DNA of 64,000 nucleotides, from the NCBI GenBank assembly GCA_944321455.1, contig CALULI010000007.1, positions 1-64,000 of the forward strand. Reading direction: 5' to 3'. The DNA is from an uncultured Eggerthellaceae bacterium (GTDB taxonomy: Bacteria > Actinomycetota > Coriobacteriia > Coriobacteriales > Eggerthellaceae). This document shows, one piece after another, positions 1 to 64,000 of the stretch (positions within the stretch are counted from its first letter, which is position 1; every line of letters begins with the position of its first letter). The notes beneath the pieces are model-generated. The model was not told where the DNA came from and made no database searches. It was given only the letters and a program-made list of their open reading frames with translations. Made by a program: the position numbers and the translations under genes.

Positions 1-212
1 GGGATATCTGATGAGAGCTTTTCACGATTAGTAAGCTTGTTATATATTTGGTCTATGTCATCGTCTGTTGGCATAACTTTGAGAATGCTCGCTGGGCCAA
101 GCGGGCATTCTGTATGTAGGTAGCACCTGAATATTGCACGTAAAACGCTCCGATATTCAATCAAGGTATTGATTATGTACAGATCGTCTTTCGTTGAGAG
201 CTTTATTTGCAA
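1..212 (-). CDS. partial hypothetical protein, runs off left edge
   Basis: A minus-strand frame stays open for 70 codons from a TTG at 212 to the window edge, preceded by an AGGTGA-like element about 15 bases upstream. The translation looks protein-like (charged and hydrophobic residues alternate, with segments such as INTLIEYRSVLRAIF and PTDDDIDQIYNKL), but I recognise no family. Only the N-terminal part is present. The non-ATG start and lack of homology knowledge make this tentative; it could also be the remnant of an inactivated gene, as the flanking sequence up to 848 is degenerate. Confidence 0.35.
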   Translation of the reverse strand, partial: MQIKLSTKDDLYIINTLIEYRSVLRAIFRCYLHTECPLGPASILKVMPTDDDIDQIYNKLTNREKLSSDI

Positions 213-848
213 AGCGACTTGTAGCTACTTCACCTGCATCAATGTGGTATGCACCTCAAAGTTTTGTCATATTCTTCGTGCAGTATAGTGCTGTTTATGG
301 CATGCTCTCATGTCATCGTCGATCCACGTCTCAATGATGGTTTTATGAAGATCAGTTTGCTTGCCCGTGCGAAGCACCTTGATCACATCGATAAAAGTCA
401 TCTTGCTAAAGGTATTTATGGGCAGTATCCCGTGAAACGTCTGCTATTTATGCAATGACCGTTACTATAGCTATCTTGTTTCAGTTGCCGAACAGAATCG
501 ATTGTAGCTATGCCTATCATTTTCCTTTCTGCCTTCCTGATAAGAAACCAGAGCATTTATCAGATTAAACATTTTTGGATGGGACAGCGTGCCGCGTATA
601 CTATATCGGTTCTCGGCATCTATTTGGTTGTCTACATACGGAAGCCATGCCTGACTCTCATACGCAATCTTAATAGACCTCCTTCGAAATAATAAACAAC
701 TCAAACATGAACAAATATTCAGCACTGAAAGCAAATATGTACAGAAATATAGATTGTCGCTTCTTATATGTTTGGAAATTTATTAGTATAAACTCCCAAA
801 TACTTTTTAATATTCTTCATTAGTTTCCGCACGATTTAAGGAAGCAAC
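213..848. other. gene-poor AT-rich stretch with possible gene remnant
   Basis: No convincing gene occupies these 636 bases. A 44-codon minus-strand frame at 267-401 (begins MTFIDVIKVLRTGKQ) has plausible amino-acid composition but no ribosome-binding site and no recognised family; upstream its frame stays open only to a nearby stop. Other frames of 60-90 codons overlap one another on both strands and look accidental. I read this as decayed sequence at the edge of an accessory island. Confidence 0.3.
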
Positions 849-2806
849 ATGCCCGTTCCACTACCACAACAACCACTATCTCTATCCAACTTAAATGAGC
901 TTGACTACCTAAACAACCACGACATAGAGCTCGATTTAAGCAAGTCACAAATAATTTGGGCTCCCAATGGAGTAGGGAAAAGCTCTATCTGTCGCGCCTT
1001 AGCTAAACAAGGTTTTGAAAAAATCGACTTTACAGAATTCAATGACGGCCGCAAGGAATTTGTAAGTTCCGCAAAAGACGAACTGCGTATCGGTCTAAAA
1101 GTGCAAGAAATAGATTTTTTAAATAGCAAATTACAGTCTTTGGCCATCCAAAGCGATATCAAAAGCAATCTTGCATCCATAAATCTTTCAACAAAAGCAC
1201 AATTAAAATCATTCATACCCAATTATAATGACATCAAATTAAACCCCGGCCACGCTCTAGCTAATTTCGATAAGGACGGAGCTCTTACTCTCATTGAGAA
1301 AGTCCCAACACAAGAAGCTTCTTTCTTGCGAATTTTAATAACTTTTCTAAGATTAGTAAGTTAAGATCGGATATTGATTCATTAAAGAATGGGCTTATTA
1401 AAAACGCACTCATAAATATCGAGCGGGCAATTGACGACCCCGCAGATACCACTTGTCCCGTCTGCGGCTCAGCCTGCCATCAACCAATCTTAGAAATTAT
1501 CCAAGCCAAAAAAAGCACAATCAAAGATGTAAATGGCTCCATCTCGGCAGAATATTCAATAATTAATCAACGAGCCACTTTACGCGAAATCGCACATAAA
1601 ATCGAATTCTTCACTAAGATTGCCGCCGATGAAAAGCTATGCAACGAAAAAGCATTGATGAGTTTTGCTGCTGCAGGAGCTGAAAAAACAAACGCCCAAA
1701 AATTAAACAGTCTATCTGATCGCTATACACAAATTAAAAAAGATCTTCTTGCACTAGAGAAAACCCGTGACATGTTTTTCGAACATTTGAAAAACAGCGA
1801 AAAAGCACTTAGGAATTTATTCACTCTAAAATTTGATGCGAAAAATGTAACTTTAGACAATCTCACAAAAGAGCTTGTAATTAAACTGCCACGTAAAGCA
1901 GCAGAATATAGCACTGGCGAAATCGACTTCATGGTTGCTTTGGTAAGAATCAATGAATTTATCGGAAGTGATTCGGCTGTTCTAATTCTTGATGACCCAA
2001 TCACTAGCTTTGATATCGCTAATCAATATTTAGTTCTTTTTGACTTAATAAAAGTAGCCACAAATTCACAACTTCGAAAATCGGTAATAATTTTTACTCA
2101 CAATATTGCCTGTATCAACATTGCTGAATCACAAAGAACTGGCGCTTTTAAATACAGCTGCTTAGATCGTGACAATATTGGTCTACGATTTATACCAATA
2201 ACGATAAACAAAAGAAATGCTGTCCGCCACTGCTTTCTCTGTCAGGAAACTATACAAGCTGAAGCAGAAAACAGTAACCAAGAAGAAACCAAAATACGTA
2301 ACGCTTATATATCCGCAGCGATTCAACGCGATACTAAAGGCTGTGAAAAGCTGCATTCAATTTTTCATTATGATGGCACCGTTATTAAAGAGACTTATGG
2401 CTCTTTTACGTTATCCAATACCTTTCTTATCTCATTGATCGATAACCCAAATCTCTTATTCCAAAAGAACGATTTTATTTCTCTGCGCATAGATAAAGAA
2501 ATTGCCTTGATCGCTTTACGTATTTGGGTTGAAAAGGAACTAGTCGACGGCACAGCCAATCAAAGCATCCTAAAGGACAAAAATCTGTTCCAGAAAGTAA
2601 CTACCATATTTCCCACGAGCAATATATCTAGCTGGAATGGAAACCCAAAAATAACGCGTGAATATTTAATGAGCAAAAAGGTAATGCTTAACCAAGCGTC
2701 ACATGAAAAAGCCCAGGAGATCCCTTTCGAATTTGCTCTTAACCTTTCAATATACTCACTAAAAAACGAGATCGCTGATATCAAAGCACATTTTATTTCA
2801 GAATAG
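849..2806 (+). pseudogene. AAA/SMC-like ATPase with zinc-hook-type CPxC motif, frameshifted
   Basis: Starts at ATG 849 behind AAGGAAG. Residues about 38-46 form a Walker A loop (APNGVGKSS). The frame is lost near 1320: the first frame stops at 1364, while a frame shifted by one or two bases continues with protein-like sequence through CPVCGSACH (about codon 202), an S-G-E signature-like stretch (YSTGEIDF) and a Walker B box (VLILDDPITSFD, near 1979) to the stop at 2806, about 650 codons in all. The layout (N-terminal Walker A, central CxxC hook, C-terminal Walker B) resembles RecF/SMC-type ATPases of the AAA_13 group, which include RloC/PrrC-like and other anti-phage proteins. The last 200 residues are unassigned. 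Its place next to a retron supports a defence role, which is inference. It is a pseudogene unless the indel is a sequence error. Confidence 0.7.
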
Positions 2807-2955
2807 GCTCCTCGATTGTTCTCTGAGGTTTATTCAACTCAGTTTATTCTGGTTTATGAAATGTCCTTCACACCGCGTCGAGTCAATGTTGATAGCGTGG
2901 TCCTTAGACAATAGACATTTATTTCTAATCACTTTAAAAGCGATGAAAGCACAAA

Positions 2956-3894
2956 CTACATTGTTAGCGCTTTCATTACACCAACTCCTTTAGCAGCACC
3001 ATAGTTTGCGTATTTTGAAAGAACATTTGCAACAAATCTCGGCTCCACCTGTTGGGCAAAGTTAATTTTCCCTATGAGACTATTCTGATTGCCTTCTTGG
3101 TGGAGCAAAAATAGATAAAGCTCATGTTTGAGTTCTTTTTTTCTTTTTGCGCCTAGAGATATTCTTCCATCTGGACTCAAATATAGTCCTGTTATTCTTC
3201 GTCTGTCTCCTTTTCCTCGACAATGCGTTTTCTTGTCGTTAAGTATGAAACCACTTTGTTCTAAAACAGCAGAAACTAACGAGACAATTGCTTCGGTGTT
3301 TATCCACTCTTTAGAGGATATTGTAATGTCATCAGAATATCGGGAATATAGATACTCTTTATCATGTTTTTTTAACTGCTCAATAATGGAAACGTCAATA
3401 GAGGCCATCAACCGATTCGCAATTGCAGGTGACGAAGGTGCGCCAACACTTAAAGAGCCTTGATAGCAAGACAGTCCAACGAGCAAATCAATTTCTGCCT
3501 TGTTTAACTTTCGTGCCTTTCTACTAGGATCAATCTTAAAACTAGTGGATTGAAAATAGTCTCTCACTAGCTCTTCCGTGCAAGAAGGGAAAAATGCCTT
3601 AATATCCAATGTAAGAATATGAACACTGTTTGCATGCAGTTTAGCGTTTTTTATAATGCTGCAATCATATTCATAAGCTGAGACATAACTCGGTAATTTC
3701 GGAGTCGTTGCCCGCAAGAAATCACTAATCCAACACTGAACAATTTTCAACTCTGGATCAGGCGCATCAATTCGCCGATTATTAATGAAGTGCTTTTTGT
3801 ATAGGGAATCAGAACGTTCATCTAATTTTTCGAGATAGCCACTTTCAAAACCTAAATCAATCTGCATTAAATCGATAATAGAAATTTCTTGCAT
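2956..3894 (-). CDS. retron-type reverse transcriptase
   Basis: 312-residue RNA-directed DNA polymerase. Visible motifs in order: the retron-specific NAxxH motif (NAKLH, about 83-87), catalytic Asp in LTLDIKAFF (about 97), a GAPSSPAIAN box (151-160; most retrons have PQGAPTSP), the catalytic YSDD (186-189) in place of the usual YADD, and an ITG triplet (about 234-236) equivalent to the VTG motif used for template RNA recognition. The length fits stand-alone retron reverse transcriptases. Its start overlaps the 3' end of the effector gene by 38 bases, so the two are co-transcribed and probably translationally coupled. It would copy the msd part of the RNA encoded at 4953-5133 into msDNA primed from the branching guanosine. 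Group II intron maturase is excluded by the lack of an X/maturase domain. Confidence 0.93.
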   Translation of the reverse strand: MQEISIIDLMQIDLGFESGYLEKLDERSDSLYKKHFINNRRIDAPDPELKIVQCWISDFLRATTPKLPSYVSAYEYDCSIIKNAKLHANSVHILTLDIKAFFPSCTEELVRDYFQSTSFKIDPSRKARKLNKAEIDLLVGLSCYQGSLSVGAPSSPAIANRLMASIDVSIIEQLKKHDKEYLYSRYSDDITISSKEWINTEAIVSLVSAVLEQSGFILNDKKTHCRGKGDRRRITGLYLSPDGRISLGAKRKKELKHELYLFLLHQEGNQNSLIGKINFAQQVEPRFVANVLSKYANYGAAKGVGVMKALTM

Positions 3895-4952
3895 AGCTAC
3901 GTTTTCTTCTCCTCTTTTTCAATAAAATTTCTGCACGCACTTCATTAAAATTTTGATCTTCTGTCTTCTTGAACATAAAAAAGCTGGTGGGACTCACCTT
4001 TGAAAAATAGAGCGATTCCTGCGAAAAGCTATCACCAACTGCGCCGATCAGGCCAGTAGCCAACATAATAGCAAGAACGTGTTTAGAGCTTATACGGACA
4101 TTGCTATGCATGTCATTGAGGGCAGGAGATATTAACTCTATATTTGTCGTCCTTCTATTTATGCCCTTTATTTTGTCGTAAAGCCAGATTAAATCCTTTC
4201 CACTAATAGGACTAAATAGCGAAATTAGATCCAACAATTCATGTGCAAAAGAACCCACCTGAATTGTTAAAGTTGGTCTCTTGTTGTAAGACGCATTTGA
4301 ACCTCTTTCTTTCACTTTGTCTTTTTCATTAAAGATTGGTTCTCTATCTAACTTAGTTATTGATTTTCTACTCCTATTGAGACTGCAGTCCTCGCTTTCA
4401 GTAATCTGATCCCTAATTCCTAACACGAAATTTTCAAATTCTACATTTGTTAGAGGACAGTTTAGATCAGCAAAAAACACTTTTGATAAAGGAGCATTGC
4501 TATTACTAATAACTTTAACGGGCCCGTTGAGCAAGAAGCTTTTATCATTTTTGTGCTCACGCGCAACTACAACAGATGTTATTGAGACCGAGTGAGGCAT
4601 AGCTGCAAAAGCACCTAACTCGCAAAACGAGCCAACACTCTCAGCAAAAATCACAAGCCAGTCAGCTATGTCTGCAACCAACGCTTCTTGAGTCAATAAG
4701 TCCATTCCAGTAAAAATTTCTTCCTTTGCTATATTTTCAGCCTTAAGGAAAAATACATTTTTAAGTTTTTCGGCATGGTTCTTGCAGACATAATCCCTTA
4801 GTTGATTCCTTGCTGGATGGCTACTATCTTCCCCGCCGCATGAAAAAATCAGAATTGGACGTTTTGCTCGATCGCGATAGTCTCTATGGTGCGCTCTTAA
4901 AATATCGATATGTCTTTGAGAAAAAGCTGGCCGCTCATAGGAACCTTTCCAT
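3857..4952 (-). CDS. retron effector, nucleoside deoxyribosyltransferase-like (RcaT/Ec86 type), 5' end disrupted
   Basis: The conventional frame begins at ATG 4705 (282 residues), but the same frame is open upstream for about 90 more codons with clearly coding sequence: a Rossmann-like strand ending ILIFSCGGED, then RNQLRDYVCKNHAEKLKN, running into MDLLTQEALVADIADW. The CGG(E)D and AESVGSFCELGAF motifs match the nucleoside-deoxyribosyltransferase-like effectors of type II retrons (Ec86 and Sen2/RcaT). The upstream extension has no ATG, GTG or TTG in frame; an ATG at 4952, directly after the retron a2 arm, would read in if one A of the AAA at 4946-4948 were absent. So either a one-base insertion disrupts the start or the sequence is wrong there. 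The C-terminal half should be the DNA-binding winged-helix part. In known systems this toxin is held inactive by the RT-msDNA complex and released on phage attack. Confidence 0.75.
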
Positions 4953-5133
4953 ACGAGAGCCTGTACTTTGCATGGTTACGTGCGCATCGCTTTGTAAGTG
5001 AGCGCCTAAGCGTTTAGTTACGAAGTGATGCGCACGTAACCAAACGCAAACCCAAGTCCGTAAATAATGTTCCAAGCCCTTTCTTTACGAATGGCACATA
5101 TTTTCATATATGAACATTGCTACAGGCTCCCGT
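4953..5133 (-). ncRNA. retron msr-msd RNA gene
   Basis: The layout matches a retron non-coding RNA read on the minus strand. The a1 arm (5121-5133) and a2 arm (4953-4965) are inverted repeats matching at 12 of 13 positions. Immediately after a1 comes TAGC (5122-5119), the usual context of the branching guanosine, here G opposite 5120. The msr part (5042-5119) contains a small TTCATATATGAA palindrome. The msd part is a long hairpin: arms 4974-4992 and 5023-5041, 19 pairs with one G-U, around a 30-nt loop. The a2 arm ends one base before a potential effector start at 4952. The RNA was found by structure and position, not by similarity search. The msr/msd boundary is uncertain. Confidence 0.82.
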
Positions 5134-5143
5134 ATTTTCATTA

Positions 5144-5175
5144 ATTATACAGCCCATCATAAGTATTAGGGTCAA
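5144..5175 (-). promoter_or_regulatory. promoter of the retron RNA
   Basis: On the minus strand a perfect TATAAT lies at 5149-5144, placing a start site within a few bases of the a1 arm at 5133. TTGACC at 5175-5170 is the best upstream match, although the 20-base gap is longer than ideal. The position supports the mapped 5' end of the retron RNA. Confidence 0.6.
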
Positions 5176-5560
5176 AGAGCACCGAGTAAAAAACCTTTAT
5201 CGATTAGGATATTTCCACTCTGCTACATTTGTCGACTAAATAGCCGACATTTATGACGAAAACCTGGAGGAAGACAAAATACGTAAAGCGTTTCAAAAGC
5301 TATTCCGAAGCAGTTTTGTATAATACGCACGACCAACCAACCCATTTAATTTTCTAATTCAACAGACTCTCTACTTTTGAATAATCTGCTGATAGATACC
5401 CATCATACATAGGGCGTTATTCGTATACTACCTGCGCAATTACCACACGCTGGCAGATCTAACTCTCCCTTCGTTGACAAATGCCATTAGAATTATTAGC
5501 ACATCTATCAGGCATAATAGCGTTAATAGCGTTTCCAAATCCAAGCAAAGGCATGAATCT
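5176..5560. other. intergenic, short coding remnant
   Basis: No complete gene. A plus-strand segment at 5240-5323 reads DIYDENLEEDKIRKAF and ends in a stop; it looks like the C-terminal remnant of a lost gene but has no start. The remainder is AT-rich without recognised motifs. Confidence 0.3.
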
Positions 5561-7134
5561 ATGAAGGTATGGTTTAAAGAGCTGACCGATAACATTTCGT
5601 ATAAATTTTTCCTATCTTATTTATTTGAAGCTGTCCTCCTACTGCTTTTGCTTGGCTTCATTGGCCGCTTAATCAGCACCTTCGACACCATCCTAGTTGC
5701 CATTATTTGGGCTATCACAAGCGCTTTGTTAGCCATCGCTCTTGCTTATCCTCAAATAATCAGAAAGAAAAACACTAAGGAGATGTTCCAAGATGGATCT
5801 CAAGTCTCACGCCTTATTAACGGACGTGCTTTTACTTTAGGCATCTGCTTTGTTTTGGCAGCCTTCCTTAGCGCTACTCTTCTTGTCGAAAGTATGAAAT
5901 GGCCATTCGGAATTTGGATTATTGTTTTAGTGACCGTTCCAGTCTATTTCGTGCTCGCACTCTTGGCACGTAAAAGAGTGAGAAAGGAATACAAACAACC
6001 CTACCAATTAAGAGGAACGATTCTTTGGAGTCGTCGCGGTGCAGGTATTGTCCTAGCCTTTATATTAACCTTGATGACCATCGCTACACACGCCAACGAT
6101 GTTTTAACATTTGGTGAAGCTTTTTCAATAACACCATTACTCTTTGATGATTCGCCTTCAGCGATGATGGAAGAGCTTGGAAAATTGAGCTACTTGATAG
6201 ACGGCTACACGACTTATTTACTGTCGCATTTAAACTTCTTCAAACAGCCAATCTATTTATTAGTAGCTTTCATTCTGCGTGCATCAAGCGCCTTCGCTGT
6301 AACTACGCTTTTAAGCTTATGTTTGCTAACAAGGGTAGACTTAAAAGAAGTCTTTATACCTATTGAAGAAAAGCATAATGAAGAAATGAAACGGAACGTC
6401 CCCGTAAAGCTGCAGCTTCTCTGCTAGCTTGCATCACTCTAATGTTTTTCTTTTTCTGTGGTGTAGCCCAATATGTTTCACAAGCAAAAGACCCTGAAAC
6501 CTACAAAGGCGTAGAACAGTTTGTGCGCGACCAAACTGACATAACCACATACACGATTAATGGCAAACCATACGATGCAGGCACCATTGATAAAAAACTT
6601 AATCAGTTATTAAGTAGCGACCAAAACTATTCAACAAAACACGAAGATCTCATCACTCTTTACGAAAACTCTTACGCAACTTGCGAAAACAATGTAGACG
6701 GATACCTCAACTGGTATTATCGCTCTTTCTTTAATGACCCCCTTGGCGTTGCTTCCCAAACCCTAGAAAGCTTATTAAATCAAGATAGCTATGAAGATAA
6801 ACAGCATACAGAGCTTCGATCCCGTATAACAAGCGGAGTTGATTTAAGCAAAATTGAATCAGAGGCTATCAACTACAATCAAACCATTTACAATCTACAA
6901 GGCCAACTTTGCAGCAATCTCGAAAACATGCATATATACAAAATTCCTGATTGGTTAGCTTCTGACACTAAGCCATTCGATAGCTATCTTCAGTCGCGCT
7001 ATCTAGATCCTTCGTTCGGAATCTCCCTCCCTGAAGGTAACTATTCTGATCGGGAATACTATAAGGATCTCATTAAGACTTCCATCCAGGACAGCAAGAA
7101 CGACACGCTTAAAAAACTTCAACTAGGTCAATAA
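5561..7134 (+). pseudogene. polytopic membrane protein, frameshifted
   Basis: Likely start ATG 5561 (MKVWFKELTD) behind AAAGG. The first frame encodes about six hydrophobic segments and stops at 6427. The frame shifted near 6400 (around CCCCGTAAAG) continues without a gap through a seventh transmembrane segment (KAAASLLACITLMFFFFCG) and a hydrophilic domain of about 215 residues ending at 7134. The continuity of a membrane helix across the shift shows that this was one gene of roughly 520 codons. The general plan (membrane helices, then a large external C-terminal domain) recalls DUF4153-like proteins, but I cannot assign a family. A one-base indel, real or sequencing-derived, explains the break. 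Confidence 0.65.
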
Positions 7135-7137
7135 TTT

Positions 7138-7169
7138 GGAGAGATACAGGTTTAGCCAGCCATCTCTCC
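7138..7169. terminator. hairpin after membrane-protein gene
   Basis: GGAGAGAT (7138-7145) and ATCTCTCC (7162-7169) can pair four bases after the stop of the preceding gene. There is no T tract, so termination efficiency is uncertain. Confidence 0.35.
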
Positions 7170-7187
7170 GCTCCGTCACTCACGCCA

Positions 7188-7242
7188 TCACTCACACGTC
7201 ACTCACAATTGTCACTGATAATTGTGAGTGACGTGTGAGTGA
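7188..7242. repeat. perfect 23-bp inverted repeat
   Basis: Arms 7188-7210 and 7220-7242 are perfectly complementary around the 9-base loop GTCACTGAT. The arms contain internal direct repeats of GTCACTCAC, which also occurs just outside at about 7175. There is no T run, and no flanking gene explains it. It may act as a transcription barrier between the membrane-protein gene and the rhodanese gene, or be a small repeat element. Confidence 0.7.
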
Positions 7243-7383
7243 GACTGTTGATGCTAAACAACTTAGTAAATAGACGAGGCACTTGGCGGCATTGCCACCA
7301 TTCCCCCTCCCATAATTCTTAAGCTCTCCCTATTCGGGTATCATCATGAATAGATTATCTGGCCCCTCACGAAAAGGTTAGCC

Positions 7384-7713
7384 ATGGGACTTTTTAACTT
7401 GTTTAGGAACAGTGCTGACATTAATAAACTTGTTGATGAGGCACATCAGACTGACAGAGCCGTCATCATTGACGTGCGTACACCCGAGGAGTTTGCAGGC
7501 GGTCACATTGAAGGCGCCTACAACATCCCACTAGATCGCATCGATATTACGTTACAAGTAGTAAAAGACAAAAACACGCCACTTTATTTGTACTGCCGTA
7601 GCAGTGCTCGCAGCGGACAAGCTCTCCACTATCTTCAATCTGAAGGCTACACAAATGCTCTTAATATGGGCGGTATTATGTCATGGGATGGCCCTGTTGT
7701 TCAGGAATCATAG
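7384..7713 (+). CDS. rhodanese-like domain protein
   Basis: 109-residue single-domain rhodanese. The DVRTPEEFAGGHIEGAYNIP signature lies at about 30-49 and the active-site loop is CRSSARSG with the catalytic Cys at about 71. No signal peptide, so cytosolic. AAAAGG precedes ATG 7384. It ends 9 bases before a flavoprotein that itself carries a rhodanese domain, so the pair probably handles sulfane sulfur or persulfides together. Substrate is not evident from sequence. Confidence 0.92.
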   Translation: MGLFNLFRNSADINKLVDEAHQTDRAVIIDVRTPEEFAGGHIEGAYNIPLDRIDITLQVVKDKNTPLYLYCRSSARSGQALHYLQSEGYTNALNMGGIMSWDGPVVQES

Positions 7714-7722
7714 GAGGCAATC

Positions 7723-9441
7723 ATGAAGGTTGTTATTGTTGGTGGCGTAGCAGGTGGTGCTACCGCAGCTGCGCGCTTGCGCCGTCTTGATGAACAGGCT
7801 GAGATCATCATTATTGAACGCAGTCATTACGTATCCTATGCAAACTGTGGTCTTCCCTATTTCATAGGCGGCACAATCACTGACCGTAAGAAGCTCACAC
7901 TGCAGACGCCTGAGAGTTTTCGTTCCCGCTTCAATATCGATGTGCGCGTATGTCAGGAAGTTACCAGTATTGATCGCTTCAATCACCTGGTTGAAATCCG
8001 CAACTTAGAGTCGGACGAAACGTATACCGAATCTTACGACAAGTTGATTTTGTCTCCAGGTGCACACCCTGTTCTTCCTCCTGTGCCTGGCATTGATTCG
8101 CACCTAGTTTTCACGTTACGCACAGTAGAAGACACCTTTGCTATTGATTCCTTTATTGCGGAAAACAACGCTGCGCACGCCACTATTGTTGGTGGAGGAT
8201 TTATTGGACTAGAAATGGCGGAAAACCTGATAGATCGCGGTCTGCAAGTCACGGTAATCCAGCGCCCAGACCATCTTATGCCGACGCTTGACCCTGACAT
8301 GGCAGCGCTTCTCCATAACGAATTCCGTGCTCATGGCGTTACGCTTAAACTTAGTGCTAACGTTGTCGGCTTTGAAGAGTTAACAAGGTCTGACGGAAAG
8401 GCATCAATCGTAACCCACATTCAGGATGATTCCTTCGCCCCTGAGTCTGACCTGATCATAGTTGCTACTGGCGTAGCACCAGAAAGCACCCTTGCAAAAG
8501 AAGCTGGTTTAGAGCTTGGCATTAAGGGCTCCATTAAAGTAGATGATCATCTGCTCACTACCGATAAAGATATCTACGCCATTGGCGATGCTATTGAAAC
8601 AACTCAAATTGTTACGGACTCACCTGCTCATATTGCCCTTGCAGGACCAGCAAACAAGCAAGGCCGCATTGTTGCCGATAATATTTGTGGCATAGACCGC
8701 ACCTATGATGGCGCGTTAGGATCCTCCGTCATGAAAGCATTCGACCTAACCGTAGCTACCACAGGCCTTACCAGCAAAGCTGCAACCACTGCAGGCCTAG
8801 ACTTCGACTCGGTTGCTCTTTCGCCTGCATCGCATGCAACATACTATCCAGGCTCGCACACCATGACTATGAAGGTCCTTTTCGAACGTCCTAGCGGACG
8901 CATCATCGGTGCTCAAATTATTGGCGGTGAAGGGTCGGATAAGCGCATTGATGTTCTAGCAGTTGCTATAAAAGCAGGCATGACCGCCTATGATCTAACC
9001 GAGCTTGATCTTGCATATGCTCCACCTTATTCTTCCGCCAAGGATCCTGTTAATATGGCAGGCTACATTATGGAAAACGTCCTTGAAGGCACGGTTAAGC
9101 AGGCTCATTGGGATGAAGCGCTACAACTTGCAGACAATTCCGAGCAAGTAATTATTCTGGACACAAGGACGCGCTCCGAATACGAACAAAGTCATATCCC
9201 AAATGCCTTGCACATTCCTCTTGATGATTTGCGTACGCATTTAGACGAGCTACCGCGCGAAAAGAGAATCCTTGTTCATTGCGCAAGCGGCCTTCGCAGC
9301 TATCTTGCGTGCCGTACCTTGATGCAAAACGGGTTCGAGTGCGCCAATATTGCAGGTGGTTACAATTTCTATCAAGCAATTCATCTTGACCACAATGCGA
9401 CAAGTGAAGATGTTGGCGACTGCGGTATAAAGGTAGATTAG
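7723..9441 (+). CDS. CoA-disulfide reductase-like FAD/NAD(P) oxidoreductase with C-terminal rhodanese domain
   Basis: 572 residues. The N-terminal FAD site is VIVGGVAGGATAAARLRRL, followed by the single redox Cys (about 42) in SYANCGLPYFIGG, typical of CoA-disulfide reductase, NADH oxidase and NAD(P)H persulfide reductase proteins. A second dinucleotide fold is at about 152 (TIVGGGFIGLEMAENL) and a pyridine-nucleotide disulfide dimerisation domain follows. From about 465 there is a rhodanese domain with the loop HCASGLRSYLACR. This domain order is that of CoADR-RHD enzymes, which reduce CoA or protein persulfides. Co-directional with the rhodanese gene nine bases upstream, with GGAGGC before the ATG. 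The exact acceptor is inferred from family only. Confidence 0.92.
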   Translation: MKVVIVGGVAGGATAAARLRRLDEQAEIIIIERSHYVSYANCGLPYFIGGTITDRKKLTLQTPESFRSRFNIDVRVCQEVTSIDRFNHLVEIRNLESDETYTESYDKLILSPGAHPVLPPVPGIDSHLVFTLRTVEDTFAIDSFIAENNAAHATIVGGGFIGLEMAENLIDRGLQVTVIQRPDHLMPTLDPDMAALLHNEFRAHGVTLKLSANVVGFEELTRSDGKASIVTHIQDDSFAPESDLIIVATGVAPESTLAKEAGLELGIKGSIKVDDHLLTTDKDIYAIGDAIETTQIVTDSPAHIALAGPANKQGRIVADNICGIDRTYDGALGSSVMKAFDLTVATTGLTSKAATTAGLDFDSVALSPASHATYYPGSHTMTMKVLFERPSGRIIGAQIIGGEGSDKRIDVLAVAIKAGMTAYDLTELDLAYAPPYSSAKDPVNMAGYIMENVLEGTVKQAHWDEALQLADNSEQVIILDTRTRSEYEQSHIPNALHIPLDDLRTHLDELPREKRILVHCASGLRSYLACRTLMQNGFECANIAGGYNFYQAIHLDHNATSEDVGDCGIKVD

Positions 9442-9535
9442 GCTCCGTTTATAGCGAAAAGACTAGAGTGGCAGGCTAAAACAAACTAAACCCCACCATG
9501 ACAAGAGGGGTTGATGATTGTGATCAAGAGGCGAA

Positions 9536-9820
9536 TTAAGCTCCGCCATAACGGATGGACTGCGTAGGGCACAAGCGCAAGCAGCCAAAGCACATGAAGC
9601 ACTTGTGTTTTGTCCATGTTGGCACGCCTTCACTATCAAGCTGAATAGCTTCAGCGGGGCATACTCTTTCACAATAACCGCATGAAACGCAAAAATCAGT
9701 AACGGAAAAGTTGTCAGTATACAGAACGTTTTTCAGATCACTGACGCGGCGGTAAAGCCCATTCGAATTCTTTCCTGCTTGCTGCGTTTGCGCTGATTCT
9801 TTTGGCTGCTCTGTATCCAT
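9536..9820 (-). CDS. 2[4Fe-4S] ferredoxin-like protein
   Basis: 94 residues with two complete cysteine clusters in the C-terminal half, CVSCGYCERVCP and CFMCFGCLRLCP, each CX2CX2CX3CP, as in bacterial 8Fe ferredoxins. The N-terminal 40 residues are polar and unassigned. Monocistronic on the minus strand, convergent with the flavoprotein gene. It is presumably a soluble low-potential electron carrier for one of the anaerobic redox enzymes; no partner is adjacent. Confidence 0.88.
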   Translation of the reverse strand: MDTEQPKESAQTQQAGKNSNGLYRRVSDLKNVLYTDNFSVTDFCVSCGYCERVCPAEAIQLDSEGVPTWTKHKCFMCFGCLRLCPTQSIRYGGA

Positions 9821-9987
9821 AAGACCCCCATTCCCTCTCTTTGTGATTCTACTCGCAACAGGGGATCACCGATAGACACTCTTTATGCTCTGCATAAGTT
9901 CAGTAAACGTTAATTTGAAGCTAAACTTTCAAGGTGCTTAGGCAAAAGCCCTATCATTTTGTTAATAGCAGCGATTAAGGCACCACG

Positions 9988-11110
9988 ATGAAGCATTCAG
10001 TCAAAACAGGGCTTATTCATGTAGCACTTTTCATAGCGTGCTTTATTGCGGGCTGCATCATTGCATTTGGCTTATCGTTTTTCTATTCAGTAACGCACTA
10101 TTTTCCCTTCTATGTTTTGAGCTTTATCTTGCAAGTTTTAGCAGTAGTCGGCTACCCACTATTTGCCCTGACGTTTGGTTTAATTCGCGTTATTCGCTCT
10201 TGGCGCCAATGTAGGCCCATCCCCATGCCCTTCTTGGCAAAGCTGGTGTTTGGTCTGGCGGCAGCATCAAGCGTAGCTGCATCAGATTCGGTGGTAGATG
10301 CCATCATCCGCGGCGGAACCGCAGCGCATGGTACCAGAATAGTGGCCGCGCAAACACCTGGCAGATTACGCGCCTTTGTTACCACGCTCATTTTGTACGC
10401 ATGGGGCTACAGCCTCGTTATCGCTTTTATCGGAGTCTTCGTATTTCCCACGCAAGAACAACGTGAAGCTATGCTCTGGTTTGCATTCTTTGCCACACTA
10501 GCAGTTGCGCTCTACTGCGTTATAAGTCCTGTTGTTGTTACGCTTGCTTCTCTGAGACAGGAATACACAGAGCGGTGGCATACCGAAGAACCTGCAGCGG
10601 AGGCAGCAGCAAACCCCTTCGCTCTTGATCGCGAAAAGCGTCGTAAATACATCCGCCTCCCCAAAACAATTTCCCTCTGCACAATTGCCTACATCGTTCT
10701 GCTTATTGCGTTCATACTTCTTGTTCCTACTGATCAGTCACGCGCCTTCCTAGATCAGTATCAACCGATTCGGTATTTTTTCATCGTTATCACATTCTGT
10801 GCTCTCTTTGGATTTATCCCCTTCTTGGCCTGGTGGGGCATTTGCTCAGGCAGAAGTCTCACGCAGAGAATAAATCTCAACGGAGCATCGCTTACTTACC
10901 ACCTCACCAGTGGAACGGGACCTGACAGCGAAACAAAGACCTATGAGATCATCGCCGTGAGCAAAATGAAGGTAGGTAGGTCACCGTTGCATCCACGTTC
11001 ATGCCTATTTATCTGACAGAAGAAGATCGACCTATATTTGGATGCCAAAAACATTTGTTGATAACAACCGCGTTATTGCAGAACTGCAGACGCGCGTGAA
11101 AACAAACTAG
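9988..11110 (+). pseudogene. membrane protein with YcxB-like C-terminus, broken by a 4-bp duplication
   Basis: ATG 9988 opens a frame with five or six hydrophobic segments that stops at 11016. At about 10970-10980 the sequence contains GGTA twice in tandem. Removing one copy restores a frame that continues through HRCIHVHAY and IWMPKTFVDNNRVI to a stop at 11110, giving about 373 residues. The restored tail resembles the YcxB-like domain found at the C-terminus of small membrane proteins. A four-base tandem duplication is typical of slipped-strand mispairing, so the gene may be switched off reversibly. Function unknown. Confidence 0.65.
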
Positions 11111-11260
11111 AAGATAAAAGGAAATTACTACTCATCAGGCGTTATAGGGATAAATCATCACCACGTTTTGGCCTTCGCCTCGTCATTTGCCTCTGCGCCC
11201 CACCCTTTGCCTTGCAATGAAACTAAGCCCTCCTTTATTCCACGCAGGCCCAAACAACGA

Positions 11261-11285
11261 AGAAAGCGGCATGAAGCCGCTTTCT
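11261..11285 (-). terminator. terminator of glf
   Basis: AGAAAGCGGC (11261-11270) and GCCGCTTTCT (11276-11285) form a 10-bp perfect stem with a 5-base loop, 48 bases downstream of the glf stop. The minus-strand exit is T-rich (TCGTTGTTT). Confidence 0.7.
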
Positions 11286-11333
11286 CAGAATCTCAATTGT
11301 GGTTTTTTGCCGTGCAGTAAACCTGAAGACTAC

Positions 11334-12476
11334 CTATGCGCGAAGATCAGTGCCCAATTCGTCCTTTACCAGATCAAACGCTGCATCAATTGCCTTATCC
11401 ATGTCGTAGTATTTGTAGCCACCAAGACGACCAGCAAAAATAACGTTGCCCTCTTCCTTAGCAAGCTCAGAGTACTTTTCATACAGAGCCGTATTGCGGT
11501 CATCGTTGATTGGATAGTAAGGTTCATCGCCGCGCTCCCACGTTGCAGGATATTCGCGCGTGATAATGGTTACAGGAATTTCATTACCGTTAGCATCCTT
11601 ACCAAACTCAAAATGCTTGTGCTCAATGATGCGCGTATAAGGCACCGCACGCTCGGTGTAGTTAACTACCGCATTGCCCTGCCAGTTTTCGCACTCAATC
11701 TTTTCGCTCTCAAAACGAAGACTACGATACTCAAGTGCGCCCAGCTGATAGTTAAAGTATTCATCAATGGGACCGCAGTAGATCACACGATCAGCCACGT
11801 CAGGATTCTCAGCAATAAAGTCAGTATATTCAGTGCTCAGCAGAATTTCGGTATCACCAAACATACGCTGGACCATGGCAGTGTAACCGCCCATTGGAAT
11901 ACCCTGCCAACGGTCATTGAAGTAGTTGTTGTCGTAGATAAAACGAACAGGCAAACGCTTGATGATAGAAGCAGGCAGCTCGGTGCAATCCTTGCCCCAC
12001 TGCTTTTCCGTATAGCCTTTAACCAGCTTTTCGTACACATCGCGACCAACCAAAGACAAAGCCTGCTCTTCCAAATTCTTTGGTTCGTCTACTGCCTCAG
12101 CTGCCTTTTGCTTTTCAATAATCTCTTTTGCCTCTTCAGGCGTGCGAATACCCCACATCTTAGAGAAGGTATTCATATTGAAAGGCATGTTGTACAGCTC
12201 ATCCTTATACACTGCAACAGGCGAATTGATGTAATTGTTGAATTCAGCAAACTGGTTAACGTAGTCCCAAACAGGACGAAGAGACGTATGGAAAATATGA
12301 GCACCATACTTGTGAACGTTGATGCCGTCTACTTCTTCGGTATACACATTGCCCGCAATGTGATCACGGCGGTCAATTACTAAGCAGCTCTTGCCTACCT
12401 TGGCAGCTTCATGAGCAAACACGGCACTGGTAATGCCTGCGCCAACAATCAGATAATCGTAATGGTTCTGCTGCAT
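11334..12476 (-). CDS. glf: UDP-galactopyranose mutase
   Basis: 380 residues from ATG 12476 (MQQNHYDYLIVGAG), chosen because GGAAAGGA lies at proper distance; an ATG seven codons upstream has no such site. The N-terminal FAD-binding fold LIVGAGITSAVFAHEAAK and the family blocks GNVYTEEVDGINVHKYGAHIF, YNMPFNMNTFSKMWG and FAGRLGGYKYYDMDKAI near the C-terminus match UGM. The flavoenzyme interconverts UDP-galactopyranose and UDP-galactofuranose in the cytosol. Galactofuranose then enters surface polysaccharides. The gene follows, in the same direction, a GT2 glycosyltransferase, which suggests a glycan role for both. Confidence 0.95.
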   Translation of the reverse strand: MQQNHYDYLIVGAGITSAVFAHEAAKVGKSCLVIDRRDHIAGNVYTEEVDGINVHKYGAHIFHTSLRPVWDYVNQFAEFNNYINSPVAVYKDELYNMPFNMNTFSKMWGIRTPEEAKEIIEKQKAAEAVDEPKNLEEQALSLVGRDVYEKLVKGYTEKQWGKDCTELPASIIKRLPVRFIYDNNYFNDRWQGIPMGGYTAMVQRMFGDTEILLSTEYTDFIAENPDVADRVIYCGPIDEYFNYQLGALEYRSLRFESEKIECENWQGNAVVNYTERAVPYTRIIEHKHFEFGKDANGNEIPVTIITREYPATWERGDEPYYPINDDRNTALYEKYSELAKEEGNVIFAGRLGGYKYYDMDKAIDAAFDLVKDELGTDLRA

Positions 12477-12662
12477 GTGAGCATCCTTTCCTGTCATTTC
12501 TTCTATTCAGTACGCTTGTTATGCGCGTCTCTGTAATATGTTTTGGTGCTCTATATTGTTAGCTTGTGCTGTCCCGTTTTGTTTCATGCTATTTCATCTA
12601 CATCTACTCAGTATAGTAAAAGCCAGGTTAGCTACCTGGCTTATGCAGTGAGTAAATTCTTG

Positions 12663-13607
12663 TTAATCTTGATGTTTCTTAATATAGGCCTTGTACACAT
12701 CAAGTTCCCACTGCTTACGGTTACTCTTGGCAACGGTGTCCAAAATAGCACCCGCTGTGAAGGCAAGCGCCGCACATCCAACCAAAGCAACAGCCAAAAT
12801 AACCGATGGAATGCGGGGTACCAAACCCGTCTGGAAATACTCAACAATAACAGGAACACCCGCAATAAGGCCCAAAATCAAGAACAAAACGGTGATCCAA
12901 CCAAAGAACGCAAAGGGCTTATAGTCCTTAAACAAGGATGTAATAGCCTTCAAAACTTTCGCACCATCACCAAAGGTAGAAAGCTTCGAGTAGCTTCCTT
13001 CGGGGCGGTCGCGATAATCAATAGGCACATCCTTAATACGCCAGCGCTTGTCTACCGCATGGATGGAAATTTCTGTTTCAATCTGGAAGCCCTCAGACAA
13101 CACGGGCATGGTCTTCACAAATACACGATTAAACGCGCGATAACCCGTCATAACATCATCAAAGCCATAGCCGTAGATGGTTTTGATAAGCCAACGAACA
13201 AGATCATTGCCAAAACCATGAAATGCGCGGTCATTTTCTTCACCATAGCTGCCATTAGAAAGACGATCACCTACCGTCATGTCAGCTTCATCATTCATCA
13301 GCGGTGCCAACAACTCAGGAGCTGCTTCTGCAGGATACGTATCGTCGCCGTCAACCATAATGTAATAGTCAGCTTCGATATCACGAAACATCTGGCGGAC
13401 AACGTTACCCTTGCCCTGACGTGGCTCAAAGCGAACAATCGCGCCATGTTCGCGGGCAATCTCAGACGTTTTGTCAGATGAATTGTTGTCGTAGACATAA
13501 ATGTCTGCATCAGGAAGAACACGCTTGAAGTCATCAACAACTTTAGCAATGGTAATTTCTTCGTTGTAGCAAGGAATTAAAACAGCTACTTTTTCTGACA
13601 TGGGCAT
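12663..13607 (-). CDS. GT2 family glycosyltransferase with C-terminal membrane anchor
   Basis: 314 residues. The GT-A fold begins VAVLIPCYNEEITIAKVV, with a metal-binding DGDD motif in YYIMVDGDDTYPAE (about residue 90) and a downstream GYRAFNR block, as in DPM1/GtrB-like polyprenyl-phosphate glycosyltransferases. Two hydrophobic segments near the C-terminus (about 235-255 and 265-290) anchor it, as in GtrB. It probably transfers a sugar from a nucleotide donor to undecaprenyl phosphate at the inner face of the membrane. The neighbouring glf suggests surface glycan assembly, but donor sugar cannot be read from sequence. Confidence 0.9.
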   Translation of the reverse strand: MPMSEKVAVLIPCYNEEITIAKVVDDFKRVLPDADIYVYDNNSSDKTSEIAREHGAIVRFEPRQGKGNVVRQMFRDIEADYYIMVDGDDTYPAEAAPELLAPLMNDEADMTVGDRLSNGSYGEENDRAFHGFGNDLVRWLIKTIYGYGFDDVMTGYRAFNRVFVKTMPVLSEGFQIETEISIHAVDKRWRIKDVPIDYRDRPEGSYSKLSTFGDGAKVLKAITSLFKDYKPFAFFGWITVLFLILGLIAGVPVIVEYFQTGLVPRIPSVILAVALVGCAALAFTAGAILDTVAKSNRKQWELDVYKAYIKKHQD

Positions 13608-13631
13608 TCCTTACAAATTTCAGCGTAAACA

Positions 13632-13664
13632 AATAAGCCTGCACGCATCAATGCGCACAGGCTT
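13632..13664 (-). terminator. hairpin between peptidase and glycosyltransferase genes
   Basis: TAAGCCTG and CAGGCTTA enclose a CGCAT/ATGCG inner stem. On the minus strand the exit is T-rich (TATTTGTTT). It would end transcription from the pepT-like gene before the glycosyltransferase start at 13607. Confidence 0.55.
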
Positions 13665-13797
13665 AAGTATATCGGATTTGTTAAAAACGTGTTTCGCTAA
13701 GCAAGCGAAATGCTGGGCAAGCAAAATGCCGAACAGACAAAACAAGCTACTCAGACAATAAACAGGTTGTAGTCGCAAATGTGAGCAACTAGTTTGC

Positions 13798-14967
13798 TTA
13801 CTGTGCAGCCATCGTCAGCAAAATTGCCTTCACATAGCGGGCAGCGTTTTCCAAATCCTCAACCGTGATGTATTCGTCAACCGAATGGAAGTTTGTCATG
13901 CCAACGCCAACCGTTACTGGCTTTAAGCCCTTCGTGCTGAATACGTTCGCATCGGACCCACCACCTGAAACAAGATACGTAACAGGGAATCCCTTCGCAT
14001 CGGCAGCGTCTTTCAGCAGCTGCAAGAACGGATCATCCGTCTGATAGAACACCCCAGGATAATCAATCTCCCAATCAACCTGAACGCTTCCACCCAAGGC
14101 TTTTGCCTGAGTCTCAAACGCTTCCGTAATAGCTATTTGCTGCGCCTTTACGCGGTCCTCATAAACTGAGCGACATTCGCCTTCCACCGTACAATCATTA
14201 GCAACAACATTGATGGCTTGTCCACCGTGAATCATGCCAATGTTTGCCGTAGAAAATTCACTCAGACGGCCCCACTCAAGACTTGCCAGTGCCTTTGCAG
14301 CAATTTCCAAAGCGCTTACGCCCTGCTCCGGATTAACGCCTGCATGAGCTTCCTTGCCCGCAACGCGTGCCACAAACGAATAATGGTAAGGAGCACCCGT
14401 CACAATAGTTCCTGGTGCTCCATCAGAATCAAACACAACACAAGGCACGGGCCCGCCGTCCAAACAATCAGGATCAGCGCTTTGCGCTACGCACGATTTA
14501 ATAACATCGCGCAACAGCGCTTCATCTAAATACTTTGCTCCCTGACAGTTCTTTTCTTCTGCGGTAGTCAGCACCACCACAATGGAAGGGCGCGGACGGT
14601 CCATAAACAAATTCTCTTTAACACCTTGCAAAATAGCAGCAATGCCTGCTTTGTCGTCCGAGCCTAAAACGGTATCCCCCGCAGAGGTAATAACGCCATC
14701 ATTAATAACAGATTCAATCCCACAACAAGGCGCAACGCTATCCATATGCGCTGCCAACACCACAACACCGTGTGCGTTACCTGGCAAACTTGCCAGCAAA
14801 TTGCCCGTATTAGAGCCCGTTTGTTTGCCTGAATTGTCAAAACACACCGTAAAGCCCAGATTGCGCAGCGCCTCTTCACAATAGGCCGCAACGCCCGCTT
14901 CTTCAAAAGATGGTGAATCTATAGTCACCAGGTCAGTAAATGTTTTCAGAAGCTCTTCGGTTTGCAT
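13798..14967 (-). CDS. M20 family metallopeptidase, peptidase T-like
   Basis: 389 residues. Zinc ligands and catalytic residues of clan MH are visible: H in VVLAAHMDSVAP, bridging D in LGSDDKAGIAA, and the acidic pair in TTAEEKNCQGAKYL. A dimerisation insert follows (about 170-290), and the last metal-region His is in GVGMTNFHSVDEYI. This matches the peptidase T-like subgroup that usually cleaves N-terminal residues from small peptides in the cytosol. It begins two bases after a VOC-family gene, so the two form one transcription unit. Exact substrate unknown. Confidence 0.88.
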   Translation of the reverse strand: MQTEELLKTFTDLVTIDSPSFEEAGVAAYCEEALRNLGFTVCFDNSGKQTGSNTGNLLASLPGNAHGVVVLAAHMDSVAPCCGIESVINDGVITSAGDTVLGSDDKAGIAAILQGVKENLFMDRPRPSIVVVLTTAEEKNCQGAKYLDEALLRDVIKSCVAQSADPDCLDGGPVPCVVFDSDGAPGTIVTGAPYHYSFVARVAGKEAHAGVNPEQGVSALEIAAKALASLEWGRLSEFSTANIGMIHGGQAINVVANDCTVEGECRSVYEDRVKAQQIAITEAFETQAKALGGSVQVDWEIDYPGVFYQTDDPFLQLLKDAADAKGFPVTYLVSGGGSDANVFSTKGLKPVTVGVGMTNFHSVDEYITVEDLENAARYVKAILLTMAAQ

Positions 14968-14969
14968 GA

Positions 14970-15344
14970 TTAATCAACCTTCTTGTCTCCGTTGATAATT
15001 TCAATCCAACAACCATCAGGATCCTCAATAAAGTAAAGACCCATTTTTTCGTTTACAAAGCAGATGCAGCCCATTTCTTCGTGCAACTTATAGAAAGCAT
15101 CGTAGTCATCTACACGAAACGCCATGTGCGTATCGCGTCCACCATTGTCGTAAGGTTCCGTGCGGCCTTCGTTCCAGGTAAGCTCAATTTGAAAATCGCT
15201 TTCGTCGTTGTCAATAAAAACAATCTGCCAATCTTCGCCCTTAATACGACGTGATTCGGTCATGCCAAGTGCTTTTTCGTAAAACGCAAGTGACTTTTCC
15301 AAGTCCAATACGTGAATGTTTTCATGAACAATTCTTGCTTTCAT
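14970..15344 (-). CDS. VOC family protein (glyoxalase I-like)
   Basis: 124 residues with the two beta-alpha-beta-beta-beta modules of the vicinal-oxygen-chelate fold. Likely metal ligands are His in HENIHVLDLEKSLAFY, Glu in DFQIELTWNEG, His in RDTHMAFRVDDY and Glu in DGCWIEIING, the pattern of lactoylglutathione lyase (GloA). First gene of a two-gene unit with the peptidase. The family also includes dioxygenases and resistance proteins, so glyoxalase activity is probable but unproven, and glutathione may not be the physiological thiol in such a bacterium. Confidence 0.85.
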   Translation of the reverse strand: MKARIVHENIHVLDLEKSLAFYEKALGMTESRRIKGEDWQIVFIDNDESDFQIELTWNEGRTEPYDNGGRDTHMAFRVDDYDAFYKLHEEMGCICFVNEKMGLYFIEDPDGCWIEIINGDKKVD

Positions 15345-15424
15345 AGCAAATCCCCTTCAATCGTTACTCCCTTTTGCACGGCCGCATTGAGCCTGCGCAA
15401 AACCCAAACAAAAAGGCCCTAAAA

Positions 15425-15463
15425 AAGCCGAACGGTTGTGGGTTCACACCCGCCGTCCGGCTT
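15425..15463 (-). terminator. rho-independent terminator of metY
   Basis: Arms 15425-15435 and 15453-15463 pair with one mismatch, with a nested GTGGGTTCACAC stem in the loop. On the minus strand the stem is followed by a T6 run. It lies 137 bases after the metY stop. Confidence 0.78.
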
Positions 15464-15599
15464 CATTCTACACCGCTTAAAAAGAAGCGGTAGCTCTTGA
15501 TTTTGGTGTAATTGTTACTTTTTGTTTATTCACCTGTTGCTTCCTGTTGATCGGAATTTCTCCCAGCAACAAACCCTTCGCAAAGCGCCTGATCAAGTG

Positions 15600-16883
15600 C
15601 TACTCAACTGCCGCCAAAGCTTGCTCAATATCAGCAATCAAATCTTCAGTTGCCTCAATACCGCAGGAGAAACGAATCAAATCAGGGCTAATGCCTGCTG
15701 CTTCAAGCTCTTCATCGTTCATCTGACGATGTGTTGCATTAGCAGGATGCAACACACACGTACGCGCATCAGCTACATGCGTTGCAATTTGAGCAAGCTT
15801 CAAGTTCTTCATGAAGGTCTCCGCACCCGTGCGACCCCCTGCAACACCGAAGCTCACCACGCCGCAGCCACCGTTAGGCAGATACTTTTGTGCAAGCTCA
15901 TAGTTTTCATCCGTTGGCAAACCGCTGTAGCGAACCCAGTTCACTTTAGGATGGCTTTGCAAATATTCAGCAACAGCCTGGCCATTCTTAACATGCTGAG
16001 CCATACGCACGTGCAAGCTTTCAAGACCCATGTTCAACAAGAACGCATTTTGCGGTGACTGAATAGCACCGAAGTCACGCATCAACTGAGCCGTTGCCTT
16101 CGTAATAAAAGCACCTTCCAAACCAAAGCGCTCCGTGTACACAACACCGTGATAGCTTTCGTCAGGTGTGGTCAAACCAGGGAACTTGTCAGCATACTTG
16201 TTCCAGTCAAACTTACCCGAATCAACAATGCAGCCGCCAACACCACAGCCATGACCATCCATGTACTTTGTGGTGGAATGAGTCACAATGTCAGCGCCCC
16301 ATTCAATAGGACGACAATTCACGGGCGTTGGGAAGGTGTTGTCCACAATCAGCGGCACACCATGATCATGAGCCGCCTTCGCAAAACGCTCAATATCCAG
16401 CACAGTCAATGCAGGGTTAGCAATAGTTTCACCAAATACCGCCTTGGTGTTTGGCTTAAAGGCAGCTTCCAGTTCTTCGTCCGAGCAGTTAGGCTCCACA
16501 AACGTGCACTCCAGACCCATGCGAGCCATAGTGTGCGCAAACAAATTGTACGTGCCACCATAAATTGCCGTAGAGCACACCAGGTGGTCACCATTACCTG
16601 CAATATTGAACACGCTGAAGAAGTTTGCTGCCTGACCAGAAGACGTCAACATAGCAGCCGTGCCACCTTCAAGCTCACAAATCTTGTTAGCAACGTAATC
16701 ATTGGTAGGGTTTTGCAGACGTGTATAGAAATAGCCCGCTTCCTCCAGATCAAACAGCTTACCCATGTGTTCGCTGGTGTCATACTTCCATGTGGTGCTC
16801 TGATAAATGGGCACCTGCCTAGGGTCGCCATCGCCAGGATGGTAGCCGCCTTGAACGCAAATAGTGCTAACCGATTGTGCCAT
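15600..16883 (-). CDS. metY: O-acetylhomoserine sulfhydrylase
   Basis: 427 residues, PLP enzyme of the Cys/Met metabolism family. N-terminal IYQSTTWKYDTSEH is the substrate/PLP-phosphate region, the Schiff-base lysine is in THSTTKYMDGHG, and the C-terminal half contains FMKNLKLAQIATHVADART and the SCGIE motif typical of MetY. It joins O-acetylhomoserine with sulfide to form homocysteine. Divergent from metA, whose product would be O-acetylhomoserine, so the two form one functional module. The 267-base gap between the genes contains no SAM riboswitch that I can recognise. Confidence 0.94.
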   Translation of the reverse strand: MAQSVSTICVQGGYHPGDGDPRQVPIYQSTTWKYDTSEHMGKLFDLEEAGYFYTRLQNPTNDYVANKICELEGGTAAMLTSSGQAANFFSVFNIAGNGDHLVCSTAIYGGTYNLFAHTMARMGLECTFVEPNCSDEELEAAFKPNTKAVFGETIANPALTVLDIERFAKAAHDHGVPLIVDNTFPTPVNCRPIEWGADIVTHSTTKYMDGHGCGVGGCIVDSGKFDWNKYADKFPGLTTPDESYHGVVYTERFGLEGAFITKATAQLMRDFGAIQSPQNAFLLNMGLESLHVRMAQHVKNGQAVAEYLQSHPKVNWVRYSGLPTDENYELAQKYLPNGGCGVVSFGVAGGRTGAETFMKNLKLAQIATHVADARTCVLHPANATHRQMNDEELEAAGISPDLIRFSCGIEATEDLIADIEQALAAVE

Positions 16884-17150
16884 GTTGTCTCCTATCGCAA
16901 TAAATGATTGAAATGCAGTTGGTAGTTAAGCGGCATGTCACAAAAGCTTGCGCTTGTTTGCTGCGTTGCTGCGCCCCGCTTTGTGTCATTGCCTTTTGCG
17001 ATTATAATTCCGCTTTATTTCAGTTCAGGAAACAATCACGCACACGGCACAAGAAGTTTTCTATAGCCAGTTATCAATCCCTTGTTTGGGGTTTTAATTG
17101 ACCGTGCGGGTCCGTACAATAGCAAAAGAAATCACCAGAAAGGGTTTTGT

Positions 17151-18077
17151 ATGCCAATTAGAATTCCTGATACCTTGCCTGCAACCGGCATTTTGGAAAA
17201 CGAAAATATCTTTGTTATGACCGAGCATCGCGCTATCCATCAGGATATCCGTCCGCTTCGTGTTCTCATTTTGAATCTGATGCCTACAAAAATTGAAACG
17301 GAGACGCAGATCCTTCGTAAGCTTTCCAATACTCCGTTACAAATTGAAATTGAACTTCTGCAAACAGCAAGCCATGTTGGCACCCATGTTCCTGCAGAAC
17401 ATTTGCAGTCGTTTTACGTAAGCTTGGATGACATCCGCAACAAACGCTATGACGGCATGATTATTACGGGCGCTCCCGTTGAAAAGATGGAATTTGAAGA
17501 CGTCGATTACTGGCCTGAGTTCTGCGAAATCATGGAATGGGCCAAAACAAACGTATTTTCTACCTTCTATATTTGCTGGGGTGCACAAGCAGGCATTTAC
17601 TATCACTATGGCGTGCCTAAGTACATGCTCGACAAAAAGCTCTCTGGTGTGTTTGAGCACCGTATCTTAAAGCCAACTTCACCTTTAGTACGTGGCCTTG
17701 ATGATGTTGTATATGCTCCTCATTCACGCAACACCGAAGTTCGCGCCGAAGATATTGTTGCTAAGCAAGATTTGGAATTGATTGCTGTTTCCGATGAAGC
17801 AGGCGTATTTATTGCAAAAAGCACCAACAGCCGCCACTTCTTTGTGTTTGGCCATCCCGAATATGACACGGATACCCTGGCTAAGGAATACGAGCGAGAC
17901 ATCAACAAAGGCCTTGATATAGAGGTACCCGCTCACTACTTCCCTGACGATGACCCGACAAAGAAGCCTATTTCAAATTGGCGCGCTGCAGCACAGCTCA
18001 TCTACACCAATTGGCTGAACTACTACGTCTATCAGGCAACGCCTTACGACATTGATACGATTAGCGAAAACCGCTAA
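17151..18077 (+). CDS. metA: homoserine O-acetyltransferase (MetA family)
   Basis: 308 residues from ATG 17151 ([13 protein letters not shown]) behind AGAAAGGG; upstream in-frame codons lack a ribosome site. Class I glutamine-amidotransferase fold with the catalytic Cys in [16 protein letters not shown], His in FGHPEYD and the following Glu. Residue 111 is Glu ([15 protein letters not shown]). In this family Glu at that position gives acetyl-CoA specificity and Gly gives succinyl-CoA, so this enzyme should make O-acetylhomoserine, in agreement with the divergent metY. Homoserine would come from hom at 20102-21388. Confidence 0.94.
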
Positions 18078-18097
18078 GTTATAAATCTTAGACATTA

Positions 18098-18130
18098 AGG
18101 GCAGCTAATGATAAAACCATTAGCTGCCCT
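18098..18130. terminator. bidirectional hairpin between metA and membrane-protein gene
   Basis: AGGGCAGCTAATG (18098-18110) and CATTAGCTGCCCT (18118-18130) form a perfect 13-bp stem with a 7-base loop between convergent genes. The T tract is weak. Confidence 0.6.
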
Positions 18131-18207
18131 CCAATTTCCAATTCTAGATTATTAAGAGTTTAGATTTTCTTTTAATTCATTATTTCAATAAGCCTACGTC
18201 GTTGCCT

Positions 18208-20055
18208 TTATATTTTTGGCATTTCGGAACTGTCCCTAAATACAAACAGCAGAAGCAACGGGACGCTTACTATTTCAGGTAAGAAGTAGCGAGGAATCAT
18301 ACCAGGCGAAACTACCGCAGAAGCAGTTAAAAGAAGAATTAAGACAGCCAAAGGAAGCATTGTCCATTTTTTCTGTTCGATAATCCTTATAAAGGAAAGA
18401 ACGACCAACCAGACATAAAAGGGAAGCGAAACACACAACGCCACCAGAGGTATATTTTGTAGGCATAGGAACAATCCTATGTTTTGTAAAAGAATAAGCA
18501 ACAAAGGAAATTTAGAATCAAAATGCGCGGGTTCGGAGCAAGAAGAGCCAAAAAAAGATGTCACCGTCCCGTCGTAAGAATCAGTTATACCATTGTAAGT
18601 ATTACTATAGGTATACGGATTCCATGCAGCTTGTGTATGTTGAATAAATGCATTTAAGTAACTTCCAGGATGCTGGATTCCAACTTGCACATATGCATTA
18701 GCTATTTCCGTAAGACTCATATTCGCCAATGTATAGCGAGATGTATCAGACAAAGTCGGCCAATAGTTTATAGGGGCCTGATAGTTGAGATCGTCCAACA
18801 TACTTATTTCGTCACTAGACAACGCCCCTGAAGAGTAAGTGTACGCCATTTGTTGAACAGGCACAGCCATTGCATCGATAGAATGATTTTTACTTGTCTG
18901 AACATTAAGAACATCAGCAACGGGATACAGCCAAACTAAGCTCGCCAGAAAAGACATAATCAGGCAGCTTGCAATTTGCTTACGATAACGCTTCATGCAA
19001 ATAATTGCTATCGGAATAAAAATAGCAAATGCATATAAGCCATTTGATCGCAGCACGCACACAAAAAAGCCGAGAAAAGAGAGAGCAACGAGAGAAGAAA
19101 TGGATGGTTTCTCACATTTTTTGGATAGCAACACTAAATTAGCAAGTTGCGTGACAAACAAAAGGGCTACCGCAGAAAACAAGACGTCCTTGGTTGAGCA
19201 ACTCGCAAACATTGGAATGATTGGATTGAGAATAGGGAACAACAAAGCCACTAGAAAAATAATTCTGTTTGTTGTGGCCTTCGAGACAGTGCTTATAACT
19301 TTAGTAAAAACAAAAGCGTAAAAAATCATTTGGAGTGCTGTAAAAACAGCCACTCCTGTATTGAAGTCAGAAAATGACGCAACACTACTTATAACGAATC
19401 CTAGAATCAAGGTATGTAAAACGGGATGATGGGAGTTTAGGTTCCCTGATGCATACTGATTCCATTCAGCGATATCAGAACCCCCCCCCACGTCATACAT
19501 AAAGAACCCGGGATACGCCGCTAGATACACAGGAATCCAACAAACGACAATAAGCGCAAAAACAGCTAATTGCTTTTTTACTGATAGCGGAGCCTTTTCG
19601 CGAACAAGAAACCTGCTTGAAAAAAGATGAATCTTATTACGACAATTGAAACAATTCCAAACAGGACTTATTAAAAAAGTTACAACGACCCCATTTATAA
19701 TAATCCATGCATAAAAACTGACGCTTTTAAAAGGAAGAATCTCATCTTCTAATGAATACGATCCTACTGATAAAGCAATAGACAGCATGAAAGCAAAACA
19801 AGCAGACGCAACCAACGATCGCCTGTCCTCAAATGTTGTCTTAAATGATTCCCTGCATCGTGAAGCAAAAAAAGTAAGCAATAAGAAAACAACAATAGGT
19901 AGAAAGCCGATAGAATAATGAATGCGGCACGATACGGGAATGAGATGTTCAACCGAAAACGCACCCACTAAACCAAACAACAGCGGAAAAGCTGCACTAT
20001 CCCAAAACTTCTTCAGTGATAGCGAAAACGTATTCCGAACTAAATTGTTTTCCAT
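18208..20055 (-). CDS. polytopic membrane protein, DUF6020-like, with internal G9 tract
   Basis: 615 residues, about a dozen hydrophobic segments and a large external loop at about 390-520. The block AYPGFFMYDVGGGSDIAEW followed by SHHPVLHTLILGF resembles the first external loop of GT-C-like or DUF6020 membrane proteins, in which the acidic residue and the HP pair are conserved, so a lipid-linked sugar transferase or surface-polymer role is possible. Codons for Gly-Gly-Gly here lie in a run of nine G (plus-strand C9 at 19481-19489). As read the gene is intact. It stands alone between metA and hom. Function is inferred only from architecture. Confidence 0.75.
   Translation of the reverse strand: MENNLVRNTFSLSLKKFWDSAAFPLLFGLVGAFSVEHLIPVSCRIHYSIGFLPIVVFLLLTFFASRCRESFKTTFEDRRSLVASACFAFMLSIALSVGSYSLEDEILPFKSVSFYAWIIINGVVVTFLISPVWNCFNCRNKIHLFSSRFLVREKAPLSVKKQLAVFALIVVCWIPVYLAAYPGFFMYDVGGGSDIAEWNQYASGNLNSHHPVLHTLILGFVISSVASFSDFNTGVAVFTALQMIFYAFVFTKVISTVSKATTNRIIFLVALLFPILNPIIPMFASCSTKDVLFSAVALLFVTQLANLVLLSKKCEKPSISSLVALSFLGFFVCVLRSNGLYAFAIFIPIAIICMKRYRKQIASCLIMSFLASLVWLYPVADVLNVQTSKNHSIDAMAVPVQQMAYTYSSGALSSDEISMLDDLNYQAPINYWPTLSDTSRYTLANMSLTEIANAYVQVGIQHPGSYLNAFIQHTQAAWNPYTYSNTYNGITDSYDGTVTSFFGSSCSEPAHFDSKFPLLLILLQNIGLFLCLQNIPLVALCVSLPFYVWLVVLSFIRIIEQKKWTMLPLAVLILLLTASAVVSPGMIPRYFLPEIVSVPLLLLFVFRDSSEMPKI
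19481..19489. repeat. C9/G9 homopolymer inside coding sequence
   Basis: Nine consecutive C on the plus strand encode three glycines of the membrane protein on the other strand. I noticed no other G/C run this long in the window. A change of one base would truncate the protein after about 190 codons. Confidence 0.95.
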
Positions 20056-20101
20056 ATATAATCCTATGCTTTTATTTACGCTTTATTTCTTAAACTAGCT
20101 T

Positions 20102-21388
20102 TTAATCCACCACGCGAATAACGGATGGTTCGCCACCCATTACTACGCCTTCAAGTGCCAAAATTTCATCAATTGCTTGACGCATGTTGCGCTCTTCTGC
20201 GGTGTGTGTCAAGAACACCAGATCAACCGCGTTGCGCGCCTTCGTACCGCGCTGCGTTACCGACTGAACAGAAATCTGATACTTCGCAAAGATATTAGCC
20301 GTTGCCGCTAAAACACCACTGCGGTCTGCAACCACAAAACGCAGGTAATACTTATACTTGGCATCTTCCATGCTCAAGATAGGCAGCTCATCCATGCAGG
20401 TGCAGCCAACAATAGGCTTGATGCCCATCTGGATATGGCGGCATACCTCAAGCACGTCACCCATAACCGCGCTTGCAGCAGGACCCGATCCAGCGCCTTC
20501 GCCAAAGAACATGGTTTCCCCTACTGCATCGCCTACAGCAAAGATAGCATTGAACACACCGTTAACGGTTGCCAACTGATGTTCTAGCGGAATCATGGTT
20601 GGATGAACACGAACCGCAACGCCTTCATCGCTGCGATACGCAAGCGCAACCAGCTTAACCGCAAAGCCCATATCCTTTGCCATAGCAATATCAACAGGAT
20701 TCAAATTGCGAATACCTTCGGCATAAACATCGTCCATAGTGACACGAGAATTAAACGCAATTGAAGACAAGATGGCTATCTTTGCCGCCGCATCAAGACC
20801 GTCAACGTCAGCCGTTGGATCAGCTTCAGCAAAGCCCCTATCCTGAGCTTCGCGCAAGGCTTCGTCATAGCTTAAGCCTGCTTCTTCCATACGCGTAAGC
20901 ATATAGTTGGTGGTACCGTTAACAATGCCCATGATGCTTGAAATTTCATTGGCAATCAGGGAATGCTTCAAAGGACCAATAATAGGGATGCCGCCACCGA
21001 CGCTTGCTTCAAACGCAACTTCCAAATCTTTTTCAGCAGCTTTGGCAAAAATCTCTTCGCCTGCCGTTGCCATCAGTGCTTTATTGGCCGTAACCACATG
21101 CTTACCTGCACCCAGCGCTTCCAAGATAACGTTTTTGGCAACGCCCGTACCGCCAATAAGCTCAATAACTAAATCAATATCAGGATCGTTGATAATGTCT
21201 TGATAATCCTGGGTGAAAATATCATCTACTCCATGCTCAATAGCCTGTTCAGGATTGCGTGAACAAACGCGCGTCAGCTCAATGTCAATGCCATAGTGAC
21301 GCTTGAAGTCTTCTTTGTGGTTGCGCAAGATTTCGATGCAGCCACCGCCAACGGTTCCTGTTCCAACCAAACCTACTTTGACTGTCAT
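20102..21388 (-). CDS. hom: homoserine dehydrogenase
   Basis: 428 residues. N-terminal Rossmann fold VGLVGTGTVGGGCIEIL, catalytic-domain blocks GIVNGTTNYMLTRM and DPTADVDGLDAAAKIAIL, then a C-terminal ACT domain from about 345 (YYLRFVVADRSGVLAATANIF), the usual regulatory module that senses threonine. It reduces aspartate semialdehyde to homoserine in the cytosol, feeding MetA and threonine synthesis. The gene lies 77 bases downstream of lysA on the same strand, grouping two branches of the aspartate family. Confidence 0.96.
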   Translation of the reverse strand: MTVKVGLVGTGTVGGGCIEILRNHKEDFKRHYGIDIELTRVCSRNPEQAIEHGVDDIFTQDYQDIINDPDIDLVIELIGGTGVAKNVILEALGAGKHVVTANKALMATAGEEIFAKAAEKDLEVAFEASVGGGIPIIGPLKHSLIANEISSIMGIVNGTTNYMLTRMEEAGLSYDEALREAQDRGFAEADPTADVDGLDAAAKIAILSSIAFNSRVTMDDVYAEGIRNLNPVDIAMAKDMGFAVKLVALAYRSDEGVAVRVHPTMIPLEHQLATVNGVFNAIFAVGDAVGETMFFGEGAGSGPAASAVMGDVLEVCRHIQMGIKPIVGCTCMDELPILSMEDAKYKYYLRFVVADRSGVLAATANIFAKYQISVQSVTQRGTKARNAVDLVFLTHTAEERNMRQAIDEILALEGVVMGGEPSVIRVVD

Positions 21389-21465
21389 ACCAATCCCTTC
21401 TGTCAGGCTCTTATAGCCGCCTACTAACGCGCTTGATCGCGTTTTGTAATGCGTCCTTCGGTTTA

Positions 21466-22824
21466 TTAATCAATATCGCACGCCATCAGATCAGCATACG
21501 TCTCACGACGCGTAACCAACGTGGCTTTGCCATCCTTTACAAACACAATACCCGGTCGAGGCTGTCCGTTGTAGTTACTAGACATTGAGTGGCAATATGC
21601 GCCGGTGCCGAACATGCACAGCACGTCACCAATTTCAGGATGCTGAATAGGACGGTCAATAGCAACCGCATCGCCACTTTCGCAATGCTTGCCAGCCACG
21701 GTCACAATTTCAGTGCGTGGCTGCCCTGCCTTGTTAGCAATAACGGGTTCATAGTCTGCATGGTAGAGCGCGGTGCGGATGTTGTCTGACATGCCGCCAT
21801 CAACCGCCACATACTTACGAATGCCAGGCAGCGTTTTCAGATTGCCTACGGTGTACAACGTAACACCGGGAACTGCCACCAAACTGCGGCCTGGTTCGCA
21901 CAAAATGCGAGGCTGCTTGAAGTCATACTTCGCGCACGCAGCTTTCATGGCAGTGGTAATAGTTTCTGCGAAGTCATCAATAGAGGCAGGCTTGTCTTCT
22001 GCGGTATAGGCAATGCCTAAGCCGCCGCCCACATCAATATCATCAATTTCATAGCCATACTCACGCTTGATACGCGCAGCCAGCTCTACAATCACGTCCA
22101 CTGCTTCGCCAAAGGAATGCAGGGCAAAAATCTGCGAACCAATATGCATATGCAGACCCGCCAAGCGCACATGGGGCGTATTCAAGAAATCCTTGATGCA
22201 GCTAAACGCGAAATCATCACGCATGGTAAAGCCAAACTTTGAGTCCTCACAGCCCGTGCGAATGTATTCGTGAGTGTCCGCCTCAACACCAGGAGTAACG
22301 CGCATGTACACATCCTGGGTGGTGCCCAACTTTTGTGCGATGGCAGAAATGCGCGCAAGTTCGGTACGAGAATCCACCACAATGCACCCCACGCCAGCTT
22401 CAACTGCCTCCTGCAATTCCTGCGGGGTCTTGTTGTTGCCGTGTACTACCACGCGCTCCATAGGAAAATCAACCGCACGCGCAATGGCTAGCTCGCCGCC
22501 GCCAGACACATCCAGGCATAAGCCATGGCGCGCCACCAGGCGACAGACTGCCTTGTTCAAGAAAGCCTTGCTGGCATACGCCACGTTTGAATTTTCATAG
22601 CGCGACTGAAATGCGCTGCGATACGTTTCCATGCGGTTTTCAAGATCAGCCTGGTCATAGACGTACAGCGCCGTGCCGTAGTCGTGCGCCAGCTCCACCA
22701 TGTCAACGCCACCAATAAACAGATGGTCATCCTTGACTTCTGCGGTCATAGGCAAGCAAGCGCCCAGTTCCATGGTGGTGCGGTTGTCAGGCTGTTTGGA
22801 AAGATCAGATGCGGGAAGTGACAT
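21466..22824 (-). CDS. lysA: diaminopimelate decarboxylase
   Basis: 452 residues, fold-type III PLP enzyme. The PLP lysine is in NVAYASKAFLNKAV, phosphate-binding glycines in DVGGGLGIAY and CEPGRSLVA, HMHIGSQIF is the conserved histidine block, and the second active-site Cys precedes ESGDAVAIDRP (KHCESGD). GTGAYCHSMSSNYNGQPRP is the C-terminal signature. It decarboxylates meso-diaminopimelate to lysine, the last step of the pathway. Probably co-transcribed with hom. Confidence 0.96.
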   Translation of the reverse strand: MSLPASDLSKQPDNRTTMELGACLPMTAEVKDDHLFIGGVDMVELAHDYGTALYVYDQADLENRMETYRSAFQSRYENSNVAYASKAFLNKAVCRLVARHGLCLDVSGGGELAIARAVDFPMERVVVHGNNKTPQELQEAVEAGVGCIVVDSRTELARISAIAQKLGTTQDVYMRVTPGVEADTHEYIRTGCEDSKFGFTMRDDFAFSCIKDFLNTPHVRLAGLHMHIGSQIFALHSFGEAVDVIVELAARIKREYGYEIDDIDVGGGLGIAYTAEDKPASIDDFAETITTAMKAACAKYDFKQPRILCEPGRSLVAVPGVTLYTVGNLKTLPGIRKYVAVDGGMSDNIRTALYHADYEPVIANKAGQPRTEIVTVAGKHCESGDAVAIDRPIQHPEIGDVLCMFGTGAYCHSMSSNYNGQPRPGIVFVKDGKATLVTRRETYADLMACDID

Positions 22825-22954
22825 AGCTACCTTTCTTTATTCATAAACTTATGTAAACCCTTGCGGTACGAACCTTCTGCGCTATAAACGTCTCCGCTAC
22901 AACGCCTCTGGCACAAACGCCTACGATAGAACCCCTACGGCATAAGCCCTGCCG

Positions 22955-24697
22955 TTACGAAAACAGCGCCAAAAAGCGATCAAGAAGCGTTTGCTCTTGC
23001 GCAGGCTCTTCGACTGCTTCGGGCTCTTGTACCTTTATGGGGTCAGTCGATAGTACGAATTGCACTAGTGTAACATTGGTATTTTTCGAACTGGTAAAAC
23101 TTGTTGGCGTGAAATCTGACGTGTCGTAGGTGGACATCAGGTTGTCAATTTCGCTTTGCACAGCATCAGGAATACCCTGGGTTTCCTGAGCGAAGGTGGC
23201 CGTGCCTTGAGTGAGTGTTTGCGCGCCGTCCGTCAACTGCTGCGTACCGCCCGCAAGCTGGTTAGCTCCTTCAGCAAGTGATTCCGCTCCGCCCTCAAGA
23301 GCGGACATGCCGCCAATGAGCGATTGCGCATCATCAGCACTGCCAAAACCACTGGCTACTTGATTCAGAGTCTCTGCTGCGGTAGAGGCAGCTACTTGTC
23401 CTACCGTTGCACGGGTGTAATTTTCCATGGCATTCCCGTAGGCTTCAGCAGGCTCTTCGACAGAACTCGATGCAAGTGCGGCTTTCATCCACTCTTCCTT
23501 ACCGGCACTTGGATTAGTCTCTGCCGCAATGCGATACGCTTCTGCAACCGCAGCCACATACGTAGCCTGCGTCTGTGTTAATTGCGCTTGAGCTGCTGAA
23601 ACCTGAGCCGCCGCCGCATCAGCAGCAGCTTCATTGTCTGTTGCACTTACCTGCAATCCCTGCTGATACTGCTGCAGTCCCTGGCTCATTTGAGTCACCC
23701 CAGCAGAGACTTCGGCAGCACCTGCCGCCACCTGCTGAGTAGCGCCGTCAACGCTACCCATGCCATCTGAGACCCGCTTGGCACCTTCGTTTATCTGCTG
23801 CGCACCATCAACCAACGCATCAAACTGCGACACTAAGCTATCGGTGTCAGGTAAATCAAGCGCCATCGAAAATGGAATAGCCGCAAAGCTCATGCTGTCC
23901 ATTTCGAAATTCTGCACATCAGCGCTCAGCGACACCGACCCATCAGAGTCTGGCATAACCATAAAGCTGACCGTAGTGTCGGACCCTGCCAACGCAATGG
24001 ATCCTTGGTCGGTTTTCACATTTTGCGCTACCTCCATAGGCAGCGTGCAGGTAATTTGCATGAGGTAATTATCAAAGTAGCTGGGATCAACCGCTGTATT
24101 TTCAGTCGTAGAAATGTGCAGTTCAAACGAACCACTCTTGCCCGCCAAATCTTCGGGCGCGATGGTTTGGCCGTCCAGTTTGTACTCAATGGAAATATTC
24201 CAAGGGATAGTGGCGTTAGGCATAGTGCCCTGGTAGGTAAAGCCACCTTCAGGCATGGTGAAGATAACCGAATCAGAGGTCTGGGCAATTTGTGAGGTAT
24301 CCGTCAAATTGACAACGGACGAATACGCGCCGAAGTCTTCTACCGTTTTGCCTGCTTGAGCCTCCAAAACATTAACCACATAGGCATCCTTGGTCGCGCC
24401 GTTGGGACCTAAGGTGGCATAGATAATTTCTTGCTTTTCTGCACTGCCTCCAATATCGGCAAGCTGCACAGCTTGCCCATCTTTGGAAGATGCCCCACCA
24501 GCTGCCTCTTCAGCCGACGCGCTCACCTGCTGAACGGCGCCTTGATCCTGCGCATCATCAGCATAAGAAGACAGCGGTGCGGCCACGCACGGAACCGCCA
24601 GCGCCACCGTAAGAGCAGCCGCCATAGAGGTTCGCGCCGCAGAGCGCGGCAGACGCTTTGCTTCATGTTTTCCGCGATGTCTTGATCGATAAACCAT
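22955..24697 (-). CDS. secreted heptad-repeat (xxxLxxG) protein, partner of MMPL exporter
   Basis: 580 residues. A positively charged N-terminus and hydrophobic stretch (SMAAALTVALAVPCVAA, about 25-41) form a signal peptide. The middle (about 290-510) consists of repeated Gly-rich heptads such as INEGAKRVSDGM and QVAAGAAEVSAGVTQM, the X-X-X-L-X-X-G type also seen in YhgE/Pip proteins, with an Ala/Gln-rich coiled-coil between. Only a short tail follows and no clear C-terminal membrane anchor is visible. It begins two bases after the MMPL gene, so the two are one operon, and such pairs are common in Gram-positive bacteria. A periplasm-like accessory role in export is inferred. Confidence 0.75.
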   Translation of the reverse strand: MVYRSRHRGKHEAKRLPRSAARTSMAAALTVALAVPCVAAPLSSYADDAQDQGAVQQVSASAEEAAGGASSKDGQAVQLADIGGSAEKQEIIYATLGPNGATKDAYVVNVLEAQAGKTVEDFGAYSSVVNLTDTSQIAQTSDSVIFTMPEGGFTYQGTMPNATIPWNISIEYKLDGQTIAPEDLAGKSGSFELHISTTENTAVDPSYFDNYLMQITCTLPMEVAQNVKTDQGSIALAGSDTTVSFMVMPDSDGSVSLSADVQNFEMDSMSFAAIPFSMALDLPDTDSLVSQFDALVDGAQQINEGAKRVSDGMGSVDGATQQVAAGAAEVSAGVTQMSQGLQQYQQGLQVSATDNEAAADAAAAQVSAAQAQLTQTQATYVAAVAEAYRIAAETNPSAGKEEWMKAALASSSVEEPAEAYGNAMENYTRATVGQVAASTAAETLNQVASGFGSADDAQSLIGGMSALEGGAESLAEGANQLAGGTQQLTDGAQTLTQGTATFAQETQGIPDAVQSEIDNLMSTYDTSDFTPTSFTSSKNTNVTLVQFVLSTDPIKVQEPEAVEEPAQEQTLLDRFLALFS

Positions 24698-24699
24698 AG

Positions 24700-26835
24700 C
24701 TACTCCTTCTCAAGGTTCTGAGTAGAAGATGGGTCTGTACCCTGGAAAAAACGTGCCTTCCAGGTAGTTTTTTCGACAACTTTGTCCAGCAAAAGGAACA
24801 AAATTGGTAACAGCAAAAAGGTATTGAGCGCCGCAATAAACGCACCGCGGCCAATGAGCGTGCCTAATCCCGCGATAACACCATTCGATGAAATAACGCC
24901 AATGAGCGCACCGCAAATGGTCAGGATAATAGACGACGTCAAAATGGTAATGGCCGAATCAGAAATGGCCGCAAGCATGGCCGCCCGCCGCTCCATACTC
25001 CTGCGCTTTTCAAGATACGACTTGGTCAGAATAATGGTGTAGTCCACTGTCGCACCCAGCATGATGGCACTAATAATCAAATACCCAATGTATTGGATGG
25101 TCTCTCCCATGAAATACGGGATGGCCAAGTTCACCCAAATAGAAATTTCAATGGTCAAAAGTAGAATAAGCGGAATACTGAGCGACCTAAACATCAGCAA
25201 CAGCACCAAACCAATGGTGATCACTGATGCCAACATGATGCGCAGCGAGTCCTCGTTCACAATGAGCGACATGTCATACGAGGTCACCGCAGAGCCCACC
25301 AAATAGTTTTGTTGCGGGTAGAATTCGTTACCAATATCGCGAATGTGCTGAATCGCGTCAAACGCTTCCTGACTTTCCCCCATAAGCGACGTTGTAATGA
25401 CAATGCGCGAATAGCCGTTAGACACCAGCTGCGAAAGGCTGTCTTGCGGGACGAATTCTTCAGGAATGTTGGCCGAAACCGCTGTGACGTACGATGTTAC
25501 CGATGTAACCCCGTCCACGTTCTCAATTTCATCCACCATCTGGCGCTCGGTTCCCCACTGGCCTTCAGGAACCAGCATGACCCACGATTCGTTTGCGCCA
25601 AAGACTTCTTCAATCTTGTTGGAGTCTTCATAGAGCTGCGAACCTGGCTCCACAAAACTGCTGGCGCCGTACACAAAGTTCGGCTGGCGTTGGCCAAGAT
25701 AGGCGGGCACCGTAATCAGCGCCACAATAATAGTGAAGGGAACTGCCAGGCGCAAACACCACTTAGCAAACGTGTCAAAGGATGGAAGTAATTTGCGGTG
25801 CGCCGTTTTAGCCAGCACTTTTTCGCTTGCCAAAACAAGAATAGGCAGCAAAAACAGAACGCACAAAAAGCTGAACACAATGCCTTTTGCCAGCACCACG
25901 CCCATGTCGGCGCCAATCAAAAACACCATGACGCATAGGGACAAAAAACCAAAGAACGTGGTTGCCGCAGAAGAAGCAATAACGCTTGCCGCTTTATGCA
26001 TAGCAGCAAGCGCGGCATCATACGAAGACAAACCTTCCGCCCTAAAGCCACGGAAGGCGTGCAGCATCACGATGCCGTAGTCCATTGATACGGCAAGCTG
26101 CAAAACCGCCGCACACATCTGCGTGATAAACGAAATTTCGCCGAAAATGATGTTAGTGCCCAAGTTGTAGACAATGGAAACACCGATGACGCTCAAGAAC
26201 AGCACGGGCTCAAACCAGGCTTCGCTCGTCAGCAGCAACAGACCCAAAATAACAATGACTGCCATGATCATAATCAGCTGGATCTCAAAGTCAGACGATC
26301 CTGCCGCAACGGCCGAATTGACCGCATCACCCGCCATGGCCACATCGCGCGCACCCAGCGCAGAAGCCGCACCTTCGATGCTGTCCATTGCAGCAGATGC
26401 CTGTGTCGTATCAAGGGCAACCTGGTAGAGGTAGGTATCGCCCGATTTCCAGGCAGCGACAGCATCAGGATCATACGTCTCTAGCGGAACCGACGTGTCA
26501 CACGTGGTCCCTAACCACATCACATCTTCCACCCCTTGCGTTTGCTCCATCTGAGTGGCAAGGTCGCTTGCTTGCATGAGCGAAAGCCCCTCAACCATCA
26601 CCTGCGCATTGGGCGTAGGCGCGTCAAAGGTTTCATTCATTTTATGAAGCGATATGGTAGAAGCGGAATCTTCAGGAAGATAATCGGAGAACTGGTAGTT
26701 AATCTTTACGCCAGGAATACAAAGCGCTGCCGCAATCAAAAGCACAAGGGCCACAATAATCACCGCACGACGGTGATTTAAAGCGCCCCGAAATAGTTTG
26801 TCGATAAACGATTGCACGCTACGTTCCTCATACAT
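24700..26835 (-). CDS. MMPL/RND family transporter
   Basis: 711 residues, two repeats each of one transmembrane helix, an external domain and five further helices (12 in all). External domains are at about 45-180 and 395-520. Blocks such as SMDYGIVMLHAFRGFR and GATVDYTIILTKSYLEKRR are the paired TM4/TM10 segments with the proton-relay Asp-Tyr typical of MMPL proteins. It probably exports lipids, glycolipids or drugs using the proton gradient. First gene of a two-gene operon with the heptad-repeat protein and divergent from rlmH. Confidence 0.9.
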   Translation of the reverse strand: MYEERSVQSFIDKLFRGALNHRRAVIIVALVLLIAAALCIPGVKINYQFSDYLPEDSASTISLHKMNETFDAPTPNAQVMVEGLSLMQASDLATQMEQTQGVEDVMWLGTTCDTSVPLETYDPDAVAAWKSGDTYLYQVALDTTQASAAMDSIEGAASALGARDVAMAGDAVNSAVAAGSSDFEIQLIMIMAVIVILGLLLLTSEAWFEPVLFLSVIGVSIVYNLGTNIIFGEISFITQMCAAVLQLAVSMDYGIVMLHAFRGFRAEGLSSYDAALAAMHKAASVIASSAATTFFGFLSLCVMVFLIGADMGVVLAKGIVFSFLCVLFLLPILVLASEKVLAKTAHRKLLPSFDTFAKWCLRLAVPFTIIVALITVPAYLGQRQPNFVYGASSFVEPGSQLYEDSNKIEEVFGANESWVMLVPEGQWGTERQMVDEIENVDGVTSVTSYVTAVSANIPEEFVPQDSLSQLVSNGYSRIVITTSLMGESQEAFDAIQHIRDIGNEFYPQQNYLVGSAVTSYDMSLIVNEDSLRIMLASVITIGLVLLLMFRSLSIPLILLLTIEISIWVNLAIPYFMGETIQYIGYLIISAIMLGATVDYTIILTKSYLEKRRSMERRAAMLAAISDSAITILTSSIILTICGALIGVISSNGVIAGLGTLIGRGAFIAALNTFLLLPILFLLLDKVVEKTTWKARFFQGTDPSSTQNLEKE

Positions 26836-27020
26836 GATGCGTTCAAGCTACGCTGCTGTCAGGCTGGTCGCCTTGCACACTGCGCTGCTGTCAGGCCGCG
26901 CCGTTGCCCAGGCCTACTGCTCAAGCTGCGCTTGCGCCCTTCGCGTTGCCTGACGTTGTTCTTTGCTTTATTTCTGTTACATTACTACTGTTTTCGTCTA
27001 CTTATTGTACAGGAGAGTTC

Positions 27021-27464
27021 ATGCTCAGTATTTCCATTTTTGCTGTCGGCAAATTGAAAGAGCGCTTTTGGAAAGATGCCTGCGCCGAATACCTGAAGCG
27101 CCTTGGCGGCTATGCCAAAGTAAGCGTGCGTGAAATTCCTGATTCAAATAAAGAGCGCGAAGCCGAAAGCTTGTTAGCAGCGCTGCCCGATCACGGGCCC
27201 ATCATTTTGTTGGACATTCGCGGTAAAGAAGTATCCAGCGAAGCCCTGTCCGAAAAAATTGAAACCTATGCGCTTGGTGGAACGTCACAGATAGCCTTCA
27301 TTATTGGCGGCAGCGATGGCGTTACCAAGGAAGTGCGCGAACGAGCGACGGAGCGCATCAGCTTTGGGCCCATCACCTTGCCGCATAACTTAGCGCGCGT
27401 GGTGTTGTTGGAACAGCTCTACCGTGCGTTCAAAATTACACGGCATGAGCCCTATCACAAATAG
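27021..27464 (+). CDS. rlmH: 23S rRNA pseudouridine-1915 N3-methyltransferase
   Basis: 147 residues from ATG 27021 (MLSISIFAVGKLKERFW) behind AGGAGAG; an upstream ATG at 26904 gives a non-conserved extension. SPOUT fold with the SAM-binding knot seen in IAFIIGGSDGVTKEV and ITLPHNLARVVLLEQLYRA, ending with the family C-terminus HEPYHK. It methylates the pseudouridine at position 1915 (E. coli numbering) of helix 69 on the assembled 70S ribosome. Single gene. Confidence 0.96.
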   Translation: MLSISIFAVGKLKERFWKDACAEYLKRLGGYAKVSVREIPDSNKEREAESLLAALPDHGPIILLDIRGKEVSSEALSEKIETYALGGTSQIAFIIGGSDGVTKEVRERATERISFGPITLPHNLARVVLLEQLYRAFKITRHEPYHK

Positions 27465-27478
27465 TGGATTGAAAAAAC

Positions 27479-27504
27479 AAGGCGCCAGCAAACGCCGACG
27501 CCTT
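27479..27504. terminator. terminator between rlmH and LCP gene
   Basis: AAGGCG (27479-27484) and CGCCTT (27499-27504) form a stem with further GGCG/CGCC pairing possible. On the minus strand it is followed by TTGTTTTTT, so it best serves the LCP gene; it also lies 14 bases after the rlmH stop. Confidence 0.6.
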
Positions 27505-27531
27505 GAAGTGTTTATGAGATTTCTGCGACCA

Positions 27532-27619
27532 GCCTGCCTGGCGTTTACGATCCGCCTGCTTGACGCTTGCAACCCGCCTGCTTGACGCTTGCGCCTCACC
27601 TATTTGACGCTTACGACCA
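27532..27619. repeat. four tandem 22-bp imperfect repeats across the LCP stop codon
   Basis: Units at 27532-27553, 27554-27575, 27576-27597 and 27598-27619 share the pattern CTGCTTGACGCTTGC with scattered changes. The last unit contains the stop codon of the LCP gene, so the array seems to have grown from its 3' end into the untranslated region. Confidence 0.8.
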
Positions 27620-29248
27620 GTCTGCACCAACAACAACTAAGAAGTCACCCGAGTACGCATACACGCCCGTATTCTTTTGGACCTTGCCGCAGCCGAGTGC
27701 ATTAGCAATAGCCTGCGCCTGTGCTTCCTGCGAAGCATCGTCGTAGATAATCAACGTTTCCTGATAGTTGGAATCGTCCGCATTGCCTGTTTCGGCAATA
27801 GCGCCCAGTGGCGTCAAGCGCGATGCTGCATCAGCCGCAACACCAGAGATGCCCGCGCCATTCTTGACGGAAATCTTCACGCCAGAAAGCGATGCCGACT
27901 CACCGCCACCCGACGATCCTGATGAAGAGCCGCCATCACCTGACGAAGAAAGCGTCACGCCCGTAGCTTCGTCAACAATGGACTCTTCCGTTGGTGACAA
28001 GCCTTGGTCAACGCGCTCCATCATTTCACGCCAAGCATCTTCGTCAACTACTTCCCACCAAAGGTCGTTTTCATATACCGACGTAGTAGGAAGACCAGCC
28101 GTATAGACGTTCTTTTCTACATCAATGCCCACCATGGACTGCGCCAAGCCAACAATGCTTGCCATGCTAAAGTCCGTGGTGATATATTCAGACAACGTGC
28201 CTACCGTGTTGGTCATGGTAGCAACGTCAGAACTCATGACCTTTTGCATGATGGCGGAAAGAACCATACGCTGGTTAGCCGCACGCATAGCGTCGCCGTT
28301 ACCATAGTTGTCATACGCATGACGCGAACGACACAAAATCAACGCCTGCTCACCATTTAGTGTTTGCTGACCAGCGGGAACATAGCCGCCCGCCAAATCG
28401 TCATTAATTTCCATAGGAACGTTGACCTCAATACCGCCCAGCGCATCAACCACGTGCTGGAAGCCTTCAAAGTCAACTTCGGCGTAGTGGTTAATTTCCA
28501 CGCCTGCTAGCTCTGATACCGTATCAATGGCCATAGCAGGGCCGCCATAGGCATAGGCCGCATTGATCTTCTGTTCGCCGTAGCCTTCAATTTCAACCCG
28601 CGTGTCACGAGGAATAGAAATCATGGACACCGTTTTATCCTGCGGATCAATGCGCGCCAAAATAATGGAGTCGGTACGATAGTTGCCCCAGCCGCCTTCG
28701 GCTTCACGGGCTTCAGATTTATCAACACCAATTAAGAGCATGTAGAACGGATCCGTTGGCGAATCAGTTACCGCCAAGGAATTAAGGGCGTCTTCGTTAA
28801 GGCCTTCGTGCATAGCGCTGTCAAGCTGGGTAAGGTAAGCCCATGCAGCGCCCACGCCTGCAAACGCCAGCACAGCCACCAACGCAAAGGCCACAAGCGC
28901 AATACGCTTGCGCTTGCTCTTCTTTTTACGCTGATGCTGCGCATCTACATAACCGCGACCGCCACCTGCGTGACGCGAATACGGATTGTTGCTGTTTTGT
29001 TCCAGGGATTCGTCACGCCAAGACGCTGAACGAGAATACGAAGAAGCCGTCTTGCCAGAGCTTGTTCTTACAGGACGAACCGTATCGCCCGAACCATAGT
29101 TGGAACGGCTAAACGAACGCGTATCAGGTCTACCGCCCTGCCGCGCAGAACGGCTATAGCTACTTGCGCCCTGAACGTTGCGATCAGCGCTAGAACGAGC
29201 ACTGCGACGTGCTGAACGACGTGTTGGCTTGTTGTTTGAATTTCTCAT
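27611..29248 (-). CDS. LytR-CpsA-Psr (LCP) family protein with LytR_C domain
   Basis: 545 residues from ATG 29248. The first 110 residues are a polar, Arg/Ser-rich cytosolic tail, then one transmembrane helix (about 117-138) and the extracellular LCP domain containing IGVDKSEA, RTDSIILARIDPQDKTVSM, SIPRDTRVEI and the catalytic-region Arg/Asp residues. A Ser/Gly-rich linker near 430 leads to a LytR_C domain (about 450-545). LCP enzymes attach undecaprenyl-linked teichoic acids, capsule or other glycans to peptidoglycan. The gene follows MurT-GatD, another envelope gene, and the surface-glycan genes at 11-14 kb could supply its substrate. Confidence 0.92.
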   Translation of the reverse strand: MRNSNNKPTRRSARRSARSSADRNVQGASSYSRSARQGGRPDTRSFSRSNYGSGDTVRPVRTSSGKTASSYSRSASWRDESLEQNSNNPYSRHAGGGRGYVDAQHQRKKKSKRKRIALVAFALVAVLAFAGVGAAWAYLTQLDSAMHEGLNEDALNSLAVTDSPTDPFYMLLIGVDKSEAREAEGGWGNYRTDSIILARIDPQDKTVSMISIPRDTRVEIEGYGEQKINAAYAYGGPAMAIDTVSELAGVEINHYAEVDFEGFQHVVDALGGIEVNVPMEINDDLAGGYVPAGQQTLNGEQALILCRSRHAYDNYGNGDAMRAANQRMVLSAIMQKVMSSDVATMTNTVGTLSEYITTDFSMASIVGLAQSMVGIDVEKNVYTAGLPTTSVYENDLWWEVVDEDAWREMMERVDQGLSPTEESIVDEATGVTLSSSGDGGSSSGSSGGGESASLSGVKISVKNGAGISGVAADAASRLTPLGAIAETGNADDSNYQETLIIYDDASQEAQAQAIANALGCGKVQKNTGVYAYSGDFLVVVGADWS

Positions 29249-29305
29249 AATCAAATAATGCTAAATTATGTTAAATCTCGCAATTGTCGACAACATAGAA
29301 CTTTC

Positions 29306-29335
29306 TGATTATCGCTTAAAATTCGACGATAATCA
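29306..29335. promoter_or_regulatory. palindrome in LCP upstream region
   Basis: TGATTATCG (29306-29314) and CGATAATCA (29327-29335) are perfect inverted repeats 58 bases before the LCP start. No T tract follows, so an operator or 5'-leader hairpin is more likely than a terminator. Confidence 0.35.
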
Positions 29336-29433
29336 AAAAATTGTCGTTTCTCGTGGGAAAAATATGGTCGAAAATAGCAGGATTTGTGAACAAAGCGAAC
29401 TTTTGTGTCGCTGTTTACCAAGCTGACAAGGCT

Positions 29434-31617
29434 TTATGCCTGCTTCTTGCGGGTATGCAAGCGCGACACCATATAGTTGTTTGCCGCAACCTCCACCGCA
29501 TCGTCCAACGCATCCAACGGATAGGGCTTACCAAACTTGTTGAACAGCGCGCACGCAATCAGATGATCAGCAATTTCAGGATTCTTCCCCAAAAGCGGGC
29601 CATGCAAATACGTGCCAATAGTGTTTTTATAAACCACGCCGTCAGCACCTGAGGTGTCATCGTTGCCATGACCAACCGTTGAAATTACCGTGCCGAACGG
29701 CTTTGCGTCCTTGCCCAATTTGGTGCGGCCCGCATGGTTTTCAAATCCCACCACGGGAAGCTTAGCGATGGGCGACTCAAGCACAATGTTGTCAATCAGG
29801 CGATCAAAGCCCTTGCCTGCGCGAAGCGTCTTGGCATCAATAATAGAAAGGCCCTCAACACTTTCGTCTCCCATAAGCCAGTTTTCGCCCAAGATTTGGT
29901 AGCCACCGCAAATTGCCAGCAGCACACCACCGTTTTCCACGTAGGCCTTGATGTCGTCCTTCATGGCGAACAGGCCTTCACTTGCAAGTTTTTGTTCGCG
30001 GTCAGGGCCGCCACCCAAGAACACGATGTCCGCCTTGGCAAGGTCCGCGCTCTGCCCGTAGTGAACTGTGTCCACCTGCACAGGAATGCCGCGCCACAAG
30101 CAGCGGTTCTCCAGCACCTTCACGTTGCCGCCATCGCCGTAGAGATTGAGCAAGTCAGGGAACAGATGCACAATGCGCAGCGGTTCTTGATCTTTCATAG
30201 CCTCTGGCATGCGATGCGACGTGGAGCGCTCCGGATCAAGCGTGCCCTCCGTTGGATGATCAACGGGCCGCTTATCTTCGCGCGACGTCAGCGCTGAGCG
30301 CACCGCAGGAAGGGATGTGTAGTTGGCAATGGCATACATCTTCCATTCGGCAGGCATCTTGAGGGCTTCATCGACCATTTCGTTGACCGAATTGATGATC
30401 TTGGCATCAATACCCGCATACTTTAGGCGCAGCTGCAGGTCATTTTTGCGAATGCCACCCGCATACACCACAATATCTTCCTGACTGGCTAGCTCCTCAA
30501 AGTCGCAATCCCAAATCCAAGAGATATCGTGACCATCCGCCACATTGTCGTTAATGAAAAACGCCACGACCTTCTTGCCTTCGGCCTGCGTGATAATTTT
30601 CAAGTTCTGATTAAAGCCCGTTGGGTTTTTGGCCAGGTTCAAAAGCATCGGCCTGCCTTGAATGGTCATTTCTTGCAAGCGGCCATTCTGCGGATCGAAG
30701 CGGTCGATGGTGCTTTGCAGGGCTTCCTGCGGGCACCCTACAACGCAAGCCACGCTGCTGATAGCCATGAGGTTATATAACATGTAGGCTGCGTTGAATG
30801 ATGAAGTGATGCGCGCGCCGTTAAGGTGAGCATTTGCATCCCCCACACACGCAAACGAAAACGCCAAGCCTGACGAATCAAGCGTGACATCAGTTGCTGC
30901 AAAATCAAAAGCAGGGCGCGAAAAGCCGCAGTTCGGACACGTGTAATCACCCAGCTGACCGTACTGACGATACGCATAATCCATAATGGCCGAACAGTTC
31001 TGGCACATCTGCGCATCAACCACCGTGTTTTGTGCAAGTTGCAAATCTTCATCCACCCCAAACGCAATGGTCTTGTTCGGAACGCGCTTGGCAATAATGG
31101 CACACTGCGGATCGTCCGCATTAAAGATAAGCGTGGTTTCTGGCGAATCCTTCAGCGCCTGCGTAATGGTTTCCTGGATGCGATCAATTTCGCCGCAGCG
31201 GTCCAACTGGTCACGGAACAAATTCAACAGCACCACATACGTTGCCTTCAGTTCGGGAAGTGTTTTGCTAAACCACAGCTCGTCAGATTCAAACACACCC
31301 CATTGGCCAGGCTTTGATTGCAGCAACGTACTGGCAATGCCCGCCTGCATGTTGGCACCCGTGCGGTTGCAAATAACGCTCTTGCCTGCCGCCTCCAGCA
31401 TGTCAGCAATCATATTGGTGACGGTAGTTTTGCCGTTGGTTCCCACCACCACAATGGAGCCTTCTTCAATTTTGTCGGTCAGCTCACTAATGATGGACGG
31501 ATCAATCTTGAGCGCAATGCGTCCTGGCAAATTAGCCGCAGGACGGCGCGCGATGTGCTTTAATCCCCATGTGCTTACCGCGCTTGCCGCACGAGCACCC
31601 GTTTTCCGAACACCCAT
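29434..31617 (-). CDS. lipid II isoglutaminyl synthase, MurT-GatD fusion
   Basis: 727 residues carrying both subunits in one chain. Residues 1 to about 445 are a Mur-ligase-like MurT: P-loop VVGTNGKTTVTNMI (57-70), a zinc ribbon with CQNC and CPNC pairs (about 210-240), and a C-terminal MurT domain. After a polar linker (about 446-475) comes a GatD-type class I glutamine amidotransferase: FLGGGPDREQ, nucleophile Cys in LLAICGGYQILG, and the catalytic His in TYLHGPLL. The enzyme uses glutamine and ATP to amidate the D-Glu of the lipid II stem peptide. Elsewhere the two are usually separate adjacent genes. It starts 12 bases after nadE. Confidence 0.92.
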   Translation of the reverse strand: MGVRKTGARAASAVSTWGLKHIARRPAANLPGRIALKIDPSIISELTDKIEEGSIVVVGTNGKTTVTNMIADMLEAAGKSVICNRTGANMQAGIASTLLQSKPGQWGVFESDELWFSKTLPELKATYVVLLNLFRDQLDRCGEIDRIQETITQALKDSPETTLIFNADDPQCAIIAKRVPNKTIAFGVDEDLQLAQNTVVDAQMCQNCSAIMDYAYRQYGQLGDYTCPNCGFSRPAFDFAATDVTLDSSGLAFSFACVGDANAHLNGARITSSFNAAYMLYNLMAISSVACVVGCPQEALQSTIDRFDPQNGRLQEMTIQGRPMLLNLAKNPTGFNQNLKIITQAEGKKVVAFFINDNVADGHDISWIWDCDFEELASQEDIVVYAGGIRKNDLQLRLKYAGIDAKIINSVNEMVDEALKMPAEWKMYAIANYTSLPAVRSALTSREDKRPVDHPTEGTLDPERSTSHRMPEAMKDQEPLRIVHLFPDLLNLYGDGGNVKVLENRCLWRGIPVQVDTVHYGQSADLAKADIVFLGGGPDREQKLASEGLFAMKDDIKAYVENGGVLLAICGGYQILGENWLMGDESVEGLSIIDAKTLRAGKGFDRLIDNIVLESPIAKLPVVGFENHAGRTKLGKDAKPFGTVISTVGHGNDDTSGADGVVYKNTIGTYLHGPLLGKNPEIADHLIACALFNKFGKPYPLDALDDAVEVAANNYMVSRLHTRKKQA

Positions 31618-31629
31618 TGGTGATCCTTT

Positions 31630-33552
31630 CTATTTAGTAAGCGAAATCTGCGCCAGATCATCCAGCCAGATTCGCGCCTGAGCATCAGAAGGCATACGCA
31701 AATCACCACGAGGCGAAACCGCTACGCTGCCAACCTTGGGTCCATCAGGCAAACATGAGCGCTTAAACTGCTGCGTAAAGAAACGCCGATAAAACGTCTT
31801 CAGCCACTTCAAAATAGTTGCCGCATCATAGCGCCCGTCAAACGCACGACACGCCAAGCGATAAATCTTAGACGGTGCGTACATCAAACGCAGCATATGG
31901 TACAAGAAGAAATCATGAAGCTCGTAGGGCCCCACCAAATCCTCAGTCTTTTGAGAAATCACGCCATCTTCAGGAGGCAAGAGCTCAGGACTGACGGGCG
32001 TTTCCAAAACATCAATCAGCACCTTTGAGAGTGCTTCATTCCCACACGTGTCAGCAACATGGCGAACAAGATGGCGCACCAGTGTCTTGGGCACCGAAGA
32101 ATTAACGCCATACATAGACATGTGGTCACCGTTGTAGGTTGCCCAACCCAGCGCCAACTCCGATAAGTCCCCCGTACCGACCACCAGGCCATTGGTCTGG
32201 TTAGCAATATCCATCAGAATTTGCGTGCGCTCACGCGCCTGAGCATTTTCGTAGGTCACATCATGATTAGATATATCGTGGCCAATGTCGCTGAAATGCT
32301 GTTCGACCGCTGATGCAATAGAAACTTCTTTCAGTGTTGCCCCAACCTTACACACCATACTGCATGCGTTGGTATACGTTCTGTCCGTTGTGCCAAACCC
32401 TGGCATGGTAACCGCAATAATGTCGCGGGTATCCTTCCCCAACAAATCAAAACTGCGCGCCATTACCAATAGCGCCAAGGTTGAATCAAGACCACCTGAA
32501 ATACCCACAACCGCCGTCTTGGCCTGGGTATGCTCAAGGCGCTTGCGCAAGCCCTGCGCTTGAATAGTTAGAATTTCTTCGCAGCGATGCGCCAACAGTT
32601 CAGGATCTTGAGGAACGAAGGGGTCAGCCACTATATCACGCGTCAGCGTGGTTTCCTCGCGGGCAACATCAAAGGGGATAACGACATATCCCGTGCTATC
32701 AGCTGCTGGATAGGTACTCATACGACGACGCTCCGCCGCCAAGCGGTCCACATCAATCTGCGTTAAGGCCGCTTCGTTGGCAAACAGTTCAGACTGCGCC
32801 AACACCGTTCCATTTTCAGCAATCATGTTTTGTCCGCCGAACACCAAGTCGGTCGTAGATTCACCCAGGCCCGCCGTAGCGTAGAGATACGCGCACACCA
32901 AGCGCCCTGATTGTCCGCTGACCAGCGCTTTGCGATAAGAATTCTTGCCAATCATTTCATCACTTGCAGAAAGGTTTGCAATCACCGTTGCTCCTGCCAG
33001 CGCATGATTGATGCTGGGTGGACAAGGCACCCATAAATCTTCACAAAGTTCTAGCGCCACCACGAAGTTTGGCATGGTGGAACAGGTAAACAGCAAATTG
33101 GCGCCCACGGGAACGTCTACGCCATCAATTGCTACCGTGCCATCGCAGGCACTACCCGCGCAAAAGTGACGCGCTTCGTAAAATTCGTTGTACGCAGGAA
33201 GGTTTTGCTTGGGAACAAAACCCAGCACGCGCCCCCGATTAAGAGCAGCCGCCACATTCATGAGCTTGCCCTTTGCGCGCAGTGGCAGACCCACCACAAT
33301 AAGCGCATCAACTGCAGCCGTTTCGCGCGCAATGGTTATCAGTGCATCTTGTGCCGCATCAAGAAGTTTGTCCTGCCAAAACAGATCAGAACAGGTATAT
33401 CCCGTAATGCACAGCTCGGGAAACACCATGAGTTTTGCGTGCTGCGCTTCAAGTGCACGCACCCGTTCAATGATATTGTGAGTATTTGCTACGCAATCTG
33501 CCACGACCACTTCAGGAGTTGCAGCAGCTACGGTAATAAATCCATCTTTCAT
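31630..33552 (-). CDS. nadE: glutamine-dependent NAD(+) synthetase
   Basis: 640 residues from ATG 33552 (MKDGFITVAAATPE), chosen because GAGGAG lies seven bases upstream; an ATG 24 codons earlier lacks a site. N-terminal nitrilase/glutaminase domain with the Glu in VFPELCITGYTC, Lys in VPKQNLPAYNEFYE and nucleophile Cys in VALELCEDLWVP. C-terminal NAD synthase domain with the PP-loop GISGGLDSTLALLV (about 363-376). It converts nicotinate adenine dinucleotide to NAD with glutamine as nitrogen donor. Co-transcribed with MurT-GatD, which is also glutamine-dependent. Confidence 0.95.
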   Translation of the reverse strand: MKDGFITVAAATPEVVVADCVANTHNIIERVRALEAQHAKLMVFPELCITGYTCSDLFWQDKLLDAAQDALITIARETAAVDALIVVGLPLRAKGKLMNVAAALNRGRVLGFVPKQNLPAYNEFYEARHFCAGSACDGTVAIDGVDVPVGANLLFTCSTMPNFVVALELCEDLWVPCPPSINHALAGATVIANLSASDEMIGKNSYRKALVSGQSGRLVCAYLYATAGLGESTTDLVFGGQNMIAENGTVLAQSELFANEAALTQIDVDRLAAERRRMSTYPAADSTGYVVIPFDVAREETTLTRDIVADPFVPQDPELLAHRCEEILTIQAQGLRKRLEHTQAKTAVVGISGGLDSTLALLVMARSFDLLGKDTRDIIAVTMPGFGTTDRTYTNACSMVCKVGATLKEVSIASAVEQHFSDIGHDISNHDVTYENAQARERTQILMDIANQTNGLVVGTGDLSELALGWATYNGDHMSMYGVNSSVPKTLVRHLVRHVADTCGNEALSKVLIDVLETPVSPELLPPEDGVISQKTEDLVGPYELHDFFLYHMLRLMYAPSKIYRLACRAFDGRYDAATILKWLKTFYRRFFTQQFKRSCLPDGPKVGSVAVSPRGDLRMPSDAQARIWLDDLAQISLTK

Positions 33553-33681
33553 GACAAACTCCTCAATTGCCTTGTGGTCATTATACGAAAAGGGCGCATG
33601 TCGCGCCGCCGAAGCGGATGACATACGCCCTTATTGTGTTTGCTTTATAGAGGGAGCGAGCATCGCCCGATGCAAAACCTT

Positions 33682-35166
33682 CTACTCTGCTGGATAGAAG
33701 CCGCTTGGGGTTTCTGCCAGATTGATCATGATGTTCTTGGTCTGGCAGTAGTGCTCAAGCATAATCTTGTGCGTTTCGCGGCCAATACCCGATTCCTTAT
33801 AACCACCGAACGGAGCGCCTGATGGAATCTGGTTGTAAGTGTTAACCCACATACGACCCGTGCGAATGCCCTGAGCAACGCGGAAGGCACGATTAATATC
33901 GCGCGTCCAAACAGCGCCGCCCAAACCATAAACAGAGTCATTGGCCATATCAATTACTTCTTGTTCGTCCTTGAACTTAATAACAACCGCTACAGGACCA
34001 AAGATTTCTTCCTGAGCAACGCGGCACTTGTTGTTAGGAATCTCAATAAGCGTTGGCTTCAAGAACGCACCCTTTGCGCATTCGCCTTCGGTGTAGCGCT
34101 CGCCGCCGCACAAAACCTTGCCGCCTTCTTGCTTAGCAATTTCAACGTATTCCAGAATCTTGTCAGCCTGGCGCTGGTCAATCTGGCTGCCCATCTGGGT
34201 GTCTTCTTCCCAAGGCAGACCAACCTTAACCTTGTTAAATGCCTCAACTGCTTCGGCAATAAATTCGTCATAGATATCTTCGTGAACAAAAATACGCGAA
34301 CCAGCACAGCAAACCTGACCCTGATTAAACAGAATGCCCAGCTGAATGCCATCAAGAGCCATGTCACGCTTTGCATCAGGGAAGATAATGTTGGCAGACT
34401 TGCCACCCAGCTCAAGCGTTGCAGGAATCAAGCGCTCTGCTGCAGCACGCGCAACGTCGCGACCAACTTCGGTAGATCCCGTAAAGGCCAGCTTGGTGAA
34501 CTTAGGATTGTCCAGAATATACTGACCGCCCTTAGAGCCACGACCCGTAACCACGTTAAATACGCCCGCAGGAATAATATCTTGCGTCAAACGTGCCAGC
34601 TCAAGCACGGAAAGGGACGTAGTTGAAGAAGGCTTGAATACCGTGCAGTCGCCTGCAGCCAAAACAGGAGCCAACTTCCAAGCAGCCATCAGGAAGGGGA
34701 AGTTCCAAGGAACAATCTGACCAACAACGCCAATAGGCTCATGGAATACCAGAGACACCATGTTGGTATCCACCATGTCGGCCTCACCCGTATCTGCCAA
34801 CAAGCAGCCCGCAAAGTAGCGGAAGTGATCAACGGAGTACGCCACATCAATAGCGCGCGTTTCACGAATAGGCTTGCCGTTATCAAGAGTTTCAATCTGA
34901 GCCAAGAACTCAGCGTTTTCTTCGATAACATCGGCAACTTTATTCAAAATAATGGCGCGTTGTGCCTTAGTAGTTTTGCCCCACGTCTCAAACGCTGCCC
35001 ATGCAGCGTCGGCCGCCTTATCAACATCTTCTGCCGTAGCGTCAGCAATCTGGGAAATTTTTTCGCCATTAGCAGGACAATACACATCAACGGTTGCCCC
35101 GTCAGAAGCATCAACCCACTGACCATCGATATACATTTTGTAGGATTCTTGCGCGAGATTATTCAT
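33682..35166 (-). CDS. NAD(P)-dependent aldehyde dehydrogenase (betaine/gamma-aminobutyraldehyde type)
   Basis: 494 residues from ATG 35166 (MNNLAQESYKMYIDGQW) behind AAAGG; the longer frame upstream lacks a site. Coenzyme-binding FTGSTEVGRDVARAAA, general-base Glu in TLELGGKSANI and nucleophile Cys in NQGQVCCAGSRIF are all present, followed by EEIFGPVAVV. The closest kinds are betaine-aldehyde, aminobutyraldehyde and general aldehyde dehydrogenases; the substrate cannot be read from sequence. Divergent from an acyl-CoA ligase, which suggests aldehyde to acid to CoA-ester processing, a speculative link. Confidence 0.92.
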   Translation of the reverse strand: MNNLAQESYKMYIDGQWVDASDGATVDVYCPANGEKISQIADATAEDVDKAADAAWAAFETWGKTTKAQRAIILNKVADVIEENAEFLAQIETLDNGKPIRETRAIDVAYSVDHFRYFAGCLLADTGEADMVDTNMVSLVFHEPIGVVGQIVPWNFPFLMAAWKLAPVLAAGDCTVFKPSSTTSLSVLELARLTQDIIPAGVFNVVTGRGSKGGQYILDNPKFTKLAFTGSTEVGRDVARAAAERLIPATLELGGKSANIIFPDAKRDMALDGIQLGILFNQGQVCCAGSRIFVHEDIYDEFIAEAVEAFNKVKVGLPWEEDTQMGSQIDQRQADKILEYVEIAKQEGGKVLCGGERYTEGECAKGAFLKPTLIEIPNNKCRVAQEEIFGPVAVVIKFKDEQEVIDMANDSVYGLGGAVWTRDINRAFRVAQGIRTGRMWVNTYNQIPSGAPFGGYKESGIGRETHKIMLEHYCQTKNIMINLAETPSGFYPAE

Positions 35167-35513
35167 AGCAGGCCTACCTTTCTTGAATCTAACAGCCTTG
35201 CCACACTCACAACGCGCGTATAGGTAAATCAGCAACGTTTGTTTGAATCTGGTATCAGAATCTTCCGCGTTGCCAACGTTTGCTCACGGTTGTGAGCGAT
35301 TACGCATAGTGTAAACCCCACACCCCCGCAAATACCACTAAATTGGTGGTAATTTTTCGAACGGTCAAATTTCTTAATGAAAGGCGCTTTAATTTTAAGA
35401 AAGTAATTATGTATATTCTGTCGGTTCACTGGTATTCTAGGGGTGAAAATCTTTTCGAGGGTTTTTGTGTGCGTCTGTATGTATGGCGCACGCTTTCGAT
35501 ACAGGGGGAACTT
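35167..35513. promoter_or_regulatory. divergent control region with two palindromes
   Basis: The 347-base gap between divergent dehydrogenase and ligase genes has no gene. GCTCAC/GTGAGC (35282-35287, 35292-35297) and TACCAC/GTGGTA (35333-35338, 35346-35351) are perfect short inverted repeats that could be operators. No regulator gene is adjacent. Confidence 0.4.
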
Positions 35514-37151
35514 ATGATTACCGACCTAAAAGTCAATGCCGAAAACAAACGGGAGTATTACGAAAAAGGCTATTGGACTGAACAAACCATCAATGACGTT
35601 TGGAATGACCGTGTAACCCAGTTCGCCGACCGCGAATACGTAAGCGATGACATGGGGGTTCGCTTCACGTATGGCGAAATTGACGACAAAGCCTCACGCT
35701 TAGCGGCATGGCTGCACGAAAAGGGTGTACAAAACGGCGATGTTGTTACCATGCAAATTCCACCTTGGTCAGAATTTTGCATTGTGTATGTTGCTTGCCT
35801 CAAAGTTGGCGCCGTTATTCATCCATTGCCTGTTACCTTTAATGGCGAAGATCTAATTTATGGAATGAACCTGGTTGAGTCCAAGGCGTTCATTTGCCCA
35901 ACCTTCCATCACAAGACTAATTTCGAAGACCAGTTCTTGGCAGTTGCTGATAAGATTCCTTCCCTGCTTCCTGGTGCTATTGCCGTTCATGACAAAACGG
36001 CCGAATCTCATGGCACCATTACGCTGAACGAAATCTTTGAGACCTTTGAGCCTTATCGCGAAGCTCCTGGCAGCGAATCTGACGACGTTGTTTTGATTCT
36101 GTCCACGTCAGGCACTACGGGTCGTCCTAAAGCTGTTTTGATGTCTCACAATGCATTGCTCTTCTCTGAACGTACGTTCTCCAAGAGCTTGCACCTGACA
36201 CAGGATGACGTTATGTACATGCCTGCTCCGCTCAATCATGCAACGGGCTTTAACCATGGCCTTATCACGCCGCTGATTTTGGGTGGTCGCGTTGTTTTGC
36301 AGCACGAATTCCGTCCTAAGCCCGCTATTGAACAGATGAACGAAGAGGGCGTTACCTGGTCTATGGGCGCTACGCCTTTCATTTACGACCTGCTTAACAC
36401 CGCAGAAAAAGAAAACATGGAGTTTGAAACCTTGAAGCTGTATGTATGCGGTGGCGCACCAGTTCCTGGTTCTATGGTCCAGCGCGCACACAAGCATGGT
36501 TTGCTTCTGTGTGAATGCTATGGTTCTACGGAAAGTTGCCCTCACCTTTTGGTTCCTCCTGAGCATTGCTTGGAGTGGAACGGTGACTGGTCAGGCATTG
36601 CCTGTGCTGGCATTGAAGTTAAAGTTGTTGACGAAAAGGGCAACGAAGTTCCTTATGGTGTTCAGGGCGAAGAAATTTCTCGTGGACCTCACATGTTCTC
36701 TGGCTATTTGAAAAATCCTGAAGCAACCGCTAAGGATTTGGATGACAATGGCTGGTTCTATTCTGGTGACCTGTGCATCCAGGATGAAACGGGCCGCGTA
36801 AAAATTAACGGCCGCAAGAAGGAAATCCTCATTCGTGGCGGCATTAACATTTCCGCTAACGAAGTTGATAACAACTTAGAAGGTTGTCCTGGTGTTGGAT
36901 CTCATGCAACCATCGGTATGCCTGACGACCGCTTGGGCGAGCGCATTTGTACATTCATTGTGCCTGTTCCTGGTGAAGATCTGCCAACGCTTGAAAGCAT
37001 TGCTGACTACCTTGACTCCATTGGTGTTGCAAAGCGCCTGCGTCCAGAACACATCGAATTCATCGATGAAATTCCTATGACGGAATCAGGTAAGGTTAAG
37101 CGCCACCAGTTAGCTGACGAACTTGATAGCCGCCTGAAGGCTGCCAAGTAA
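35514..37151 (+). CDS. AMP-forming acyl-CoA ligase
   Basis: 545 residues from ATG 35514 (MITDLKVNAENKREYY) behind AGGGGGA. ANL-superfamily motifs: ATP-binding STSGTTGRPKAVLMSH (about 197-212), YGSTESCPH, GWFYSGDLC and the hinge/lysine region GRKKEILIRGG with the catalytic Lys in TESGKVKRHQ. It adenylates a carboxylic acid and forms its CoA thioester. The sequence is of the CaiC, AliA and BaiB-like type (carnitine, cyclic-acid or bile-acid ligases) rather than acetyl-CoA synthetase. Other enoate and acyl-CoA enzymes occur at 42-46.5 kb, so activation of an unsaturated or aromatic acid for reduction is a possible role. Confidence 0.9.
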   Translation: MITDLKVNAENKREYYEKGYWTEQTINDVWNDRVTQFADREYVSDDMGVRFTYGEIDDKASRLAAWLHEKGVQNGDVVTMQIPPWSEFCIVYVACLKVGAVIHPLPVTFNGEDLIYGMNLVESKAFICPTFHHKTNFEDQFLAVADKIPSLLPGAIAVHDKTAESHGTITLNEIFETFEPYREAPGSESDDVVLILSTSGTTGRPKAVLMSHNALLFSERTFSKSLHLTQDDVMYMPAPLNHATGFNHGLITPLILGGRVVLQHEFRPKPAIEQMNEEGVTWSMGATPFIYDLLNTAEKENMEFETLKLYVCGGAPVPGSMVQRAHKHGLLLCECYGSTESCPHLLVPPEHCLEWNGDWSGIACAGIEVKVVDEKGNEVPYGVQGEEISRGPHMFSGYLKNPEATAKDLDDNGWFYSGDLCIQDETGRVKINGRKKEILIRGGINISANEVDNNLEGCPGVGSHATIGMPDDRLGERICTFIVPVPGEDLPTLESIADYLDSIGVAKRLRPEHIEFIDEIPMTESGKVKRHQLADELDSRLKAAK

Positions 37152-37238
37152 GGGTTTCATCTGGTTAAGGATCAGCCACTGGATTAAGCTTTTCATCTAG
37201 CATTGCTGCTTGATCAACACGTGATATATATCATCACA

Positions 37239-37267
37239 ACAGCCACCCTTCGGGTGGCTGTTTTTTT
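37239..37267 (+). terminator. strong rho-independent terminator of acyl-CoA ligase
   Basis: ACAGCCACCC and GGGTGGCTGT form a 10-bp GC-rich stem with a TTC loop, followed by a T7 run. It lies about 90 bases after the stop codon. Confidence 0.93.
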
Positions 37268-37463
37268 CGGCCTTTTTAAAGGAGAAAACAAGCAACCAGC
37301 ATTTAAAAAACAACTGATGAATCATTTGAAAATCAACCGACGGATCATTTGAAAAACAAGCATCCCCTGGTCAGAGAGTCATCCAAGAAACGTAATCTGC
37401 TAGCGCAAATCGTGCTCAAAAATAGGGAGAATTCGAATTTGGAAGTGAGTCTTATGCAAGCAC
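37268..37463. other. intergenic with short direct repeat
   Basis: No gene. ATCATTTGAAAA occurs twice about 25 bases apart just after 37315. The remainder is without recognisable signals. Confidence 0.4.
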
Positions 37464-38447
37464 TTAATCGTGATAATCTGGTAGATCATCACCAGCGTCA
37501 AAGCCTAAATACGTCAGCTGAGCTTGCACGCTTTTGAGCGCTGCAGGGCGCAGACGCGCATCCGTATCACGATAGATTGCATCAACAAGCGGATCAGCCG
37601 CAGGCGCTATCCCCGCTTCAAGGGCATCTTCAATCTGTTGCAAGCGCACCAGGCGATGCTGGCGCGTAGCTTCAATACAAGAAACCATATTGGAAATGGG
37701 ATAGCCGTGCCCTGGCAAAAAGCGCTCAACCAAACCATCCTGCGCAATACGCTCAAGCGCATCAAGCGAATCAAGATAGTCTTTCAAAATACCGTCAGGG
37801 TGATACACAACCGTAGGACCATGACGAAACACCACATCACCAACAAGTAATGACTTATCAGCCTTATATAAAAGCGCCACCGAATCACTTGAGTGACCTG
37901 AGAGTGCGATAACCCTCAGCTGAGGTAGGCTCCCTTTGCCGAAACCTCCAAGCTTTTCGGGTTCCTCAATCTTTCCGAACACTTCAGAATCCGCAAGCTT
38001 GCCGAATACTTCAGTCTCCCCAAACTCCCCTTCTTCAAGAGGCAGTACGACCAGATTATCAATGCTTTCCGCCGCTTCAATTTCACCATGAGAAAGCTGT
38101 TCTTGCACATAATCACGATAGGCTTGCACGTTGTGCGCAAAGATAGGAGCGCCTGTTGCAAGCGCAAGATCAGCTGCTCCTTCGGTGTGATCAAAATGCG
38201 TATGGGTTAACAAGATGGCAGCAATACTAACACCAAGATCTGCGCATACCTGCTGAATGCGTTTGATGTGAGCGCCCGCTGGCGCAGGATCAACCACCAG
38301 TGCATGCTGGCTTCCTGGCTCATGAAGAATCCAGGTGTTGGTACCCGTATAGGTCATGGGTGATGCGTTGTTGCCCAACACACACCATGATCGCTTAGTT
38401 ACCTTGCCGCCCGCCCAAGGAGTAGTATCTTCAATAAACGCTGCCAT
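37464..38447 (-). CDS. MBL-fold metallo-hydrolase
   Basis: 327 residues. The metal-binding HTHFDHTEGA (HxHxDH), the second His in LSGHSSDSVALL, the Asp in LLVGDVVFRHG and the last His in FLPGHGYPI are all present, so two metal ions can bind. The family includes LACTB2-like and glyoxalase II-like hydrolases. Residues about 145-175 contain an unusual insert of near-repeats (GETEVFGKLADSEVFGKIEE). Single gene, convergent with the ligase and followed at 38624 by a Nudix gene on the same strand. Substrate unknown. Confidence 0.88.
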   Translation of the reverse strand: MAAFIEDTTPWAGGKVTKRSWCVLGNNASPMTYTGTNTWILHEPGSQHALVVDPAPAGAHIKRIQQVCADLGVSIAAILLTHTHFDHTEGAADLALATGAPIFAHNVQAYRDYVQEQLSHGEIEAAESIDNLVVLPLEEGEFGETEVFGKLADSEVFGKIEEPEKLGGFGKGSLPQLRVIALSGHSSDSVALLYKADKSLLVGDVVFRHGPTVVYHPDGILKDYLDSLDALERIAQDGLVERFLPGHGYPISNMVSCIEATRQHRLVRLQQIEDALEAGIAPAADPLVDAIYRDTDARLRPAALKSVQAQLTYLGFDAGDDLPDYHD

Positions 38448-38623
38448 TGTTGCTGCCCCGCTCTTTCCTGTTTAAAAATCCGTCTGAAGCGGCCACCTGC
38501 CGCAACTGTTTGATGCGGCTACCTACCGCGGTTGCCCACCGCTGCTTCCTGATGCGACTGTTCGCTGATCCTTCCTACCGCAGCTGCCCGCCATTACTTC
38601 CTGCTACGGCTGCAAAACCCGCC

Positions 38624-39532
38624 TTACGAAAGGTCGCCGCGAAGGCCGATCGATCCATCTTCGCGGTAATACGGCTTGGACATAATTTTGTGCAAGGTAC
38701 GCCTGGTAGAAACAAAATCTTCGGCGTCTTTGGCGTGAGCAATCGTAGTCAAGTTATAAACCGTTGGCGGCAACACTAACCAGCGGTTTGCATCGCCTTC
38801 GCGCATTGCATACGCAGGTGTTACCCAACCTGCAATCTGAGCTTCGCTGGTATTGTCATCTGCCACTTGTCCTTCAGGCATAAGCGCCGAAAAGAAGAAG
38901 GTGTCGTAGCGCTTGTGTTCAAATTCAGGGGTAAGGAAATTCGAGATAAGCCCCAAAAGATCTGTTCGCAGCACCAAATTGCGACGCATGAGCATTTCTG
39001 AAAGAGCCAACTGGTGGGATTCAAGCGCACGGCGATCTTCTGCCCACGAAGGATCTAATAAGTCCGTCAACAGTTCGCCATTTTCATAGCCCGCCAGCAA
39101 AACGCCACATTCTTCAAATACCTCGCGCGCTGCGGCAACAACCACTTTGCGTGCCGTTTCCTCATCAACATTCATATAGGCTGCCCACTGCGCAGGTGTG
39201 GGTCCTGCCCACTTCAAGCCACGTTCGGCATCTTTGTCATCGACGCGCCCACCAGGAAAAACAACGGCATCAGGCACAAAGTCCATGGTTTTTACGCGGC
39301 GCAACATAAACACTTCAAGCTCTTGGCCCGTCGGAAAATCTTCAGGATAGACTCCATCTTCAATGCGATATTTTGTTTGACCAGGACAAGAATTACGAAC
39401 CAACATAACCGTTGCGGCAAAGCGCGGTTCCACAGGTTGAAAGTCAGGATTATCAAGTAATTCTTTCGCGGCCTCAAGAGAATTCTTGTTTGGAGTGCTT
39501 TCGATTACCTTGCCATTCACGCGTATTCCCAT
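38624..39532 (-). CDS. Nudix hydrolase domain protein
   Basis: 302 residues from ATG 39532 behind AAGGAG. A Nudix box is spread over [14 protein letters not shown] and [17 protein letters not shown] with the metal-binding REVFEECG helix, and a spacer between the Gly and Glu parts that is longer than in MutT, similar to NUDT19-type proteins. The rest gives no functional clue. It overlaps the end of the P-type ATPase gene by 59 bases in the same direction, so it is probably translated from the same message. Confidence 0.78.
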
Positions 39533-41438
39533 GGCTGTCTCCTTGGCTGAGTTGAGGTATTCCTTTGTTATGATTCATCATACCCCAACGCAGTAAGAGC
39601 GCTGAATTTCCAATAACCAACACAGAACCTGCATTATGGACAAGAGCACCTACAACAGGATTCAAAATTCCCAGCATCGCTAAGATAATGGCAATAAAGT
39701 TGAGGGTTAACGAAAAAGTCATGTTCAGCTTGATGGTTGTCATCATACGGCGCGACAGCGCAAACACATGAGGAAGAGCGTCAATATTGTCACGCACCAG
39801 CGCAATATCTGCCGCATCAACGGCAATATCGCTTCCAACGCCGCCCATTGCTATACCTACAAACGATCGTTTCAGAGCAGGCGCGTCATTAATGCCATCG
39901 CCCACCATACAGGTGCGCTCCTGTTTTTCTTCGGCATCAGCAATAAACGTCAATTTATCTTCTGGCAGACATTCCGCCTTCATGTTTTTCACGCCCACCT
40001 GAGAAGCAATGTGATGAGCTGCTTGATAGTGGTCGCCTGTCAGAAGCACAGGGGTAATGCCCAGTTTTTTGATTCCCTCTACCGTATCACGGGCTCCTGA
40101 TCTAATTTGATCCGCCAAAACAATGTATCCCTGCGCAATGCCGTCAATTGCCACATGAACAACCGTTGATCCTTCGTTTTCATACACCGCAGAGCTGGCT
40201 GTATCGAAGCCTTCAATGTGTTCTTCGGTCATGAGCTCAGAATTGCCCGCTGCAACAAGTCGCCCATCAACAACTGCTTTCACACCGCGTCCTGGCTTCA
40301 TCTCAAAAAATTCAGCTTGTGCTAACGGCTTCTTTTGGCCTGATTGATACGAACTTACAATCGCACGCCCTAAGGGATGCTCGCTTGATTTTTCTGCACT
40401 TGCCACCAGCCAGAACAAAGTGTCTTTGTCATACGCATCCGAAAGCAGCCCCACATATTCAACTTCTGGCTTGCCACGCGTCAAGGTGCCTGTCTTGTCG
40501 AACACAACCTGCTTAATTTCAGCCAAGCGCTCAAGCGCATCCCCTTCGCGCACAAGAACACCCCATTTGGTAAGGTTGCCAATAGCCGCCATGATAGCCG
40601 TTGGTGTAGCCAGCACTAACGCACAGGGGCAAAATACAACAAGAATGGTCACGGCGCGAATGATTTCTCCCGTAACAATCCACGTGATAACCGCAGATAG
40701 AAGTGCAATAACCACAATCCATGTTGCCCACTTATCTGCCAAACGGACAATTTTTGCTTTACCTGCATCAGCCGATTGAACAAGCGCAATCATGCGCGCG
40801 AGCGAACTGTCTTCGCCCGTTTTAGTAGCCTTCATAGTGAATGCGCCGAATTGATTAACCGTGCCACTGCGAACTTCATCACCACGCGCCTTATCAACAG
40901 GAATAGGCTCGCCTGTCATAACCGATTCATCAATAGATGTTTGACCATCCGTTATGACACCATCAACAGGAATTGTCTCACCAGGAAGCACGCGACAAAA
41001 ATCGTTAACCTTCACGTCCTCAACCGCAACAACCTGTTCTTTTCCGTCTGCCACAACGCGCGCAGTTTGAGGGGAAAGATTCACCAGACGCTCAATGCCA
41101 TGACGCGCCTTTGCCACCGTAATGTCTTCAAGCAAGGCGCCCAACTGCATGATGACCGCTACTTCGCCAGCGGTAAAATACTCACCAATGATGATGGAGG
41201 CTATCAACGCCAGCGAGACCAAAACATCGGCCTTGATGTCGAATTCGGTCACCAGACCAATGATCGCTTCCAAAATAATGGGGATACCGCACAGAACAAT
41301 GGCAATCCACGCAGGGTCAACAGGCCAATCAACAGGCACCAGCAAACTTACCAAAACAGCGACAGCAGAAATTACAAGAAACACGATGTCGCGCTTCATG
41401 CCGCCCCATTCAACAATCTTTTCAAGAAGCTCTATCAT
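39474..41438 (-). CDS. heavy-metal translocating P1B-type ATPase
   Basis: 654 residues. Six to eight transmembrane helices with the ion-binding [12 protein letters not shown] in TM6, the phosphorylated Asp in [10 protein letters not shown], the nucleotide-binding HP in [10 protein letters not shown] and the hinge [10 protein letters not shown]. The actuator TGE is in VMTGEPIPV. There is no N-terminal heavy-metal-associated domain. The TM6 motif is neither classical copper (CPCALGLAT) nor classical zinc/cadmium (CPCALVIST), so the metal is uncertain. Divergent from a CsoR-family regulator with a CsoR-like operator between, so metal-induced export is likely. Confidence 0.92.
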
Positions 41439-41454
41439 TGGGTAATCACAATCC

Positions 41455-41490
41455 TTACTTTATACCTATGGGGGTATAGGTATAAAGTAA
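41455..41490. promoter_or_regulatory. CsoR-type operator
   Basis: Arms 41455-41469 and 41476-41490 form a perfect 15-bp inverted repeat around GGGGGT. The core TACCTATGGGGGTATAGGTA resembles known CsoR/RcnR-family operators, in which a G tract is flanked by a dyad. It lies between the divergent ATPase and regulator genes, 17 bases from the ATPase start, so it may control both. Confidence 0.85.
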
Positions 41491-41572
41491 GCTAAAGCAA
41501 ACATTCATGCAAGGACATTTTTTATTTTTCCTTGAGCGGGCTATACTAACAACCATTAGGTAAGGAGAAGCA

Positions 41573-41848
41573 ATGAAGCAGTGCATGGATTCTGATAATT
41601 TACACCGTCGTTTCAAAAAAATTATTGGCCAGGTACAGGCTCTTGATCGCATGGTTGATGAAGATGTTCCCTGCGAAGATATGCTTTCTCAGATCAACGC
41701 GGCAAAATCTGCCCTTCATAAAGCAGGCCAAGTAGTGTTAGAGGGTCACATCAAGCATTGTGTTCGCGACGGCATCGAACATGGGGATGCAGATAAAACA
41801 ATTGAGAATTTCACGAAAGCAGTAGAACGCTTTTCAAACATGCGCTAA
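41573..41848 (+). CDS. CsoR/RcnR family metal-sensing repressor
   Basis: 91 residues, all alpha-helical DUF156 fold. Helix 1 carries the DNA-contacting LHRRFKKIIGQVQALDRMV. Candidate metal ligands are Cys in DVPCEDML and His and Cys in LEGHIKHCVRDG, consistent with the Cys-His-Cys arrangement of copper-sensing CsoR, although FrmR and RcnR relatives sense other signals. AAGGAGAAG precedes ATG 41573. Divergent from the P-type ATPase, with an obvious operator between. Confidence 0.9.
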   Translation: MKQCMDSDNLHRRFKKIIGQVQALDRMVDEDVPCEDMLSQINAAKSALHKAGQVVLEGHIKHCVRDGIEHGDADKTIENFTKAVERFSNMR

Positions 41849-41879
41849 GGCAAGCGCTGAGCCCCAAGCACCGACAAAA

Positions 41880-41905
41880 AATTGGCTCCCCGAAGGGAGC
41901 CAATT
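41880..41905. terminator. bidirectional terminator between csoR-like gene and enoate-reductase gene
   Basis: AATTGGCTCCC (41880-41890) and GGGAGCCAATT (41895-41905) form a perfect 11-bp stem with loop CGAA. The minus strand exit is T6, so it serves the gene ending at 42003 best, and also ends the regulator transcript. Confidence 0.8.
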
Positions 41906-42002
41906 AATCATCTCTACGATCATCTTACGATGCTCTATCTTGCAAACACATCTACAAGCAGCCATCCATAAGATGCGTAAGTTCGACGTCTAAATCTGAG
42001 AT

Positions 42003-44117
42003 TTAGAGAGTCATACCCATGATGTAACCGTCACGAATAGCCTCGAGCAGACGCTTGTATTCGTCGGTCTTGTATGGGTCATTAGGGCCAATGCCTTCCC
42101 AGTCAGTGTGAGGATCAGCATTACCAATAAGGTGGAGATGCTCTTCACCAATAACGCCCTTAGCTTCATCATAGAGCTGAGTGTTGTCGATCATCGTGGT
42201 GCCCGTAATAATGGTGTCAGCAGGAACCGTGAATTCCTTGCCTTCAGCGTCTTCGCAAAGAACGCCTTCGTCGGTGTAAGCCTTAACCTTGGTCAGAGTC
42301 AGGATCTTAACGCCTTCGCTCTTCAACTTGCGAAGCTCAGGGTTCTTGTCGATGATACCAATCTGAGCGCCAGCCTTCTTAGCAGGCTCAATAACGGTAA
42401 CCTCACGGCCTTCGTTCATAGAAGATGCTACTTCGATGCCAGCGAAGCCGCCGCCAATAACAGCCATGCGCTTCTTAACCAGCAAGTGAGTACCAATGCC
42501 CCACTTCATGAGTCCCAGAGGAGCACCAAGGATGCCCATGCCGAAGCAGGAAAGACCCCACATCAGGCCCTTACCAGGAGTGCCCTGACCTTCAACAAGA
42601 CCCTTCAAAGCGTGAGAGTCAATTACGTTCTTGCGGTCCTTGCCTGGAACGTCAGGAGAAGTGGTCTCAGGACCAATTGCCAAAATTACTTCGTCAGCGC
42701 CGAAGCTCTTGATGAAGTTAACGTCAGCCTTGGTGTTGCAACGAACATCAATTTCAAGACGTTTGATTTCGTTGTTGTACCAATCAACCATTGGAGGAAG
42801 CTCTTCGTTCAATACCTGAGCCAGGTTCAACAGACCGCAAGGCTTCTTCTTCTGGTCAACAACGGTAACGTTCTTGTAGCCGCGCATCTTAAGGTTACGT
42901 GCAGCTTCAAGACCAGCAGGGCCAGCACCAACAATGAGGAACTTCTTGTTAGCATCTTCGCCCGATACCTGATGATCTTCAGGAAGACCATACTGAGAGA
43001 AGTAAACGTTTGCGTTAACGGAGCACTTGCAAGGCTTACCAACAAAGATGTTATCCAAGCAACGAGAGCAAACGATGCAAGGACGAACTTCTTCGGAGCG
43101 GCCTTCAGCAACCTTAACGCCAATTTCAGGTTCAGCAATCCAGTGACGTGCCATACCTACTGCATCGCCAGCGCCTTCAGTGAGAACCTTTTCGCAAACA
43201 TCCAAGTGGTTGATACGAGTACCAGGGAAGGTAGGAAGCTTGGTGTACTTCTTTGCTTCCTTGGACAGGTAGATGAATTCACCTTCTGGAACAAGCTGGT
43301 TAGCAACTGGACGAGGTGCCTCGTGGAAGCCAGCCTGGATAGACCAAGCATCAACGCCGTGCTTTTCAACGCATTCAATAACCTCTTTGAGGTCTTCAAC
43401 GCGCTGACCGCCAGGCATAAGGTCGTCTGCGGAGTAACGGATAAGAATTGGCATATCATCGCCGCAGGTCTTGTGAATCTCATCGATAATTTCGGTGAGC
43501 AGACGGCAGCGGTTTTCAGTAGATCCACCATATTCGTCAGTACGATGGTTGGAGTACTTGGAGATAAAGCGCATTACCATGTAGCCAATGCCTGCATGGA
43601 TTTCGATAATGTCAATGCCTGCCTTCTTGCAGCGCAATGCAGCTTCGCCGTACTGCTTAACAACGATAGCAATTTCTTCCTTGGTGAATTCCTTTTCAGG
43701 CATACCAACGAATGGGCCAGAAACAACATCCTTAGAAGGAGCATAGGAGTGAAGTTCATCTTCACCCGTTGCACGCCATTCGTAGCAGAGCTGAAGCTGA
43801 GCAGCCAACTTAGCGCCGTGCTTGTGGCAAACCTCTGCGGTACGAGTCAGACCAGGAATAAAGCAGTCATCCCAAACACCTACTGCACCAGTGGTGGTGT
43901 GGTACTTAGGATGGGTGTCAAATACGTCGCATACATAGCAAGAGCCCAGCTCAATCAGAGCTGCACCGCCCTTTGCACGCTGCTCGTAAAAGTCAACCAG
44001 GTCATCACCAACGTGATAGTTGTCCGTTTTTTCGATTGTCATAGGCAACATGACGAATCGATTGCGCAGCTCTACGTTGCCGATTTTAAACGGCTTGTTT
44101 AAAGATTCATACTTCAC
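42003..44117 (-). CDS. 2-enoate/2,4-dienoyl-CoA reductase-like flavin, FeS oxidoreductase
   Basis: 704 residues. Residues 1-350 are an OYE-type FMN barrel, with IEIHAGIGYM and the NHRTDEYGGSTENRCRL signature. Next is a [4Fe-4S] site: CIVCSRCLDN plus a Cys about 12 residues on (KPCKCSVN). From about 393 an FAD fold (FLIVGAGPAGLEAARNL) and from about 552 an NAD(P) fold (MAVIGGGFAGIEVASSM) follow. This is the plan of 2-enoate reductase, DCR (FadH) and BaiCD/BaiH-like enzymes, which reduce carbon-carbon double bonds with NAD(P)H under anaerobic conditions. A divergent TetR gene likely regulates it. Substrate unknown; cinnamates, enoates, bile-acid or drug-like compounds are possibilities. Confidence 0.9.
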   Translation of the reverse strand: MKYESLNKPFKIGNVELRNRFVMLPMTIEKTDNYHVGDDLVDFYEQRAKGGAALIELGSCYVCDVFDTHPKYHTTTGAVGVWDDCFIPGLTRTAEVCHKHGAKLAAQLQLCYEWRATGEDELHSYAPSKDVVSGPFVGMPEKEFTKEEIAIVVKQYGEAALRCKKAGIDIIEIHAGIGYMVMRFISKYSNHRTDEYGGSTENRCRLLTEIIDEIHKTCGDDMPILIRYSADDLMPGGQRVEDLKEVIECVEKHGVDAWSIQAGFHEAPRPVANQLVPEGEFIYLSKEAKKYTKLPTFPGTRINHLDVCEKVLTEGAGDAVGMARHWIAEPEIGVKVAEGRSEEVRPCIVCSRCLDNIFVGKPCKCSVNANVYFSQYGLPEDHQVSGEDANKKFLIVGAGPAGLEAARNLKMRGYKNVTVVDQKKKPCGLLNLAQVLNEELPPMVDWYNNEIKRLEIDVRCNTKADVNFIKSFGADEVILAIGPETTSPDVPGKDRKNVIDSHALKGLVEGQGTPGKGLMWGLSCFGMGILGAPLGLMKWGIGTHLLVKKRMAVIGGGFAGIEVASSMNEGREVTVIEPAKKAGAQIGIIDKNPELRKLKSEGVKILTLTKVKAYTDEGVLCEDAEGKEFTVPADTIITGTTMIDNTQLYDEAKGVIGEEHLHLIGNADPHTDWEGIGPNDPYKTDEYKRLLEAIRDGYIMGMTL

Positions 44118-44519
44118 TACGTAGCCCCTTTCTTAAGAACTTTTGCTGCTTACTATAGGTGGAACATGGCTGGACGCCTTTTGTGTTACAGGGAATAAAT
44201 GCCAAAAGAGCGACCCTCTGCAAGAGAGAACCGCTTTATTGTGCATTCGTATTCCTAGTTTGTTTCATCCAACCCTAGCTAGCTCCTTTGTATACGTCAT
44301 TGTAAATCAGATATAGGCATAAATGGGCATCATTATGGATAATTTGCGCGTTTTCTCTAGATAAATGGGCAATAAATTTCATCGGTTGCACCCACCAGTA
44401 GAATTTTTGTTACACATTTTTTTAATTTTGACCCAAAATCGCTGTTTAGCGGTATGATATTACCCAATCTTTCGCCGTTGTCCGTTTGGGGAATTTTGGA
44501 CAGAAGGGCTACGTTATCC
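44118..44519. promoter_or_regulatory. divergent control region of enoate-reductase and TetR genes
   Basis: No gene in 402 bases. ATAAATGGGCA occurs twice in direct orientation, at 44319-44329 and 44361-44371, exactly 42 bases apart (about four helical turns), a spacing suited to paired regulator binding. Toward the TetR gene, TTGACC is followed 19 bases later by TATGAT near 44452, a plausible promoter. Confidence 0.45.
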
Positions 44520-45173
44520 ATGAGTACTTTGGACACGAAACGTTTAATTGCCAGTGCCTTTGTTCAGCTTTGTGAAGAACACCCACTCAAAAAAGTTTCT
44601 GTCAGTGACATCATTGAAAAGACGGGCAAAAACCGCAAAACCTTTTACTATCACTTTGTTGATAAGGAAACGCTGATTGCTTGGTGTTTTCGCTACGATT
44701 TAAGCCAAGAGCTTATTGCTTCTTTTCCCAGCAACATTTTGATCTATGAACACAAGCCTGAAAGCATTGCTACCGAATTCCCCTACTACATCACGCAGAA
44801 GTCAGGCGTACGATCGCTAGACCATTCGAAGTTTTTTGCATCATTTGCCAAGGTGCTTGAACGCAGACGCAAATTCTACACGCAGGCCCTTTCTGAAACA
44901 GGTCCTAATGCGCTGCGTAACTACCTCTACGATTTGTACCTGCCTGCAATTCGCAATGACATCAACATCATCTTGGCAAACCGCTACTTGCCCGAAGAAA
45001 ATATCGACTTTTTAAGCGAATTCTACACGTGCGCATTCCTGTATTACTTCATCCGAAAATGTGATCAACCTGGATCGCAAAACTTCATTACTAACGCAGG
45101 TCCGTTTGCCAACATAATTCATAGTTCACTGGAAATGGAAATCAAAGAAGCACAGTTGCTGCGCAACTTATAG
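44520..45173 (+). CDS. TetR/AcrR family transcriptional regulator
   Basis: 217 residues from ATG 44520 (MSTLDTKRLIASAFVQLC). The N-terminal helix-turn-helix is VSVSDIIEKTGKNRKTFYYHFVDKE (about 28-52), the canonical TetR pattern ending FYYHF. The C-terminal ligand domain is of the TetR_C_33/DhaS-like sort with many aromatic residues. Divergent from the enoate-reductase-like gene, so it likely represses or activates that gene in response to the substrate or a related compound. Confidence 0.88.
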   Translation: MSTLDTKRLIASAFVQLCEEHPLKKVSVSDIIEKTGKNRKTFYYHFVDKETLIAWCFRYDLSQELIASFPSNILIYEHKPESIATEFPYYITQKSGVRSLDHSKFFASFAKVLERRRKFYTQALSETGPNALRNYLYDLYLPAIRNDINIILANRYLPEENIDFLSEFYTCAFLYYFIRKCDQPGSQNFITNAGPFANIIHSSLEMEIKEAQLLRNL

Positions 45174-45216
45174 CTTTTATAGTTCTTTCGCTTAATTGTT
45201 GAGTAAAAGATGATGA

Positions 45217-45302
45217 GGGGCTGGCTTTCAGTTCGCTTTCGCTTATTCATTAATTCTTTAGCGCCAATAAAATAGCGAAAGCGAGCTGGAAGCCAAAGCC
45301 CC
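45217..45302. terminator. long imperfect hairpin between convergent genes
   Basis: 45217-45243 and 45274-45302 are near-perfect inverted repeats (GGGGCTGGCTTTC against its complement, plus TCGCTTTCGCT/AGCGAAAGCGA) separating the TetR gene and the acyl-CoA dehydrogenase gene. There is no strong T tract. Confidence 0.55.
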
Positions 45303-45310
45303 GCCAAGAA

Positions 45311-46477
45311 CTATTCGCCATATTTATTCATGATAAGCGGCGCCGCGATATACACCATGATCTGATCCGTGCCTTCAGCAATCTGGTTGCCGCGACAATC
45401 TTCCCAAATACGACTCACGCGCGATGATTCGGTATAACCTTGCCCACCAAGAATCTGCATCGCCGTGCTGGCAACTTCAGTAGCCGCCTTCGGAATGTAG
45501 CGCTTCATCAAGGCAACCGCTAAGCGCTTGTCTTCAGCATTCTTTTCAATGGCATACGCAGCGCGGTAGAGCATTGATCGCATGTTGGTGAGCGTTACTT
45601 CCATGTCGGTCAGCATTAACTCAATCTGCTGAAACGTGCTGATGGGCTTACCAAACGCCATACGGCTGCGTGCGTATTTCACGGCGTCTTCCATGGCAGC
45701 CTGCGCCATACCAAGCGACGAAGCGCACGTAAACACGCGCCCGAATTCGAGCAGCTTAAACAACTGGCGGAAACCACCTTCGTTACCCGTAAGACGCCAG
45801 GAGGGATCAAGTTCAACATTTTCAAAAGAAAGCGATGCAAAGGGCAGCATCGACTGACCAATCTTATTAATAGGCACCGCGCGAATACCGTCAGATTCCT
45901 GAGGAACCAGCCAAAACGTCAGCATAGGGTACTTGTCTTGTCCGCATGCATCTAAATCAATGGCAGCAACCAAAATATTGGGAGAATATTCGCCATTATT
46001 AACGTAGGTCTTTTGCCCATTCAAAATGTATTTACCATCAACCTGCTTGACTGACGTCTGCATGCTCATGGTGTCAGATCCCGCATTAGGCTCAGACACG
46101 GCCAGTGAAAACATAAGGCGGCCCGTCTTGCGATAGTCGTCCAACACCGCCGAAAATTCCTTCTGGTCAGCAAAGCCGCCAATAATCTGTAAGTTAAAAA
46201 GATCATTCTGGAAAGGCAGGGCCGCTCCCGCACAGCGCGAAAGCTCTTCAAGAATAAGCGCTTGCGAAACAACGCTCATCGTCCTGTTTTCTGAGGAAGC
46301 ATGAGCATCAGTTTCTTCAAAGCTAAAATAACGATCAACAAACCCCCGTGCAATATCATCAGGCAAGCCCTGATCACGGCGCCACTGCAATACTTTGCCA
46401 GGCGTGAATTCCGTCTGGCCAAATTCGCGAAACACTCTAATAAGCTCTAATTGCTCAGGCGAATAATCAAAATCCAC
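45311..46477 (-). CDS. acyl-CoA dehydrogenase
   Basis: 388 residues with the three-domain acyl-CoA dehydrogenase fold: helical N-terminus, middle beta-domain with LMFSLAVSEPNAGSDTMSMQ, and a C-terminal helical domain with QILGGQGYTESSRVSR and IAEGTDQIMVYIAA, in which the Glu sits at the place of the usual catalytic base. FAD-dependent alpha,beta-desaturation or, in anaerobes, reduction of an acyl-CoA or a related thioester is expected; an electron-transfer flavoprotein pair is not adjacent. It lies near, but not in an operon with, the enoate-reductase-like enzyme. Confidence 0.9.
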   Translation of the reverse strand: MDFDYSPEQLELIRVFREFGQTEFTPGKVLQWRRDQGLPDDIARGFVDRYFSFEETDAHASSENRTMSVVSQALILEELSRCAGAALPFQNDLFNLQIIGGFADQKEFSAVLDDYRKTGRLMFSLAVSEPNAGSDTMSMQTSVKQVDGKYILNGQKTYVNNGEYSPNILVAAIDLDACGQDKYPMLTFWLVPQESDGIRAVPINKIGQSMLPFASLSFENVELDPSWRLTGNEGGFRQLFKLLEFGRVFTCASSLGMAQAAMEDAVKYARSRMAFGKPISTFQQIELMLTDMEVTLTNMRSMLYRAAYAIEKNAEDKRLAVALMKRYIPKAATEVASTAMQILGGQGYTESSRVSRIWEDCRGNQIAEGTDQIMVYIAAPLIMNKYGE

Positions 46478-46640
46478 GACCGTCGCTCCTTGGTTTGCTG
46501 GCCGCCTTGATAGCGCTTAAGGTGGCTACTCCACTGGCCCGCTTGAATCTTTACTGTCTTTGCTTGCGTCTTGATTGTCTTTCACGGCGCTTAGACAGCA
46601 TTGTACAATAGCTTTGGGACATCAAATCAAAGGGGGACCC

Positions 46641-47255
46641 ATGAAAATCTTAGCTATCAATGGCAGCCATCGCGCGGGCCAAAACACGGCAAAGTTACTT
46701 TCCTTGGCGCTTGAAGAAGCGCAAGCACGTGGTGCTGAAACCGAATTGGTTGAATTATCCGAGCTCAACATTAAATATTGCTCGGGCTGTAATCGCTGTT
46801 TAGGCAAGCCCATGTGCTCAATTGATGACGATATGACTCAGCTCAAAGAAAAGATGCTTGAAGCTGACGGCATTATTTTGGGCTCTCCTGATTATTTTTC
46901 AAACGTAACCGCACGCACGAAGTGCTTTATTGACCGCACGCGTCCACTGCACATGACCTCCAACCAGCTCAAGGGCAAAGTTGGCGGATTTTTGACTATG
47001 TCTGGCCTTGATAACTGTGGTGCCGAAGCAACCAATGCTGTTATGGAACAATTCTTCGCCACTCATGAAATGCTGATTGTTCACCCTCGCCCTGAAGGAC
47101 CAGTCATTGCTTCAAGCATCACGGGTTCACTGATGGCAGGCATGAAAGACGGAAAGCCTCGTTGGCGCCGCAGCGTTGACGAAGACCCTATTGCGCCTGC
47201 TTTGGCTCGTCAGCTGGGCAAGGACATGGTTGAGCTTATCCAAAAGCTTTCTTAG
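46641..47255 (+). CDS. flavodoxin-fold NAD(P)H reductase, iron-sulfur flavoprotein-like
   Basis: 204 residues from ATG 46641 (MKILAINGSHRAGQNTAK) behind AAGGGGGA. The NADPH-dependent FMN reductase fold begins with the phosphate-binding NGSHRAGQNT. Residues about 47-59 contain YCSGCNRCLGKPMCS, a compact CX2CX2CX5C set matching the [4Fe-4S] motif of archaeal and anaerobe iron-sulfur flavoproteins (Isf). GSPDYFSNVTARTKCFIDR is the flavin-contact loop. It likely shuttles electrons in oxidative-stress or reductive detoxification. Single gene. Confidence 0.85.
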   Translation: MKILAINGSHRAGQNTAKLLSLALEEAQARGAETELVELSELNIKYCSGCNRCLGKPMCSIDDDMTQLKEKMLEADGIILGSPDYFSNVTARTKCFIDRTRPLHMTSNQLKGKVGGFLTMSGLDNCGAEATNAVMEQFFATHEMLIVHPRPEGPVIASSITGSLMAGMKDGKPRWRRSVDEDPIAPALARQLGKDMVELIQKLS

Positions 47256-47266
47256 TGCTTTAGTCC

Positions 47267-47305
47267 TTTAAATGAAATTTACTTTATTCGTAAATTTCAT
47301 TTAAA
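47267..47305. repeat. 16-bp perfect palindrome
   Basis: 47267-47282 and 47290-47305 are perfect inverted repeats around TTTATTC. The AT-rich stem directly follows the reductase gene and directly precedes a strong promoter at 47310, so it may be a terminator or an operator of that promoter. Confidence 0.6.
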
Positions 47306-47309
47306 CCGT

Positions 47310-47337
47310 TTGACAAGCAAGGTGCGCTTTCTATACT
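47310..47337 (+). promoter_or_regulatory. strong sigma-A type promoter
   Basis: A perfect TTGACA (47310-47315) and TATACT (47332-47337) are separated by 16 bases. Transcription would start near 47344 and run into the leader terminator and the MFS-CBS gene. Confidence 0.75.
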
Positions 47338-47343
47338 TATCTC

Positions 47344-47427
47344 TTACGTAGAAACGCATCTACCTCTTCAAACGATTCTTAAACGTTTCAATTGAAGATT
47401 TAAGCGCCTCTTTGTAGGCGCTTTTTT
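47344..47427 (+). ncRNA. leader RNA or small RNA ending in a terminator before the MFS-CBS gene
   Basis: Between the promoter and the transporter start (47485) is a transcript of about 84 bases. TCTTCAA (47367-47373) can pair with TTGAAGA (47393-47399), followed at once by an intrinsic terminator: AAGCGCC (47402-47408), GGCGCTT (47417-47423) and a T6 run. It contains no ATG, so no leader peptide is obvious. It could be an attenuator that controls the transporter or an independent small RNA. Confidence 0.6.
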
Positions 47428-47484
47428 AACGAACTCACTTACGCCGCGACATTCGAATCGCACACGGTCAAGAAAGAGGACTCA

Positions 47485-49398
47485 ATGGCTTCATTCGGTC
47501 TGACAAAAGAATTAAAAATGCGCGTTGTGGCTCTTTTATCGGGCGCCATTTTGGTAGTGCTTAACGCAACGTTGCTCTCCCCTGGATTGCCTGCCATCAT
47601 GGCGGATTTGCAGGTAGATGCAACTACCGTTCAGTGGCTTATTTCTGCCTACACACTCACCGAAGCCGTGGTTATTCCTCTGGCCGCATGGTTTTTGGGC
47701 CGCTTAAGCACGCGCGCGCTGTTCTTGGGCGGTATGGCCTTGTTTGGGGCGGGCAGTTTGGTTGCCGCTCTTGCACCGATCTTTTTGGTGCTGTTGCTTG
47801 GCCGCATTATGCAAGCTATGGCAGCAGGCGTTTTGATGACCGCCGTTATGTCGTTGATTTTGCTTACCTTCCCTCGCGAAATGCGCGGCGGCGCTATGGG
47901 TATTGTCGGTCTGGTTATTGGCTTTGCCCCTGCTATTGGCCCTACTTTGGGTGGTATTTTGGTTGACGCTATTGGCTGGCGTGCTTTGTTTGCGCTCATT
48001 GTTGGGTTGGTAATTATTGTCCTCATCTTCGCTTCACGCGTACTGACGAACTATGAAGGTTTTCACCGCACGCACTTCGATGTGATTACCGTTGTCTTTT
48101 CCACCATTGGCTTGGCATCGCTTCTCTATGGCCTGTCTTCCTTTGCTTCAAGCAACCATATTGAAGTATGTATTGCGCTGATGATTGTGGGTGTTATCTT
48201 TATTGGCCTGTTTGCTCGCCGTCAGTTCAAGCTTGACGAACCCGTACTGCGCCTTGAAGTGCTGAAAAGCCGCCGCTATCGCACAGCTGTTATCACGTCT
48301 ATCTGCCTGCAGGCAGCGCTCATTGGCTTGGGTGTTTTGATGCCTCTCTACATTCAGAATGTTCTGGGTTATTCGGCAACCGTCAGTGGCTTGGTAACGC
48401 TTCCTGGTGCAGTGCTTGGCGCATTTGCAGGTCTGTTCGCAGGCAAAGTGTTCGACCGCTATGGCGTGCGCATTATTGCGCTGGTAGGCGCATTCTTCCT
48501 TCTGGTCAGCGGCGTTGGTATGTTTATGTACAACGCGTACAGCCCGCTTATCTTTGTTGTTATTGTTAACATCGTTAACGGCATCAGCATTCAGCTGCTC
48601 ATGACGCCTACTAACACCTGGGGTGTTAATTCGCTGGATAATGAATTGGTACAGCACGCAACGTCGGTCACCAATACCGCAAACATGGTTGGTGGATCTT
48701 TTGGCACAGCGCTGATTATGTCTATTAGCGCCTTAGGCACCTCAATCTCTACATCCACCATTGATGTTGAGCGCGTTTTCGACGGCTATCATCTGTCCTT
48801 CACGGTGACCCTTGCATTTCTGACGGTGCTCTTCTTGGTTGCCGTTTTCTGTATTCGCAACCGCAAGACTGACCGTGTACCAAACTCTGCGCCTGTATCC
48901 GTTAAGAAGGAAGGCCAGTATCGCGTTTCTGAGGTAATGAACACCGAAGCGCTGACCATTCCTGTTACGGCAACCATGAGCGATGCCACCCGTGCACTTG
49001 CTAAAACGGGCGACAGTGGTGCTGTTATTGTTGATGAAGACAACATGGCAAAAGGCTTTATTTCTAACAGCGACATTATTCGCTACTTCAGTGATGAAAC
49101 TGATGTTGTTTCTGGTCTTGGTTTTACGGCAATTCGTGCTCTTGATAACGAAGATGTACGCGACCGCATTGCGCGCATGTCAAACATTAATGTTATGGAA
49201 GTGGCTACCAAGGGCGTTATTCACATTGAGCCAAATGCGCTGTTTGAAGAAGCTTGCACCATGCTTGCCGAAAAACGTCTGAAGGAACTGCCCGTTGTTC
49301 ACGAAGGCAAGTTGTTAGGCGTTGTTCACCGCCAAGACTTAATGGACTTCTTGGCTGACACCCTAGAACAAGAGCAAAAGACAGCTCAGCAAAACTAG
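47485..49398 (+). CDS. DHA2-type MFS transporter fused to a C-terminal CBS-domain pair
   Basis: 637 residues. Residues 1 to about 455 contain roughly 14 hydrophobic helices of the EmrB/QacA (DHA2) drug:H+ antiporter subfamily, with motif C-like GFAPAIGPTLGGILVDAIGWR and a motif A-like FLGRLSTR loop. The usual LDxTIVNVALP of helix 1 appears as LNATLLSPGLP. From about 480 to 624 there are two CBS domains (RVSEVMNTEALTIP and VMEVATKGVIHIEP), normally adenine-nucleotide sensors. Such a fusion suggests energy- or nucleotide-regulated efflux. AAGAGG precedes ATG 47485. The leader region upstream may attenuate expression. Confidence 0.9.
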   Translation: MASFGLTKELKMRVVALLSGAILVVLNATLLSPGLPAIMADLQVDATTVQWLISAYTLTEAVVIPLAAWFLGRLSTRALFLGGMALFGAGSLVAALAPIFLVLLLGRIMQAMAAGVLMTAVMSLILLTFPREMRGGAMGIVGLVIGFAPAIGPTLGGILVDAIGWRALFALIVGLVIIVLIFASRVLTNYEGFHRTHFDVITVVFSTIGLASLLYGLSSFASSNHIEVCIALMIVGVIFIGLFARRQFKLDEPVLRLEVLKSRRYRTAVITSICLQAALIGLGVLMPLYIQNVLGYSATVSGLVTLPGAVLGAFAGLFAGKVFDRYGVRIIALVGAFFLLVSGVGMFMYNAYSPLIFVVIVNIVNGISIQLLMTPTNTWGVNSLDNELVQHATSVTNTANMVGGSFGTALIMSISALGTSISTSTIDVERVFDGYHLSFTVTLAFLTVLFLVAVFCIRNRKTDRVPNSAPVSVKKEGQYRVSEVMNTEALTIPVTATMSDATRALAKTGDSGAVIVDEDNMAKGFISNSDIIRYFSDETDVVSGLGFTAIRALDNEDVRDRIARMSNINVMEVATKGVIHIEPNALFEEACTMLAEKRLKELPVVHEGKLLGVVHRQDLMDFLADTLEQEQKTAQQN

Positions 49399-49471
49399 GA
49401 TAAACGTGCGCGGCAGCATTACGCGCGCGCAATAAAAGTACGCAGCAGCAGAATTGCACGCAGCAGCAGAA

Positions 49472-49921
49472 TTATGCGCACGCAACAGAAACATGCAGCC
49501 TGTTGCGTGCGAACAGAATTCCTGCCAACGTAAGCGCAGCACCAAGACCTGTGTAGAACACCGCAATAAATTCAGACGGTGCCAATCCTGATACGCGCAG
49601 CGCAATACCCCCTGTCATCATAACCGCCATAATGACAAAAGACTTTAAGTCAAAAAAGTGCCAAAAATATTGGTGCTGCTCTTCAAAATCAGCAATACGC
49701 TTGGTGTGCTTTTTCGTAAGCCTATAAAACGCACCGAACCAAAACAGCAAGCCAACAGCAACAGATAGTGCTTCGTTTAAGAAGCTCACATAGCCTTCGC
49801 CGTAAGCTTCAAGGCCAATATGCAAAATATTTACACCCGCAGCCACCCACACAAGAGCAGCAATAATCAGCAGGTTATGTTTTTTAACTTTAAGAAGATT
49901 CCGATCCGTAAAGAACGACAT
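49472..49921 (-). CDS. small four-helix membrane protein
   Basis: 149 residues with four hydrophobic segments (about 18-36, 47-67, 95-113, 120-138). No family recognised. AAGGAG lies well placed before ATG 49921. The C-terminal codons overlap a 12-bp inverted repeat (CGCACGCAACAG, about 49475-49512) that probably serves as the terminator hairpin. Divergent from a TetR regulator, and two palindromes resembling TetR operators lie in its upstream region, so it is probably the regulator's target. A transport-accessory or stress role would be speculation. Confidence 0.7.
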   Translation of the reverse strand: MSFFTDRNLLKVKKHNLLIIAALVWVAAGVNILHIGLEAYGEGYVSFLNEALSVAVGLLFWFGAFYRLTKKHTKRIADFEEQHQYFWHFFDLKSFVIMAVMMTGGIALRVSGLAPSEFIAVFYTGLGAALTLAGILFARNRLHVSVACA

Positions 49922-49940
49922 AGCAACTCCTTACGCTAGA

Positions 49941-49969
49941 ATGAACGTTGTTCATCTGAACACTGTTCA
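49941..49969. promoter_or_regulatory. twin palindromic operator, probable TetR target
   Basis: ATGAACGTTGTTCAT (49941-49955) and TGAACACTGTTCA (49957-49969) are two adjacent palindromes sharing GAAC/GTTC half-sites, located 20 bases upstream of the small membrane-protein gene. A third looser copy, CCTGAAC/GTTCAGG, lies at 50036-50062 nearer the divergent TetR gene. Confidence 0.7.
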
Positions 49970-50171
49970 TTGTAGAGCGCAAAGAAGCACATAGGTGGCT
50001 TATTGCGAAATAGCGCCCCTTCAAGCTGGTTTTTCCCTGAACACTCCACTAAATTGTTCAGGCACTGTGCAACCTGCGTGGCACCCCGTTGCATTAAGGT
50101 TGCGCGGTTTGCATAGCTAGACCCACTGCGCTTGCGCGGCCTACGACAGACTCTTGAAAGGAGCAACCGCT

Positions 50172-50747
50172 ATGCCCCAGGGACCTGCGCATATGCGCAG
50201 CCACATTGCAACAGCTGCCTATAATCTCGCCTGCAACCAAGGCCTCAACGCCCTCAACATCCGCACGCTTGCTAAAGATTGCGGCGTGTCAGTTGGCACC
50301 ATTTACAACTACTTCCCCGACAAGGCCGCCCTGGTAACTGAAGTCATCATGACGTTTTGGACGACCATTGCCTTTTCTGAAGAAACACGCACCTGTCTAC
50401 AATATTCTGAAGGCGAAAACTTGATTGCCTTTTGTAATCGTCTCTACAACACTATGGATCAAGCGCTGGATCAGTTTAGAACCATTTGGTTAGGGGACGT
50501 TTCATCGCTTGATGCACGAACGCGCCAAAAAGGACGCGAAGCTGAACAGGCCTGTTTTGTGCATATCTATCAAAGTCTTGAAAAAGTAATCCTAGCAGAC
50601 AAAGGCATTGACCAAAATGTGCTTGTGGCAATTGGTGCGAACAATCTTGCACGCCTGCTATGGGATACGTTTTACCAGTCTCTACTCAATAAGGATCAGT
50701 CGTATCGCACGCTGCTTGCATTAATAGAACACGCCCTCTACCGCTAA
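50172..50747 (+). CDS. TetR/AcrR family transcriptional regulator
   Basis: 191 residues from ATG 50172 (MPQGPAHMRSHIATAAYN), behind GAAAGGAG. Helix-turn-helix LNIRTLAKDCGVSVGTIYNYFPDK is canonical TetR. The C-terminal half is a helical ligand-binding domain without a recognised subfamily. Divergent from the four-helix membrane protein, with GAACnnnGTTC palindromes in between, so autoregulation and control of that gene are likely. Confidence 0.88.
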   Translation: MPQGPAHMRSHIATAAYNLACNQGLNALNIRTLAKDCGVSVGTIYNYFPDKAALVTEVIMTFWTTIAFSEETRTCLQYSEGENLIAFCNRLYNTMDQALDQFRTIWLGDVSSLDARTRQKGREAEQACFVHIYQSLEKVILADKGIDQNVLVAIGANNLARLLWDTFYQSLLNKDQSYRTLLALIEHALYR

Positions 50748-50797
50748 ATGTGGTGAATTTCAGGTGTCGTTTGCGCGCTGAAGGTCTCTTCGCGTGC

Positions 50798-51895
50798 TTA
50801 AGGCAAGCGCCTACCACAGTACGGGCAATAATGGAATTCTTCCTGCTCATGTTCGTGACCCACATTGGAAGTGTCGCCTGTATTGCCAGCATGACTAACG
50901 TCAACGGCTTGACTGGCGTCGCTTACATGACCAACATCGCCTGCATGATCAGCATCGTATGCAGTAGCCTGTTCGGCAAAAACACGATCTGCCTCTAGCA
51001 CGCTTGCACTGTGCGCCGCATCAGCCTTTTGCAGGTGTGCGCCTTTGTCTTTCCTGCCAAGCCTTTCTGCCTTTTTACGCCGTTTCTCAGCTGCACGCTC
51101 TTCATTCTTAATGCGCTCAGCACGTGCTTCTTCCACAAATCCTGCCGAAAAGATACCTGCAGGAATAGCCACAATACCAATAGAACACAGCATGGTAAAT
51201 ATGCCAACAATGCGCCCCTCAACTGTAATAGGATGCAAGTCACCATATCCAGTGCTGGTAATAGTGGTTACTGCCCAGTAAACACCTGAAAAAATACCGT
51301 CGAATTTATCAGGCTGAACAGGATTTTCGAACTGATACATAAGAACGGATGCCGTCAGAATCAAAACAAGCAGCACCGCAAGCGATGGCACTATTTCTTG
51401 TTTGCGGCTTAAAAAGACATGTGAAATCATGCTTAAGCCTTTGATGTAGCGAGAAAGCTTAATCAAACGAATAACACGAAGAACACGCAGTGCATTGACT
51501 GTTTGATTTGGCGCAAATCCCAGCACCAACAAAATAGACGGGCCAATTGCCAGAAAGTCAATGATGCCCATCAGAGAAAAGATGTAGCGCAGGCGTGATC
51601 GCACGGGCGAAAGATGGGAATAATACAGATCTGCCGTCCAAATGCGGGCTATGTATTCAATAAGAAAAACAACGGTACAAACCGCATCAAAGATGTAGAT
51701 AAAATCACGAGTTGTTGCGCTTATGCGACTGTTAAACGAAACAATAATAAAGATGGCGTTGAGCACAATCAGCAGCGTCAAAAGAACGGAGAAAACACGC
51801 CCTACCACGCTTGCGCGCACAGGTTCATTCAGCGCAAAAAAGACCCGTTCTTTTGCTGCTTCATAAGAGGGATTCGTAAAACGCTGCGATGCCAT
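50798..51895 (-). CDS. voltage-gated-type potassium channel with C-terminal zinc-ribbon tail
   Basis: 365 residues. Six transmembrane helices: S4 shows regularly spaced Arg/Lys (LRVLRVIRLIKLSRYIKG) and the pore has the K+ filter TSTGYGDLHP (about 215). After S6 comes a Lys/Arg/Glu-rich helix (about 255-290), then a low-complexity region rich in Ala-Asp-His-Gly-Val (about 310-345) and a short zinc-ribbon-like end HYCPYCGRRLP. Only one CxxC is present, so metal binding would need His residues of HEHEQEEFHYC or a second subunit. No RCK/TrkA-N domain. Tetrameric cation channel in the membrane. Confidence 0.92.
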   Translation of the reverse strand: MASQRFTNPSYEAAKERVFFALNEPVRASVVGRVFSVLLTLLIVLNAIFIIVSFNSRISATTRDFIYIFDAVCTVVFLIEYIARIWTADLYYSHLSPVRSRLRYIFSLMGIIDFLAIGPSILLVLGFAPNQTVNALRVLRVIRLIKLSRYIKGLSMISHVFLSRKQEIVPSLAVLLVLILTASVLMYQFENPVQPDKFDGIFSGVYWAVTTITSTGYGDLHPITVEGRIVGIFTMLCSIGIVAIPAGIFSAGFVEEARAERIKNEERAAEKRRKKAERLGRKDKGAHLQKADAAHSASVLEADRVFAEQATAYDADHAGDVGHVSDASQAVDVSHAGNTGDTSNVGHEHEQEEFHYCPYCGRRLP

Positions 51896-51940
51896 CTATA
51901 CACCTTTGACTATCAACTTAAACCGTGGGTTGCCTGCCGT

Positions 51941-53011
51941 TTAATCAGTATAAACGTGTTCTTTCATTTTCTGACGCGCATCACAGGTAATACGAAACGA
52001 CCTCAAAGCGCTATCCAATGTGCTGTAACAGCGCGCACCAGGAACACCACGCAATTCATTAACAATGTCTTGAATTTGTCCAAGACCTGGATAGGACTGA
52101 ACCTCTGGCGTTACCTCCCATGTTTTCATAGGAGCTTCTTCGCGAACACCACCCATAACACCCTCATGAGCCTGAGCGTTGGCGTCCGCCAACACCTCAA
52201 AACGAAGCGGTGCAGCGTTGTTGTAGTAGGAAAACTCAACACTGCCTTTATCGCCATAAATCAAGAACCGATCAATTGCCTTATACGTTGCATAGCACCA
52301 CATACCTGAAACCATCACGCGGTTTTCAGTAATGCCTGAAAGCACTACGGCATCTTCGCCTGGATAGCAATGTGTTTCATTAGTTACTTCAAGCTGGTAA
52401 TCCACAAGAGGCCCTGCCAGAAAATCAATCAAATCAAGTATGTGAGTATCACCTTCAAAAAAGTGGCTTCCGCCCGAAATTTCAGGACGCACACGCCACG
52501 GCTTTTGATCTTCAGGCAGTAGCTCTTCTGCGGTTTGGCGCTGCGTGCGAATAACCTGTACACCACGAATAGTTCCCAGGGTGCCCTTATCAAGCAGGCT
52601 CTTTAATTCGCGGTAGCGCGGCATACCACGACGGTAATGCGCCACAAAGCACTTAGTTCCCTCCTTATCAAAGGCCGCTTTAATATCTTGCGCTTCTTCC
52701 CATGAAAGCGCCAATGGCTTTTCCATATAGCAGTGCTTGTGCGCCTTTGCCACCGCAAGCGCATAGTCTTTGTGTACATTAGGCGTGGTTGCCACATAAA
52801 CAATGTCAATAGTTGGGTCATTAAGCAGATCTTCTAACGTATCGTAAGCGCGACCATGGCCATGGCGGGCACACCATTCAACTGCTTTGCTTTTCGTGCG
52901 ATTCCAAATACCTGCAAGTTCAGAACCTTCTGCTAAGTAACAAGCAGGACCGTTTTTAGTTTCAACAACATCGCCACATCCAATGATGCCCCAACGAATG
53001 ACGTTGCTCAT
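51941..53011 (-). CDS. Gfo/Idh/MocA family oxidoreductase
   Basis: 356 residues. N-terminal Rossmann fold RWGIIGCGDVVETKNGPA, the EKPLALS motif (MEKPLALSWEEAQ, about 96) with the conserved Lys, and the alpha/beta C-terminal domain with SGGSHFFEGDTHILDLIDFL carrying the likely catalytic His. NAD(P)-dependent oxidation or reduction of a sugar, inositol or similar polyol is expected; substrate is not predictable. Single gene, divergent from the GntR-ABC operon. Confidence 0.9.
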   Translation of the reverse strand: MSNVIRWGIIGCGDVVETKNGPACYLAEGSELAGIWNRTKSKAVEWCARHGHGRAYDTLEDLLNDPTIDIVYVATTPNVHKDYALAVAKAHKHCYMEKPLALSWEEAQDIKAAFDKEGTKCFVAHYRRGMPRYRELKSLLDKGTLGTIRGVQVIRTQRQTAEELLPEDQKPWRVRPEISGGSHFFEGDTHILDLIDFLAGPLVDYQLEVTNETHCYPGEDAVVLSGITENRVMVSGMWCYATYKAIDRFLIYGDKGSVEFSYYNNAAPLRFEVLADANAQAHEGVMGGVREEAPMKTWEVTPEVQSYPGLGQIQDIVNELRGVPGARCYSTLDSALRSFRITCDARQKMKEHVYTD

Positions 53012-53109
53012 GCGAACCCCTCACAACATGGTTGATTTACTCGTATTTTTATTCCCTGTTCCAACCATACCACGCACAGCACAAAAAAAATTTCAGTTTG
53101 TTGTTGCCA

Positions 53110-53155
53110 ACTGTGTATAGTGTGTATATACTGTATACATCATGATATACACAGT
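53110..53155. promoter_or_regulatory. operator/promoter of GntR-ABC operon
   Basis: ACTGTGTATA (53110-53119) and TATACACAGT (53146-53155) are perfect inverted repeats flanking further GTATA/TATAC elements (GTGTATATAC, TGTATAC). This is the likely autoregulatory site of the GntR gene that follows; the TATA-rich centre may overlap the -10 region. Confidence 0.65.
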
Positions 53156-53205
53156 TATACCGAATTCGGGTGCGCGCAACACAAGAAAAGGAGGGCTCGT
53201 CGAAC

Positions 53206-53577
53206 GTGGATATTATCATTTCGAACTCAAGCGATAAGCCCATCTATGAACAGATTTCTGCGCAGATTAAAAATGCAATTCTGTCTGGAGAATTAACCAC
53301 AGGCACCGCACTTCCTTCAATCCGTGCTCTTGCAAGTGATCTTCACGTCAGTGTCATCACCACCAAACGTGCTTACTCTGACCTTGAGGCGCTTGGTTTC
53401 ATTGAAACACGACAGGGAAAAGGCAGCTTTGTGGCAGGCGGAAACGTCGAGCTCCTTCGCGAAGAGCAACTTCGTCATATTGAAGGCTTGCTGCAAGAAG
53501 CAATTGATCAAGCCGAAGCTGCAGGAGTTTCTCAAGCCGAATTGCATGACATTTTAGACACGCTAGCAGAATCGTAG
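53206..53577 (+). CDS. GntR family regulator, YtrA subfamily
   Basis: 123 residues from GTG 53206 (VDIIISNSSDKPIYEQI) with AGGAGGG eleven bases upstream; longer forms start at GTG 53170 without a better site. The winged helix includes YEQISAQIKNAILSGELTTG, LPSIRALASDLHVSVITTKR and TRQGKGSFVAGG. The short C-terminal tail with two helices, not a full sensor domain, is typical of YtrA, which controls cell-envelope stress ABC transporters. First gene of a three-gene operon with an ABC ATPase and permease. Confidence 0.92.
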   Translation: MDIIISNSSDKPIYEQISAQIKNAILSGELTTGTALPSIRALASDLHVSVITTKRAYSDLEALGFIETRQGKGSFVAGGNVELLREEQLRHIEGLLQEAIDQAEAAGVSQAELHDILDTLAES

Positions 53578-53611
53578 AACATCTCTTTTATCCTTTGAAA
53601 GGACTGTTCCC

Positions 53612-54493
53612 ATGTCTGACATTTTGAACGTAAACAACCTGGTTAAATGCTACGACCAGTTCACGTTAGATCAGGTTTCATTTGCCGTGCCCGAAGGATC
53701 AATTGTTGGCTTTATTGGCAGCAACGGCGCTGGCAAAACTACCACCATCAAAGCAATTCTTGGACTTATTTCCTATGACGGCGGATCCATTGAGCTGTTT
53801 AGCAGCTCTCATAAGCAAGACAGCGCTTCGGTGGCAGCAAAGCAGCGCATCGGTGTTGTTTTTGACACGCTGCCCTTCCCCGCCGATTGCCAGCTCAGTG
53901 ATATAGCCGCTCTGGGCAAAGCAGCCTACCCTAACTGGGATGCAGGTCTTTTTAAGCAGCTTCTTCGCACCTTCCAGATTGAAAACACCAAGCACATCAA
54001 GTCGCTTTCCCGCGGCATGGGAATGAAGCTTCAGCTTGCTTTTGCGCTTGCTCACCACCCTGAGCTGCTTATTCTTGACGAAGCAACTGCTGGTCTGGAT
54101 CCTTTAGCGCGTGAAGAAGTTCTTGAAATACTACGAAACTTTATGAACGACGAACACCACGGCATCTTAATCTCAAGCCATATCACTTCTGATTTGGAAA
54201 AAATTGCTGACTGCGTTGTATGCATTGATAAAGGCAAACACATTTTCACTAAAGACATCGATGAAATTTGTGACATTTCGGGTATTGCCCATTGCCGCGC
54301 TGCCGAAGTAGAAGAACTCCTTCAAAAAGAGCTCTTTAATCCTCAAAGCCTCCGTATTATTCGCAGTACGTATAGCACCGACATTCTTGTTCCTGATCGT
54401 ATCAAGCTTGCTCAAGCAATGCCTTCCCTTGCATGCGATCGCACCAATCTTGAAGACTATATGCGCTTCATGCTGAAAGGAGAAATCCGATGA
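53612..54493 (+). CDS. ABC transporter ATP-binding protein
   Basis: 293 residues. Walker A GSNGAGKTT (about 36-44), Q-loop region, the signature SLSRGMGMKLQ (variant of LSGGQ, here LSRGM) and Walker B LLILDEATAGLDP are visible, with the H-loop in ILISSHITSDLEK. The variant signature is common in GntR-linked YtrB/BcrA-type ATPases. It starts 34 bases after the GntR gene and overlaps the permease by four bases. Likely exports or senses a cell-envelope-active compound with the permease. Confidence 0.93.
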   Translation: MSDILNVNNLVKCYDQFTLDQVSFAVPEGSIVGFIGSNGAGKTTTIKAILGLISYDGGSIELFSSSHKQDSASVAAKQRIGVVFDTLPFPADCQLSDIAALGKAAYPNWDAGLFKQLLRTFQIENTKHIKSLSRGMGMKLQLAFALAHHPELLILDEATAGLDPLAREEVLEILRNFMNDEHHGILISSHITSDLEKIADCVVCIDKGKHIFTKDIDEICDISGIAHCRAAEVEELLQKELFNPQSLRIIRSTYSTDILVPDRIKLAQAMPSLACDRTNLEDYMRFMLKGEIR

Positions 54494-55248
54494 AAACCAT
54501 GCTTTTGTCTGACCTTATCATCATGCGCCGCAATTTGTCTCAGATGGTTGCAATGTGCTTCATCATTGTTATTATCATTGCCGTTGCCATGAACAACACC
54601 CTTGCGCCTATCGGAGGCTGCTTTGGAGCGATGATTCCTCTGCTGTATCTGTTTTCTATTGCAAGCTATGACGAAATGAACAACTGGCAAAGCTTCCGCT
54701 TGACGCTTCCCACATCGCGCAAAGACGTCATGATAGGCCGCTATATGAGCATCATAATTGTTGCCATTATTTCAGCAGTGATTGGTGTGGCTGTGTCGTA
54801 TCTGGTTGGATTTGTTGCCAGCCTTATTGGAACACAAACGGGTGCCGAATTTGGTGACATGTGGAACTACACCAGCCCCACCGGAGACTTTCTGTCTACC
54901 TTGACGCTTGCCACCAACCCGCCTGAGCTTATTGTAGGTAGCTCAATTGGCGGAGCGGCCATGGCGCTGTTCTTGTCCGCTATCACCTTGCCCTTAGTGG
55001 CCAAAATGGGACTTACCAAAGGTGTCCGTTTGGTTCCCTTGGTAGGTGTTGTGATCTTCTTAATTGTGCTTGCCGCGTTTGGTGAAGGTGGCCCTTTGGC
55101 TGTCTATGTCCCTGACGTTATTCAGTGGGTGCTCAGCGATGATTCTGCCTTTGTTTGGATTATTGTGGGTGGCACGCTTGCCGTAGTGGTCCTGTATTTC
55201 ATCAGCATGATTGCTGCGCTCAAACTCTATAAAACACGCGAGTTTTAA
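54490..55248 (+). CDS. ABC-2 type permease of GntR-regulated exporter
   Basis: 252 residues with six hydrophobic segments (about 17-45, 40-58, 84-106, 159-180, 185-203, 218-240) and the loop FRLTLPTSRKDVMIGRYMS, a motif typical of ABC-2 permeases in these operons. ATGA overlap with the ATPase gene indicates coupled translation. Substrate unknown, probably a lantibiotic-like peptide or lipid. Confidence 0.88.
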   Translation: MKTMLLSDLIIMRRNLSQMVAMCFIIVIIIAVAMNNTLAPIGGCFGAMIPLLYLFSIASYDEMNNWQSFRLTLPTSRKDVMIGRYMSIIIVAIISAVIGVAVSYLVGFVASLIGTQTGAEFGDMWNYTSPTGDFLSTLTLATNPPELIVGSSIGGAAMALFLSAITLPLVAKMGLTKGVRLVPLVGVVIFLIVLAAFGEGGPLAVYVPDVIQWVLSDDSAFVWIIVGGTLAVVVLYFISMIAALKLYKTREF

Positions 55249-55390
55249 TGTAAACACTCTATTAACTTTCAACCTGCCAGCTCCAAGCTAATCTTATGCG
55301 TTAAACTTGAGGTTGTTACATGCGTGTAACACCACAGCATGATTAACACCACATCAAAATCATTATTTAGTACGAAGCGAAAGGCACACC

Positions 55391-56815
55391 ATGGGCGGAT
55401 TCTTTGGTGCAGCATCCAAGCGCGATGTTGTAATTGATGTTTATTTCGGCGTTGACTACCATTCACATCTTGGCACACGCCGAGCAGGCATGATCATTCA
55501 CGATGCCGAAGACGGTTTTCAGCGAGAAATTCATTCTATTGAAAACACGCCTTTCCGCACCAAGTTCGAAAGCGATTTAGACAGCTTCCACGGAACTAGT
55601 GGCATTGGCTGCATTAGTGATACCGATCCACAGCCACTGCTTGTTCGTTCTCACTTAGGCACGTTTGCCATTACTACTGTTTGCGCCATCAATAATGCAG
55701 ACGAACTGGTAGAGAAGTTCCTTTCCGTTGGTGGACGTCAGTTTATGTCTATGAGCTCAGGCGAAGTCAACACCACTGAATTGGTTGCCGCCCTTATCAA
55801 TCAAAAGGACGACTTCGTATCAGGTATTCAATTTGCTCAAGAAGTTATCGACGGTTCGTTGACCTTGCTTATTATGCTTGACGATGGTTCCATCATTGCA
55901 GCACGTGACAAGGTGGGTCGCTTGCCTATTCTTATTGGCAAAAACGAAGACGGCCATTGTATTTCATTCGAATCCTTCGCCTACCACAAGCTGGGCTATG
56001 AAGATGAATACGAACTTGGCCCAGGTGAAATTGTCCATGTTGATGCTGACACCTACAAAACGCTGGTTGAGCCTGGCACAGAAATGAAAATCTGCGCCTT
56101 CCTGTGGGTTTACTATGGCTACCCCAACTCAAACTATGAAGGCGTTAACGTTGAGGTTATGCGTTACCGCAACGGCGCTATTATGGCGCGTGACGAAGCA
56201 GCGCGTGGCGTTTTGCCTGACGTAGACTACGTAGGCGGCATTCCTGACTCGGGCACGCCTCATGCTATTGGTTACTCCACGCAGTGCGGCACACAGTTTG
56301 CGCGCCCCTTCATCAAGTACACCCCTACCTGGGCTCGCTCCTTCATGCCTAGCAACCAGGAAGTTCGCAACCACGTTGCTAAGATGAAGCAAATTCACAT
56401 TCCTGAACTGATCAAGGACAAGAAGCTCCTGTTTGTTGATGACTCCATTGTTCGTGGCACCCAGCTTCGCGAAACCGTTGAATTCCTGTATGAAGCAGGC
56501 GCTAAAGAAGTTCATATGCGCTCCGCCTGTCCTCCTATCATGTTTAGCTGCAAATATCTGACGTTCTCCCGCGGCAAGTCTGACATGGACTTGATTGCCC
56601 GCCGTGTTGTTCGTGATCTGGAAGGCGAAGAAGGCGACAAGTACTTAGCAGAATACGCTGACGCCCATACCGAACGTGGCCAATGCCTGCTGAAGTCAAT
56701 CTGTGAGCAGATGGGCTTTGATTCGCTTGAGTTCCAGTCCCTGCCTGGCATGCTTGAGGCCATTGGCATTGATCCAAGCAAGGTTTGCACCTATTGCTGG
56801 GACGGCAAGGAATAA
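55391..56815 (+). CDS. amidophosphoribosyltransferase-like protein lacking the N-terminal cysteine
   Basis: 474 residues homologous to PurF over its full length: N-terminal glutaminase-like fold (YHSHLGTRRAGM, SGIGCISDTD) and C-terminal phosphoribosyltransferase domain with the PRPP loop LLFVDDSIVRGTQLRET. PurF and relatives need a Cys exposed at residue 1 after processing; here the chain begins MGGFFGAASK with Gly in its place and no Cys nearby. Glutamine hydrolysis is therefore unlikely, and the protein may use ammonia, another substrate, or act as a regulator. It is not in a purine operon. AAGGCACACC precedes ATG 55391. Similar Cys-less paralogues are, as far as I recall, found in other anaerobes. 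Confidence 0.85.
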   Translation: MGGFFGAASKRDVVIDVYFGVDYHSHLGTRRAGMIIHDAEDGFQREIHSIENTPFRTKFESDLDSFHGTSGIGCISDTDPQPLLVRSHLGTFAITTVCAINNADELVEKFLSVGGRQFMSMSSGEVNTTELVAALINQKDDFVSGIQFAQEVIDGSLTLLIMLDDGSIIAARDKVGRLPILIGKNEDGHCISFESFAYHKLGYEDEYELGPGEIVHVDADTYKTLVEPGTEMKICAFLWVYYGYPNSNYEGVNVEVMRYRNGAIMARDEAARGVLPDVDYVGGIPDSGTPHAIGYSTQCGTQFARPFIKYTPTWARSFMPSNQEVRNHVAKMKQIHIPELIKDKKLLFVDDSIVRGTQLRETVEFLYEAGAKEVHMRSACPPIMFSCKYLTFSRGKSDMDLIARRVVRDLEGEEGDKYLAEYADAHTERGQCLLKSICEQMGFDSLEFQSLPGMLEAIGIDPSKVCTYCWDGKE

Positions 56816-56891
56816 CTCCCTGATAAGGAGTACTTCCCCAACAAGGAGCACTCCCAAACAAGAAGGACTTCCCAAACGCACTACCTACATC

Positions 56892-56927
56892 AAGAAGCTT
56901 GCAAGCGCCCAGCTTTGCAAGCTTCTT
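56892..56927 (+). terminator. terminator of PurF-like gene
   Basis: AAGAAGCTTGCAA (56892-56904) and TTGCAAGCTTCTT (56915-56927) form a perfect 13-bp stem, followed by TTATAG. It lies 77 bases after the stop. Confidence 0.75.
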
Positions 56928-56972
56928 TTATAGTTGGTTCTGTGACTGTTTTGCAACGTATTGGTGGCAACA

Positions 56973-57626
56973 ATGAAGGTAATTGATCTTACTCATACTA
57001 TTTCTGAAGATATGCCTGTTTTCCCTGGGGACCCTGCGCCTGTCTTTAAACCTGCAAGTTCCTACGATGCGGATGGCTTCAGGGAAACGCTGCTAACCTT
57101 AGGCACCCACACGGGCACACATGTTGATGCACCAGCGCATTTGTTTGCTGACCAAACAACGCTTGATCAATTGCCCGTGGAACACTTTATAGGGAAAGCG
57201 TTGGTTATTGACTGCCGTGATGTTCAGGAAGGTCAGCCTATTTCTCTTGAGCGTGTGCACGCTGCAGACGAAAAGGTACGCCAGGCCGATTTCTTGTTGT
57301 TTAACCTGGGCTGGGACAAGTATTGGAAAACGCCCGCTTATTTTGGAAACTATCCTTGTCTTGATGATGAAGTGCTTGACTTTGTACTGGCAGGAAACTA
57401 TAAGGGTATAGGGTTTGATGTGATGGGGCTGGATCCTATCGAAGATGACAACCTGCCCCGTCACAAGAAACTATTTCGTCAACATGACATCATCAATATA
57501 GAAAACCTTAAGAACCTTGATTTGTGCGGAAACGACCTATTTTGGTTTAGCTGTTTTCCACTCAAGATTGCCAACGCTGACGGATCCCCCGTCAGAGCAG
57601 TTGCGTGGTTTGAAGAAAGCGAATAG
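56973..57626 (+). CDS. cyclase family protein (kynurenine formamidase-like)
   Basis: 217 residues from ATG 56973 (MKVIDLTHTISEDMPVFPG); a TTG four codons earlier is possible. The metal-binding HTGTHVDAPAH (HxGTHxDxPxH) at about 45-55 and the block GIGFDVMGLDPIEDD mark the kynurenine formamidase/cyclase-like hydrolase family, which cleaves amide or cyclic substrates with manganese or zinc. No tryptophan-degradation genes are nearby, so the physiological substrate is open. Single gene. Confidence 0.9.
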   Translation: MKVIDLTHTISEDMPVFPGDPAPVFKPASSYDADGFRETLLTLGTHTGTHVDAPAHLFADQTTLDQLPVEHFIGKALVIDCRDVQEGQPISLERVHAADEKVRQADFLLFNLGWDKYWKTPAYFGNYPCLDDEVLDFVLAGNYKGIGFDVMGLDPIEDDNLPRHKKLFRQHDIINIENLKNLDLCGNDLFWFSCFPLKIANADGSPVRAVAWFEESE

Positions 57627-57704
57627 ATACTTACGCTATTCGTTTCGCTGTTAGACATCCATTAGTTTCGCCGCTCAAGCTTTATTCGCCTACGCGATCG
57701 GATA

Positions 57705-58178
57705 CTATTCGCTGCGCCATGCGGCTTCTTCCTCTAAATCATGCTTTACGTTACCCGTCATCAAAACAAGCACAACCATGATAATAAGCTCCAACGGAAG
57801 ACCCAGTGCTCCTGGGAACTCAATTGCTCCCGTAACAACAAGGGCAATTGTTGCAGCCAGCGAAATAACAGCAACGACCATACACAGTTTACGGAACAGG
57901 CCGCTGACCATCTTTTTGTTTCGCGCAACAGCGCAGCCAAAAATTCCTAAACCTAAATTAATCAAGCTGCCAAACGTGCCAATACCGACAAGAATCAACA
58001 GTATGCCTAACCCCATCTGGGTATATTCAGGATCTAAATCACTTATCTCAGATCCACCAGAGACCATGTACATAAAACTAAGGATCCAGAGTAGGCCACA
58101 TAAAAGCAAAGATAGACCCGCTACTACAATCATAATGATGCTAATAATGCGGATAGCTTTTTGTGAACCACTCATCAA
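57705..58178 (-). CDS. small membrane protein downstream of SMR pair
   Basis: 157 residues with four hydrophobic segments (about 10-38, 52-82, 92-114, 120-141). No family recognised. Its ATG overlaps the stop of the preceding SMR gene (58175-58178), so it is the third gene of the MerR-controlled efflux operon. Role unknown, possibly an accessory membrane protein. Confidence 0.75.
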   Translation of the reverse strand: MMSGSQKAIRIISIIMIVVAGLSLLLCGLLWILSFMYMVSGGSEISDLDPEYTQMGLGILLILVGIGTFGSLINLGLGIFGCAVARNKKMVSGLFRKLCMVVAVISLAATIALVVTGAIEFPGALGLPLELIIMVVLVLMTGNVKHDLEEEAAWRSE

Positions 58179-58615
58179 GACTCCCTTTGTGCTTCAATAT
58201 CATCCGTTCCTGCATTCAAAAAGTATATGCCTACTACTACAAGACTTAAACCAAGCGCCATTAATGGCGTGAAAGGATCGTGCCACGCAATAACTCCTAC
58301 CAACATGGTAAGCGCAGATCCAACACCACCCCAAATGCCGTAAACCAAACCAAGGGGCATGTGTTCAAGAATACGAACCAACAAGACAAAAGAAGCAAGG
58401 TAACCCGCAATGGTAATCATGCTTGGCAAGACAACCGTAAAACCTTCTGCCATTTTAAGCGATATGGTTGCTGTAACCTCACAAACAATTGAAATGCCTA
58501 AAAGAACAAACCAAAAACGCTTGGAATGTTGTTTCTCCTGATTGCCTTGTTGCACGTTTTCCCGCTGCGTTTTTTCTTGAGATCTTCTTACCTGAGCTAT
58601 TGTTTTATTCTTCAT
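58175..58615 (-). CDS. SMR family multidrug/quaternary ammonium transporter subunit
   Basis: 146 residues. A polar N-terminal extension of about 32 residues precedes four transmembrane helices of the small multidrug resistance family. The essential membrane-embedded Glu is in IVCEVTATISLKMAEGF, and LGLVYGIWGGVGSALTMLVGV is the helix 3 signature. Adjacent to a second SMR gene two bases upstream, as in EbrA/EbrB or YkkC/YkkD heterodimers. Proton-coupled export of cationic compounds is expected. Under the MerR promoter at 59070-59100. Confidence 0.92.
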   Translation of the reverse strand: MKNKTIAQVRRSQEKTQRENVQQGNQEKQHSKRFWFVLLGISIVCEVTATISLKMAEGFTVVLPSMITIAGYLASFVLLVRILEHMPLGLVYGIWGGVGSALTMLVGVIAWHDPFTPLMALGLSLVVVGIYFLNAGTDDIEAQRES

Positions 58616-58617
58616 GG

Positions 58618-58935
58618 TTATACCCCTAATTTCAAAATAACAATGCCGCCGATAATCAACGTAAGGCCTACGACTTTTTTAAGATTGAAACCTTCTTTCC
58701 AAACTATGGCGCCCACAATTGCCGTAAGCGCTATGCCCGCACCTACCCAAATGGCATACACAGGACCAATCGGGAGCATCATAAGCACCTGGGAAATACA
58801 CCAAAACGCAACAACATAGCCAACAACAATGCCCACAACAGGCAGTTTCTTTTTAAAGCCTTGCGACGCTTTGAGCATGGAATCTGCGAATACTTCCGCA
58901 CACACCGCAATGGCTATCATGAGATAGGGGCTCAT
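58618..58935 (-). CDS. SMR family transporter subunit
   Basis: 105 residues from ATG 58935 (MSPYLMIAIAVCAEVFADS) behind AAAGG; the longer frame begins within the promoter side. Four transmembrane helices, the essential Glu in CAEVFADSMLKASQGF and GPVYAIWVGAGIALTAIVG of helix 3. It and the next gene likely form an antiparallel heterodimer. Confidence 0.93.
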   Translation of the reverse strand: MSPYLMIAIAVCAEVFADSMLKASQGFKKKLPVVGIVVGYVVAFWCISQVLMMLPIGPVYAIWVGAGIALTAIVGAIVWKEGFNLKKVVGLTLIIGGIVILKLGV

Positions 58936-59069
58936 TGTCCAACCTTTCGCAAAATCGCACGTTACTCTCGCCGTTTTAGACGACTGTCCTAGACAAGCTG
59001 TCATCTCTGGTCTGCTTTGTTTAGCGTGCTTTTACCTTGATGGCAAAACACACGTGTTGATGGCATGCC

Positions 59070-59100
59070 ATGTTAAACTCTACCCCAAGGGTAGAGTCAA
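59070..59100 (-). promoter_or_regulatory. MerR-type promoter of the SMR operon
   Basis: On the minus strand TTGACT (59100-59095) and TAACAT (59075-59070) are 19 bases apart. Within the spacer is the perfect dyad ACTCTACCC/GGGTAGAGT (59077-59085, 59089-59097). The overlong spacer with a dyad is the hallmark of promoters activated by MerR-family regulators through DNA distortion; the divergent MerR gene is the obvious regulator. Confidence 0.88.
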
Positions 59101-59109
59101 GGAGCTATC

Positions 59110-59949
59110 ATGAGAAATTCACTTCTTTCAATTGGTGAAGCGGCAAAGTTAAAAAATGTCAGCATTAAAGCGCTTCGCTACTACGAAAAGATAGGCGTTT
59201 TTAATCCTGCTTATGTGGATCCACAAAGCGGGTACCGCTACTATTCACCCGCTCAACTTTTTGATCTTGATGTAATTTTGACTTGCACAGAACTTGGTAT
59301 TCCACTGAAACGCATTCTTGACTATCGCACCAATCAAGGGTCGCTTGATTTGCATAAACTACTTATTGAAGGCGCTGAAATTGCTGAGCAAAACATACAG
59401 CGATCTCGTCAGTCGCTACTTCAAATAAATTCATGGCTGAAAGAATGCGAACAGCAAACACATTTTCACAACTATCCTGATTTTCACACCCGCACGCTAC
59501 AATCCAGCTATTACTGTTCAGAGGCTTGGGATATTACGCGACCCTTCGATATCATGCTCTACTTAAAAACCATGAGTAACCTCTACCAAATGGTTAATGA
59601 TCTAGACGCTACCCCTTTGTATTTTCAGGGTCTCATTATTGATACAACCCAAACACCTGTGCTGTGCCAAGCGTATGTAACACTTGATTTATATCCCAAC
59701 ACCTTGAACATTGATTTGCAGCACAGTGAGACAACAATCACGCCAACAACCATACAAGAAATAAGCTATCTTCCTGAAAACACCTACACGGGCTTTCGGA
59801 TAGAACGCAACACCTTAACCGACTGCATTACATCAGCACTTTCCTACGCTGAAGAACATCCTGGGTTCTTTGTTGTGACTGAAGTTTGGGATGAGAAACT
59901 TACCACCAATACATACGTTGTAGAGTTATTGCAGCTCAATAATCATTGA
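59110..59949 (+). CDS. MerR family multidrug-sensing regulator
   Basis: 279 residues. N-terminal winged helix LLSIGEAAKLKNVSIKALRYYEKIGVF, followed by the DPQSGYRYYSPAQLF wing, both typical of MerR, BmrR and TipA. A long coupling helix (about 75-115) leads to a C-terminal domain with the GyrI-like effector fold (LPENTYTGFRIERN). BmrR-like members bind diverse cationic drugs and activate efflux genes; here the divergent SMR operon with a 19-bp-spaced promoter is the target. AAGGAG precedes ATG 59110. Confidence 0.93.
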   Translation: MRNSLLSIGEAAKLKNVSIKALRYYEKIGVFNPAYVDPQSGYRYYSPAQLFDLDVILTCTELGIPLKRILDYRTNQGSLDLHKLLIEGAEIAEQNIQRSRQSLLQINSWLKECEQQTHFHNYPDFHTRTLQSSYYCSEAWDITRPFDIMLYLKTMSNLYQMVNDLDATPLYFQGLIIDTTQTPVLCQAYVTLDLYPNTLNIDLQHSETTITPTTIQEISYLPENTYTGFRIERNTLTDCITSALSYAEEHPGFFVVTEVWDEKLTTNTYVVELLQLNNH

Positions 59950-59978
59950 CCAACCAACTGATTCAAAAAATAAGGCAT

Positions 59979-60023
59979 AGAGAACAAAATAAGAGAGCCT
60001 TGGACTCTCTTATTTTGTTCTCT
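59979..60023 (+). terminator. terminator of MerR gene
   Basis: A perfect 19-bp stem (59979-59997 with 60005-60023) around CCTTGGA includes the downstream T-rich arm TTATTTTGTT. It lies 30 bases after the MerR stop. Confidence 0.8.
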
Positions 60024-60196
60024 CTGTCGTTGCTGTTCCTATAGCAGCACTACCCAATTAATGACGGTTAGTTTGTTTGCGAATGAATCGCCGTGAAACT
60101 GCAGCTGTCGCTAAGGAAGCACCTTCCACAAGCACCATTGTCAGAAGGAGGACGTGGTTGCTATCCTGACGAAGGACCATCGCCTACGCCTTATGT
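60024..60196. other. unassigned segment before the first CRISPR repeat
   Basis: No certain gene. A 40-codon minus-strand frame ends in ISRRFIRKQ-like sequence but is cut by the repeat. The last 30 bases before the repeat (60167-60196) would be a spacer if the array continued; no leader can be recognised. Confidence 0.3.
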
Positions 60197-60519
60197 GTTT
60201 GATTACCAGTCAGTTTGTCACTGCTCCAAAACACTTCTTTCATCCTGCTGTTGTCTTTCAAATAAGCAGCGCCCTTCTGTGTGATACTTAATTCAGTACC
60301 AGCGGAAACATCTACGGAGCCATCAACATATGAATCGACACTCGCCCCCGTTATGCATCCATCGGCAAGCATGGAGCGGATAACCATCGACCAGTAAACA
60401 TCGTTGCATTGTGCAAGCTCCTGCGCCTTGGTTATGCTAGGGACAACGTTATCTTTAGCGCACGCAAGGATATACGCAAGCACCTTATAGACAATTACAT
60501 CGAAGTCGTCATTGGACAT
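60184..60519 (-). CDS. YjcQ-like phage protein, C-terminus replaced by a CRISPR repeat
   Basis: About 111 residues from ATG 60519 (MSNDDFDVIVYKVLAYIL). The winged-helix-like YjcQ fold is seen in KVLAYILACAKDNVVPSITKA, VYWSMVIRSMLADGCI and ITQKGAAYLKDNSRM. The natural C-terminus is missing: after NSRMKEV the frame enters the repeat on its complementary strand (about 60232) and stops by chance at 60184. YjcQ-like genes are usual in phages and prophages of Gram-positive hosts. It overlaps the next gene upstream by eleven bases. Confidence 0.75.
   Translation of the reverse strand: MSNDDFDVIVYKVLAYILACAKDNVVPSITKAQELAQCNDVYWSMVIRSMLADGCITGASVDSYVDGSVDVSAGTELSITQKGAAYLKDNSRMKEVFWSSDKLTGNQTHKA
60197..60232 (+). 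CRISPR. isolated CRISPR repeat (group 1)
   Basis: One 36-base repeat, identical to the six others in the window, beginning GTTTGATTACC and ending CTGCTCCAAAAC. The right side runs straight into the 3' part of a yjcQ-like phage gene and no second repeat follows at spacer distance. The GTTT...AAAC ends, 36-base length and about 30-base spacers are typical of type II (Cas9) arrays. Confidence 0.93.
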
Positions 60520-60730
60520 ACCCGAACACCCTATCGACCTCTTCGAGCGCAAGCCGCTCATTGTCTGGACTCTTTTTGTGCGTCATCATATAGTTGTCAT
60601 ACACTTCAAACTCTTTTCTGAATCGCTCTTGCTCTTCTTTTGGGAGCTTCAAAAGGGCGGCAGAAACAGGGTTATATTCGTCCTTATACCTGTCAGGGTC
60701 TTTATCACACATAGAAAACACTTTACGCAT
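60509..60730 (-). CDS. small phage-like hypothetical protein
   Basis: 73 residues from ATG 60730 (MRKVFSMCDKDPDRYKDEYN), polar and helical (KLPKEEQERFRKEFEVYDN). The ATG overlaps the stop of the preceding partial gene, and its end overlaps the yjcQ-like start, giving the tight packing of phage operons. No family recognised. Confidence 0.65.
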   Translation of the reverse strand: MRKVFSMCDKDPDRYKDEYNPVSAALLKLPKEEQERFRKEFEVYDNYMMTHKKSPDNERLALEEVDRVFGYVQ

Positions 60731-60799
60731 AATGTTCAATTTTTATACCAAACCTACCTTCGATAGTCTTAAATAATTCGTCTTGGCTACGATTTCCCC
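60723..60799 (-). CDS. C-terminal fragment of a phage gene, cut by CRISPR repeat
   Basis: The last 25 codons of a minus-strand gene (ends RFGIKIEHYA) lie directly against the CRISPR repeat at 60800. The frame is coherent with the tightly overlapping next gene, so it is real coding sequence whose N-terminal part is absent. The 30 bases next to the repeat (60770-60799) probably equal a spacer. Family unknown. Confidence 0.5.
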
Positions 60800-60900
60800 G
60801 TTTGATTACCAGTCAGTTTGTCACTGCTCCAAAACTGGTTCTTCAACGCATTGAAAATAGCAAGGTTTGATTACCAGTCAGTTTGTCACTGCTCCAAAAC
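60800..60900 (+). CRISPR. two CRISPR repeats with one spacer (group 2)
   Basis: Repeats at 60800-60835 and 60865-60900 flank a 29-base spacer (60836-60864). On the left the repeat abuts a phage-gene fragment; on the right it abuts the upstream region of a zinc-ribbon protein gene. The bases 60901-60930 likely equal another spacer. Confidence 0.95.
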
Positions 60901-60992
60901 CTCATTTGATAATGAACCAAGAAAGTACATATATAATCAACGTATACAGTAAGACAACAAAACAAGTTAGTTCCTCGTTGATAAGGTAATGA

Positions 60993-61301
60993 ATGTATTG
61001 TTATAAGTGCGGATCAGAATTATCTGATAGCGATAAGTTTTGTGGTAATTGTGGCGCAAAAGCTCAACAGATTGATGAACTTGAATCAAGAGTAAATCAC
61101 CTTGAGAGCGCAGAAGCCAGTAGAGATTCTGGTAGTGTCGGCTGGACTGTTCTTGGTTTTTTCATTCCTATAGTAGGGTTAATCTTGTTTTTGGTTTGGC
61201 TAAGAAGCAAACCAAATAATTCAAATGCTGCAGGAGCTGGTTGCTTGGCAGGTATATTAATTTGGTATGTTCTTCCTTTTGTTTTCCCTATTTTTGTTTA
61301 G
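60993..61301 (+). CDS. zinc-ribbon membrane protein
   Basis: 102 residues. N-terminal zinc ribbon CYKCGSELSDSDKFCGNCG (about 3-21) with two CxxC pairs, a short coiled-coil, then two hydrophobic helices (about 49-66 and 79-100). AAGGTAATGA precedes ATG 60993, and TATAAT near 60932 may be its promoter. Such proteins are widespread in Gram-positive genomes and prophages; function unknown. First gene of a possible moron cassette ahead of the Panacea pair. Confidence 0.8.
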   Translation: MYCYKCGSELSDSDKFCGNCGAKAQQIDELESRVNHLESAEASRDSGSVGWTVLGFFIPIVGLILFLVWLRSKPNNSNAAGAGCLAGILIWYVLPFVFPIFV

Positions 61302-61407
61302 TCCTTGCTAGAGCTATTTAAGCCCACGATTTAATTTTATTAAGTTACGAAATCAAAACAGCGCTGCAAAATGGTGGTAAGATTTTTAGACTGAGAAAGG
61401 AGGAGTT

Positions 61408-61863
61408 ATGAGCTACGAATGCAATGCATTGCCGTTGGCGCAATACACGGTAACGAAATGCGAGGCAGAAGGAGAGCCAATCAGTAACCTTCAGCTTCAA
61501 AAGATCATGTACTTCCTCCAGTCTGTTTATTGCAGAAGTACTCATGGAAAACTGCTATTCCCAGAAGAATTTGAAGCATGGCCATATGGGCCAGTTTTGC
61601 CAAACGTGTATGAACAGTTTTCAAATTATGGTGGAAGGCTTATTCATGAGAAGTTTGATAATCCTGTCATTTTGTCGATAGGAATAAAAACCTTTATTGA
61701 CGAAGGAATTGAAGTTTTACGCAAAAAATCCCCTTGGGATTTAGTAAGAACATCGCACGCCCCTGGCTCTCCGTGGGATCAAATTTGGAAAGGCGGAATT
61801 GGATTTAAAGAAACAATTCCAAACAATTTAATCGTTCAAGAAGCGATGACAGGACTAAGATAG
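61408..61863 (+). CDS. Panacea (DUF4065) domain antitoxin
   Basis: 151 residues from ATG 61408 behind AAAGGAGGAG. The DUF4065 signature is clear: ISNLQLQKIMYFLQSVY followed by LFPEEFEAWPYGPVLPNVYE (about 28-67). The domain acts as an adaptable antitoxin that neutralises toxins of many unrelated folds. It ends one base before the next gene, whose product would be the toxin. Often phage- or prophage-borne. Confidence 0.9.
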   Translation: MSYECNALPLAQYTVTKCEAEGEPISNLQLQKIMYFLQSVYCRSTHGKLLFPEEFEAWPYGPVLPNVYEQFSNYGGRLIHEKFDNPVILSIGIKTFIDEGIEVLRKKSPWDLVRTSHAPGSPWDQIWKGGIGFKETIPNNLIVQEAMTGLR

Positions 61864-61864
61864 A

Positions 61865-62758
61865 TTGATTACTAATGATTTTGAAGAATTCCTGTCCTCG
61901 CTTCAGGATGTTCTGGAAAACGTTAACAGGAAAAATAACGTTAGTATTCCTAACATCAATTCTGATTCAAATGAAGATGAAAAAAGGAAAGCATTTACTG
62001 ATGCATTAAAAATCCTATGCGATTTCGATTCCTCTTTGGACGATAACGGCATTAATGGCTTTATTGACTTTTTCACGAAACTTTATGGAGCAGAAGAAAA
62101 CGAATTCAGACACATGTATTCCGACGCATGCGAAGTAATGTTTTCGCAACTTGATACAAAAGAATTCGATAACGGAGTTCCTTTTGGTGTCGTTAATCTA
62201 GAAAATAATATAACCATGATAAAAGAAGTGGCTGAAAAAACGGAGGCGCCACTTCGGACGATTAATGGCTTAAAGAAATTACAAGATCACATCTCACTCG
62301 AAAAGCTTCGAATGAGATATATGGCTGCTCAGAATAAACACAACAAAGAAATTACGGAAAAGCTTTCAGAAAATTTCGAAGAGAAAATTAATTCTTCCTT
62401 AGAGAATGCCAATAAGTCGTTTAAGGATCAAATCAAAGAGACTAAAGATTCGTTGCAGAGAAATTACGTAACTATTCTTGGTATATTTGCTGCAGTAGTA
62501 ATAGCTTTCATGTCTGCTACTGCGTTCTCATCATCTGTCCTAGAGAGCATGAATGATGTTAGCATTTATCGCTTATCTTTTACGATGTTGGTACTTGGTT
62601 TCTTTATATTTAATCTTTTGTGCGCCCTATTTATGTTCTTAAGCAAAATATCTAATGCAAATGCTGTTCAAAGATGGTTTGTAATTGCGGTTGATTCAGT
62701 ATTTGTTGCGCTAATCGCTTTAACTATTATCGCTAGGTTTACTCGTATTCTTGGCTAG
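61865..62758 (+). CDS. membrane protein, candidate toxin of the Panacea pair
   Basis: 297 residues from TTG 61865, one base after the antitoxin stop. Residues 1-140 are soluble and acidic; about 145-200 form a coiled-coil (KHNKEITEKLSENFEEKI); the C-terminus has three hydrophobic helices (about 203-225, 238-260, 273-293). I recognise no family. Panacea antitoxins have been linked to membrane-acting toxins among others, so a membrane-disrupting toxin is plausible; it could instead be a phage exclusion protein. Confidence 0.65.
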   Translation: MITNDFEEFLSSLQDVLENVNRKNNVSIPNINSDSNEDEKRKAFTDALKILCDFDSSLDDNGINGFIDFFTKLYGAEENEFRHMYSDACEVMFSQLDTKEFDNGVPFGVVNLENNITMIKEVAEKTEAPLRTINGLKKLQDHISLEKLRMRYMAAQNKHNKEITEKLSENFEEKINSSLENANKSFKDQIKETKDSLQRNYVTILGIFAAVVIAFMSATAFSSSVLESMNDVSIYRLSFTMLVLGFFIFNLLCALFMFLSKISNANAVQRWFVIAVDSVFVALIALTIIARFTRILG

Positions 62759-62783
62759 TGACACCTGCCCCACTATAAACACT

Positions 62784-62813
62784 GCAAGAAGGCTTGACCC
62801 TTTCCCTTCTTGC
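62784..62813 (+). terminator. hairpin after membrane-protein gene
   Basis: GCAAGAAGG (62784-62792) and CCTTCTTGC (62805-62813) form a 9-bp perfect stem 25 bases after the stop. The T-rich exit is weak. Confidence 0.5.
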
Positions 62814-62950
62814 GTCCCTCCTATTTTCCTCTTTAGGGAGCACTGAACAGGCAGAGAGTCGTATCCAGCAATGGTGCGGCTCTCTGTCGTTTATGGGTGA
62901 CACTGCATTAATACTGCTAGCTGTAGGTCAAGTCCTACGATTTTCTCCCA

Positions 62951-62976
62951 GGCCAGCCTTACCTCCTAGGCTGGCC
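62951..62976 (+). terminator. hairpin before terminase gene
   Basis: GGCCAGCCT (62951-62959) and AGGCTGGCC (62968-62976) form a perfect 9-bp GC-rich stem, followed by ATCTTTATG. Confidence 0.55.
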
Positions 62977-63025
62977 ATCTTTATGAATAGTGCCTAACGT
63001 GTGACACCTAGCGGATCATATACGT

Positions 63026-63166
63026 ATGGCACTTACACCTAAACAAGAAAAATTCGTCGATTGCGTGATATCGGGCATGACTTATTCCGAGGCATATCGC
63101 GCTGCCTATAACTGTGCTCGAATGAAGCCTGAGACGATCAACAATAAAGCTTACGGACTTATGCAA
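63026..63166 (+). CDS. phage terminase small subunit, truncated by CRISPR repeat
   Basis: 47 codons starting MALTPKQEKFVDCVISG, with SEAYRAAYNC and ETINNKAYGLMQ. This LTPKQExFV...SEAYRxAY pattern is the N-terminal DNA-binding part of terminase small subunits. After Gln at 63166 the next base belongs to a CRISPR repeat, and the frame stops within it. The 30 bases 63137-63166 presumably equal a spacer. Confidence 0.8.
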
Positions 63167-63400
63167 GTTTGATTACCAGTCAGTTTGTCACTGCTCCAAA
63201 ACGAGGTAGGATGCAATATCAAGAGGGTTAACGTTTGATTACCAGTCAGTTTGTCACTGCTCCAAAACCGGTATTTCTTAACATCAAGCTCGAAGGTAGT
63301 TTGATTACCAGTCAGTTTGTCACTGCTCCAAAACTCGGTATCCGTCCATTACGTTAGTACGAACGTTTGATTACCAGTCAGTTTGTCACTGCTCCAAAAC
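63167..63400 (+). CRISPR. CRISPR array of four repeats and three spacers (group 3)
   Basis: Perfect 36-base repeats at 63167-63202, 63233-63268, 63299-63334 and 63365-63400 with three 30-base spacers (63203-63232, 63269-63298, 63335-63364). All repeats are identical to those at 60.2 and 60.8 kb. Repeat form and spacer length fit type II. No cas genes, tracrRNA or leader are in the window. Left and right edges run into phage terminase and capsid genes. Confidence 0.97.
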
Positions 63401-63478
63401 GGTGAACTGAGAAACAAAGTCAATCTCAGATACCTTGGCGAAGTCTTCAGCCTTCTGAAGTCCAGTTTCTGCAGCCAT
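63401..63478 (-). CDS. phage major capsid protein, N-terminal fragment cut by CRISPR repeat
   Basis: 26 codons from ATG 63478 (MAAETGLQKAEDFAKVS, then EIDFVSQFT), behind AAAGGAG. The short N-terminal sequence with xxIDFVxQF is typical of major capsid proteins of Gram-positive siphophages, and the scaffold gene directly upstream supports it. The frame is lost at the repeat boundary 63400. The bases 63401-63430 probably equal a spacer. Confidence 0.6.
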
Positions 63479-63492
63479 GTATAGGCTCCTTT

Positions 63493-64000
63493 CTATTCAA
63501 ACAAATCTTGGTTTTCGGCAATCAGGCGACGTCGCTCTTGCGGGTCTTTGATTGCGACAATTTCTGCTTTGGTGATCTTCTTGCCAGTTCCACCAGGCGT
63601 ACTTGCGCTTGATAACGTCTGCGTGTTCGTGGCGTCTTTTTGGAACAAATAGGGATAGGATTCAGCAAGTTTGGCGGTGTCCAGGCCAGAAATGTGGCCA
63701 TCTTTAGCCACCTCAATTTCGTCCATATCCAAATGCGCGATAACAGCGACCGTATCGCTGCATCCTGCGGCTAAAAGAGCGTTGGTTACAGTCAGCATCT
63801 TTTCGCGTGCTGCCCAGTCGCTTGCAGCCTTGTCAGATGCCGCTTTTGCCTTTTCTTGTGCTTCTTTTACTGCTGCATTTACATCGTCTTGGCTTAGCGC
63901 CTTTTCAAGATCAGCATTAAGCGAGGCTTCACGATCCTTAGAGGTTTTTAACTGCTCTTCGAGATCTTTGATGCGCGCTTCAAGAGATTCACGCTTTTGT
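63493..64000 (-). CDS. phage capsid scaffolding protein (partial)
   Basis: The frame is open from the window edge to the stop at 63493 (169 codons visible). The N-terminal visible part is a long coiled-coil (RESLEARIKDLEEQLKTSK), the centre contains NALLAAGCSDTVAVIAHL, and the C-terminus is polar with AEIVAIKDPQERRRLIAEN. This is the form of phage scaffold or minor structural GP20/DUF4355-like proteins, located just before the major capsid gene. The start is outside the window. Confidence 0.75.
   Translation of the reverse strand, partial: QKRESLEARIKDLEEQLKTSKDREASLNADLEKALSQDDVNAAVKEAQEKAKAASDKAASDWAAREKMLTVTNALLAAGCSDTVAVIAHLDMDEIEVAKDGHISGLDTAKLAESYPYLFQKDATNTQTLSSASTPGGTGKKITKAEIVAIKDPQERRRLIAENQDLFE

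Follow-up and report, generated by a model that had tools for sequence, protein, structure and literature searches.

Operons of the gtr type, which modify the O antigen, are often horizontally acquired and phase-variable, and in Salmonella their switching proceeds through DNA methylation. The phasomes of Campylobacter, Neisseria and Helicobacter hold large sets of in-frame G/C runs in surface-glycan enzyme genes, where the gain or loss of one base truncates the product. Among Actinomycetota, one study describes many G/C tracts of at least 8 bases per Gardnerella genome, mostly upstream of open reading frames (ORFs) and tied to surface proteins (PMC11287997). There, ten colonies of one strain were split nine to one between a tract of nine and a tract of ten bases, with a 9/10 mixture confirmed by Sanger sequencing, and in a second strain there were nine bases in seven colonies and ten in two (PMC11287997). 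Eggerthella lenta, a member of the Coriobacteriia, switches its capsule through large (megabase) inversions rather than a slipping tract (PMC13174815). A general survey finds A and T tracts, not G tracts, over-represented in genes (PMC2831843).

Here we describe a tract of nine G (G9) in a presumed surface-glycan enzyme gene of another Coriobacteriia genome. The gene lies in a window of 64 kb, by which we mean the whole stretch of DNA that was analysed. As in the three phasomes, the run is in frame and a change of one base truncates the product; unlike them, the locus belongs to another phylum, its genome has two such runs rather than a large set, and it is known from sequence alone. It shares a phylum and a G/C tract of at least 8 bases with Gardnerella, but is a single coding tract (compare PMC11287997). 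Its class and a switchable surface polysaccharide are shared with E. lenta, although switching is a proposal here and would involve a slipping tract rather than inversions (compare PMC13174815). The kind of mechanism is known, and the gene family is possibly new for it. One open-licence library returned no paper joining Coriobacteriia, phase variation and glycosyltransferase, and none joining coriobacteri- and slipped-strand.

The G9 is the only G/C run of at least 7 bases in the 64 kb window. Positions 19481-19489 of the plus strand read CCCCCCCCC, nine C, which places the G9 in the coding (minus) strand. It occupies nucleotides 567-575 of the gene at 18208-20055 (minus strand), 31% into the gene, where codons 189-192 (GTG GGG GGG GGT) specify V189, G190, G191 and G192. 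The sequence-only reading had described a nine-base run coding for Gly-Gly-Gly in a 615-residue polytopic protein, and this is correct, the glycines being G190-G192. It had further held that the present length keeps the gene on and that gain or loss of a single base ends it prematurely. We find the frame open along the entire gene at nine bases; by translation only, the first stop falls at codon 194 when a base is added and at codon 206 when one is removed, so the truncation logic of that claim holds. Steps of three bases preserve the frame. Slipped-strand contingency loci are marked by an in-frame tract of roughly 8 or more identical bases, which the G9 is, and by a change of expression with tract length, which is predicted here, by translation, from the early stops.

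The gene encodes a DUF6020 protein with features of a GT-C glycosyltransferase. The 615-aa product (ATG start) matches the Pfam model DUF6020 (PF19484) over residues 205-611 with a score of 70.5 bits (cut-off 28.3) and has no match among NCBIfam models; this is the one DUF6020 gene found in the genome. GT-C glycosyltransferases are expected to carry a Pro-Gly-x4-Asp motif in a loop following a membrane helix, and we take the DUF6020 family to be a member of the GT-C clan. The protein is polytopic, with 13 predicted hydrophobic segments, and has such an acidic motif in a post-helix loop. The motif (PG-x4-D) is invariant in all 21 aligned DUF6020 members, and the stretch P-G-F-F-M-Y-D that contains it (codons 182-188; 19492-19512, minus strand) is the presumed start of the catalytic loop. 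The residues invariant in 21 of 21 members are P182, G183, D188, K289, D290, Q401, Y431, D437, P584, R589 and Y590. The loop had earlier been called the first external loop; this stands for the presumed GT-C core only, since within the protein as a whole the loop comes after hydrophobic segment 5 of 13. The gene product probably takes part in adding sugars to the cell surface. A weak Wzy_C match occurs in 5 of the 21 aligned members. Structure prediction gave a pLDDT of 41.6, too low for use. A profile search against PDB sequences returned only GPCR-like chains, aligned at membrane helices, and no GT-C enzyme; we took these matches as hydrophobic noise, a helix-like similarity only. A full-text search of one open-licence library found no paper on DUF6020.

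The protein does not dictate the tract. Residues 190-192 begin two residues past D188 and fall in alignment columns without conservation, and no G run occurs there in any homologue aligned across the site. Thus, the run is not imposed by the protein sequence. In the nearest homologue (L004, 33% across the matched part) the loop reads YDAGVDY, one residue fewer than the YDVGGGSD of the window protein, and is free of a run, as the comparison of homologous loops proposed in the sequence-only reading had called for. That reading had also named the same run fixed in many species as evidence against a switch, and no homologue aligned over this site has it.

The DUF6020 gene looks like a lone, A+T-rich, horizontally acquired insert between metA and hom. 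On one side lies a conserved metA-like gene (17082-18077, plus strand) and on the other a conserved homoserine dehydrogenase (hom)-like gene (20102-21388, minus strand), both named by eye and synteny. Among 232 ORFs longer than 900 bp, whose median GC content is 49.1%, the gene ranks sixth lowest at 39.5%. Three genus-mates have the metA-like and hom genes next to each other, with no DUF6020 match in between; the gap measures about 0.14 kb in G001, 1.3 kb in G002 and 0.2 kb in G003. No DUF6020 match was found anywhere in these three genomes, which are 63-81% complete. A contig scan using hom recovered the genus-mates, and the 80 loci it gave contained no DUF6020 profile match; a scan of genome contigs using the window protein matched 17 stretches, none of which is a relative. 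Low GC content together with metA-hom adjacency lacking DUF6020 in genus-mates gives the locus the look of a single-gene insertion.

A glycan role for the DUF6020 gene is suggested by its neighbours in other genomes. About 4.6 kb away in the window is a GT2 glycosyltransferase gene (12663-13607, minus strand; PF00535) with the look of a polyprenyl-phosphate-sugar synthase. Five other genomes (G130, G114, G103, G013 and G115) have a match to this GT2 above 500 bits next to a DUF6020 gene, and 11 of the 109 loci searched hold some match to it. A LytR-CpsA-Psr protein and a UDP-galactopyranose mutase are also encoded in the window. The earlier label of a surface-glycan-type protein is thus upheld indirectly, through the DUF6020 match, the invariant motif and the GT2 homologues. 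By presumed logic, the arrangement may be likened to gtr operons, in which a GT2 loads a lipid carrier for a polytopic transferase; unlike in those operons, the GT2 here lies at a distance.

We tentatively propose that the G9 is a phase-variation tract, a random on/off switch of a surface glycosyltransferase gene, and consider this quite possible. Replication slippage would add or remove one G at raised frequency. With nine G the gene would be open (ON); with eight or ten the protein would be cut just past the first catalytic-loop motif (OFF). Cells might in this way randomly switch their surface sugar decoration, for example against phages or antibodies. The tract, its frame consequence, the foreign look of the gene, the absence of the insert in genus-mates and the DUF6020 match are directly established; glycosyltransferase function, slippage in vivo and selection for switching are what we infer. 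In favour of phase variation are the scarcity of G/C runs of nine (two in 1.55 Mb), a tract that the protein does not require and that host codon usage seldom yields, truncation by either one-base step, the single-gene insertion, the run-bearing DUF6020 genes of relatives and the Gardnerella precedent. Counting against it, the run sits 31% into the gene, and nine bases is rather short for a switching tract. The interpretation is plausible and slightly strengthened by relatives. If true, it would mean that a gut or mucosal lineage of Coriobacteriia varies its surface by simple-repeat slippage, with a bearing on phage resistance and immune recognition, and it would provide a first functional hint for DUF6020.

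It is also possible, on a somewhat more cautious reckoning, that the run is unselected: the GGG-rich codon usage of a recently acquired gene and a Gly-rich, poorly constrained loop would have reached nine by chance, leaving a tract that slips somewhat above average and has no selected role. Codon usage within the gene agrees with this, as GGG encodes 7 of its 22 glycines against 7.3% in the host sample. Synonymous resampling with host codon usage gave a G run of at least nine at the site in 34 of 20000 draws (0.17%, P 0.0017). When codons were drawn from the usage of the gene itself, leaving aside those of the tract, the site reached nine in 2.7% of draws, and a G/C run of nine arose anywhere in the gene in 3.0%, both in line with chance growth. 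Across 396 sampled ORFs (453 kb), a host codon model expects 0.19 runs of at least nine, and one was seen; an expectation of this size also leaves room for an unselected run. The same model expects 30 runs of six in these ORFs, and only five were seen, six-fold fewer than predicted. Because it over-predicts runs of six, the true expectation for runs of at least nine is lower than 0.19. Long runs seem purged, yet the G9 persists, and this argues against an unselected origin. Genome-wide (1,546,181 bases, 9 contigs) there are 25 G/C runs of at least six: 21 have six bases, two have nine, and lengths of seven and eight occur once each. The G9 is unusual, not extraordinary, and the evidence on chance is mixed. 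The second G9 (G000:C3:107233-107241; L001:1501-1509) lies between genes, 65 bp ahead of an ORF resembling a LysR-type regulator, and is a candidate promoter-length tract.

Runs are also present in further DUF6020 genes from this taxonomic family, which also speaks against an unselected run and mildly favours phase variation. Among 138 genomes of the family, 59 have a DUF6020 match, and 58 of them supplied 93 distinct gene spans (176,861 nt); a few partial matches (e.g., G079:C15, G080:C244, G087:C183 and G097:C44) were kept outside the counts. A G/C run of at least 8 occurs in 7 of the 93 spans, whereas the density of such runs in the respective genomes predicts 1.65 (Poisson P 0.0016; 0.007 with the window gene dropped). 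Restricting the count to the five tracts that are clearly coding raises P to 0.027, and for the four left without the window gene it is 0.086. In the six other genes the run lies elsewhere than at the window site. The window gene and L055 (G10) are open through the tract. In L269 (C9), L275 (G8) and L277 (C8), profile matches flank the tract in different frames, and the tracts of L275 and L277 fall in about the same loop, near profile position 400. In L045 (C9) and L266 (G9) the tract follows the beginning of a long open frame by 21-24 nt, and since their first start codon comes after it, the tract is perhaps upstream rather than coding.

Two sets of control sequences were compared. MMPL-type membrane genes of similar length were taken from all 138 genomes, giving 67 distinct genes in 60 of them (147,714 nt; a few rows, such as G148:C420 and G086:C65, lie outside the counts). 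Runs of at least 8 occurred in 0 of 67 against 1.89 expected, which speaks for phase variation; a zero by itself has a probability of 0.15. Fisher tests of DUF6020 against MMPL genes gave 0.020 (7/93), 0.035 (6/92), 0.063 (5/93) and 0.109 (4/92). Flanks of the DUF6020 loci, which may hold other glycan genes, contain three runs of at least 8 in 160,943 nt, against seven in the 176,861 nt of gene sequence; this difference is not significant (P 0.21), a point against phase variation and for an unselected run. Among 20 loci with G/C runs of at least 10 in G008, G060, G062 and G063, many runs are situated outside large ORFs or in the gaps separating them, and few loci look glycan-related, judged by eye. 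Thus, in this family, a long G run is no specific mark of glycan genes.

The excess of runs weakly fits recurrent contingency loci. DUF6020 glycosyltransferase genes might then form a recurrent contingency family in this family of Coriobacteriia, as solitary genes, spread by horizontal transfer, in which G/C tracts arise time and again in tolerant loops and N-terminal segments and so provide a random, reversible surface sugar switch. We regard this broader idea as rather unlikely; if true, it would be a slippage counterpart to the capsule inversions of E. lenta.

Gene decay or assembly error would explain the tract lengths and frame changes as draft-assembly indels, or as pseudogenes of dispensable glycan genes. 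Most of the relatives are drafts or MAGs, and a shift of frame at a homopolymer may stem from faulty assembly. Further DUF6020 matches have internal stops with no tract shown, and L277 has a second break, where the frame shifts once more some 100 nt ahead of its tract. The window gene, however, is open over its full length and L055 is open through its G10, and we consider this explanation improbable. Least probable of all is transcriptional slippage, for which runs of about nine are long enough and by which RNA polymerase would slip on the G9 to yield full-length and truncated products from unchanged DNA: both shifted frames do end within 14 codons past the tract, but there is no sign of a conserved overlapping frame, and homologues lack the run at the site.

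Several further observations were made in these genomes. The end of a G013 contig (G013:C48; L200:12468-13058) is packed with poly-G, has the look of a sequencing artefact and inflates the run counts of G013. Around the MMPL match at G110:C7:62969-63988 the open frame spans 12423 aa, probably through masked N. A DUF6020 match in a 1.1 Mb genome (G100:C23:8807-10003) contains five in-frame TGA codons, reflecting either decay or a changed meaning of TGA. The genus-mate G003 has G/C runs of nine at L211, L214 and L217 (each at 1501-1509), which by eye are found right where a GT2-looking frame begins and close to the beginnings of long surface-protein-looking frames. In G008, near the DUF6020 gene L261, a GT2-looking frame shifts at a G10 (L288:1501-1510), again as judged by eye.
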